A stretch of 45,434 nt of DNA, from contig CAMHDT010000004.1 in assembly GCA_946183985.1 (NCBI GenBank), forward strand, positions 1-45,434. The letters run 5' to 3'. Origin of the DNA: an uncultured Prevotella sp. Its GTDB lineage: Bacteria > Bacteroidota > Bacteroidia > Bacteroidales > Bacteroidaceae. The position numbers and the translations under genes are program-made. Of the stretch, positions 1-45,434 are shown piece by piece. The notes beneath the pieces were generated by a model. The model was not told the DNA's origin. It made no database searches and saw nothing but the letters and a program-made list of their open reading frames with translations. The stretch's first letter is position 1; every line of letters begins with the position of its first letter.

Positions 1-2
1 CC

Positions 3-110
3 AAGGCTGCCGGCTTCGATGCTATCCACGACACCGTTCATGAGATGGCAAAGGACGAGGCCCGTCACGGTGCCGGTTTCGCTGGTCTGCTGAAGCGCTA
101 TTTTAAGTAA
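3..110 (+). CDS. Rubrerythrin-family protein, C-terminal fragment (5' end outside window)
   Basis: In-frame translation [35 protein letters not shown] resembles a rubrerythrin / NADH peroxidase C-terminus. Confidence 0.75.
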
Positions 111-160
111 TCTAGACAATCCGGATACTCTAGGCTCTCTAGAAAATCTAGTCCACTAGA
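111..160. repeat. Degenerate 9-bp-period repeat (core TCTAGA)
   Basis: tctagacaa/tccggatac/tctaggctc/tctagaaaa/tctagtcca/ctagac. Confidence 0.6.
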
Positions 161-196
161 CAATAATTTAGCAGGAAAGTCCGTTTTATCATTGTT

Positions 197-1552
197 ATGA
201 TAAGACGGATTTTTTCGTTTGCCGTCCTTGTGACGGCATTGGTTGCCTTTATGGCATGTTCTGATGATGACTCGTTTACTACGAGTCCTACGGCTCAACT
301 GACCTTTTCTGCCGACTCGGTGAAGATGGACACCATCTTCTCTACCGTTGGCTCACGTACCTATGACTTCTGGGTCTATAACCGTTCGCGGGCAGGAGTA
401 CGACTGAAGAGTGTCAGGCTGCAGCAAGGCAATCAGACGGGATTCCGTGTTAATGTAGACGGTTCTTATCTTGACAACAGTTTAGGCGCCATTGTCAATG
501 ACCTTGAGATAAGAAAGGGCGACAGCATCCGGGTGTTTGTTGAGTTGACAGCACCGGAGAACGGGCAAGACACGCCAATGCTTATACAGGACCGTCTGTT
601 GTTTAAACTTGAAAGCGGTGTGGAACAGGGTGTTGTTCTTCAGGGTTACTCATGGGATGCCATTGTGATGCACAACACAACGATTACTTCCGATACGGTT
701 ATTGAAAGCCAACGACCGCTTCTTGTTTACGGTGGCATCAAGGTTGACAGCACGGCAACACTTACTATCCGCAACACGACGCTTTATTTTCATGATGGAA
801 AGGGAATTGATGTCTATGGACGGCTCATCTGCGACAGCGTTACCATGCGTGGCGACCGGCTTGACCACATGTTCGACTATCTGCCATACGACCGTGTGAG
901 CGGACAGTGGGGGAGTGACGGTGGTGTCGTCTTCCATCCTTCCTCCAACAATAATATATTGTGCCGTACGGAGATACGTAATGCCGGCATGGCAGGTGTG
1001 ATGTGTCTCTCTGATACTTGCGACACCACGAGCATACAGGTGCTGATGGAGAAATGTGTCATCCACAACTGCAAAGGCTATGGTCTGCAGAGTGCCAATG
1101 CCTGTGTGAGCCTGCACGACTGTCAGATCTCCAACACAGAGTTAGACTGCATCTATATCACAGGCGGCTATGTCACGATGAATCATTGCACGCTGGCACA
1201 GTTCTATCCTTTTGTGGGTGGTCGCGGCTCAGCGTTGCGCTTCGACAATGTTCAGCCCCTGCATGGCGTTGCTTGTGATAGTTGCATCATCACCGGCTAC
1301 GATGAAGATGTGCTCACAGGCATACGGTCTGACACGACCAATAGTTTTGAATATCAGTTCTCTGCCAGCCTGCTGCGTACCCCACGCGTGGAAACGGCCG
1401 ATTCTGTTCATTTTAGCATGATAAGATGGGAAACGCCAAAAGATTCCATACAGGGCAAGCAGCATTTCCGCCTTGTCGATGAGCAGAACCTGCGCTATGA
1501 CTTCCACCTCGACTCCCTCTCTACAGCCATAGGATTGGGCTGTTATTATTAG
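197..1552 (+). CDS. Lipoprotein with right-handed beta-helix-like repeats
   Basis: Signal peptide plus lipobox (VAFMACSDDD); repeated short beta-strand motifs. Confidence 0.75.
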   Translation: MIRRIFSFAVLVTALVAFMACSDDDSFTTSPTAQLTFSADSVKMDTIFSTVGSRTYDFWVYNRSRAGVRLKSVRLQQGNQTGFRVNVDGSYLDNSLGAIVNDLEIRKGDSIRVFVELTAPENGQDTPMLIQDRLLFKLESGVEQGVVLQGYSWDAIVMHNTTITSDTVIESQRPLLVYGGIKVDSTATLTIRNTTLYFHDGKGIDVYGRLICDSVTMRGDRLDHMFDYLPYDRVSGQWGSDGGVVFHPSSNNNILCRTEIRNAGMAGVMCLSDTCDTTSIQVLMEKCVIHNCKGYGLQSANACVSLHDCQISNTELDCIYITGGYVTMNHCTLAQFYPFVGGRGSALRFDNVQPLHGVACDSCIITGYDEDVLTGIRSDTTNSFEYQFSASLLRTPRVETADSVHFSMIRWETPKDSIQGKQHFRLVDEQNLRYDFHLDSLSTAIGLGCYY

Positions 1553-2022
1553 AACTCCGTAAACGACAGAGGCATCAGATGGCGAATGCCATCGATGGCA
1601 TAGATGCAATTGCGACCGTAGAGAAGTATGCGCAATGGCTTGCCGAAGCGTGTCTCGGTTTCTATCATCACCTGACGGCAAGTGCCACATGGACTGACGG
1701 GGGTGGCTGTCAGTTCGCCGCTAGGCTCACGTGCTGCTATGGCAATCTTTTCTACCGCCACCTCTGGATATTGGGCTCCTGCGGCGAAGATGGCTGAGCG
1801 TTCAGCACAGAGACCGGCGGGGAAAGCAGCGTTTTCCTGGTTGCAGCCAGGAAGAACGACGCCATTCTCCAGTTGGATGGCGGCTCCCACATGGAAATGG
1901 GAATACTTCGCATAACTGTTGTTTGTCGACTCGATGGCCTTTGTCACCAGGAACTGCTCGTCGCTGGGGAGCTCTTCCATCTGATACTCAGTGATGATTG
2001 GCTTTAGATTAAGTTGTTTCAT
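1549..2022 (-). CDS. cdd: Cytidine deaminase
   Basis: HVGAAI..., CAERSAI and PCGTCRQ zinc-site motifs. Confidence 0.93.
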   Translation of the reverse strand: MKQLNLKPIITEYQMEELPSDEQFLVTKAIESTNNSYAKYSHFHVGAAIQLENGVVLPGCNQENAAFPAGLCAERSAIFAAGAQYPEVAVEKIAIAAREPSGELTATPVSPCGTCRQVMIETETRFGKPLRILLYGRNCIYAIDGIRHLMPLSFTEF

Positions 2023-4850
2023 ATCTTCTGTTTTAGGTATTTTCCTGTTATACTGTCTTTACATTTCACAATTTCTTCCGGTGTTCCGGCAATGACAAGG
2101 TTGCCGCCTTTGTCTCCTCCATCAGGACCAAGGTCGATAATATGGTCGGCCAGTTTCACAACATCCAGGTTGTGCTCAATGACAAGCACCGTGTGGCCTC
2201 TTACAATCAGGGCATTAAGGGCTTCCATAAGCCGTTTGATGTCATGGAAATGCAGACCTGTGGTAGGTTCGTCGAAGATGAACAGCGTGGGCTCTTGTCT
2301 TTCCTGCCCGATGAAGTATGCCAGTTTCACGCGCTGGTTCTCACCACCCGACAATGTACTGGAGTTCTGGCCTAACTTGATATAGCCCAATCCCACATCT
2401 TCAAGTGGCTTCAAGCGGTTTACAATGGTCTTTTGCCCTTCATTTCCAAAGAACTCTATAGCCTCGGATATGGTCATGTTCAAGACATCGTCAATGTTCT
2501 TCCCCTTGAACCTTACATCAAGAATGTCGTGCTTGAAACGCTTTCCATGACAGGCTTCGCACTCAAGCACCAAGTCGGCCATGAACTGCATTTCTACAGT
2601 AATGGTACCTGCGCCCTTACATTCATCGCATCGGCCACCGTCGGTATTAAACGAGAAATACTGCGGCGTGAATCCCATTTGCTGTGCCAATGGCTGCTCG
2701 GCAAAAAGGTCGCGGATGGCATCATAGGCTTTCACGTATGTGGCAGGATTAGAGCGTGAACTCTTGCCAATGGGATTCTGGTCGACAAACTCAACACGCT
2801 TGATGGCCTCTATATCGCCTGCTAATTTGCTGAATTCTCCAGGCGCATCGCATACATCGCCGAGGCGTCGTTTGAGGGCAGGGTAGAGGATACCCTTGAT
2901 AAGGCTTGACTTGCCTGAGCCGGAGACACCCGTTACGACGGTGAGCACATTGAGAGGGATGCGAACATTGATTCCGCGAAGATTGTTCATGCGTGCTCCG
3001 CATATTTCTATATGCCTGTTCCATGGCCGGCGCGTACTGGGGACGGGTATCGTCTCTTCACCCGACAGGTATCGCAAGGTGTAAGAAGGTTTGTTGTTGC
3101 CTTGTTTTTTATCTGGTTTAGCGGCATTCGCTGTATTACCAGTCGTTCCTTCAATGGAGCCGGCATATACAATCTCGCCGCCAAGACGGCCGGCATCGGG
3201 GCCTACATCGATAAGGTAGTCGGCAGCGCGGATGATCTCCTCGTCATGCTCCACCACCACAACGGTATTTCCCAGATGCTGCAATTCGCGCAAGACATGA
3301 ATCAGACGGTCGGTGTCGCGTGAGTGCAGACCTATACTGGGCTCATCGAGAATGTAGAGCGAGCCCACCAGGCTGGAACCAAGCGAGGTACACAGGTTGA
3401 TGCGCTGGCTTTCGCCGCCGGAAAGACTGTTGGAAAGACGGTTGAGTGTCAGATAGCCGAGCCCCACATCGAGGAGGAACTGCAGTCGCGATTTGATCTC
3501 TGTCATCAAGCGCTTTGCTACTGCAGCATCATGTTCCGACAACTCCAGCCGCTGGAACCATTCATTCAGACGCACCACAGGCATCTGCACCAGGTCGGTG
3601 ATGCTGCGGCCACCCACCTTCACGTATTCTGCCTCTGGCTTCAGCCGGGTTCCATGACAAACAGGACATAATGTCTTTCCCCGATAACGGCTTAGCATGA
3701 CCCGGTACTGAATCTTATACTGGTTTTCTTTGACCATCTGGAAGAAGGCATCTATACAGGGTTTCTCTTTCGCCTTCGCATCAGAGGGCAGACCGTGCCA
3801 CAGCCAGTCTTTCTGTTGCTGTGTCAGGTTGTAATAAGGCTCGAAGATGGGGAAATCGTCGTTGGCAGCATGACGGATGAACCAGTTTTTCCATTCGCCC
3901 ATTTTCTCTCCATGCCAGCACACCACGCAGCCATCGTAGACAGAAAGTCCGGTATCTGGTATGACCAGATGCTCGTCAATGCCGATGACGCTGCCGAAGC
4001 CTTGGCATTCGGGACAGGCACCTGCCGGCGAGTTGAATGAAAACATCTGGTCGGAGGGCTCTTCAAAGGTCATGCCGTCGGCTTCGAAGCGCGTGCTGAA
4101 GTCGTAGGTGATGCCAGATGGCAGTACCATGAGCCGCATCTCGCCATGACCTTCGTAGAGTGCCGTTTCCGTAGAGTCGACCAACCGCGCTATCGTTTCT
4201 TTGTTGTCGGCCGATGCCAGGCGGTCTATCACAAGATAGATGTCATGCTCTTGAGCGGAACCAGAGAGACTTGGCAGATACTCTTCTATGTGCTGCAACG
4301 TGCCATCGGCATAGATGCGGCTATAGCCCTGCAAGAGGCATGCCTTCAACTGTTGCTCGGCGGTTCTGCCTTCGGCCACTTTCAGCGGTGCCAGCACCAT
4401 GAACTTTGTGCCCGACGAGAACTCGAGCATCTTCTGCACCACATCTTCCGGCGAATGGCGTTTCACTTCCTCACCGCTGATGGGCGAAAACGTATGCCCG
4501 ATGCGTGCATAGAGCAGCCGCATATATTCGTAGATCTCTGTCGACGTGCCAACGGTGCTGCGCGGATTGCGTGCAATCACCTTCTGCTCAATGGCAATGG
4601 CAGGCGGAATGCCTCGGATAAAGTCGCATTCCGGCTTGTTCATCCTGCCCAGGAATTGTCGGGCGTAACTCGAAAGACTCTCAACATAGCGGCGTTGCCC
4701 CTCGGCATAGAGGGTGTCGAAAGCCAACGATGACTTACCACTGCCCGACACGCCTGCAATGACAACAAACTGGTTACGAGGGATGCGCACGTCAACATTT
4801 TTCAGATTGTTGACACGCGCACCCTTTACCTCTATATATTCTTGAGCCAT
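2019..4850 (-). CDS. uvrA: Excinuclease ABC subunit A
   Basis: 943 aa; two ABC ATPase halves (GSGKSSLAFDTLYAEGQRRYVESLS, LSGGE), zinc-finger cysteines. Confidence 0.97.
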   Translation of the reverse strand: MAQEYIEVKGARVNNLKNVDVRIPRNQFVVIAGVSGSGKSSLAFDTLYAEGQRRYVESLSSYARQFLGRMNKPECDFIRGIPPAIAIEQKVIARNPRSTVGTSTEIYEYMRLLYARIGHTFSPISGEEVKRHSPEDVVQKMLEFSSGTKFMVLAPLKVAEGRTAEQQLKACLLQGYSRIYADGTLQHIEEYLPSLSGSAQEHDIYLVIDRLASADNKETIARLVDSTETALYEGHGEMRLMVLPSGITYDFSTRFEADGMTFEEPSDQMFSFNSPAGACPECQGFGSVIGIDEHLVIPDTGLSVYDGCVVCWHGEKMGEWKNWFIRHAANDDFPIFEPYYNLTQQQKDWLWHGLPSDAKAKEKPCIDAFFQMVKENQYKIQYRVMLSRYRGKTLCPVCHGTRLKPEAEYVKVGGRSITDLVQMPVVRLNEWFQRLELSEHDAAVAKRLMTEIKSRLQFLLDVGLGYLTLNRLSNSLSGGESQRINLCTSLGSSLVGSLYILDEPSIGLHSRDTDRLIHVLRELQHLGNTVVVVEHDEEIIRAADYLIDVGPDAGRLGGEIVYAGSIEGTTGNTANAAKPDKKQGNNKPSYTLRYLSGEETIPVPSTRRPWNRHIEICGARMNNLRGINVRIPLNVLTVVTGVSGSGKSSLIKGILYPALKRRLGDVCDAPGEFSKLAGDIEAIKRVEFVDQNPIGKSSRSNPATYVKAYDAIRDLFAEQPLAQQMGFTPQYFSFNTDGGRCDECKGAGTITVEMQFMADLVLECEACHGKRFKHDILDVRFKGKNIDDVLNMTISEAIEFFGNEGQKTIVNRLKPLEDVGLGYIKLGQNSSTLSGGENQRVKLAYFIGQERQEPTLFIFDEPTTGLHFHDIKRLMEALNALIVRGHTVLVIEHNLDVVKLADHIIDLGPDGGDKGGNLVIAGTPEEIVKCKDSITGKYLKQKI

Positions 4851-4892
4851 TTCCTCTTCTTGTCTTTTTGTCTTCTCGTTTTCCCGTCTTCT

Positions 4893-6344
4893 TTATAGTT
4901 TCCTCAGCACGAGCAGCAGGTGATTCCACACCATTTCAACGGTGGGAATGTAAAGACGCTCGTCGGGTGTATGCACATCGCGCAAAGTGGGACCAAACGA
5001 TACCATGTCGAGGTTGGGATAGCGTTCCGAGAACAGACCGCACTCCAAGCCTGCGTGAATGCCGCGCACTACTGGCTCACGGCCAAACAGTTCCTTGTAG
5101 GCATCAACCACGGCGTCGCGCAAGTGGCTCTCTGCCTTCATCTTCCATGCAGGATATCCGTCGCTACTGTGTGCTTCGGCCCCGGCCAGTTGGAATGTGG
5201 CAACGATGGTGGCGCACATATTGTCGAGATTCGACATGACATTGGAGCGTTGCGACGAGAGGATGTTGATTTCTGTTTCTGACGAGTGGATGGCAGCAAT
5301 GTTCGACGAAGTCTCTACCATTCCGTTCAGTTCCGGGTCTTGGCAAATGGCATAGATACCATTGTCGACAGCCTGGATGGCCCACACAAAGTTTCGTGCA
5401 ACTTGGGCGTCGATCACCAATTCGCGGTCGGTGCTCTCCATGGTCCATACCATCTGCTTGTCGGTGACATGGAACTCATCTTCCACCTGTGCCGAGAAAA
5501 TGTTCCAGTCGGCCTTCACGTTCTCTTTCAGTTCATTGGGAACGGCAATGACAAACATGCCGTCGCGAGGAATGGCGTTGTGCAATTTGCCCGAGTGGAA
5601 CTGGGCCAGACGCACGCCTTCATAGCGGTTCATGGTCTGGAAGAGGAATCGTCCAAGAATCTTAATGGCGTTGGCACGCTTCTTGTTGATGTCGTCGCCA
5701 GAGTGGCCGCCGGTAAGTCCCTTTAACTGTGCACGCAGGAAGAACGCGTCGGCAGGGGCCTCCTCACGGGTGAAGGTGAACTTGGCCTGCGTATTCCGGC
5801 CACCGGCACACGACACAAATATCTCGCCCTCGTCCTCAGAATCCAGGTTGATCAGGTAGTCGCCCGTCATGAAGCCGGCCTTCATGCCTTCTGCACCAGT
5901 CAGTCCCGTCTCTTCATCGCGTGTGAAGACACATTCCAGCGGACCGTGCTCAATATCATCGGCCTCAAGGATGGCCAGTTCGATGGCGCAGCCAATGCCG
6001 TCGTCGGCACCCAGGGTTGTTCCCTTGGCTTTCAGCCATTCACCGTCGACGAATGTCTGTATGGCATCCTTGTCGAAGTCAAAGTCAATATCAACCAGTT
6101 TGTCGCACACCATGTCCATATGGCTTTGCAGAATCACCGTCTTTCTGTTCTCATAGCCTTTCGTTGCCGGTTTGCGAATCAGCACATTGCCAGTCTCATC
6201 TACAATGGTCTGCAAATGATGGCTTTCTCCCCATTCCTGGAGGTATTTAATCATCTTTTCCTCGCGCTTCGAAGGACGTGGGATTTGGTTAATCTTGGCA
6301 AACTGCTCGAATACCGAAGCAGGTTTTAGGTCACTTTTATTCAT
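4893..6344 (-). CDS. pepD: Aminoacyl-histidine dipeptidase (M20 family); start trimmed to the internal Met MNKSDLKPASVFEQF
   Basis: HMDMVC, GADDGIG and RDEETGLTGA motifs; the longer ORF start would run through the divergent promoter region. Confidence 0.92.
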   Translation of the reverse strand: MNKSDLKPASVFEQFAKINQIPRPSKREEKMIKYLQEWGESHHLQTIVDETGNVLIRKPATKGYENRKTVILQSHMDMVCDKLVDIDFDFDKDAIQTFVDGEWLKAKGTTLGADDGIGCAIELAILEADDIEHGPLECVFTRDEETGLTGAEGMKAGFMTGDYLINLDSEDEGEIFVSCAGGRNTQAKFTFTREEAPADAFFLRAQLKGLTGGHSGDDINKKRANAIKILGRFLFQTMNRYEGVRLAQFHSGKLHNAIPRDGMFVIAVPNELKENVKADWNIFSAQVEDEFHVTDKQMVWTMESTDRELVIDAQVARNFVWAIQAVDNGIYAICQDPELNGMVETSSNIAAIHSSETEINILSSQRSNVMSNLDNMCATIVATFQLAGAEAHSSDGYPAWKMKAESHLRDAVVDAYKELFGREPVVRGIHAGLECGLFSERYPNLDMVSFGPTLRDVHTPDERLYIPTVEMVWNHLLLVLRKL

Positions 6345-6383
6345 TTTTAATGTTTTAATGTTTAATGTTTGATATTTAATTAT

Positions 6384-6391
6384 TATCTTTG
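6384..6391 (+). promoter_or_regulatory. Bacteroidetes -7 box TATCTTTG
   Basis: Matches TAnnTTTG 20 bp upstream of the 6412 CDS. Confidence 0.6.
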
Positions 6392-6397
6392 CACCCG

Positions 6398-6405
6398 CAA
6401 AATTA
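6398..6405 (-). promoter_or_regulatory. Bacteroidetes -7 box TAATTTTG for pepD
   Basis: Plus strand caaaatta upstream of pepD. Confidence 0.55.
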
Positions 6406-6411
6406 CAAAAA

Positions 6412-6624
6412 ATGATTGAAATAATCGCAATAAGCACGTTAATAATTGCTATCTCGATGGCATTTTTGTGCATAAAATTGGTTTTCCGCAAAGATGGCCG
6501 CTTCTCATCGCAGCACATTCACGATTCCAGGGCCATGCGAGAGCGCGGCATCCATTGCGTGATGGATCAGGATTGCGAGCAGCGCCGAAAGAGCCGTTTG
6601 GCGGTAAATGAAATCAACGGTTAG
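6412..6624 (+). CDS. Small single-TM hypothetical protein (70 aa)
   Basis: N-terminal TM helix then a basic, Cys-containing tail (GIHCVMDQDCEQRRK); promoter box upstream. Confidence 0.65.
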   Translation: MIEIIAISTLIIAISMAFLCIKLVFRKDGRFSSQHIHDSRAMRERGIHCVMDQDCEQRRKSRLAVNEING

Positions 6625-6654
6625 AAAAAATGATAACTTAATCAATAACAGAAA

Positions 6655-7263
6655 ATGAAAAAGAACTTATTCCGTGCAATTGCACTTCTGGCTGTGGCCG
6701 GACTCATCAACGCTTGTAACAACTCCGCACCTCAGATGGACGAGGCATCGGTTACTGACGAATCGGCCGACGGCATGAAAATTGCCTATATCGTCATCGA
6801 CAGCCTCACCTCGCAGTATGAATATGCCAAGGAGATGTCGATTGAACTGGAGAAGAAGCGCACCAATGCCGAAAACACCATCCAGAGCAAGACACAGCAG
6901 TTTGAGCGCAAGGCACAGTCATTCCAGCAGAAACTGCAGAACAACGGTTTCACCAGCCGCGAGCAGGCCGAGTCAGAGCAGGCCAGCCTGCAGCGTGAGC
7001 AGCAGAACATCATTGCCCTCCAGCAGCGCCTTGAGGCCGAACTGGCCAACGAGCAGGCCAAGTTCCTGCAGGCCTTCCAGGATAGTCTTGACCACTTCCT
7101 GACCGACTACAATAAGGACAAGAAGTTCGACATGATTATCAACAAGGCTGCCATTCTGATGGCTGGCGACCGCTTCGACATCACCGAAGAAGTGGTGAAC
7201 GGCATGAACCTCCGCTACAAGAAGGGCAGCGAGGCAGCCGCCGACTCCACACAGACCAACTAA
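6655..7263 (+). CDS. OmpH/Skp-family periplasmic chaperone, lipoprotein
   Basis: Lipobox (LINACNN), long Q/E-rich coiled coil, OmpH-like C-terminus (DKKFDMIINKAAIL). Confidence 0.85.
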   Translation: MKKNLFRAIALLAVAGLINACNNSAPQMDEASVTDESADGMKIAYIVIDSLTSQYEYAKEMSIELEKKRTNAENTIQSKTQQFERKAQSFQQKLQNNGFTSREQAESEQASLQREQQNIIALQQRLEAELANEQAKFLQAFQDSLDHFLTDYNKDKKFDMIINKAAILMAGDRFDITEEVVNGMNLRYKKGSEAAADSTQTN

Positions 7264-7281
7264 TCATCTCCTTCTTTACCC

Positions 7282-8655
7282 ATGACCCTGATTGTTGTAC
7301 TCCTCCTGCTGCTCAGTTATCTGCTGATAGCCACCACTCACCTCACAGGGGTGAACAAGGCAGCCATTGCCATCTTCCTGGCAGCGGCCGGTTGGGTGGT
7401 GTACATCATCTGGGGCACCGACTTTGTCATGAAGTTCCACCCTGGAGCCTATGCTGAGTTCCTCGGTGGCAGCGAATCGACGAGTCAAACCGTAAAGAAC
7501 TTCATCTACGACAGCATCTTCCTCAAGTATGTGGGGCGTGCAGCCGCCATCATGATGTATCTTCTGGCAACCATGTCGATTATTGAGATACTGAACAACA
7601 ACGGCTGCTTCGACTTTATTATAGAGTGGATTCGCACGCGCAACTCCAAGCGGTTGCTGTGGACCATCACCTTTGCCACCTTCATCCTTTCGGCCAATCT
7701 CGACAACGTGACGACAACCATCGTCATGCTGGTCATCATGCACCAGATAGTCAAGAGCCGTGCCCAGCGCATGCTGGTGGGCTCAGCCATCGTGCTGGCA
7801 GCCGTCTGCGGCGGATGCTTCACTGTGATAGGCGACCCCACGGGCCTGCTGCTATGGGGCAACGATGCCGTCACAGCCACCCAGTTCTCCTCCTACTTGG
7901 CCCTGCCGGCCCTGGTGTCATGGGTGTTGCCCACCTTGCTCATCAGCCGACAGTTGCCTGGCCGCCTTGATATAGAATGGGCCATGGCGCCCTATCGCGG
8001 CGACGACACCCGCCTTAATCGCTGGCAGCGCGTGCTCATGCTCTTTGTTGGCATCGGAGGTCTGTGGTTTGGCCCCACCTTCCTCAGCATCACCCGTCTG
8101 CCTGCCTTTCTCGGAGCCCTCGTTGTCCTGGCCGTCTTGTGGGTAGTCAACGAGGCCTTCAACCGCAAACTGATGAACGCCGACCAGATGTCGCAGCGCC
8201 GCATCCCCCGTGTTATCCAATACGAGGCCCTGCAGCAGATGCTCTTTGTCTTAGGCATTATGATGGGCATGGGCGTTATTGCAGAGACGGGCGTGCTGAC
8301 CGAGGTGGCCGACTGGATAGACTCCAACATCAACAACCTGTGGGTTGTTGGCGCCCTGCTCGGACTGTTCAGCAGCCTTGTCGATTCGTTTACAATGGCT
8401 GTGAGCGGCATCTTCCTCTACGATGTATGGACCGTGGGCGACTATGCCCAGAACGGCGCCTACTGGATGGTCATTGCCTACTGCACCGCTGTGGGCGGAT
8501 GCCTGCTCAGCGTGGGCAGCGCCAGCGGCATGGCCCTGATGAAGATGGAGCACATACACCTTGGCTGGTATTTCAAGAACATCACCTTGAAGGTGCTTGC
8601 CGGCTGGATCATAGGACTGGCACTACTTTGGGGCGAGATACTGCTGTTCTCATAA
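7282..8655 (+). CDS. NhaD-type sodium:proton antiporter
   Basis: 457-aa polytopic protein; LSANLDNVTTTIVM and CGGCFTVIGDPTGLLLWG motifs. Confidence 0.88.
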   Translation: MTLIVVLLLLLSYLLIATTHLTGVNKAAIAIFLAAAGWVVYIIWGTDFVMKFHPGAYAEFLGGSESTSQTVKNFIYDSIFLKYVGRAAAIMMYLLATMSIIEILNNNGCFDFIIEWIRTRNSKRLLWTITFATFILSANLDNVTTTIVMLVIMHQIVKSRAQRMLVGSAIVLAAVCGGCFTVIGDPTGLLLWGNDAVTATQFSSYLALPALVSWVLPTLLISRQLPGRLDIEWAMAPYRGDDTRLNRWQRVLMLFVGIGGLWFGPTFLSITRLPAFLGALVVLAVLWVVNEAFNRKLMNADQMSQRRIPRVIQYEALQQMLFVLGIMMGMGVIAETGVLTEVADWIDSNINNLWVVGALLGLFSSLVDSFTMAVSGIFLYDVWTVGDYAQNGAYWMVIAYCTAVGGCLLSVGSASGMALMKMEHIHLGWYFKNITLKVLAGWIIGLALLWGEILLFS

Positions 8656-8658
8656 CCT

Positions 8659-11109
8659 ATGAAACTTTCAGAACTGCACAACGGACAAAAGGGCGTCATC
8701 GTCAAGGTGATGGGTCACGGAGGCTTCCGCAAGCGTATCATCGAGATGGGCTTCGTGAAAGGGAAGACCGTAGAGGTGCTCCTCAACGCCCCCCTGCAAG
8801 ACCCCGTGAAGTATCGTATCATGGGCTATGAGGTGAGCCTGCGCCGCCAGGAGGCCGAGCAGATAGAGGTGGTGACCGGCGAAGATGCAGCCCGCCTGCC
8901 CGACAATATTGTTCTGAAAGGTCATGAAGACGATTTTTTGCAGCACCAGGCCCTGCGCGAGCGCCGTGTCATCCACGTGGCGCTGGTGGGCAACCCCAAC
9001 TGCGGCAAGACCTCGTTGTTCAACTATGCCTCAGGCGCCCATGCCCATGTAGGCAACTATAGCGGCGTGACGGTCGATGCCGCCGAGGCCCATGCCTCCA
9101 TGATGGGCTACGACTTTGTCCTCACCGACCTGCCCGGCACCTACTCCCTCTCGTGCTATTCGCCTGAAGAACTCTATGTGCGCCAGCACCTGTCGGAAAA
9201 GATGCCCGATGTGGTCATCAACGTGGTCGACGCCTCCAATCTCGAGCGCAATCTCTATCTCACCACCCAACTTGTCGACATGAACCTGCGCGTGGTCTGC
9301 GCCCTCAATATGTACGATGAGTTTGAGCGGCGAGGCGATTCCGTCAACCTCGCCACCCTTTCGTCGCTGTTCGGCATGCCCATGATACCCACCTCGTTCA
9401 AGACCGGCATGGGTGTCAAGCAACTGTTCAGCGCCGTCATCCAGGTCTACGAGGGCGCCAACAAGACGGCCCGCCACCTGCATATCAACTACGGTCACGA
9501 GATAGAGCACGGCATAGCCCATATCCAGACCTACCTGAAGGCCGACGAGCATATCCGTCAGCACTATAGCACCCGCTATCTGGCCATCAAATTGCTGGAG
9601 CACGACAGCGATGTGCTCCGCTACGTGGGCCAGCACATGGCCGACGAAGACCGTCCGCAAGACCGCAAGCGGCTGCTGCAGGCCCGCGATGCCGCCGCCA
9701 CCCGCGTGCAGGAAGAGACCGGCGTCGACAGCGAGACCGCCATCATGGATGCCAAATACGGCTTTATCAACGGCGCCCTGCGTGAATCCAAATACCGCAC
9801 GGGCACCAAGAAAGACACCTATCGCGTCACCCACGCCATCGACCGCATTATCACCAACCGTCTCATCGGCTTCCCCATCTTCCTGCTCCTGCTCTTCCTC
9901 ATGTTCGAGGCCACCTTTGCCCTGGGCGACTATCCTGCCCAGTGGATAGAAGACGCCTTCGACTGGATGGGCCAGTGGGTCACCCACACCATGCCCGAGG
10001 GGCCCCTGAAGTCGCTCATCGCCAAGGGCATCATCGGCGGCGTGGGTGCCGTCATGGTGTTCCTGCCCCAGATCCTCATCCTCTACACCTTCATCTCGTT
10101 CATGGAAGACTCCGGCTATATGGCCCGTGCCGCCTTCATCATGGACAAACTGATGCACCGCCTGGGCCTCCACGGCAAGTCGTTCATACCCATGCTCATG
10201 GGCTACGGCTGCAACGTGCCCGCCGTCATGGCCACCCGCACCATCGAGAGCCGCCGCTCGCGCATCATCACCATGCTCGTGCTGCCCTTCATGTCGTGCC
10301 AGGCCCGCCTGCCCATCTATATCACCATCGTGGGCGCCTTCTTCGCCGGTCAGGCGCGCAGCCTCGTGCTCATCTCGCTCTATGTGGCCGGCCTGCTGCT
10401 CATGTGCGTGGTCAGTTGGGTGCTCAGCCATCTCATCATGAAAGGCGAAGATACCCCCTTCGTCATGGAACTGCCGCCCTACCGTTTCCCCACCACCAAG
10501 GCCATTGTGCGCCACACCTGGGAGAAAGGTAAGCAGTATCTGAAGAAGATGGGCGGCGTCATTCTCGTGGCCTCCGTCATCGTGTGGGCTCTGAGTTATT
10601 TCCCCCACGACTATACGCTCTCCGACGACGACCCCAAGCAGCAGGAGCAGAGTTGCATGGGCCGTATGGGCAAGGCCGTAGAGCCCCTGTTCCGCGCCCA
10701 GGGCTTCAACTGGAAACTCGATGTCAGCCTCATCGCCGGCGTCGGCGCCAAAGAGATCGTGGCCTCCACCGTGGGCGTGCTCTATGCCGGCGACAGTTCG
10801 TTTGCCGACATCGAGACATTCACCGACGATGCAGACGCACCTTCCGATGGCGACGCACCCACCGAAGGCGACATCAACAGCCAGAAACTCTCCACGCTGC
10901 ACGACCTCATGGCAGCCGATGGCATCACGCCCCTCGGTGCCTACTGCTATCTGCTCTTCGTCCTCATCTATTTCCCCTGCGTGGCCACCATCATCGCCAT
11001 CAAGAACGAGACTGGCTCATGGCGCTGGGCCGCCATCGCTGCCATCTATACCACCGCCCTGGCATGGCTCATCTCCGCCGCCGTCTACCAGGTGGGAAGC
11101 CTCTTCTGA
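8659..11109 (+). CDS. feoB: Ferrous iron transporter, FeoA-FeoB fusion
   Basis: FeoA/SH3-like N-terminus; G-protein motifs GNPNCGKTSLFN and DLPGTYSL; YGCNVPA, GVGAKEIVAS in the permease. Confidence 0.96.
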   Translation: MKLSELHNGQKGVIVKVMGHGGFRKRIIEMGFVKGKTVEVLLNAPLQDPVKYRIMGYEVSLRRQEAEQIEVVTGEDAARLPDNIVLKGHEDDFLQHQALRERRVIHVALVGNPNCGKTSLFNYASGAHAHVGNYSGVTVDAAEAHASMMGYDFVLTDLPGTYSLSCYSPEELYVRQHLSEKMPDVVINVVDASNLERNLYLTTQLVDMNLRVVCALNMYDEFERRGDSVNLATLSSLFGMPMIPTSFKTGMGVKQLFSAVIQVYEGANKTARHLHINYGHEIEHGIAHIQTYLKADEHIRQHYSTRYLAIKLLEHDSDVLRYVGQHMADEDRPQDRKRLLQARDAAATRVQEETGVDSETAIMDAKYGFINGALRESKYRTGTKKDTYRVTHAIDRIITNRLIGFPIFLLLLFLMFEATFALGDYPAQWIEDAFDWMGQWVTHTMPEGPLKSLIAKGIIGGVGAVMVFLPQILILYTFISFMEDSGYMARAAFIMDKLMHRLGLHGKSFIPMLMGYGCNVPAVMATRTIESRRSRIITMLVLPFMSCQARLPIYITIVGAFFAGQARSLVLISLYVAGLLLMCVVSWVLSHLIMKGEDTPFVMELPPYRFPTTKAIVRHTWEKGKQYLKKMGGVILVASVIVWALSYFPHDYTLSDDDPKQQEQSCMGRMGKAVEPLFRAQGFNWKLDVSLIAGVGAKEIVASTVGVLYAGDSSFADIETFTDDADAPSDGDAPTEGDINSQKLSTLHDLMAADGITPLGAYCYLLFVLIYFPCVATIIAIKNETGSWRWAAIAAIYTTALAWLISAAVYQVGSLF

Positions 11110-11116
11110 ACTGCTC

Positions 11117-11215
11117 TTCGTAACCATGGCACTTTCATGTCGTAACGTTGGCACTTTCATGTCGTAACCATGGCACTTTCATGTCGTAACGATGGCACTT
11201 TCATGTCATTTTTCG
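11117..11215. repeat. Tandem array A, 22-bp period, 4 units
   Basis: ggcactttcatgtcgtaac starts at 11128, 11150, 11172, 11194. Confidence 0.9.
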
Positions 11216-11661
11216 CCACCGGATGGGCTGTTTTCCACAGAAAAATAAAAAGTACAGACGGAAAAGAGATTCGGGAGGCCGACGCTAGCGATTATTTTGC
11301 GTATTATTCTCGGGAGTTGGGATGTAAGACTTTCCTTTGTATGCGTAAACTCGAAGACGGAAACATCTTTAAACCCTATGCCATTATCGACGAGCATACT
11401 TTCAACGCTGGCATTTGTGAACTTAGGAAATAAAAGAACTCCGTTTTAACAAGTCGCTTGCCGATCCAAACGGGGCTGTCCTAAATCTATGTCTCAGACT
11501 CGAGGGATTGTTTTGATTTTCCTTCATATAAGTCGTTCCGATTGGTTGAGTGTGAGATTCCCCTGTCAAACATAGACTTTGCAGACGAGGATGTTCTCAG
11601 AAATATTCAAAAGAGCATGGACAGTGAGGACGAGGATATGCACGACTGGTGGGAGAACTGA
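11216..11661 (+). pseudogene. Probable gene remnant(s) of unknown family
   Basis: ORF to 11433 (...KPYAIIDEHTFNAGICELRK*), then stops, then an open stretch DFPSYKSFRLVECEIPLSNIDFADEDVLRNIQKSMDSEDEDMHDWWEN* to 11661. Confidence 0.35.
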
Positions 11662-11674
11662 CGATGATGATATT

Positions 11675-11746
11675 GCAAACACTCGACGATGTGCCTTCAA
11701 ACACTCGACGATGTGCCTTCAAAGTGTCGACGATGTGCCTTCAAAC
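11675..11746. repeat. Tandem array C, 22-bp period, 3 units
   Basis: tcgacgatgtgccttcaaa at 11683, 11705, 11727. Confidence 0.88.
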
Positions 11747-11806
11747 TCCCACTTTGGAGGCACCTCTCTTAGGGTTTGCCGGCACCTCACTCAGGGCATG
11801 GAGGTT

Positions 11807-12078
11807 GGAACATAAATCTTCATAAATGACACATAAATAATTATATGAGAATTACATGGGTAATTAATGGTTATTCGTGTTAAAAGAAAACCAATTTGAG
11901 TAGAGGAACTATGAACATATAATTATCATGTAATTGACCATGTAATTTTTTTAGGTCTCCTTGTATGGTCAACTCTAGGAGGAATTAAGAACATGAGAAA
12001 CTAACAAAAATCTTCAAAAATCCAGCAAAAATGGCTATTGCATACCTTATTTTTGAAGATTTTTGAAGATTTTTGTTT
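11807..12078. repeat. Dispersed AT-rich element, with a 19-bp perfect inverted repeat near its end
   Basis: ggaacataaatcttcataaatgacacataaata shared with the reverse complement of 45281-45314; aacaaaaatcttcaaaaat (12003-12021) pairs with atttttgaagatttttgtt (12059-12077). Confidence 0.7.
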
Positions 12079-12112
12079 TTGACACACCCTTATGTTAATG
12101 TGCTATGGTTGA

Positions 12113-13150
12113 TTATTTCATGATTACTTTCACACTCTTATTGCCTATCTTCACAATGGTAGCGTTGCCAGGCTGGAGGCTGGTATTCAGTACAGCGCCA
12201 CCATTACGACTGACGGCAGAAGCAACCAGCACGCCATCAACTGTGTAGGCACTAATCTGTGTTCTCTCGTCAGCCCCTTCTACCGTTATGAATCCATTGT
12301 CCGTCTTTACCAGAACGGGGCGTGCTGCTATCTGAGCCACATCACTCGAGGCATCACTTTCCACTATAGATACAAAGTCTTTCCACCCCTTAGTGGCCTT
12401 GTACTTTTCGATTGTTCCCTTTGGGACATATAGCGTGGCATTATTGTAGGTATTAGGGCTAAAAACGCGATCAGAGGAATTTTTGTCATATATTGTAAAC
12501 GGATTCTCTATCAGCGAAATAACAGTGGGGATATCATAACCATCAAAAGCACTTCCCCCAATACTCGTCACGCCGCTACCAATAGTGACGGAGGTGACAA
12601 AACAAAATGCGAAAGCATACCTGCCAATACTCGTTACGCTGTTGGGGATACTGATGGAGGTGAGGCCTAAGCAATGATCGAAAGCCCACTCGCCAATACT
12701 TGTCACGCTGTTGGGGATGGTGACGGAGGTGAGGCCAGAGCAATTACCGAAAGCGAACCTGCCAATACTCGTCACGCTATTGGGGATGGTGATGGGGGTG
12801 AGGTCAGAACAGTTACAGAAAGCAAAGTCTCCTATTGTCGTTACGCTGTTGGGGATGGCGAGGGAGGTAAGGTCAAGGCAGTCGTAGAAAGCATATTTAC
12901 CAATTCTCGTCACCTTACGGGTTTTATTCATATAGGTCACCTCATCAGGTACTACTACGTTGCCTGTGTATTCTCCAATATATTCTCTATAAGAAGATCC
13001 GCGGAAGGTAACCTCCAGTTCTGTACCATCATTGATGTAATTGTAATAAATGGTAACGCCATCATCATTCTGCACTTCAATGTCGTGGGCACTTGCCACC
13101 ATCGGCAGCAACATCATCACAAGTAATAGTAGTTGTTTTTTCATCATCAT
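12113..13150 (-). CDS. BspA-like leucine-rich repeat (LRR_5) secreted protein
   Basis: Signal peptide; repeated LTSVTIPNSVTSIGxxAFxxCSG units; C-terminal sorting-like domain ending VKIGNKSVKVIMK. Confidence 0.9.
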   Translation of the reverse strand: MMMKKQLLLLVMMLLPMVASAHDIEVQNDDGVTIYYNYINDGTELEVTFRGSSYREYIGEYTGNVVVPDEVTYMNKTRKVTRIGKYAFYDCLDLTSLAIPNSVTTIGDFAFCNCSDLTPITIPNSVTSIGRFAFGNCSGLTSVTIPNSVTSIGEWAFDHCLGLTSISIPNSVTSIGRYAFAFCFVTSVTIGSGVTSIGGSAFDGYDIPTVISLIENPFTIYDKNSSDRVFSPNTYNNATLYVPKGTIEKYKATKGWKDFVSIVESDASSDVAQIAARPVLVKTDNGFITVEGADERTQISAYTVDGVLVASAVSRNGGAVLNTSLQPGNATIVKIGNKSVKVIMK

Positions 13151-13186
13151 ATTGTTTTAAGTTGTTATTATTGTTTGAATACACAT

Positions 13187-13216
13187 AAAAAACGTGGACA
13201 ATTTACTTCGTCTACG
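13187..13216 (-). terminator. Terminator-like hairpin followed by U6
   Basis: Minus strand CGTAGAC-GAAGTAAATT-GTCCACG-TTTTTT (one stem mismatch). Confidence 0.55.
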
Positions 13217-13609
13217 TTCTAGAGGTATCGCCAAACACCTTGTAATCTTAAACGAGTAAAAGCCCACGCCGTCTAGCGTGAACTCCAACTTCAGTTCTTG
13301 ATTACGTTCTATTAAATTTGGCGATTTTCTAGAACAAGAATCTAAAAGTGGATATTCTTGCGTCCTTTCTTGCGTCCCGATGGTAGCAAGCGTCACCCTT
13401 CGGGATGCCGAGCGCGGTAGCAAGCGACCAGAGGTCGAGTGCAACCTATATGTCCTTTATATCTTTCTCAGCCCATAGGCATCTGCGGTTTTAGGGTTAT
13501 ACATTTATTTATGTCTATGCCGACTCATGGGCATAGTTCTGATCACGCTTAGGAAACGACAGGCTCTTTATCTTCGGGGTCATTTCATTGTTGTCTGCCT
13601 GCAAAGATA
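13193..13609 (-). ncRNA. Candidate structured RNA or leader upstream of the BspA-like gene
   Basis: Nested complementary segments 13216-13223/13328-13335, 13227-13235/13317-13325, 13242-13247/13300-13305, inner hairpins, and TATCTTTG at 13609-13602. Confidence 0.45.
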
Positions 13610-13696
13610 CAAAAAAATCCTGAGACTCCAAAATCTAGAACAAAAAAAGACGTCTCAGCCTCTTCTTTCTCACATCTCATCACTCATGCCTGCAAC

Positions 13697-13845
13697 GGAC
13701 GCACCGTCATGGTTCAAGGGAGGTGGTTTTGGACTTCAATGGAGCCTGTTTTGAAACGCAACGGAGGCTCCTTTGTAATTCAAAACAGGCTGCGTTGAAC
13801 CTCAAGACGGCCTCCGGTAGACCCTAACGGAGGCTTCCTTCAGAA
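13697..13845. repeat. Degenerate array D, exact 22-bp spacing, 6-7 units
   Basis: ggaggtg/ggagcct/ggaggct/acaggct/acggcct/ggaggct at 13719, 13741, 13763, 13785, 13807, 13829. Confidence 0.75.
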
Positions 13846-13852
13846 AAGTATT

Positions 13853-14920
13853 TTACAGCGTTCCCTTGGTGGAGGGCAGTTCATAGTGGCAGATGTCGCG
13901 GCGAACGGCTGCGCGGAGGGCGCGGGCAAGGGCTTTGAAGATGGCCTCGGCCTTGTGGTGCTCGTTGTCGCCGTCGGCCTCTATGTAGAGGTTCATGCGG
14001 GCGGCATCGCTCAGACTCTTGAAGAAATGATAGAACATCTCGGTGGGCACATCGCCTATGCGCTCGCGATGGAACGCGGTCTTCCAGATGAGCCAGGGAC
14101 GGCCGCCGAAGTCGAGGCACACGTGGGCGTGGCAGTCGTCCATGGGCAGCGAGAAGCCGTAGCGCTCGATGCCGCGCTTGGTGCCGAGGGCCTCCAGGAG
14201 GCACTGGCCCAGGGCGAGGGCCGTGTCTTCTATGGTGTGGTGCTCGTCGACATGCAGGTCGCCTTTGGTATGGATGATGAGGTCCATCTGTCCGTGGCGG
14301 GCTATCTGCTCGAGCATGTGGTCGAAGAAGCCGAGGCCGGTGCTGATGTCGGCCTTGCCCGTGCCGTCGAGGGTGACGCTGACGCTGATGTCCGTTTCCT
14401 TGGTGGTGCGGGTGATGTGGGCGGTGCGCTCGCCGTCGAAGATCTGCTCGGCGGCCTCCTTCCAGGTGGTGTGGTCGTTCAGAATGACGGCCTTGCACCC
14501 GATGTTCTGGGCAAAGAGGGCATCGGTATCGCGGTCGCCGATGACATAACTATGGGCAAGGTCATAGTCGGCATTGTCCATGTATTTCTTTACCAGGCCT
14601 GTCTGGGGCTTGCGGGTGGGCGCGTTGTCTGTGGGGAAATGGGAGTCGATGAGGATGTCGTCGAAGGTGATGCCTTCGCCGCGCAATGCCTCGAGGATGA
14701 AATTGTGCGAGGGCCAGAAGGTGTCTTCGGGAAAGGCATCGGTGCCAAGACCGTCCTGGTTGCTTACCATGACGAAAAGGAAGTCGGTCTTTTCGCGGAG
14801 AAACGACAGCCATCTGAAGACGCCGGGCTTGAACCGTATCTTCTCAAGGGCATCTACCTGTTCGTCGTGCGGCTCTTCGACGAGTGTGCCGTCGCGGTCA
14901 ATAAATAGTATTCTTTTCAT
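13853..14920 (-). CDS. hisB: Bifunctional histidinol-phosphatase / imidazoleglycerol-phosphate dehydratase
   Basis: HAD N-terminus ([12 protein letters not shown]) plus IGPD motifs ([38 protein letters not shown]-like end). Confidence 0.96.
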
Positions 14921-14930
14921 GAAATAGTGG

Positions 14931-15662
14931 TTAGAGGTTAGTGGAATCTCCCACCTCTATCGAAGTGTAGGCGTAGCACGGGGGGAAGACGGTGTAGAGA
15001 TGCACATAGGCCTGAACGAAGCCGGCCAGGGTGAAGATGCCGAAGGTGAGCCAGGGCAGATAGGGGGGCATAATCAGTTCGTCGCCCAGGGTCAACCCTG
15101 CGTAGGCTTCGATGTTTGCAATGGCAATGATGAAGGCGGGAAACTCGCAGACGACGGTCAGCACCGATGTAACGATGCCGGTGGTGATGCCTACGACCAG
15201 CAGCAACCCGAGGTGGCGAAGGCCACGGGGGAACAGCCACTTAAAGCCTTTCAGCAGCAGGGACAGCGATTTAAGCGGGGGTAGGGCTCCCCACCAGTGG
15301 GGCGCACGCGGAAACTGGCCCGTCCGGCCATAGCACCGGCAGCCATGCAGGCCGTAGGAGGCCATGAGCAGGGCCATGAACAGGAATGTCAGCATGCTGG
15401 CGGCTATCTTACACAGGGCTGGCGTCTGGCTGTGCCAGTCGATAGCCTCCCATCCGTATATCCATGCTGCTACGCCCAGCGGCAGCACATGGTAGATGAG
15501 GGTGCTCATGAGCCAGGCGAAGGCCAGGCCATAGAGGATGGCTGCCAGCCATGAGGAGCGCAGCAGCAGGCGGAACTTGCTGGCGTAAAGGCGATAGCCG
15601 TCGCTCACCACACCAGCGGTGCTGCGTATCTTCCAAAGTCTCAGTTCGTCTTTCTTTTCCAT
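14931..15662 (-). CDS. Uncharacterised multi-pass membrane protein; start trimmed to MEKKDEL
   Basis: Several hydrophobic segments, open frame next to hisB. Confidence 0.7.
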
Positions 15663-15683
15663 CTCTTTATCTGAAATCAAGTG

Positions 15684-15779
15684 CAAAGGTAGTGCAAACC
15701 GAGCGAAATGCAAAATAAAATGCCCTTTATTTTCATTTCCGAGGTGCAGCCTACCTAAGACCGAAAGGTCAAAGGTAAA
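15684..15779. repeat. Two-stem palindromic intergenic element carrying a TACCTTTG box
   Basis: AAATGCAAAATAAA...TTTATTTTCATTT stem, then TACCTAAGACC-GAAA-GGTCAAAGGTA hairpin; related to 31163-31315. Confidence 0.65.
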
Positions 15780-15852
15780 AAAATAATTGATAATTCACAA
15801 TTTACAATTCATAATTATTTCAATTGATAATGGATAATTGATAATTATTTTG

Positions 15853-15860
15853 TAATTTTG
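15853..15860 (+). promoter_or_regulatory. Bacteroidetes -7 box TAATTTTG
   Basis: Matches TAnnTTTG upstream of the 15897 CDS. Confidence 0.6.
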
Positions 15861-15896
15861 CACAAATTTGTGAATTAGGCATTGTGAATTGAATAT

Positions 15897-16880
15897 ATGA
15901 AGAAACTGAAATGGGGATTTATTGGCTGCGGCGAGGTGTGTGAACTGAAAAGCGGACCGGCCTTTGCCGAGGTGGAGGGCTCGGAGGTGGTGGCCGTCAT
16001 GAGCCGTACGGAGCAGAAGGCACGCCTCTATGCCGAGCGTCATGGCGTGGCACGATGGTATACCGATGCCCAGGAACTGATTGACGATGCGGATGTGAAT
16101 GCCGTCTATGTGGCCACGCCGCCATCGAGTCATGCCACCTTTGCCATCATGGCCATGAAGGCCGGCAAACCGGTATATGTGGAGAAGCCGCTGGCGGCCA
16201 GTTATGAGGACTGCGCACGCATCAACCGCATCAGCGAGCAGACAGGCATCCCATGTTTCGTGGCCTATTACAGGCGCTATCTACCTTATTTCATGCGTGT
16301 GAAGGAGTTGGTGGAGCAGGGATGCATCGGCAATGTGGTCAATGTGCAGATCCGCTTCTCGTGGCCTCCACGCCAACTGGACTATGCCCATCCTGAGAAC
16401 CTGCCGTGGCGGTTGCAGCCCGACATAGCCGGAGGCGGCTATTTCTATGATATGGCGCCGCATCAGATTGACTTGCTGCAGAATATGTTTGGTGTGATTC
16501 TTGAGGCCCGCGGCATCTGTGCCAACAGGGGGCATCTCTATTCGGCTGAGGATTCGGTCAGCGCGGTCTTCCAGTTTGAGAACGGACTGCCCGGCAGCGG
16601 CTCATGGAGTTTTGTGGGGCATGAGTCGGCACGCGAGGACCGTATTTTGCTGATAGGACAGCAGGGGTCGCTGAGTTTCTCGGTGTTCAACTATGCGCCC
16701 ATCGTGCTTCACACCAGTGAGGGCACTCAGCATATTGAAATAGAAAATCCGCAATATGTGCAGTATCCGCTCATAAAAAAGGTGTGTGAACACCTGCAGG
16801 GCTTATCTATTTGCACATGCACCAGTGTGTCGGCAACACCGGTGAACTGGGTGATGGACCGCATTCTTGGCAAACTTTGA
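15897..16880 (+). CDS. Gfo/Idh/MocA family oxidoreductase
   Basis: Rossmann start WGFIGCGEVCE; YVATPPSSHA; GKPVYVEKPLA. Confidence 0.92.
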   Translation: MKKLKWGFIGCGEVCELKSGPAFAEVEGSEVVAVMSRTEQKARLYAERHGVARWYTDAQELIDDADVNAVYVATPPSSHATFAIMAMKAGKPVYVEKPLAASYEDCARINRISEQTGIPCFVAYYRRYLPYFMRVKELVEQGCIGNVVNVQIRFSWPPRQLDYAHPENLPWRLQPDIAGGGYFYDMAPHQIDLLQNMFGVILEARGICANRGHLYSAEDSVSAVFQFENGLPGSGSWSFVGHESAREDRILLIGQQGSLSFSVFNYAPIVLHTSEGTQHIEIENPQYVQYPLIKKVCEHLQGLSICTCTSVSATPVNWVMDRILGKL

Positions 16881-18042
16881 CTATTACGCTGTGAACTGCA
16901 GACTCATTATCACGCTTCTTGCCACACTCTTCATGTGTGAGACCATCGCTGCCGGGGAGGTGGCCGATGGCGATAGTGCCGTTGTAGCAGGGGAGGTGGC
17001 CGATGGCGACAGCACTGTTGTTGCAAAGAAACCAGCCAAGAAGAAGTATGGTCTGGTGAGGCGAACCATCAGGGGCTTTGACAAACTCGACACGGCCTAC
17101 ATAGAGCCGCAACGCTACACCTATACCGTCATGATGCAGATGACGCATTCTTACGAACGCTATACGCTTCGGGCTTCAGGGCGGCATGCGCAGTCGATGA
17201 CCTTTGCTCCTGACATCAACATGAAGGTGGGACCCTATTTCGGATGGAAATGGTTCTTTGCGGGCTACACCTTCGATTTGAAGCACCTGAGCCTGAACGA
17301 CATCAAGCAGGAGTTTGACTTTAGCGTCTACAGTTCGCAAATAGGATTCGACCTGTTCTACCGCCGTACGGGCAGCGAATATAAGTTGCGCAATGCGCAT
17401 CTCGGCGACAATATCGATGTCTCTTCGCTCGATGGCGTGCCCTTCGACGGCGTGAAGGCAGGAATAACGGGCTTCAACCTCTATTATATCTTCAATCACG
17501 GACGCTTCTCATATCCTGCTGCCTTCGCGCAAAGCACACGGCAGAAGGTGAGTTGCGGGTCGTGGATGGCGGGCATCGGCTATACCAAACACAGCATTGG
17601 ACTTGACTACGACCGGCTGCAGCACCTCATTGACGACCGGCTGGGGGCCAACACCGTGGCCCTTGACAGCGGCCTGATGTTCAACAGCGTGAGATACTAT
17701 GATTTCAGTCTGTCGGGAGGTTATGCCTACAACTGGGTTTTTGCCCACAACTGGCTCTTTGGGGCCAGCATACAGGCGGCATTGGGACACAAACGAAGTG
17801 TGGGCGATGTGGATGGTACGAACAGCGAGGGCTTTAGTTTTAGGAATGTCAACATCGACGGCATCGGACGCTTCGGACTGGTATATAACAACATGCGGTG
17901 GTATGCAGGGGCAAGCGTCATCCTGCATACCTATAACTACAGGAAATCGCGATTCTCTACAAACGATACGTTCGGCTCGCTGAACATCTATAGCGGCTAC
18001 AACTTCGGACTAAAGAAAAAATACAGGAAAAAGAAACAATGA
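16867..18042 (+). CDS. DUF4421-like protein; start uncertain (TTG 16867 or GTG 16891)
   Basis: Signal-like N-terminus, beta-rich outer-membrane-like sequence (SYPAAFAQSTRQKVSCGSWMAGIGYTKHSI). Confidence 0.75.
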   Translation: MANFDYYAVNCRLIITLLATLFMCETIAAGEVADGDSAVVAGEVADGDSTVVAKKPAKKKYGLVRRTIRGFDKLDTAYIEPQRYTYTVMMQMTHSYERYTLRASGRHAQSMTFAPDINMKVGPYFGWKWFFAGYTFDLKHLSLNDIKQEFDFSVYSSQIGFDLFYRRTGSEYKLRNAHLGDNIDVSSLDGVPFDGVKAGITGFNLYYIFNHGRFSYPAAFAQSTRQKVSCGSWMAGIGYTKHSIGLDYDRLQHLIDDRLGANTVALDSGLMFNSVRYYDFSLSGGYAYNWVFAHNWLFGASIQAALGHKRSVGDVDGTNSEGFSFRNVNIDGIGRFGLVYNNMRWYAGASVILHTYNYRKSRFSTNDTFGSLNIYSGYNFGLKKKYRKKKQ

Positions 18043-18893
18043 ACTGGATTCTTCGCTCTGTCATCGCCATGGCATGGGGCTTCGCTGCGACATGCATGGC
18101 TCAGAATAGCGACAGCATTCTGATAGAAAGAATGCTCAGCCAGGCTCCGCAAGACGCGGGGACGCTCTATTTCGCACGCCAGTTTGTCGGCCGTCCCTAT
18201 GTGGCACATACGCTGGAGATAAACAACGAAGAGCAACTTGTGGTAAATACGCGTCAACTGGATTGTACCACCCTGGTTGAAACGGTCGTCGCACTCTGGC
18301 TTACACACCACGACAGACAGCATTCGTTTGCGGCTTATTGCCGGCATCTGCAGCAACTGCGCTATAGAGACGGCATCATTGCCGGCTATACATCGAGGTT
18401 GCATTATTTTACTGACTGGATTGTCTGCAACTCTGAAAGAGGCATTGTACATGAGATACAACTATCGGAGGCGCCATTCAATGGGGTGCAGACCATCAAG
18501 GTCAATTATATGAGCACGCACCCTGATGCTTACAAGGCCTTAGCGCAGAACCCGCAACTCGTATCTGTCATCGCTCAGCAGGAGCGGCAGATGAACGGCC
18601 TGGAGTTTCGCTTTATTCCGAAAGCGCAAGTGCTTAACAACCGGACACTTAGAAGTGTTATAAGAGATGGAGATATTATTGCCATTACGACATCGAAGCC
18701 AGGGCTCGACATCGCACACCTGGGCTTTGCCGTATGGCAGACCGACGGGCTGCACCTGCTCAATGCTTCTCAACTGCACAAGAAAGTGGTTGTAGAGCCC
18801 ATGACGCTTCGCCGCTATCTCTACAAGCACCCCACCTTCACAGGCATCCGCATCATTCGTGTCCGAAATAATACTGGCCACGGCGGCGCGTGA
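18039..18893 (+). CDS. DUF1460-family (amidase-like) protein
   Basis: QLDCTTLVETVVAL, LHYFTDWI, AHLGFAVW motifs. Confidence 0.82.
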   Translation: MNWILRSVIAMAWGFAATCMAQNSDSILIERMLSQAPQDAGTLYFARQFVGRPYVAHTLEINNEEQLVVNTRQLDCTTLVETVVALWLTHHDRQHSFAAYCRHLQQLRYRDGIIAGYTSRLHYFTDWIVCNSERGIVHEIQLSEAPFNGVQTIKVNYMSTHPDAYKALAQNPQLVSVIAQQERQMNGLEFRFIPKAQVLNNRTLRSVIRDGDIIAITTSKPGLDIAHLGFAVWQTDGLHLLNASQLHKKVVVEPMTLRRYLYKHPTFTGIRIIRVRNNTGHGGA

Positions 18894-19629
18894 TCTTGCC
18901 ATAGTTGATGGCATGGCGAGGGCAATGATGGTAACACGCCAGACAGCAAGTGCAACTGTCGTCATGTTTCCAATGGGGAAGACCGTTTTCGAACACAAGG
19001 TCGCCTGTGGGACAAACCTGCGCACACCTGCCACAATGCACACAGGCATCGGCATCGACTGTAAACTTGCGGTCGCTTATCATCCGATGGTTGAAATAAC
19101 TGCCAATGACATGGCTCATCAGCCAAGGGGTCCAGCCGCGCACCGTGTGCCGTTCGCCACGTTGTTGCATCACAATCATCTTGCCATATTGCTCCAAGGC
19201 ATTGCCCGACAGGCTGATCTTCTCCTGCTCGCGCTCCGGCTTGTCTGTATACATAAACGGCAGGCACACGTATGACTCAGGCATCGTCAGGGAAAACTCG
19301 CTGTCCAAGTGCAAGCCTTTTGCTTGCAGGCACTTGTCAAACATCTCCATTGTTAAGCCGATGCTGTCGCCACAAGTGACCAAAGCATATGTGTAGGGCA
19401 GGGTGGTGAAGCGGAAACAGGCTCGCCTCAAAAATCGTCGTACTATTCCTGGCGGCTGCCACCCGTGAACGGGAAAGCAAAAGCCAAGACGCTCGCCATG
19501 GCTTAATTCATACTCACATACATCATTGCGCAGTTCGTTGGCGATACCAACAAGCCGCTCTCCCGTCAATGCCGCAAGGCGTTCTGCTGCCCAGCGTGTA
19601 TTGCCGGTGCCTGAAAAATAGAATATCAT
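18853..19629 (-). CDS. EFR1-family ferrodoxin (flavodoxin-like plus 2x[4Fe-4S])
   Basis: MIFYFSGTGNTRWAAE; CVHCGRCAQVCP and CTCCLACYHHCP; start trimmed to Met 6. Confidence 0.9.
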   Translation of the reverse strand: MIFYFSGTGNTRWAAERLAALTGERLVGIANELRNDVCEYELSHGERLGFCFPVHGWQPPGIVRRFLRRACFRFTTLPYTYALVTCGDSIGLTMEMFDKCLQAKGLHLDSEFSLTMPESYVCLPFMYTDKPEREQEKISLSGNALEQYGKMIVMQQRGERHTVRGWTPWLMSHVIGSYFNHRMISDRKFTVDADACVHCGRCAQVCPTGDLVFENGLPHWKHDDSCTCCLACYHHCPRHAINYGKITRRRGQYYFGHE

Positions 19630-19687
19630 ACTGCAAAGGTACAAAATAATTATCTATTATCCATTATCAATTATCAATTATTTTTAT

Positions 19688-19695
19688 TACCTTTG
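19688..19695 (+). promoter_or_regulatory. Bacteroidetes -7 box TACCTTTG upstream of truA
   Basis: Matches TAnnTTTG 10 nt before the truA ATG. Confidence 0.6.
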
Positions 19696-19705
19696 CACCT
19701 TGATT

Positions 19706-20440
19706 ATGAGATACTTCATCACATTGAGTTACGACGGAACGCGATTTCACGGATGGCAAATACAGCCAAACGGCATATCTGTTCAAGGCGAACTGCAGCA
19801 CGCTTTGTCGCTCATTCTTCGCACTGAGATACAGGTGACGGGCGCAGGACGAACCGATGCCGGCGTACATGCCGCCATGATGGTGGCACATTTTGACACT
19901 TTAATGCCCATTGACTGTCAGCAACTTGCCTACAAACTGAACAAACTGCTGCAGCGAGACATTGCCATACAGCATATCCGGCAGGTCGACGATGCGCTGC
20001 ATGCCCGTTTCTCTGCCACATCGCGTACCTACTATTATTATGTGCATACTCATAAAGACCCGTTTCTTCGTCATTACTCGTGCGAGATACACTATCCGCT
20101 TGACTTCCAATTGATGAACCGGGCGGCGGCGCTGCTCCTTCAGCATGAGGATTTCCAGGCATTCTGCAAAAGCCATGCCGATGTCAAGACGACGATATGC
20201 CATATTACCCGTGCACAATGGGTGCAGATAGCGCCAACACAGTGGCGATTTGAAATAACGGCAAACAGATTTCTGAGAAACATGGTCAGGGCTGTCGTTG
20301 GAACTCTCATCGATGTAGGTCGGAAACGCATCACCGTCGACGACTTTCAGAAGGTCATTCAACTGCGGAAAAGAACAAATGCGGGAGAGTCAATGCCTCC
20401 CAATGCGCTTTTCCTGCAAGATATACAATATAATAATTAA
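19706..20440 (+). CDS. truA: tRNA pseudouridine synthase A
   Basis: MRYFITLSYDGTRFHGWQIQPN; GAGRTDAGVHA; FLRNMVRAVVGTL. Confidence 0.96.
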   Translation: MRYFITLSYDGTRFHGWQIQPNGISVQGELQHALSLILRTEIQVTGAGRTDAGVHAAMMVAHFDTLMPIDCQQLAYKLNKLLQRDIAIQHIRQVDDALHARFSATSRTYYYYVHTHKDPFLRHYSCEIHYPLDFQLMNRAAALLLQHEDFQAFCKSHADVKTTICHITRAQWVQIAPTQWRFEITANRFLRNMVRAVVGTLIDVGRKRITVDDFQKVIQLRKRTNAGESMPPNALFLQDIQYNN

Positions 20441-20495
20441 CAATTCACAATTCAGAATTAACAATTCACAATTCAGAATTAACAATTAACAATTT
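20435..20495. repeat. Tandem array E, 21-bp period
   Basis: aattaacaattcacaattcag at 20435 and 20456, partial third copy at 20477. Confidence 0.88.
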
Positions 20496-20516
20496 GTAAT
20501 TTATAATTCAGATTTC

Positions 20517-21401
20517 ATGTGGTTAATATGTGCATTCCTGTCAGCAGTATTTCTTGGAATATACGACGCACTCAAGAAAAAAGCACTCAGCAACAATGCT
20601 GTCATACCCGTACTGTTTCTTAACACGCTCTTTTCGTCAATCATACTGCTTCCAACGATTGTGGCGTCTGACGCTGCATGGCCCACACCGCATGCTTTCC
20701 TGCTCATACTCATTAAAGCCTTTATTGTGCTTGCCAGTTGGCTGTTGGGATACATCGGCATCAAACACCTGCCGCTGACCATCGTCGGACCTATTAATGC
20801 CACGCGTCCTGTCATGGTGTTGCTTGGAGCCATCATTGTCTTTGGCGAAAAACTGAATCCCTGGCAGTGGGCCGGCGTGATCTTGGCCATCACTTCCTTC
20901 CTGCTGCTTGGCCGGAGTGGTAAGAAAGAAGGCATCGACTTCAAGCACGACAAACATATCTACATGATTGTTGGTGCGGCTGCACTTGGTGCCATCAGCG
21001 GACTATATGATAAATATCTCATGGCACCCGTAGCGGAAGGAGGCGCACAACTAAACCCTGTGATGGTGCAGGCATGGTACAACATCTTCCAGGCGGTCAT
21101 CATGTTTATCATACTTTGCATATTGCGAGTGCCGAAGCATAAGCAGACAACACCGTTCCGTTGGGACTATGCCATTATTGGCATTAGTGTGTTCCTAACG
21201 GCAGCCGACTTTCTCTATTTCTATGCACTCTCACTGCCAGCAGCCATGATAAGCATCGTGAGTATGATTAGGCGAGGAAGTGTTATCGTGTCATTCCTAT
21301 GCGGAGCAACTTTCTTCCATGAAAGAAACCTCAAGGCAAAAACCTTAGACCTTGTGCTCGTCATCCTTGGAATGATCTGCCTTTATATCGGTTCCAAGTA
21401 G
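20517..21401 (+). CDS. EamA/DMT-family transporter
   Basis: About 10 TM segments; duplicated EamA-like halves. Confidence 0.82.
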   Translation: MWLICAFLSAVFLGIYDALKKKALSNNAVIPVLFLNTLFSSIILLPTIVASDAAWPTPHAFLLILIKAFIVLASWLLGYIGIKHLPLTIVGPINATRPVMVLLGAIIVFGEKLNPWQWAGVILAITSFLLLGRSGKKEGIDFKHDKHIYMIVGAAALGAISGLYDKYLMAPVAEGGAQLNPVMVQAWYNIFQAVIMFIILCILRVPKHKQTTPFRWDYAIIGISVFLTAADFLYFYALSLPAAMISIVSMIRRGSVIVSFLCGATFFHERNLKAKTLDLVLVILGMICLYIGSK

Positions 21402-21410
21402 ATCCGGATG

Positions 21411-23426
21411 CTATTTCAACTCCAGTTCCTTCTGTAGCGCAATGATTTCATCACGATACTGGGCGGCTTTCATGAAGTCAAGTTGGCGTGCTGCCTCCTT
21501 CATGCGGCGCGTCGTTTCGGCTATCAGACGCTCCAACTCAGGCCGTGTCATCTGCTCTATCACGGGATCGGCAGCAACATCCGCACTTATGCCTGAGGCA
21601 ACGACCTTCAGTTCTTTCACATCCGAACGGTCATCGCGGCTCAACGCACCCTTCAGACTCTTCACGATTTGTTGCGGCGTAATGCCATGTGCTTCGTTGT
21701 AGGCCATCTGCTTCATCCGTCGGCGCTGCGTCTCGTCAATGGTGAGTTGCATCGATGCCGTCACGGTGTCTGCATACATGATGACGCGGCCATTCACATT
21801 GCGGGCGGCACGCCCTGCTGTTTGCACCAGACTGCGACGGCTACGCAGGAACCCTTCCTTGTCGGCATCAAGGATGGCAACGAGCGACACTTCCGGCAGG
21901 TCAAGACCTTCGCGCAATAAGTTCACACCAACCAGTACTGCATATTCGCCACTGCGCAGACGGTCGAGAATCTGTACACGGTCCAACGTGCCGACATCGC
22001 TGTGGATATAGGCGGTAGGAATGCCGTGGTTCAAAAGATATTCCGACAACTCCTCGGCCATGCGCTTCGTCAGTGTGGTCACCAGCGTGCGCTCGTCACG
22101 TTCCATGCGCAAACGAATCTCTTCAAGCAGGTCGTCAATCTGGTTCTCACTGGGACGGACTTCAATGTCTGGGTCGAGTAGTCCGGTGGGGCGTATTACT
22201 TGCTCCACAACAACACCTTCCGACTCGTTCAGTTCAAAGTCGGCTGGCGTGGCTGAGACATAGACAACCTGATTAACCATCGACTGGAACTCGTCGAAGG
22301 TGAGTGGCCGGTTGTCGAAAGCAGCCGGCAACCGAAAACCGTATTCCACGAGATTGGTCTTGCGTGCCCTGTCGCCACCATACATGGCACCTATCTGAGG
22401 TATGCTGACATGGCTCTCGTCAACAAAAAGAAGGAAGTCGGATGGGAAATAGTCGAGCAGGCAATAGGGGCGTTCGCCAGGATGACGCCCATCGAAATAA
22501 CGTGAGTAGTTTTCTATTCCCGAACAGTGTCCCAGTTCCTTTATCATCTCCATGTCATATTCCACACGCTCTTTGATGCGCTGTGCCTTTAACTCGTCGC
22601 CCAGTTCCTCAAAGAATGCCACCTGCTGCGCCAAATCGTCTTGTATGGCGTGGATGGCATGCTCCGTCTGTTCCTGAGTGGTAGTGAAAAGATTTGCCGG
22701 ATAGAGTTTGTATTCTGCATAACGCCCTTTGCGTTGTAACGTCACAGAATCCAACTCTTCGATGCTCTCGATCTCGTCATCCCAGAATACCACGCGCAGA
22801 ATCATATCGTTGTAGGCCATGTAGATATCGATGGTGTCGCCTTTGACGCGGAATGTACCTCGTTCAAGGGCCAGGTCGTTGCGCACATAAAGTGACTGCA
22901 CCAGCCGTCGGAGCAGTGCATTGCGGTCAATAGTCTGTCCCTGATGTATCATCACTACATTTTCCGACAAGGCATTTGGACTTCCCATGCCGTAGATACA
23001 TGAAACGGATGATACAACAATCACATCCTTACGTCCTGAAAGTAAACTGCTTACGGCCGACAAACGCAGGCGGTCTATTTCTTCGTTGATGGCCAAATCC
23101 TTTTCAATATAAGTGTCGCTCGACGGTAAGTATGCTTCGGGCTGATAGTAATCATAGTAACTCACATAATATTCTACAGCATTGTCAGGGAAAAAGCCTT
23201 TCATCTCAGTAAAGAGTTGCGCGGCCAGTGTCTTGTTGTGGCTTAGGATAAGTGTAGGACGCTTTACTTGCTCAATGACATTGGCCATCGTAAAGGTCTT
23301 GCCAGATCCCGTAACGCCGAGCAGTACTTGAGCCCTGTCGCCACGCTCAATGCCGTCAACCAGTTGCCTGATAGCCTCAGGCTGGTCGCCAGTGGGCTGA
23401 TATGATGATGTAAGTTTGAAATCCAT
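21411..23426 (-). CDS. uvrB: Excinuclease ABC subunit B; start trimmed to MDFKLTSSYQPTGDQPEAI
   Basis: GVTGSGKTFTMANVI, YYDYYQPEAYLP, C-terminal UVR motif. Confidence 0.97.
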   Translation of the reverse strand: MDFKLTSSYQPTGDQPEAIRQLVDGIERGDRAQVLLGVTGSGKTFTMANVIEQVKRPTLILSHNKTLAAQLFTEMKGFFPDNAVEYYVSYYDYYQPEAYLPSSDTYIEKDLAINEEIDRLRLSAVSSLLSGRKDVIVVSSVSCIYGMGSPNALSENVVMIHQGQTIDRNALLRRLVQSLYVRNDLALERGTFRVKGDTIDIYMAYNDMILRVVFWDDEIESIEELDSVTLQRKGRYAEYKLYPANLFTTTQEQTEHAIHAIQDDLAQQVAFFEELGDELKAQRIKERVEYDMEMIKELGHCSGIENYSRYFDGRHPGERPYCLLDYFPSDFLLFVDESHVSIPQIGAMYGGDRARKTNLVEYGFRLPAAFDNRPLTFDEFQSMVNQVVYVSATPADFELNESEGVVVEQVIRPTGLLDPDIEVRPSENQIDDLLEEIRLRMERDERTLVTTLTKRMAEELSEYLLNHGIPTAYIHSDVGTLDRVQILDRLRSGEYAVLVGVNLLREGLDLPEVSLVAILDADKEGFLRSRRSLVQTAGRAARNVNGRVIMYADTVTASMQLTIDETQRRRMKQMAYNEAHGITPQQIVKSLKGALSRDDRSDVKELKVVASGISADVAADPVIEQMTRPELERLIAETTRRMKEAARQLDFMKAAQYRDEIIALQKELELK

Positions 23427-23550
23427 AATCGAGTGCAAAATTACGAATATTCTGTAAAATATAAGGCAAAAGCGGTTAAAAAAACTATAAACTCTTTGCA
23501 ATTCAAGTAAAAATGAGTAATTTTGCACACTCTAAATGGAATATACAGAA

Positions 23551-24378
23551 ATGAAAACCAACATCGTCATATTGTCTCTGTGCGGTCTGCTCATGTGCAG
23601 TTGTGCTGCAGAGTTCAATCGCGTATATAAGTCGACCGACTATAATTACAGATACGAATATGCCAAGCAGTGCTTCGCCGAAGGGCGATACACTCAGGCC
23701 GAGACACTGTTGCGCGAAGCCATTTCGCTGAAAAAAGGTACTGATGAAGCACAAGAGTCACTTTACATGCTGGCAATGGCTGAATTCATGAATCGCGACT
23801 ATGAGTCTGCGTCAGAAACATTCAAGAAGTATTTTACTTCCTATCCCAAGGGGTTCTATGCTGAGCAGGCCATGTTCTATGTAGGTGAGGCTCTTTATCA
23901 AAGTGCGCCGGAACCCAGACTTGACCAGACGCCAACCATTGGAGCCATTAATGCCTATCAGCAGTTTCTTGACATTTTCCCGACATCGGCCATGCGGCCA
24001 ATGGCACAGCAGAAATTGTTTGATCTGCAAGACCGCCTTGTGCAAAAAGAACTGCTCTCTGCACAACTCTATTATAATCTAGGTGGTTATTTCGGTAATA
24101 TCAATTCAAACAGTGAGAGCAATTATACCTCAAGCATCATCGTGGCACAGAATGCTCTGAAGAACTATCCTTACACCAAGTTTCGTGAAGACTTCGCACT
24201 TATTATTATGAAGAGCAAGTTTGAGTTGGCTGAGAATAGCGGCGAAGAACGGAAATTGGAACGTTACAGGGATGCAGAGGATGAATGCTACGGATTCCTC
24301 AACGAATATCCTGAGTCTAAGAGTCGGAGTGTGGCCGAGCGTTTCATTGAGAAGTGCAAGAAAGTGACGAAAGACTGA
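23551..24378 (+). CDS. bamD: Outer membrane protein assembly factor BamD
   Basis: Lipobox LMCSCAAEF; TPR-like repeats; start trimmed to MKTNIVILSL. Confidence 0.85.
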   Translation: MKTNIVILSLCGLLMCSCAAEFNRVYKSTDYNYRYEYAKQCFAEGRYTQAETLLREAISLKKGTDEAQESLYMLAMAEFMNRDYESASETFKKYFTSYPKGFYAEQAMFYVGEALYQSAPEPRLDQTPTIGAINAYQQFLDIFPTSAMRPMAQQKLFDLQDRLVQKELLSAQLYYNLGGYFGNINSNSESNYTSSIIVAQNALKNYPYTKFREDFALIIMKSKFELAENSGEERKLERYRDAEDECYGFLNEYPESKSRSVAERFIEKCKKVTKD

Positions 24379-24436
24379 CAGAGGAATGAAGGGTTGAAAG
24401 ATAGAAGAATTAAGGAATTAAATAAACAATATTAAG

Positions 24437-24787
24437 ATGGATTACAAAAAATCGAAAGCACCGGTAAATACCGTTACCCGCAACATCATGGACCTTTGCG
24501 ATGAAACAGGCAATATCTACGAGAGCGTGGCTATCATCTCAAAAAGAGCCAATCAGATTTCGGTTCAGATAAAGGAAGACCTCTCAAAGAAACTGGCTGA
24601 GTTTGCCAGTTATAACGATTCATTGGAAGAAGTCTTTGAAAACCGTGAACAGATAGAGATTTCACGCTATTACGAGAAACTGCCAAAACCATCGCTTCTT
24701 GCCACACAAGAGTTCATTGAGGGCAAGGTTTACTGGCGCGACCCTGCCAAAGACTCGGCTGACGGTGTTGGCGAAAATGCAGAATAA
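24437..24787 (+). CDS. RpoZ-like DNA-directed RNA polymerase omega subunit (Bacteroidetes type)
   Basis: NIMDLCDETGNIYESVAIISKRANQIS pattern; located after bamD. Confidence 0.75.
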   Translation: MDYKKSKAPVNTVTRNIMDLCDETGNIYESVAIISKRANQISVQIKEDLSKKLAEFASYNDSLEEVFENREQIEISRYYEKLPKPSLLATQEFIEGKVYWRDPAKDSADGVGENAE

Positions 24788-24811
24788 TTCTTATTCCCGT
24801 TTTCCGACGCT

Positions 24812-25210
24812 ATGATTCAGCGCAAGCAAACATTGTTTCTGCTAGTGGCAGCAATGGTACTGGCCGTTGCTGCGATTTTCAACACAGGGAGCATAGCCAT
24901 GTTGGTGGTGCTTATTGTGGCGGCTGTTGTGGCAGTAGCCGACATCTTTCTTTATGTCAATCGCAGGCTTCAGGCTAAAATTGTCGTTGCTGACATCTTT
25001 CTCCTCATTGCCTGGTACATCTTATTTGCCATCATCAAGGGACAACCTTATTATGCAGATGCCGACGCTGTGACGATGGAACCTGGCAGCCAGACTGTGT
25101 TCTCTTGGACCGATGCACTTCCGCTTGTGGCCCTTTTCCTGCTGTTTATGGCGCGAAAGGGCATCATGAGCGACGAGAAGTTGGTGCGTTCGCTTGACAG
25201 AATACGTTGA
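24812..25210 (+). CDS. DUF4293-like membrane protein
   Basis: [17 protein letters not shown] start, four TM segments, C-term [12 protein letters not shown]. Confidence 0.78.
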
Positions 25211-25238
25211 ACAACCATTATGCTTACCCCGTTTGCCA

Positions 25239-25841
25239 ATGATTATCAAGACTGCCGAATTCACCTTGTCAGCACCTACCGTGAGTATGTGCCCAAAAGA
25301 CAACAAGCCTGAATATGCCTTCATTGGTCGTAGTAATGTGGGCAAGTCAAGTCTCATTAATATGCTGTGCCGCAACAAGCGGCTGGCCAAGACATCATCC
25401 ACGCCTGGCAAGACCCTGCTCATCAACCATTTCCTTATTAATAAGGAGTGGTATGTGGTCGATTTGCCCGGCTACGGTTTTGCCAAGCGCTCAAAGAGTG
25501 AGGTTGCCAAGATTGAGCAAATGATACGCGGCTATATCTTAGGCCGCGAACAGATGGTGAATGTGTTTGTTCTCATCGATGTTCGCCATGAGCCTCAGAA
25601 GATTGACCTCGAGTTTATGGAGTGGCTTGGTCTGTCAAGTGTGCCGTTTGCCATCGTATTCACTAAGAAAGACAAACTCTCTGCCTCGAAAGTGAAGCAG
25701 AATGTTGATGCCTATGTAAAGGCGATGATGGAGACATGGGAGGAGATGCCGCCATATTTCGTTACCTCTTCGGAAAATGGCGACGGGCGTGACGAGGTAC
25801 TTGCCTATATCGAAGAAATCAACAAGTCGCTTAAACAATAG
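25239..25841 (+). CDS. engB: Ribosome biogenesis GTPase EngB/YihA
   Basis: [31 protein letters not shown]; start trimmed to MIIKTAEF. Confidence 0.94.
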
Positions 25842-25844
25842 TAA

Positions 25845-27638
25845 ATGGCGCGTGAGATACCATATCTTGATGTTCAGAATCTGACAAAGTCGTTCGGCGC
25901 ATTGGTGCTCTTTAAAGACATCAGTTTCTCTATAGCCGAAGGTCAGAAAGTGGGTCTCATTGCAAAAAACGGTACAGGAAAGTCTACACTGCTGTCGCTT
26001 CTGTCTGGTAAGGACGGATACGACAGCGGTTCTATTATTTTCAAGCGCGACCTTAAGGTGGGATTCCTAGAGCAAAGCCCTTGCTTCGATCCTGCAGAAA
26101 GTGTGCTTGATGCGTGTTTCAATCATCAGGGCGACCAGGAAAAGGTATTGCGAGCCAAGCAGATTCTCACTCAATTGAAGATTCGCGACCTTAGTCAGCC
26201 GATGGGACAGTTGTCTGGCGGACAGCAAAAGCGCGTGGCATTGGCAAATGTGCTCATCACAGAGCCTGACCTGCTTATTCTCGATGAACCAACGAACCAC
26301 CTCGACTTAGAGATGATTGAGTGGCTTGAAGGATTCCTTAACCGTGGCCGTAAGACACTGCTTATGGTCACTCACGACCGATATTTCCTTGACCGTGTCT
26401 GTTCCGTTATCCTTGAACTAGACAATCAAACCATCTATACCTATCGTGGCAATTATTCTTATTATCTGGAAAAGCGACAGGAACGAATTGACAATCGCCG
26501 TGCAGAGATAGAACGTGCTAACAATCTGTATCGTACTGAATTGGAATGGATGCGCAGGATGCCGCAGGCGCGTGGCCATAAGGCTAAGTATCGTGAAGAT
26601 GCCTTCTATGAACTGGAACGTGTGGCCAAGCAGCGTATAGAAGAACGCACTGTGAGACTTAAATCTTCCAATGTGTATATTGGTTCCAAGATATTCGAGT
26701 GCCAGTATATTTCAAAGGCTTTCGACCAGACGGTCATCCTAAAAGACTTCTATTACAATTTCTCACGCTTTGAAAAGATGGGTATCGTTGGTAACAACGG
26801 AACTGGAAAATCCACTTTTATCAAGATGTTGTTAGGGCTTTCTCAGCCAGACAGTGGTCGTATCGTTGTTGGCGAGACTGTCCGTTTCGGCTATTTCTCG
26901 CAAGAGGGCATGGCATTCGACAACCAGATGAAAGTGATAGACGCTGTCAGAGACATTGCCGAATATATAGACCTAGGCAGTGGACGCCATCTGTCGGCCT
27001 CGCAGTTCCTGCAACACTTTCTGTTCACCCCCGAACAGCAGCACAACTATATCTATAAACTGTCGGGAGGTGAGAAGCGGAAACTGTATCTCTGCACCGT
27101 GTTGATGAAGAACCCCAACTTTTTGGTGCTCGATGAGCCTACCAATGACCTCGATATCGTGACCCTGCAGATTCTTGAAGAGTATCTGCAAGATTTCCTT
27201 GGATGCGTCATCATTGTGAGTCACGACCGCTATTTCATGGATAAGGTTGTAGACCATTTGCTGGTTTTCAGTGGTGAAGGCAAAATAAAGGATTTCCCTG
27301 GCAATTATACCCAATATCGCGACTGGCTGGCCTTGCAGCCCAAAGAGTCCGATATGTCTCTAATGTCTAGAGAGTCAAGAGACTCTAGAGCATCCAGGAG
27401 TTCTGGTAATTCTGACAAATCCCGCAAGATGACATTCAAGGAGAAGCGTGAGTTTGAACAGTTAGACAAAGAGATACAGGCCCTTGAACTAGAGAAGAAA
27501 CAGATAGAAGAGGCACTGAGCAGCGGCACGTTAAGCGTAGACGCTATTACTACTATGAGCAAACGCCTCCCTCTGCTCAACGAAGAGTTGGATGAAAAGG
27601 GGATGCGCTGGCTCGAACTCTCAGAGATAGCCTCATAA
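25845..27638 (+). CDS. ABC-F family ATPase (Uup-like)
   Basis: Two ABC domains ([40 protein letters not shown]), C-terminal coiled coil. Confidence 0.93.
27346..27416. repeat. In-frame degenerate 9-bp-period repeat within the ABC-F gene
   Basis: gagtccgat/atgtctcta/atgtctaga/gagtcaaga/gactctaga/gcatccagg/agttctggt/aattctgac encoding a Ser/Arg-rich linker. Confidence 0.65.
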
Positions 27639-27658
27639 TAATATATAAAGGTACAGAC

Positions 27659-28276
27659 ATGCAGCAATACCCATCACAACTGCTGGAAAGGGCAGTGCGC
27701 GAATTTGCGAAACTGCCGGGCATAGGGCGCAAGACAGCCTTAAGGCTTGTGTTGTATATGCTGCGCCGCGAAACAGCCGATGTCGATGAGTTTGCCAGTG
27801 CCGTGCAAACCTTGAAGCATGAAGTGCAGTTCTGCCGCGTGTGTCACAACATCAGCGACAGCGATGTGTGTCCCATTTGTGCTGATAGCCGGCGCGATGC
27901 CTCTACGGTGTGCGTCGTTGAGAACATACAAGATGTGATGGCCATAGAGAACACGCAGCAATATCACGGACTTTATCATGTACTGGGTGGTCTCATCTCA
28001 CCCATGGATGGGGTAGGGCCAGCCGACCTTGAAATCAGTTCGCTGGTGCAGCGTGTGGAGAGTGGTGACATCAGCGAGGTGATTCTAGCCCTCAGCACAA
28101 CTATGGAGGGCGACACCACAGGCTTTTACATCTTCCGCAAGTTGGCTCCACTGAATGTTAAGGTTAGTATTATAGCCCGCGGTATCTCCGTTGGCAATGA
28201 ACTGGAGTATACTGACGAGGTTACGCTGGGCCGTTCCATACAAAACCGCACTCCTTTTGAAATGAATAGCAAATAA
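27659..28276 (+). CDS. recR: Recombination mediator RecR
   Basis: [17 protein letters not shown]; CxxC...CPIC zinc finger; Toprim [12 protein letters not shown]. Confidence 0.96.
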
Positions 28277-28280
28277 AACG

Positions 28281-28778
28281 ATGATACCAATGAAGAAGAC
28301 GCAACATATATTGATGACGGTGTTCGCACTGATATGTGCCATTGTGGTGGCATTATATGCTTACACCACCATGTTGCAAGGCGAGTTTCCATCCATACAC
28401 GCCAGCGAGGGCACGCGTTTCGCACTCTCATGTGTGTGCATCCTGCTTACTCTTTGCACCATTCCCTTTGCTCTGAAACTGTTTAAGTTCAAGCGTATAG
28501 AGCGCGACCTGCAGACACGCAAGTCAGAAGCCTTGTTGCAATGGGGGCTTCTCCGCATGAGTATGGTGGGTTTCCTGCTGTTGGCCAACATATTGCTCTA
28601 CTATCTGTTGGAAGAAGAGCCCACCTTCGGGTGGCTGTCAGTCATCTTGATTCTTATATTGCCTTTCATTGTTCCCACAATGTCGCGCTGTGAAGCCGAA
28701 ACCGCTCAGGATGAGCCTGCAGTGGTTGAGGGTGCTGAGGCAGAACAGTTGGAAACGGATTATAGCAACGAAGCATGA
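28281..28778 (+). CDS. Hypothetical membrane protein with acidic C-terminus
   Basis: Four hydrophobic segments, co-directional between recR and a GT2. Confidence 0.7.
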   Translation: MIPMKKTQHILMTVFALICAIVVALYAYTTMLQGEFPSIHASEGTRFALSCVCILLTLCTIPFALKLFKFKRIERDLQTRKSEALLQWGLLRMSMVGFLLLANILLYYLLEEEPTFGWLSVILILILPFIVPTMSRCEAETAQDEPAVVEGAEAEQLETDYSNEA

Positions 28779-29902
28779 AACTAAGTGTCATCATAGTCAG
28801 TTACAAGGTACCATACTTTGTGGAGCAGTGCATCAACAGTGTGCGCAGGGCCACGAAAAATATGGACTGCGAGATATTCGTCGTCGACAATCATTCGGCT
28901 GACGGCACTGTTGACTATTTGAGGCAATGTTTTGGGAACAGCATCATTTTGATTGACAGCAACCATAACCTGGGGTTCGCACGCGCCAACAATATGGCCA
29001 TTCGTCAGGCAAAGGGCGACTATGTGTTACTGCTCAACCCAGATACGTTTGTGGGTGAAGATGCCATTAAGCAGGCGGTGTGTTTCATGGACGAGCATCC
29101 GAAGGCTGGCGGAGTAGGGGTGATGATGCACAATTCCAATGGCACTATAGCCCCCGAGTCGCGCCGGGCACTTCCCACGCCATGGGTCTCGTTTCTCAAG
29201 ATGCTGGGGTTGTCGCGCCGCTACTATATGAGTCATCTGTCGTGGGACCATGCCGAGCGCATTGATGTCATGAGTGGTGCATTCTGCCTGTTGCGCCATT
29301 CGATACTCAAAGAGATTGGCTTGCTCGACGAAGACTTCTTCATGTATGGCGAAGACATTGACCTCAGCTACCGCATTCTCAAAGGCGGATACGAGAACTG
29401 GTATGTGCCGGCTCGTATCGTGCATTATAAAGGCGAGTCGACGCAGAAGTCATCGTTCCGCTATGTGCACGTATTCTATCAGGCCATGCTCATCTTCTTC
29501 CGTAAACACTATGGTCACCTCACCCTCCTTGTCACTTTGCCCATCAAGGCTGCTATCTACTTGCGTGCATTCATGGCACTGGTGCCCATGCAGTATTGGC
29601 GCATGAGACGGGCACTGGGATTCTATGACAAGAACGACAATTGGCCCATGTATGTGTTTGTTGGATCATCTGAGATGCATCAGGCGTGTCGTGCCCTGGC
29701 TCAGCGTAAGGCTCTGACGGCGCGGTATGCAGATGTCGACGAGAAGGTCGTTCCGGCCAAAAAACAATGTGTGGTCTACGACACCGAGATATTCAGTTTT
29801 GAAGAAATCATCAGTCGTGCTTCGGCCGACGGCCTATCGCTCATCGGTACGTTCAGCACAAAGACAAACATTCTGATAACCCCTCATGAAGTATTGAAAT
29901 GA
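28775..29902 (+). CDS. Glycosyltransferase family 2
   Basis: LSVIIVSYKVPYFVEQCINSV, VDNHSADGTVDYL, GEDIDLSYR. Confidence 0.92.
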   Translation: MKLSVIIVSYKVPYFVEQCINSVRRATKNMDCEIFVVDNHSADGTVDYLRQCFGNSIILIDSNHNLGFARANNMAIRQAKGDYVLLLNPDTFVGEDAIKQAVCFMDEHPKAGGVGVMMHNSNGTIAPESRRALPTPWVSFLKMLGLSRRYYMSHLSWDHAERIDVMSGAFCLLRHSILKEIGLLDEDFFMYGEDIDLSYRILKGGYENWYVPARIVHYKGESTQKSSFRYVHVFYQAMLIFFRKHYGHLTLLVTLPIKAAIYLRAFMALVPMQYWRMRRALGFYDKNDNWPMYVFVGSSEMHQACRALAQRKALTARYADVDEKVVPAKKQCVVYDTEIFSFEEIISRASADGLSLIGTFSTKTNILITPHEVLK

Positions 29903-30411
29903 GCACACTACCCATCGTCAATCTGCGCGCCATGGAGCCCGAAGACCTCGACATGCTCTATCATCTTGAGAACGACAGGCTGTTGTGGGATATTGGTACC
30001 ACCAATGTGCCTTATTCGCGCTATGTGCTTCACGACTATATTGCCCATTCGTCTGGCGACATCTATACCGATAAAGAGGTAAGACTCATCATTGAAGACG
30101 GGCAACGACAGACTGTAGGCATCGTAGATCTCACCTCGTTCGATCCAAAGAACCTTAGAGCCGAGGTTGGTATTGTCATTGCTGCTCCATATCGTCGCCA
30201 AGGTTATGCACGTGCAGCCTTGAATGCCATTCACGACTATGTATGCAGCACGCTCCATCTGCATCAGTTGTATTCCATCATCTCTTCTAGGAACGAAGCC
30301 TCACTCGCACTTTTCACGCAAATGGGCTATACTACCAGTGGTCTGCTTTCCGACTGGTTGCTCTTGTCCGATGGCTATCAGCCGGCTGTCATCATGCAGA
30401 GAGTCTTTTAG
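29899..30411 (+). CDS. GNAT-family N-acetyltransferase
   Basis: VGIVIAAPYRRQGYARAALNAI acetyl-CoA motif; NEASLALFTQMGY. Confidence 0.9.
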   Translation: MSTLPIVNLRAMEPEDLDMLYHLENDRLLWDIGTTNVPYSRYVLHDYIAHSSGDIYTDKEVRLIIEDGQRQTVGIVDLTSFDPKNLRAEVGIVIAAPYRRQGYARAALNAIHDYVCSTLHLHQLYSIISSRNEASLALFTQMGYTTSGLLSDWLLLSDGYQPAVIMQRVF

Positions 30412-30419
30412 TTAAATAT

Positions 30420-31157
30420 TTATTTTTTGATTTTCAAATTTCCCTGTCTCCTGAACTCTGCACAGGTAATGGCTGTGGCAATGGCTACATTCAGGCTCTC
30501 TGCACCCTCGTGATACTGAGGAATGAGCAAATGCTGTGTCAGTAGCGGTCTGACGGCCTGTGAGATGCCGTTGCCCTCGTTGCCCATTACGATAATGCCC
30601 TGCGGCGCCAATGTCTTCTCGTAGATATTCTCGCCATCGAGAAGCGTGCCATAGACTGGCACTTCTGCCTTTGACAACAATTGCACCAGGTCGGTATAGA
30701 TAATGTCCACACGTGCAATGCTGCCCATCGTGGCCTGTACCACCTTGGGACTCCATGCATCCACGGTGTCTGGCGAACAGTAGATGGTGGTCAGTCCGAA
30801 CCAGTCGGCAACACGGATGATTGTGCCCAGGTTGCCTGGGTCTTGAATGCCGTCGAGTGCCAGTGCCAACGGCGATACAGCAGAGGGCAGGAGATTGTCT
30901 CTCATGTTGAACACAGCCAGCACCTGTTGTGGATGCTGTAGGAAACTGACCTTGCGAAGTTCCTCGTCCGTTACCAATTGTGCTGCATAGCTATTGTCTT
31001 TCCATTGCTCTGTAGCAAAGATTATCTTCGGTGTGAACCCTGCGTTCAGTAGATTACCCACCACTTTTGGACCTTCAGCCACAAAGGCTCCTTCACTCTT
31101 GCGATGTTTTTTCATCTCAAGTTGCTTCACATATTTTATCTGTCCCTTGCTAATCAT
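30420..31157 (-). CDS. TrmH/SpoU-family RNA methyltransferase
   Basis: DGIQDPGNLGTIIRVADWFG; IIVMGNEGNGIS; LNVAIATAI. Confidence 0.93.
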   Translation of the reverse strand: MISKGQIKYVKQLEMKKHRKSEGAFVAEGPKVVGNLLNAGFTPKIIFATEQWKDNSYAAQLVTDEELRKVSFLQHPQQVLAVFNMRDNLLPSAVSPLALALDGIQDPGNLGTIIRVADWFGLTTIYCSPDTVDAWSPKVVQATMGSIARVDIIYTDLVQLLSKAEVPVYGTLLDGENIYEKTLAPQGIIVMGNEGNGISQAVRPLLTQHLLIPQYHEGAESLNVAIATAITCAEFRRQGNLKIKK

Positions 31158-31162
31158 GGGTA

Positions 31163-31315
31163 CAAAGATACGAATAAGCGAGGGAAGAACAAAATAAAAT
31201 CTATTTTTTATTTTTTCTTCCGAGCGAAAGTATCTTCGACCGTCAGGTCAAAGATACGAATAAGCGAGGGAAGAACAAAATAAAATCTATTTTTTATTTT
31301 TCTTCCGAGCGAAAG
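31163..31315. repeat. 86-bp tandem duplication of a palindromic element carrying TATCTTTG boxes
   Basis: caaagatacgaataagcgagggaagaacaaaataaaatctattttttattttt..cttccgagcgaaag at 31163-31230 and 31249-31315. Confidence 0.93.
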
Positions 31316-31390
31316 GCACTTATGAAATTATCTATGGCACTTACGAAATTATCTATGGCACTTACGAAATTATCTATGGCACTTACAGTG
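31315..31390. repeat. Tandem array B, 21-bp period
   Basis: ggcacttacgaaattatctat units at 31315, 31336, 31357, 31378. Confidence 0.92.
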
Positions 31391-31483
31391 GCTAAATGCC
31401 ATCGTTGTATCTGCGGGATGATGATTGCACTTTAAAATAGCGTTAATATTCTGAAATCACTTTCTGTTTACATCTTTTTTTCG

Positions 31484-31491
31484 TACCTTTG
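31484..31491 (+). promoter_or_regulatory. Bacteroidetes -7 box TACCTTTG
   Basis: Matches TAnnTTTG upstream of the 31521 CDS. Confidence 0.6.
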
Positions 31492-31520
31492 CCCATTAAT
31501 TCGCGAAGGTACAGTCTCGT

Positions 31521-33743
31521 ATGAACAGCAAACTTTACATATATATGTTGCTGGTGGGCATGATGGCACTTATGGTTTCATGCTCCACGACGAAGTATGT
31601 GCCAGAGGGGGAGTATCTGCTCAACAGCGTGAAGGTGAAGACCGATGGCGAATATAGCAGGGAAATCAATACAGGAACATTGAAGAACTATGTACGACAG
31701 CAGCCTAACGGTCGCCTGTTCTCGCTGTTCAAAATGTCGTTAGCCACCTATTCGCTGTCGGGACGCGACACAACGAAGTGGGTGAACCGCGTGCTACGCT
31801 CTATGGGTGAGCCACCAGTGGTGTTCGACAGTGCGAAGGCTGTGGCTACGTGTGCTGATCTGTGCCAGCAATTGCGCAACGAAGGGTTCCTGCGTGCCGA
31901 TGTGACGATGAAGAAGCAGCGGAAAGGGCGCAAGATGAATATCGTATATGTGCTGCATCCCAATAATCCTTATTTCATAGAGAACATAGACTACGATATT
32001 GCCGACCCTGCTCTGCAGCGCATGTTGCAGACTGACTCGGTGAACAGGCTCGTTTACAAAGGTATGAAGTTTGATGTGTCGCGCCTCGATGCTGAGCGTA
32101 AGCGCCTCACATCGGTGCTGGCCGACAGTGGCTACTACCGTTTCCATAAGGAGTTCATTACCTATCAGGCCGACACCATTCCTGGCACCACCCTCATTGA
32201 CCTGACACTAAGGATGGGACTCTACCGTCTGGGGTCGCGCCCTGACACGCTTCATACACGCTACTATATGCGTCACATCAACTATGCCAGCGGCGATGCA
32301 GGCGACCACAAGGTTCATCTGCGTCAGCATGTGCTGAACGAGTGTACACACCTTGAGGCGGGGCAGCCTTTCAGTGCGTCGGGATTACAGAATACCTATA
32401 ATCACTTCGGACGCCTGCAGGCTGTAAGGTATACGAATGTGACATTGCGTCAGGTGCCCGACGAAGACTCTCTCGATTGCGATATCCTGCTGCAGACCAA
32501 CAAACCGTCGACCATCAGTTTCCAGCCCGAAGGCACCAACACGGCTGGCGACCTGGGGGCAGCCGCCTCGCTTACCTATCAGAACCGCAACCTGTTTCGC
32601 GGAAGCGAAGTGCTGTCAATTGAACTGCGTGGTGCCTATGAGGCCATACGCGGGCTCGAAGGCTACAGTAATCAGGATTTCGTGGAGTATAGCGTGGAGA
32701 CGCGCCTGCAATTTCCACGATTCGTCACACCCTTCCTGCGTAGGCAGACCCGGCAGCGAATGAATGCCACGAGCGAGGTGTCTTTGCTCTACGACCTGCA
32801 GAACCGCCCCGAGTTCCACCGCCGCTTGGTGTCGGCAGCATGGCGCTACAGGTGGAGTGCGCCCCACAGGCATGACCGTTTCCAATTGGATCTCCTGGAC
32901 CTGAACTATGTGTTCATGCCGTGGATATCACAGACCTTCCGTACAGAGTATCTCGACAATGACAACAACCGTAACGCCATCCTGCGCTATAACTACGACG
33001 ACCTCTTTATCACGAAGATTGGCTTCGGTTATTCCTATGCAAAAGGTGACTGGGCCGTCAAGACAAATGTAGAGACGTCAGGCAATCTGCTGCAGTTTGG
33101 CTCAAAGGTTTTTGGCACAGAGAAGGACAACGAAGGACATTACAGGCTGTTCAACATCGCCTTTGCACAATATGTGAAGGGCGATATAGACATGAGCAAG
33201 ACCATTCGGATTGACAAGAGCAACCAGGTGGTGTTTCATGTGGGCTTCGGCATTGCCTATCCTTATGGCAACAGCACGGTGCTGCCATTTGAAAAACGCT
33301 ATTTCTCTGGAGGCGCCAACAGCGTGCGCGGATGGAGCGTGCGTTCGCTTGGACCAGGCAAATACAAGGAGCGCGACGGACGCATCAACTTCATCAATCA
33401 GACGGGCGACATGAAACTCGACATGAATGTGGAGTACCGCACCCGACTATTCTGGAAGTTCAGCGGTGCAGCCTTTATTGATGCGGGAAATATCTGGACA
33501 CTGCGCGAATATGCAGTGCAGCCTGGCGGACAGTTCCGCCTGAAAGATTTCCCCAGTCAGTTGGCAGTTGGCTATGGCTTTGGCCTGCGTCTTAACTTCG
33601 ATTATTTTATCCTGCGTTTCGACTTGGGTATGAAGGCCGTCAATCCCGCATACGAGACCGACGACGAAGAGCACTACCCGCTATTGCATCCCAAGTTCGG
33701 TCGCGACAATGCATTCCACTTTGCCGTGGGACTGCCGTTCTAA
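31521..33743 (+). CDS. BamA/TamA-family outer membrane protein with N-terminal lipobox
   Basis: MVSCSTTKYVPEGEYLL; POTRA-like N-half; GGANSVRGWSVRSLGPG and a C-terminal barrel ending in F. Confidence 0.92.
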   Translation: MNSKLYIYMLLVGMMALMVSCSTTKYVPEGEYLLNSVKVKTDGEYSREINTGTLKNYVRQQPNGRLFSLFKMSLATYSLSGRDTTKWVNRVLRSMGEPPVVFDSAKAVATCADLCQQLRNEGFLRADVTMKKQRKGRKMNIVYVLHPNNPYFIENIDYDIADPALQRMLQTDSVNRLVYKGMKFDVSRLDAERKRLTSVLADSGYYRFHKEFITYQADTIPGTTLIDLTLRMGLYRLGSRPDTLHTRYYMRHINYASGDAGDHKVHLRQHVLNECTHLEAGQPFSASGLQNTYNHFGRLQAVRYTNVTLRQVPDEDSLDCDILLQTNKPSTISFQPEGTNTAGDLGAAASLTYQNRNLFRGSEVLSIELRGAYEAIRGLEGYSNQDFVEYSVETRLQFPRFVTPFLRRQTRQRMNATSEVSLLYDLQNRPEFHRRLVSAAWRYRWSAPHRHDRFQLDLLDLNYVFMPWISQTFRTEYLDNDNNRNAILRYNYDDLFITKIGFGYSYAKGDWAVKTNVETSGNLLQFGSKVFGTEKDNEGHYRLFNIAFAQYVKGDIDMSKTIRIDKSNQVVFHVGFGIAYPYGNSTVLPFEKRYFSGGANSVRGWSVRSLGPGKYKERDGRINFINQTGDMKLDMNVEYRTRLFWKFSGAAFIDAGNIWTLREYAVQPGGQFRLKDFPSQLAVGYGFGLRLNFDYFILRFDLGMKAVNPAYETDDEEHYPLLHPKFGRDNAFHFAVGLPF

Positions 33744-33776
33744 CATAAAAGACGAAAAAGAAAAAAGTAGAAACTG

Positions 33777-34580
33777 ATGTTGAAATTCATATCATTCGGA
33801 AGTGGAAGTAGCGGCAATTGCTATTATCTGTATACAGATAGCGATGGACTGCTGATAGACATGGGGGTGGGTATCCGCATGTTGAAGAAGTATTTCCGCG
33901 ATTATGGCATCAATATGGCACAGATACACCAAGTGCTGATAACACATGATCACGCCGACCATATCAAATCGGTGGGAAGTATCAGCCACGATCTGCATCT
34001 GCCTGTCTATGCCTCAAGAGAAGTCCATTGCGGCATTGACCGTAACTATTGTGTAGCACGCAAAGTAGAAGCAGCCGACAGACACTATCTGGAACCTGAC
34101 TGTACGGTTCAGATAGGCGAGTTCAAGGTCACGCCATTCACCGTGCCTCACGACAGTAGTGATAATATGGGCTATGAGATTGAGGCTGGCGGAACGGTGT
34201 TCTGTCTGGTTACCGATGTGGGACACATCACTGAAGACATTGCCAGTCATATCAGTCGTGCCCATTATCTGGTCATCGAGGCCAACCACGATGTGGAGAT
34301 GCTCATGCAAGGTCCCTATCCACCACATCTGAAGGAGCGCATAACCAGCGGTACTGGTCATCTGAACAATGTGGCATGTGGTGAGGCCATTGCACAAAAT
34401 ATGAGCGAGCACTTGCGGCAAGTGTGGTTATGCCATCTGTCGGAGGAAAACAACCACCCAGAACTGGCACGGAAAACGGTGGAGACCGTACTGCGCTCTT
34501 ATGGCATCATCGTTGGAAAAGACCTTCAACTTGAGGTGTTGAAGCGCACTAAGCCTACGGGAATCTTCGAACTCATATAA
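33777..34580 (+). CDS. MBL-fold metallohydrolase (YycJ/WalJ-like)
   Basis: SGSSGNCYYLYTDSDGLLIDMG; THDHADH; HLSEENNHPELA. Confidence 0.92.
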   Translation: MLKFISFGSGSSGNCYYLYTDSDGLLIDMGVGIRMLKKYFRDYGINMAQIHQVLITHDHADHIKSVGSISHDLHLPVYASREVHCGIDRNYCVARKVEAADRHYLEPDCTVQIGEFKVTPFTVPHDSSDNMGYEIEAGGTVFCLVTDVGHITEDIASHISRAHYLVIEANHDVEMLMQGPYPPHLKERITSGTGHLNNVACGEAIAQNMSEHLRQVWLCHLSEENNHPELARKTVETVLRSYGIIVGKDLQLEVLKRTKPTGIFELI

Positions 34581-34592
34581 TCTTGAAAATAA

Positions 34593-34621
34593 AAAAAGGC
34601 TACCAATATTGGTAGCCTTTT
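34593..34621. terminator. Bidirectional intrinsic terminator
   Basis: aaaaaggctaccaatattggtagcctttt, perfect stem between convergent genes. Confidence 0.92.
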
Positions 34622-34645
34622 GCATGATTAAAGGATTGGAGTGAA

Positions 34646-36430
34646 TTACTCGCTCTTCTCCATTTGAGCCTTCAGGTTGGCCAAGACATCAAGGTCGCCA
34701 AGCGTGGTGCTTGCAGCAACGTTCTCAATCTTCGGAGCCTCTTCCTTCTTCTGACGGGGAGCAGCAGCCTTGCGGGCAGCACGCTTCTCCTCACGCTGTG
34801 CATCCTCGAAGGTGCGGCTGTGAGAAAGGATGATACGCTTCGAATCTTTGTTGAACTCGATGACCTTGAACTCCAGTTCCTCGCCCTGCTGAGCCTGACT
34901 GCCGTCTTCCTTCACCAGGTGCTTGGGAGTAGCGAAGCCTTCAACATTCTCCTCAAGGGCCACAACGGCACCCTTCTCGAGCACTTCGGTAATCTTACCT
35001 GTGTGGACAGAGCCAACGGTGTACTTCTCCTCGAACACATCCCAAGGATTGTCTTCCAACTGCTTGTGACCAAGCGACAGACGACGGTTCTCCTTGTCGA
35101 TGTCAAGAACTACTACATCAATGGGCTCGCCAACCTTTGTGAACTCACTGGGGTGCTTAACCTTCTTGGTCCACGACAGGTCGCTGATGTGGATGAGACC
35201 GTCAACGCCCTCTTCCAGTTCAACGAACACACCGAAGTTAGTGAAGTTGCGCACCTTGGCAGTGTGCTTAGAACCAACAGGATACTTCACTTCGATAGCC
35301 TCCCAGGGATCTTCCTTCAACTGCTTGATGCCGAGGCTCATCTTGCGCTCCTCGCGATCGAGGGTCAGCACAACGGCCTCAATCTCATCGCCTACCTTCA
35401 GGAACTCCTGAGCACTGCGCAGGTGCTGGCTCCAAGACATCTCGCTCACGTGAATCAGACCCTCAACGCCGGGCTGAACCTCTACGAATGCACCGTAGTC
35501 GGCAATGACAACAACCTTACCCTTGACGTGATCGCCTACCTTCAGGTCTGGGTTCAGAGCATCCCAAGGATGAGGAGTGAGTTGCTTCAGACCGAGAGCA
35601 ATGCGCTTCTTCTCCTCGTCGAAGTCGAGAATAACCACATTAATCTTCTGGTCGAGTTCAACAACCTTCTTAGGATCGTCAACGCGGCCCCATGACAGGT
35701 CTGTGATATGAATGAGTCCGTCAACACCTCCAAGGTCAACGAAGACACCATAGGATGTGATATTCTTAACGGTACCCTCCAGAATCTGACCCTTCTCAAG
35801 ACGAGAAATGATCTCCTGCTTCTGGGCTTCAAGTTCAGCCTCGATAAGAGCCTTGTGAGAAACAACCACGTTGCGGAACTCCTGGTTGATTTTCACCACC
35901 TTGAACTCCATCGTCTTGCCAACGAACTGGTCGTAGTCGCGAATGGGGTGTACATCAATCTGCGAACCGGGCAGGAAGGCCTCGATGCCAAAGACATCTA
36001 CAATCATGCCGCCCTTGGTGCGACACTTGATGAAGCCCTGAATAATCTGCTGCTCGTCGAGTGCCTGATTGACGCGATCCCAAGCCTGAGAGAGGCGAGC
36101 CTTCTTGTGAGAAAGGATGAGTTGGCCTTTCTTGTCCTCTGCGCTCTCAACATAGACTTCTACCACATCACCAGCCTTCAGGTCGGGATTGTAGCGGAAC
36201 TCGGCAGCGGGAATGATACCGTCGCTCTTGTAACCAATGTTGACAATCACTTCTTTCTTGTCTACAGAAACTACCTTGCCTTCAACAACCTGATGGTCGG
36301 CTACTTTGTTCAGGGTCTCGTCGTAGGCTTTGTCAAGTTCTTCCTTGCTGATGTTGCCAACGGTTCCGTTTTCAAACTCATCCCAGTTAAAGTCCTGGAG
36401 TGGCTGAACATTCTTTGTTAATTCTGACAT
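34646..36430 (-). CDS. rpsA: 30S ribosomal protein S1
   Basis: Repeated S1 RNA-binding domains (GxVKNITxYGVFVDLGGVDGLIHITDLSWGR etc.). Confidence 0.97.
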   Translation of the reverse strand: MSELTKNVQPLQDFNWDEFENGTVGNISKEELDKAYDETLNKVADHQVVEGKVVSVDKKEVIVNIGYKSDGIIPAAEFRYNPDLKAGDVVEVYVESAEDKKGQLILSHKKARLSQAWDRVNQALDEQQIIQGFIKCRTKGGMIVDVFGIEAFLPGSQIDVHPIRDYDQFVGKTMEFKVVKINQEFRNVVVSHKALIEAELEAQKQEIISRLEKGQILEGTVKNITSYGVFVDLGGVDGLIHITDLSWGRVDDPKKVVELDQKINVVILDFDEEKKRIALGLKQLTPHPWDALNPDLKVGDHVKGKVVVIADYGAFVEVQPGVEGLIHVSEMSWSQHLRSAQEFLKVGDEIEAVVLTLDREERKMSLGIKQLKEDPWEAIEVKYPVGSKHTAKVRNFTNFGVFVELEEGVDGLIHISDLSWTKKVKHPSEFTKVGEPIDVVVLDIDKENRRLSLGHKQLEDNPWDVFEEKYTVGSVHTGKITEVLEKGAVVALEENVEGFATPKHLVKEDGSQAQQGEELEFKVIEFNKDSKRIILSHSRTFEDAQREEKRAARKAAAPRQKKEEAPKIENVAASTTLGDLDVLANLKAQMEKSE

Positions 36431-36575
36431 AAAATTTTGTTTTGCCCCAAATGGAATGGAGCGTGGCCTGAACAGACGGGAATCAGACCATTGCTAATGG
36501 GTTAATATTGATAGACGCCTGCGCCTGTCCAGACATCTATTGCCACGGATGTGGCTGAAAACGGCTGCAAAATTA
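36431..36575 (-). promoter_or_regulatory. rpsA promoter (TAATTTTG at 36575-36568) and structured 5' leader
   Basis: Hairpins at 36542-36555, 36511-36540 and 36488-36500. Confidence 0.6.
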
Positions 36576-36682
36576 CTTAAAATAATTGAAAATGAAGCCG
36601 TTGCGCGGATTCTATTTTTTGCGATTTAAGATTCTTTAAGTTTTTTGCATCATATCAAATGCGTTTTACGATGATATGGCAT

Positions 36683-36713
36683 AAAAAAAAGAGTTAGTGC
36701 GTGAACACTAACT
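36683..36713 (-). terminator. Intrinsic terminator overlapping the 3' end of the clpC CDS
   Basis: gagttagtg-cgtgaa-cactaactc next to aaaaaaaa (U8 on minus strand); stop codon at 36694-36696 lies in the stem. Confidence 0.85.
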
Positions 36714-39210
36714 CTTCCTTTTCCTGATGTTTGTCAATGTGGATAACCGCCTCTGCCGGAAGTTCATCTGACAAGATTAACTCACAGATACCATCCTCGA
36801 TATAGTTCTGTATGGCACGTTTCAGCGGACGGGCACCATACTGTACATCATAGCCTTTAGTGGCGACAAACTCCTTGGCGGCATCGCTAAGTTCCATTGT
36901 GTAGCCTAAATCGGCAATGCGTTTCTTCAATGGCGACAGTTCCACGTTGATAATGCGTTTGATAGCCTCCATGTCCAGTTGGTCGAAGGTTATAATCTCG
37001 TCTAAACGGTTGAGGAACTCTGGCGCAAACTGTTTCGACAGGGCTTTCTGCACGATGGAACGGGCATGTTCGCGGTCTTTCTCGTTCATGTTGGCTCCCA
37101 GCGATGTAGCCGTGAAGCCAATACCGCGGCCGAAGTCTTTCAGTTGGCGTGTGCCTGCATTCGAGGTCATGATAATGACTGTGTTGCGGAAATCGACAAA
37201 CCGTCCGTTGCCATCGGTAAGGCGCCCTTCGTCAAGCACTTGCAGCAGGAGGTTGTACACATTGCCGTGCGCTTTCTCAATCTCGTCGAGCAGCACGATA
37301 GAGTAGGGCTTCCTGCGCACGCGCTCGGTGAGTTGTCCACCTTCTTCATAGCCCACATAGCCTGGAGGAGCACCAATGAGTCGGCTCACGTTGAACGCTT
37401 CCGTATATTCACTCATGTCTACACGGATAAGAGCATCGGCAGAGCCGAACATCTGCTCGGCCAGTTTCTTGGCCAGATAGGTTTTTCCTACGCCAGTTGG
37501 GCCAAGGAACATGAAAGCACCAATGGGGTGGTTGGGATCTTTCAGGCCCACACGGTTGCGTTGTATGGCTTTCACCATCTTGTCGATGGCTGCATCTTGT
37601 GCAATGACTGATGCTTTCAGCACGGAAGCCATGTTCTTCAGCCTCACGTTTTCACTTTCGGCCATGCGCTGTACTGGGATGCCTGTCATCGTTGCCACCA
37701 CATCGCTCACCTCTTTTTCGTCTACTGTTACCCGTTGGCTGTTGCTGTCGGCCTGCCACTCAGCCTGTATCTGCTTGAGTCGCTGTTCCAGTTGGGTCTG
37801 CGTGTCACGATAACTGGCTGCCAGTTCGTAGTTCTGATTGCCTACGGCACGCTGTTTCTTCTCCTTTATTTCGTCTAATTGCTTCTCAATGTCGACTACT
37901 TCTGGTGGTGTCTGCGCATGTGTCAGGTTGACGCGAGCACCCGTTTCGTCCATCGCATCAATGGCCTTGTCTGGCTGAGCGCGGTCGGTGATATAGCGTT
38001 CTGTCAATCTGACACATGCCATGATGGCGTCGTCAGTGTATGTCACATGATGATGCTCCTCATAGCGTCCTTTCAGATTGTGCAGGATCTGTAGGGTTTG
38101 TTCGGCGGTGGTGGGTGCAACGACTACTTTCTGGAAGCGTCTTTCCAATGCTCCGTCCTTTTCTATCGAGTTGCGATACTCGTCGAGCGTGGTAGCACCG
38201 ATACATTGCATGGCCCCGCGTGCCAGTGCCGGCTTCATGATGTTGGCAGCATCCATGGAACCAGGTGTCGAGCCGGCGCCTATCATTGTGTGTATCTCGT
38301 CGATGAACACGATGAGTTCAGGTGTCTGCTCAATCTCCTTCAGCAGGGTCTTGATACGCTCTTCAAACTGTCCACGATACTTCGTGCCAGCCACGATGCC
38401 AGTCATATCGAGACTCACCACGCGCCTGTTGAAGAACATGGGCGGACATTTGCGCTGGGCAATCATGGTTGCCAATCCTTCAACAATAGCACTCTTGCCC
38501 ACGCCAGGTTCACCAATGAGGATTGGATTATTCTTCTTGCGCCGACCAAGAATCTCCATCACGCGCTGTATCTCTTTCTCGCGTCCTATGCAGGGGTCGA
38601 GTTTGCCTTCTGCTGCAGCCTTGGTCAGGTCTACTGAGAAATTGTCGAGCACGGGGGTCTTTGACTTGGTCTTCTGTCCGTCCTGCGACTGATGCGTATT
38701 GGTGGCAACTGGTCTTGAGGCGTCTTCTTCTTCATCTTCTTCCGGCAGTTGCAGCGCATCGTGCGTTGTCTTGGCCGCTTTCAGCAGATTCAGCACATCG
38801 TCATAGTTCGTGTTGCTGGCTTCGAGTGCCAGTTTTGCCCCGTTGTCAACCTGGTCGTGAAGGATGGCCAGCAACAGATGTTCTGCATCTACTTCCGATG
38901 TGTGTTGCATGCGCGCCTCCAGCACAGCCAGTTTCAGAATATTGGAAGCCTTCTCGTTAAGCATCAGTTCGCTTGCGTCCTGCGGCACATTCATGTTCAT
39001 TGGTTCGCGCACACGCTGTTCCAGGTCTTGTTTTAGCCCTGCGGTATCGAGTTGCAGGCGGCTGAACACGCTTCTGACGGCACCGTCGTTGGTGCGCAAC
39101 AGTCCCAGCAGCAGGTGTTCCGGTCCTACCGACAGTGATGAAAGCCTCTGTGCTTCTTCGCGTGAAAAGGCAAGTATTTCAGACACTTTGGGTGAAAATT
39201 GACTTGTCAT
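36694..39210 (-). CDS. clpC: ATP-dependent Clp protease ATP-binding subunit (ClpC-type)
   Basis: Clp_N repeats, two AAA+ domains ([29 protein letters not shown]), UVR-like linker; start trimmed to MTSQFSPKV. Confidence 0.93.
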
Positions 39211-39300
39211 TCGTTTCCTTTCTTTCGTTGTTATACGATAATCATTCAGCAAAAGGCGTGCCAAAACGCGGGCTTCCGTGTTTTTGTCAAAGACTAATTA

Positions 39301-40344
39301 TTACTTATTACTATATTTGCGTAGTGCACCAATGAGTTCAGCATTCTCGCTTCTTGTGCCAATAGTAATACGCAGGCAATTCTGGCACAGTTGCACACGA
39401 TGGCGATTACGTACGATAATGCCACACGACACCAGATAATTGTATATACTGACGGCATCAGTCACCTTGACCAAGATGAAGTTGGCATCGCTGGGATAGA
39501 CATGTTCGCAGATTGGCAATTGCTTGAAGGCAATAGCCATCTGTGCGCGTTCCTGCAAAATGAGTTGAATCCATCGGTCCACCTCGTAGGGGTCGCTCAG
39601 CACTTTGATAGCCTGTTGCTGCGTAAGCAGGTTGACATTATAAGGATACTTCACCTTGTTGAAGAGTTCAATGATCTGAGGCGAAGCAAAGGCCATACCC
39701 AGTCGGATGGCGGCCGATGCCCATGCCTTGCTCAGCGTGTTGAGTACCACAAGGTTAGGGTAGCGCGGCAGTTCATAGCGCAACGGGCGCAGATGTGAAA
39801 AGTCGCTGTAGGCTTCATCGACGACGACGATACCCTCAAAGGCATTGAGCAATTTGACAATCTCATCGCGGCTCATGTCATTGCCCGTCGGGTTGTTGGG
39901 GCTGCATACCCAGATGATCTTAGTGTGTTCGTCGCAGGCCTCAAGCAATCTGTCGGCAGACATCTGAAACTGTTCGTTGAGCAGAACCTGTCGGTATTCC
40001 ACATCGTTGATGTCGGCACAAACCTTATACATGCCATAGGTAGGCTCGATGGCAACCACATTGTCAGTCTTGGGCTCGCAGAAACAGCGGTAGAGCAGGT
40101 CAATAGCCTCATCGCTTCCATTTCCCACAAAGGTGTAGGCCGCAGGAATACCTTTTACCTGCTCGATCTTCTTCTTCAGTTCTGTCTGAAGCGGATCGGG
40201 ATAGCGGTTTAACGCATTGCCGTAGGGATTCTCGTTAGCATCGAGAAACACGCTTGCCGTGCTTCCGCTGAACTCCGTGCGGGCACAACTGTATGGTGCC
40301 AGATTCCAGATATTCTTTCTGGTTAGTTTATCTAATGGTTTCAT
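39301..40344 (-). CDS. hisC: Histidinol-phosphate aminotransferase; start trimmed to [11 protein letters not shown]
   Basis: [40 protein letters not shown]. Confidence 0.95.
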
Positions 40345-40384
40345 GGGTCTTGTGGGTCTTATAGGTCCTATGGGGCCTATTATC
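40345..40384. repeat. 9-bp-period repeat at the hisD-hisC junction
   Basis: gggtcttgt/gggtcttat/aggtcctat/ggggcctat; encodes [11 protein letters not shown] if the upstream start is used. Confidence 0.65.
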
Positions 40385-41666
40385 AAGTCAGTTCTTCTAT
40401 TCTCACAGTCATTGCATTCTTGTGGGCATCCAGTTGCTCGGCCTCTGCCATCAGTTCTACGGCATGTCCAATCTCGCGGATACCTTCCTCAGTGAGATGC
40501 TGGAATGTCACCTTGCGACAATAACTGTCCAGGTTCACACCGCTGTAGGCTGTGGCATATCCGTGTGTGGGCAAGGTGTGATTGGTGCCGCTGGCATAAT
40601 CGCCTGCACTCTCACAGGCATATTTGCCTAGAAACACACTGCCTGCATTGACAACCTGTTCGGCCATTGCTTCATAATTACCCGTCTGAATAATAAGATG
40701 TTCGGGCGCGTATGCGTTAGACAGTTGCATCATCTCCGCTTCACTTTCTACCAGCACAAACCTACTGTTGTCTAACGACTTTTTGGCCATTTCCTTACGT
40801 GGTAATAGGTTCAGTTGACGTTCCACTTCGTCTTGCACATTTGTCAGCATGGCTTCCGAGGTGGTGACAAACAGCACCTGCGAGTCAATGCCGTGCTCGG
40901 CTTGCGACAGCAGGTCGGCGGCTACGAACGAGGCGTTGGCGCTATCGTCAGCCAACACGCACACCTCACTGGGGCCAGCCGGCATGTCAATTGCCACCTC
41001 ACCCAGCGACACCTGTTGCTTGGCTGCCATCACATACTGGTTGCCAGGGCCGAAGATCTTGAACACCTTAGGTACAGACTCCGTTCCATAAGCCATCGCG
41101 CCAATGGCCTGCACACCGCCTGCCTTGAAAATCTTGCTGACGCCAGCCGTGCGGGCTGCCACCAGAATGGCAGGATTCACCTTGCCTTCGCTATTTGGAG
41201 GCGTGCAGAGCACGATTTCCTTGCATCCAGCAATCTTGGCAGGTGTGGCCAGCATCAGCACCGTGGAGAAGAGCGGGGCGGTGCCGCCAGGAATATAGAG
41301 GCCAACCTTCTCTATGGCTATACTTTTCTGCCAACATTCCACGCCCGGACGCGTCTGCACTTTTTTTCCTTCAAACTTCTGTGCAGCATGAAACTGATAG
41401 ATATTGTCGTGAGCCAGTTGGATAGCGGCCTTCAGTTCTTCGCTTACAAGCGTCTCTGCCTCGTCAATCTCTGCCTCTGTAACAGCCAGTGAGGTGAGCA
41501 CAGCATGGTCAAAGCACTGCTCGTAGTGGCGCACGGCCTCGTCGCCACGCTTTCTGACATCGTTCAGCACGATGTTGACAGTGTTCATCAATTGCGCCAT
41601 GTCCAAATGCGGACGCTGGCAAATCTCACTCCATTGCTCCCGTTTAGGATAACGTATAATTTTCAT
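40383..41666 (-). CDS. hisD: Histidinol dehydrogenase
   Basis: [42 protein letters not shown]. Confidence 0.97.
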
Positions 41667-41687
41667 ATAGCCTTAAACCCTTAAAAC

Positions 41688-42539
41688 CTAAAGAATCATT
41701 TTTTCGATAGGCGTGACGAGAATGCCCTGTGCACCAATGTTCTTCAATTGGCCAATGATTTCCCAGAAGCGCTTTTCATCGAGCACGGTATGTACGGAGC
41801 ACCACTCATCGTCAGCCAGAGGGATGATGGTGGGGCTCTTCAAGCCAGGCAATACGTTGATAATATCCTGCAGACGGGCTTTGGGCACATTCATGCGCAC
41901 ATATTTCTTGTCTTCGGCTTCGCGCACGGCGGCAAAGCGAAACAGCATCTGCTTGAGCAGTTCGCGCTTTTCGTCACCCATGCCAGGGTAGCCTATGAGC
42001 AGCGCTTCGCTCTCCATCACCACTTCCACCTCGCGCAGATTGTTGCTTACCAGCGTGGAGCCGCTGCTTACAATGTCGAAGATAGCGTCAGCAAGTCCTA
42101 TGCCCGGACTGATTTCCACACTGCCCGTAATGACATGTATCTCAGCATTGATATGATGCTCGTCGAGGAATTTCTGGAGAATGACGGGATAGGAGGTGGC
42201 AATGGTCTTGCCATTGAACCAACTCAATCCCTGGTAGTCCAGGTCCTTGGGCAGGGCAAGCGACAGGCGGCATTTGCTGAAACCCAGTCGGGATATGATT
42301 TCTGCCTTGGCCTGTTTCTCCACAAACTCATTTTCGCCCACAACGCCTATGTCGGCCACGCCTGTGGCTACGCTTTGGGGAATATCGTCGTCGCGAAGAT
42401 ACAGCACTTCCAGCGGAAAGTTCTTGGCTTCTACTAAAAGGGTGCGCTTGCTGGCGCTGACTTTGATGTCTGCTTCGTTGAGCAGTTGCATGGTGTCGTC
42501 GAAGAGCCGGCCCTTCGACTGTACGGCAATTCTTAGCAT
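41688..42539 (-). CDS. hisG: ATP phosphoribosyltransferase (long form)
   Basis: MLRIAVQSKGRL, DIGVVGENEF, SGSTLVSNNLREVE. Confidence 0.96.
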   Translation of the reverse strand: MLRIAVQSKGRLFDDTMQLLNEADIKVSASKRTLLVEAKNFPLEVLYLRDDDIPQSVATGVADIGVVGENEFVEKQAKAEIISRLGFSKCRLSLALPKDLDYQGLSWFNGKTIATSYPVILQKFLDEHHINAEIHVITGSVEISPGIGLADAIFDIVSSGSTLVSNNLREVEVVMESEALLIGYPGMGDEKRELLKQMLFRFAAVREAEDKKYVRMNVPKARLQDIINVLPGLKSPTIIPLADDEWCSVHTVLDEKRFWEIIGQLKNIGAQGILVTPIEKMIL

Positions 42540-42591
42540 TTCTTCAAATGGTCGATTTGTACAAATAGTTATCTGAATTAAAAAATCGTTG

Positions 42592-42599
42592 CAAAATTA
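42592..42599 (-). promoter_or_regulatory. Bacteroidetes -7 box TAATTTTG for hisG
   Basis: Plus strand caaaatta. Confidence 0.6.
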
Positions 42600-42631
42600 C
42601 TGAATTATTTCTGATTATGCAATAAAATATG

Positions 42632-42639
42632 TAATTTTG
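42632..42639 (+). promoter_or_regulatory. Bacteroidetes -7 box TAATTTTG for the MltF-like gene
   Basis: Matches TAnnTTTG 20 nt before the TTG start. Confidence 0.6.
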
Positions 42640-42658
42640 CAGCGAAAAAGTAAGTAAA

Positions 42659-43705
42659 TTGAAACCAATCAGCATATTTATTCTGATTTTGCTCTGCATT
42701 TCAGGATGCACGCAGCGACAGGAGCCTGTGGCACCGCCGTGGGGCATAGCCTCCGACAGTACTGATGCATTCGACCTCGACGATATTCAGCAGGCTGGCG
42801 AACTGATAGGTCTGACGCTGTCAGGCCCCGACACCTATTATGACTATCATGGGCACCATTTGGGCGTTCAGTATATGCTGGCCGAGAAATTCGCCAGCAA
42901 TCTTGGCGTGAAGTTACGCGTAGAGGTGTGCCGCGATACGGCCGAGATATACGACAGAATTAACGGCAAAGAGGCCGATTTCGCCTTTATGCGGTTCGAC
43001 AATGACACCACTGTCGCAGGATGGCTTGTTGCCGAGGGTAAGACCGCGCTGGCAGAGGAACTGGCTGCCTGGTATCAACCTGAGATGACGGCTGAGGCAA
43101 AGGCCGAGGAGCATGAGTGGCTCACTGGCGGCATGATAGAAAGACATGTCTATGCCCCCATGCTTTCGCAGGGAGCCATCTCGCGCTACGACCTTTATTT
43201 CCGTACCTACGGGCGGCGCATAGGATGGGACTGGCGTTTGCTGGCAGCCCTGTGCTATCAGGAGTCGACCTTCGATCCACGTGCCCGTTCGTTTGCTGGC
43301 GCACAGGGCCTGATGCAAATCATGCCGTCGACGGCCGACCGCCTGGGGCTTCCAGCCGACAAGATGTACGACCCTGAGCACAACATTGAGGCCGGCACGC
43401 GCTACCTGAAGCAGTTGGAACGCGAACTGTCGGATGTGGGCGACCGCGTAGAGCGGCAGAACCTGGCTATGGCGGCCTATAACGGAGGACTCAATCATAT
43501 CCGCGATGCTATGCGCCTGGCTCGGCGCGATGGCAGGAACCCCCACCGCTGGTCTGACGTGAAGGTCTACGTGCTGCGTCTCAGCGAGCCCCGCTACTAT
43601 CAGGATTCACTTGTTAGGAGCGGCTACATGAGGGGCAGCGAGACTGCCCAGTATGTTGACGACATCAGGGCAAGGTTTAAGAAATACAAGCGCTCTGTGA
43701 GGTGA
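42659..43705 (+). CDS. MltF-like lytic transglycosylase lipoprotein; TTG start
   Basis: Lipobox LLCISGC; partial SBP-like N-domain; SLT motifs CYQESTFDP, AQGLMQIMPSTA, AAYNGG. Confidence 0.9.
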   Translation: MKPISIFILILLCISGCTQRQEPVAPPWGIASDSTDAFDLDDIQQAGELIGLTLSGPDTYYDYHGHHLGVQYMLAEKFASNLGVKLRVEVCRDTAEIYDRINGKEADFAFMRFDNDTTVAGWLVAEGKTALAEELAAWYQPEMTAEAKAEEHEWLTGGMIERHVYAPMLSQGAISRYDLYFRTYGRRIGWDWRLLAALCYQESTFDPRARSFAGAQGLMQIMPSTADRLGLPADKMYDPEHNIEAGTRYLKQLERELSDVGDRVERQNLAMAAYNGGLNHIRDAMRLARRDGRNPHRWSDVKVYVLRLSEPRYYQDSLVRSGYMRGSETAQYVDDIRARFKKYKRSVR

Positions 43706-43713
43706 TGTCAATT

Positions 43714-43755
43714 TTAGTCGAGGCGGAATAAGACGGTTTAATCGAGGTGGAATAA
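43714..43755. repeat. 24-bp-period duplication of the rhaM 3' end
   Basis: ttagtcgaggcggaataa (43714-43731) and ttaatcgaggtggaataa (43738-43755). Confidence 0.8.
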
Positions 43756-44058
43756 CTCGGGCAGGGGAATGGTGACGGGCGAGTTGTCGGGGTTCACCTC
43801 CATAATGTCGGCCATCATGTCCCACCAGCGCTGTGTAATGGGGTCAACATGGTCTGTGTCTTGTGAGTTGCCCTCTTTCGAACACTCCTGATAGGCAAAG
43901 AGAATGTTCGTGTCCTTGTCCCAGTAGATGCTGTAGTTGCCCACGCCCTGTTCCTTTATCATCTTAACCAGTTCTGGCCAAATGGCAGCATGGCGCTTCT
44001 GATACTCTTCCTCGAAGCCTGGCTTAAGGAACATTTTGAATGCAAAACGATGTTTCAT
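43738..44058 (-). CDS. rhaM: L-rhamnose mutarotase
   Basis: KRHAAIWPELVKMIKEQGVGNYSIYWD; TQRWWDMMADIM. Confidence 0.93.
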   Translation of the reverse strand: MKHRFAFKMFLKPGFEEEYQKRHAAIWPELVKMIKEQGVGNYSIYWDKDTNILFAYQECSKEGNSQDTDHVDPITQRWWDMMADIMEVNPDNSPVTIPLPELFHLD

Positions 44059-44097
44059 AAGTAGTTATGTTTTAAATGTTTATAGTTAAAGTAAAAC

Positions 44098-44991
44098 TTA
44101 ATGGTTTATTGTTAAATAGCGCCCAATACGATACAGGTTGAACACCTTTAGTGAGGGGTGCTGTGAGCATAGGTTTTTGCGTTCTGCGCACTCCACGCAG
44201 CGGTGAAGCATGCGGAGCATCCATCGCACAATGCCCAGATGGATGTTGTCGTTCAGCGTGATGAGTTGCGAGAAGCCGCGCAGGTCGGTCCTGAACGTAT
44301 AGAGCGTCTGCAGACTGCGGTCTATCTTGTCCATATAGTCGGCGTTGGACTCAAAGTCGGTCATCACGGTGGGATTGTCAATGTGGTGCATCTCAATGCC
44401 GTTCTTCTTCAGTTGTTTGCCAAAGAGCACATCCTCATAGCCGCTCTTCTTGAAACGCTCGTCGAACCGGCATTGCTGCATGATGCGGCGCTCAATCATA
44501 AAGTTGGTGGAGCGGAAACTGTGATAGGGGCGCTTCTGGCGCATCTCTGCCGTATGATTGGGCTCGCAGGCCTTCTCATACAGATAGCGAAGGTTGCCTT
44601 TGGGGCCTTGGGCAATGACTATACCGCCGTTCACCACCCCCTGATGGTCGCAGTCCATGTAATTGTCGATGAAATCGCTGCTGGCAATCTCCATGTCGCA
44701 GTCGAGAAACAGCATCCATTCGTAGCGGCTCTCGTCGGCCAGGAAGTTGCGTGTGGCGGCGCTGCCCGTGTTGGTCTCTTTCTCAATGAACCTGCAGTGG
44801 GGCATCTGGGCTATTGCACGGTTCGCCTCAATGGCAGCCGTGTGAGGGGAATGGTCGTCAGCCACAATAATCTCGTAGGCGAAGTCGCCATGAGTCTTTT
44901 CCCGTGCCTCACATTGCTTCAGCAGCCGTTCCACGATGCCTGTGCATATACTGTTGTATGCTGGTATGAGTATGGATAATTCTTGTTTCAT
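44098..44991 (-). CDS. Glycosyltransferase family 2
   Basis: LSILIPAYNSI, IIVADDHSPHTAAI, FLDCDMEIA; start trimmed to MKQELSIL. Confidence 0.9.
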   Translation of the reverse strand: MKQELSILIPAYNSICTGIVERLLKQCEAREKTHGDFAYEIIVADDHSPHTAAIEANRAIAQMPHCRFIEKETNTGSAATRNFLADESRYEWMLFLDCDMEIASSDFIDNYMDCDHQGVVNGGIVIAQGPKGNLRYLYEKACEPNHTAEMRQKRPYHSFRSTNFMIERRIMQQCRFDERFKKSGYEDVLFGKQLKKNGIEMHHIDNPTVMTDFESNADYMDKIDRSLQTLYTFRTDLRGFSQLITLNDNIHLGIVRWMLRMLHRCVECAERKNLCSQHPSLKVFNLYRIGRYLTINH

Positions 44992-44996
44992 CGGCA

Positions 44997-45004
44997 CAAA
45001 ATTA
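44997..45004 (-). promoter_or_regulatory. Bacteroidetes -7 box TAATTTTG
   Basis: Plus strand caaaatta, 5 bp from the ATG at 44991. Confidence 0.6.
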
Positions 45005-45078
45005 CAAATAAAAAGTGAAATAAGGACTCTTTTGCTCGAAAACTTTTTGAAAACTTTTTTGATGTCTACAATTTGTTT

Positions 45079-45223
45079 GTTGCAGTTGTTGCAGTGTTGC
45101 AGTTCTCAAAATAGATTATAGGAAAGTCAAAAATCAACTCTATATTTATATATATATAAATATAGAAGTTTTTTAGGGTATGAGAATAGCCTTTAGAGAA
45201 CTGCAACACTGCAACACTGCAAC
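45079..45223. repeat. 28/29-bp inverted repeat with an 88-bp interior containing a 26-bp perfect palindrome
   Basis: gttgcagttgttgcagtgttgcagttctc / gagaactgcaacactgcaacactgcaac; centre ctatatttatatatatataaatatag (45140-45165). Confidence 0.93.
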
Positions 45224-45248
45224 AGCAGAGCAGACAAATTTTTGTTAC

Positions 45249-45314
45249 ATTTTTGAAGATTTTTGTCCCTTTCGACATTAATATTTATGTGCCATTTATG
45301 GCGATTTATGTTCC
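45249..45314. repeat. Second copy of the dispersed element (inverted relative to 11807-12078)
   Basis: atttttgaagatttttgt and atatttatgtgccatttatggcgatttatgttcc. Confidence 0.75.
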
Positions 45315-45418
45315 TTCAACATATAATCTTGGACGAGCCAAGCGACCAAGGTCGAGCGAATGAAAAATTTATGTGAAAATTTCTTGCGAAGTATTCGAGA
45401 ACCGCAATGGCAATGTTG

Positions 45419-45426
45419 TACCTTTG
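45419..45426 (+). promoter_or_regulatory. Bacteroidetes -7 box TACCTTTG for a gene beyond the window
   Basis: Matches TAnnTTTG at the right edge. Confidence 0.5.
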
Positions 45427-45434
45427 CACTCAAG

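Follow-up and report, generated by a model that had tools for sequence, protein, structure and literature searches.

A pseudoknotted, multi-copy leader RNA that probably attenuates transcription of envelope-protein genes in Bacteroidota

The window considered here, a 45,434-nucleotide stretch of contig CAMHDT010000004.1 (assembly GCA_946183985.1), comes from an uncultured Prevotella sp. On its minus strand, a gene whose product matches Pfam LRR_5 (E 7.7e-42) and begins with a signal-peptide-like N-terminus is preceded by a candidate promoter box, a minigene, a REP-like insert and a compact structured RNA that ends in a U-tract (Table 1). Bacteroidota promoters use a box other than that of sigma-70, and a sigma-70 promoter scan of the locus yielded nothing; the TAnnTTTG box is present at 13609-13602, as an earlier, sequence-only reading of this DNA had reported. 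The helices listed in that reading, among them 13328-13335/13216-13223, 13317-13325/13227-13235 and 13300-13305/13242-13247, also lie exactly where it had placed them. The reverse complement of 13187-13345 is a genuine structured RNA: the minus strand from 13345 to 13187 has a minimum free energy of -53.1 kcal/mol, against -32.7 +/- 3.7 for shuffled sequences (z -5.5), and none of 200 shuffles folded as well.

Table 1. Features of the leader and its downstream gene (window coordinates).
Feature	Position	Strand	Basis or remark
-7 promoter box, Bacteroidota type, TATCTTTG	13602..13609	-	Candidate promoter of the leader; sequence and enrichment in relatives
Minigene ATG-CCT-ATG-GGC-TGA, ATGCCTATGGGCTGA	13468..13482	-	AUG-stop conservation in relatives
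Inner minigene ATGGGCTGA	13476-13468	-	Part of 13468..13482
REP-like palindromic insert in linker between minigene and RNA core	13358..13444	-	Outside the conserved RNA
Strand 1, TTCTTG	13335..13340	-	Pairing possible with strand 2 (13300-13295)
P2, 5' strand	13328..13335	-	Partner 13223-13216; covariation
Pseudoknot, 5' strand ATCGCCAAA	13317..13325	-	Partner 13235-13227; covariation
P3, 5' strand	13300..13305	-	Partner 13247-13242; covariation
Apical hairpin P3b (end of strand 2, start of strand 3)	13260..13285	-	Covariation
Strand 3 CGTGGGCTTTTACTCGT	13252..13268	-	Partner is strand 2 (rod) or strand 4 (terminator)
P4 hairpin AGGTGTTTGGCGATACCT	13223..13240	-	Loop is 3' side of pseudoknot; covariation
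P2, 3' strand	13216..13223	-	Covariation; sequence
Strand 4 ACGAAGTAAATTGTCCACG, 3' arm of long-range terminator	13193..13211	-	Covariation and folding
U-tract TTTTTT, intrinsic terminator	13187..13192	-	TTTT here in most copies (see text)
Downstream gene, secreted BspA-type LRR protein, 345 aa	12113..13150	-	Open reading frame; Pfam

The roughly 410 nt that follow the promoter box had been described as lacking a convincing gene. This holds in that the 95-aa frame 13157-13444 is not conserved: a protein-coding reading of it was rejected, the frame being free of stops in only 18 of 172 close copies. The description had missed the minigene at 13482-13468, and 13444-13358 proved to be the REP-like insert, which is absent from most relatives and has pieces repeated at 11 further sites of the source genome. 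The box is unusually distant from the RNA core, partly owing to this insert. A shorter insert of similar type occupies the same site in three related stretches (L017, L022, L163) and in the source genome's own copy on contig C22, and the linker seems to be a tolerated or preferred landing site for such elements.

Covariation was assessed in an alignment of 104 copies (A3). Across rod and pseudoknot 93.4% of cells are paired, a figure biased towards the structure because part of it had guided the alignment; two-sided changes occur in 36 of 37 pairs, which 0/500 shuffles equalled. The covariation score reaches 0.625, where shuffles give 0.199 and sliding the structure gives 0.076 or less. The pseudoknot, which was absent from the model used for the fitting, is 95.9% paired, with two-sided changes in 6/6 counted pairs and an APC z of 6.7-11.5 in an all-pairs scan. 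Among the other elements, P2 is paired in 98.9% of cells (7/7 counted pairs compensatory), P3 in 99.4% (every counted pair compensatory; APC z up to 29.9), the apical hairpin P3b, whose supported helix is GAGTTCACGC/GCGTGGGCTT (13285-13260), in 98.1% (two-sided changes in 8/9 pairs) and the P4 hairpin in 97.3% (4/4 counted pairs). In the all-pairs scan, run with no prior structure, the highest-ranking pairs are those of P2, P3, P4 and the pseudoknot. A 5' hairpin, AAGC-GUUA-GCUU, covaries weakly and is kept as a possible element only.

These pairings recast the fold that had been drawn from the single sequence. The 9-bp match 13317-13325/13227-13235 does pair, not as a plain helix but as a pseudoknot, its 3' side being the loop of a hairpin (13240-13223) that covaries on its own. 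The inner hairpin GAACT/AGTTC remains a candidate, the helix supported at the apex being that at 13285-13260. The architecture predicted from the comparison of copies is a pseudoknotted rod that competes with a long-range terminator, and the junction-type, multi-helix RNA proposed earlier is set aside. Beside the helices only about six unpaired positions are near-invariant (model positions 29, 30, 38, 41, 119 and 130); with so few, the RNA does not readily suggest a classic small-molecule aptamer, and sensing of a protein or of the ribosome is as open as sensing of a small ligand.

The competing helix is formed by strand 3 (13268-13252), which is complementary to strand 4 (13211-13193), itself abutting the U-run. 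Although A3 was not fitted to this 3:4 helix, 12 of its 15 pairs show two-sided changes (85 two-sided cells versus 25.5 in shuffles; 0/500 shuffles as high), its covariation score is 0.310 against 0.208 shuffled, and three pairs belonging to the terminator (100-143, 104-139, 99-144) come out of the all-pairs scan at z 3.9-5.0. Taken alone, the long-range hairpin 13270-13193 folds at -30.9 kcal/mol (z -4.5), and TTTT stands at the terminator position in 230 of 240 copies. The proposal of a terminator ahead of the gene is thus retained; the short hairpin CGTAGAC/GTCCACG first offered for it is supported more weakly than this covarying long-range one, and may have been added locally within the Prevotella-type subfamily. 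Because strand 3 pairs with either strand 2 or strand 4, both pairings covarying and each excluding the other, the two are predicted to act as a terminator/antiterminator pair. The 1:2 pairing also shows two-sided changes (9/9 pairs; 42 cells versus 13.8 shuffled), with weaker support than 3:4. An attenuator should carry an intrinsic terminator with an antiterminator that excludes it, and the leader has both a predicted terminator with a U-tract just before the gene and a covarying, exclusive antiterminator; its predicted 1:2, 2:3 and 3:4 pairings are, formally, the logic of attenuation. The rod is computed to be far more stable than the terminator, so that the decision between them is probably kinetic or factor-dependent.

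The RNA belongs to a large family, the members of which are mutually related, so that counts of copies are not counts of independent events. By blastn, copies at about 71-97% identity occur in 63 of 150 genomes of the same genus, with 1-5 per genome, and a pattern based on the 3' hairpin matches at least 118 stretches, nearly all of them Prevotella/Bacteroidaceae MAGs and many from the rumen. A covariance search, which had been put forward with the sequence-only reading as a way to check it, extended the family across the phylum, with substitutions that preserve the helices by compensation: model R1 found copies in 176/301 genomes (23/30 genera) of the same family and in 100/295 genomes (70/185 genera) of the same order, and model R2 in 40/298 genomes of the phylum. 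The distribution is patchy, often with several copies in a genome. The source genome itself has two more copies: a diverged one 23 nt upstream of a secreted-protein gene, and another, at the end of a contig, with the pseudoknot strand TTGGGGAA in place of TCGCCAAA. On one Prevotellaceae contig (L116), three copies fall within 5 kb (456-620, minus; 1707-1876, minus; 4884-5053, plus), each before a different secreted-protein gene.

Rfam 15 gave no hit in the window at the gathering cut-off, and what appeared at E<=10 was limited to RNA families of eukaryotes and viruses, matched by chance; an Rfam scan of the relatives gave nothing beyond chance matches and one tRNA. The earlier statement that the RNA could not be assigned to a known family is upheld by these scans, and we found no description of it in the open-access literature. 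As for a phage or plasmid element, blastn searches of INPHARED and PLSDB returned zero matches. An IMG/VR contig (L164) does carry a full copy (9357-9526), close to the end of the fetched stretch, which may mark a prophage border or be misclassified host DNA.

Across Bacteroidota the RNA precedes hundreds of genes, mostly for cell-surface products, and usually keeps one position relative to them. Where enough sequence was available, the next gene is co-oriented in 196 of 201 copies, at a median distance of about 50 nt, compared with 146/208 upstream neighbours and 355/522 (68%) background gene pairs on the same strand; in some copies no gene follows closely. TAnnTTTG boxes lie upstream of the RNA in 92 of 166 window-like (Prevotella-type) copies (17.3 in shuffles) and show no excess between terminator and gene (5/187 versus 9.9 in shuffles). 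With boxes enriched before the RNA and not between RNA and gene, the gene probably needs readthrough. Downstream proteins are signal-peptide-like by a crude test in 160 of 195 cases (about 82%), as against 188 of 592 other proteins (32%). In the downstream Pfam tally (n=128), BspA-type LRRs lead with 34, followed by SusC-type plug domains (6) and dockerins (5), and the remaining families account for one to three each, overlapping repeat models aside.

Copies of the Flavobacteria type lie 200-370 nt before the next gene, often a SusC-like one, and this gap leaves room for another promoter; six such copies (L255, L258, L260, L261, L263, L266) lie 200-270 nt upstream of genes for SusC-like TonB-dependent receptors, which suggests a link to uptake loci in other orders. 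Four diverged copies (L036, L207, L213, L228) are followed by a gene whose small product (about 70-80 aa; MVHIGKLIEEKL...) is HTH-like; the one from L207, the sole one searched, had no Pfam match. In two further stretches (L024, L040) the second gene downstream, after a BspA-type gene, encodes a conserved excisionase/HTH-like protein (MKAIRKCKYCGKEFVARSGMQKFCCEEC...), which may be part of a shared cassette.

We consider it likely, with a probability of about 0.76, that the BspA-like LRR gene has this RNA as its 5' leader and that the RNA acts in cis as a transcription attenuator, as a member of a large undescribed family of envelope-gene leaders in Bacteroidota. RNA polymerase would initiate upstream and first produce the 5' half, in which strands 1 and 2 lie together with the 5' sides of P2, P3 and the pseudoknot. 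Strand 3, on emerging, would pair with strand 2 to give the apical hairpin and P3; P4 would then form, its loop would pair with the 5' pseudoknot strand, and P2 would close, which completes a long rod. Timely locking of rod and pseudoknot would make strand 3 unavailable, strand 4 would stay single and polymerase would read into the gene; if strand 2 were held by strand 1, or no pseudoknot formed, strands 3 and 4 would pair immediately ahead of the U-run, giving a stop and a short RNA. Since it is this locking that would decide readthrough, the domain of pseudoknot, P2 and P4 is the likely sensor, and a factor stabilizing it would switch the gene ON. Any trigger might be a metabolite or second messenger, a protein, or translation by way of the minigene.

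The last of these raises the question of whether the attenuator reports translation. In this special case of the leader reading, the choice between rod and terminator would fall to a ribosome on the minigene, or that ribosome would protect the leader, and the leader would so report initiation, termination or antibiotic stress. Among window-like copies having the motif yCTATG, 124 of 127 have an AUG and then, 0-3 sense codons later, a stop; the AUG lies mostly within CCTATG, 30-49 nt before the core (56 and 60 nt in two copies), the stops TGA, TAA and TAG interchange and the sense codon varies (GGC, ACA, AGC, AGA, ATA, GTA). Minigenes with at most one sense codon occur in 131 of 167 window-like copies versus 37.5 in shuffles, and under a coarse, rough clustering they are present in 12 of 13 clusters. 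Two-codon minigenes do act in cis in bacterial leaders (PMC8708949). Outside the window-like subfamily, however, the excess is weak (13/36 versus 6.8; 11/31 versus 6.0), Flavobacteria-type promoter boxes often stand about 30 nt before the core and leave little room for a minigene, and strand 1 would be out of reach of a ribosome sitting on the minigene, 30-49 nt ahead of the core. We regard translation sensing as not very likely, and the minigene looks like an accessory input rather than the core of the switch. A hairpin around it, CCTATG/CATATAGG, is not claimed, the partner motif being present in only 83 of 134 copies.

A free-standing structured sRNA, with the downstream gene incidental, was the other option left by the sequence-only reading. 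It would account for a compact conserved RNA with a promoter before it and a terminator after it, for the few copies that have no near downstream gene, and would have a precedent in the multi-copy sRNA families of Bacteroides (FopS, PMC11697453). Against it stand the tight spacing and nearly constant co-orientation of the next gene, with no promoter box between, and the strong enrichment of exported proteins downstream; in addition, strand 4 repeats the pairing capacity of strand 2, a property that fits a switch better than a fixed sRNA. A leader of riboswitch or attenuator type is thus favoured, and an independent sRNA seems rather improbable. We give still less credence to a processive antitermination element or an elongation-factor-recruiting RNA of the EAR/put kind: the long rod, few invariant unpaired bases and diverse downstream genes would fit, but the terminator that excludes the rod follows it immediately, and the element would act on its own terminator only. 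A mobile REP/MITE-like repeat spreading near genes, for which one might cite the multiple copies per genome, their patchy distribution and the REP-like insert in this very leader, is hardly credible given that the downstream gene lies at a fixed distance and in a fixed orientation, and given the upstream promoter and the extensive compensatory change among copies.

In the gut and rumen Bacteroidota are dominant; they adapt through changes of their surface, and few cis-acting RNA switches are, to our knowledge, known in them. A multi-copy attenuator family before exported proteins would constitute a shared regulatory layer for surface remodelling. The family also supplies loci in which ligands and factors can be sought, and it opens the part played by two-codon minigenes in transcription attenuation to direct testing. 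More tentatively, and with considerable doubt on our part, we suggest a new, phylum-wide class of signal-sensing leaders that would set the transcription of genes for secreted and surface proteins (BspA LRRs, lipoproteins, SusC-type transporters); these would probably be riboswitches for a second messenger or an envelope-state signal, to which the minigene would add an input from ribosome availability in Prevotella-type lineages.

Among known systems, c-di-GMP GEMM leaders stand before diverse surface genes. With transcription-terminating riboswitches and orphan candidates generally, the leader RNA shares its 5' position, a pseudoknotted domain, the mutually exclusive antiterminator and intrinsic terminator, and the many loci per genome; unlike the riboswitch classes, it lacks an Rfam match, covaries in nearly all of its helices and pseudoknot, has few invariant unpaired bases and carries an upstream minigene in one subfamily. 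A riboswitch would be expected to bind a small ligand directly in its aptamer, through a pocket of invariant unpaired nucleotides; the likeness here is one of predicted working, to riboswitch and attenuator leaders alike. The amino-acid attenuators of trp and his have the same four strands, the 1:2, 2:3 and 3:4 pairings and a short upstream ORF (found here in one subfamily), but in those leader peptides the regulatory codons overlap strand 1, whereas here the ORF has 0-3 variable sense codons, none fixed as regulatory, 30-49 nt before a structure that includes a large pseudoknotted domain.

FopS is an RNA of about 65-70 nt with a single-stranded 5' seed (R1) and a terminator hairpin, and acts in trans (PMC11697453). 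Common to FopS/GibS and the RNA described here are multiple copies in Bacteroidaceae, a sigmaABfr promoter, a terminator and a connection to the envelope and SusC (PMC11697453), while the leader RNA is about 170 nt long, highly structured and predicted to act in cis; structure and length both separate it from FopS/GibS, and it has no Rfam match although FopS is stated as deposited in Rfam. The axe-txe minigene mg2, finally, acts on the translation of a gene 15 nt away (PMC8708949); it shares with the leader an AUG-codon-stop minigene upstream of a regulated gene, which in the leader family stands about 35 nt before a predicted transcription-terminator switch and is kept in more than 100 loci.
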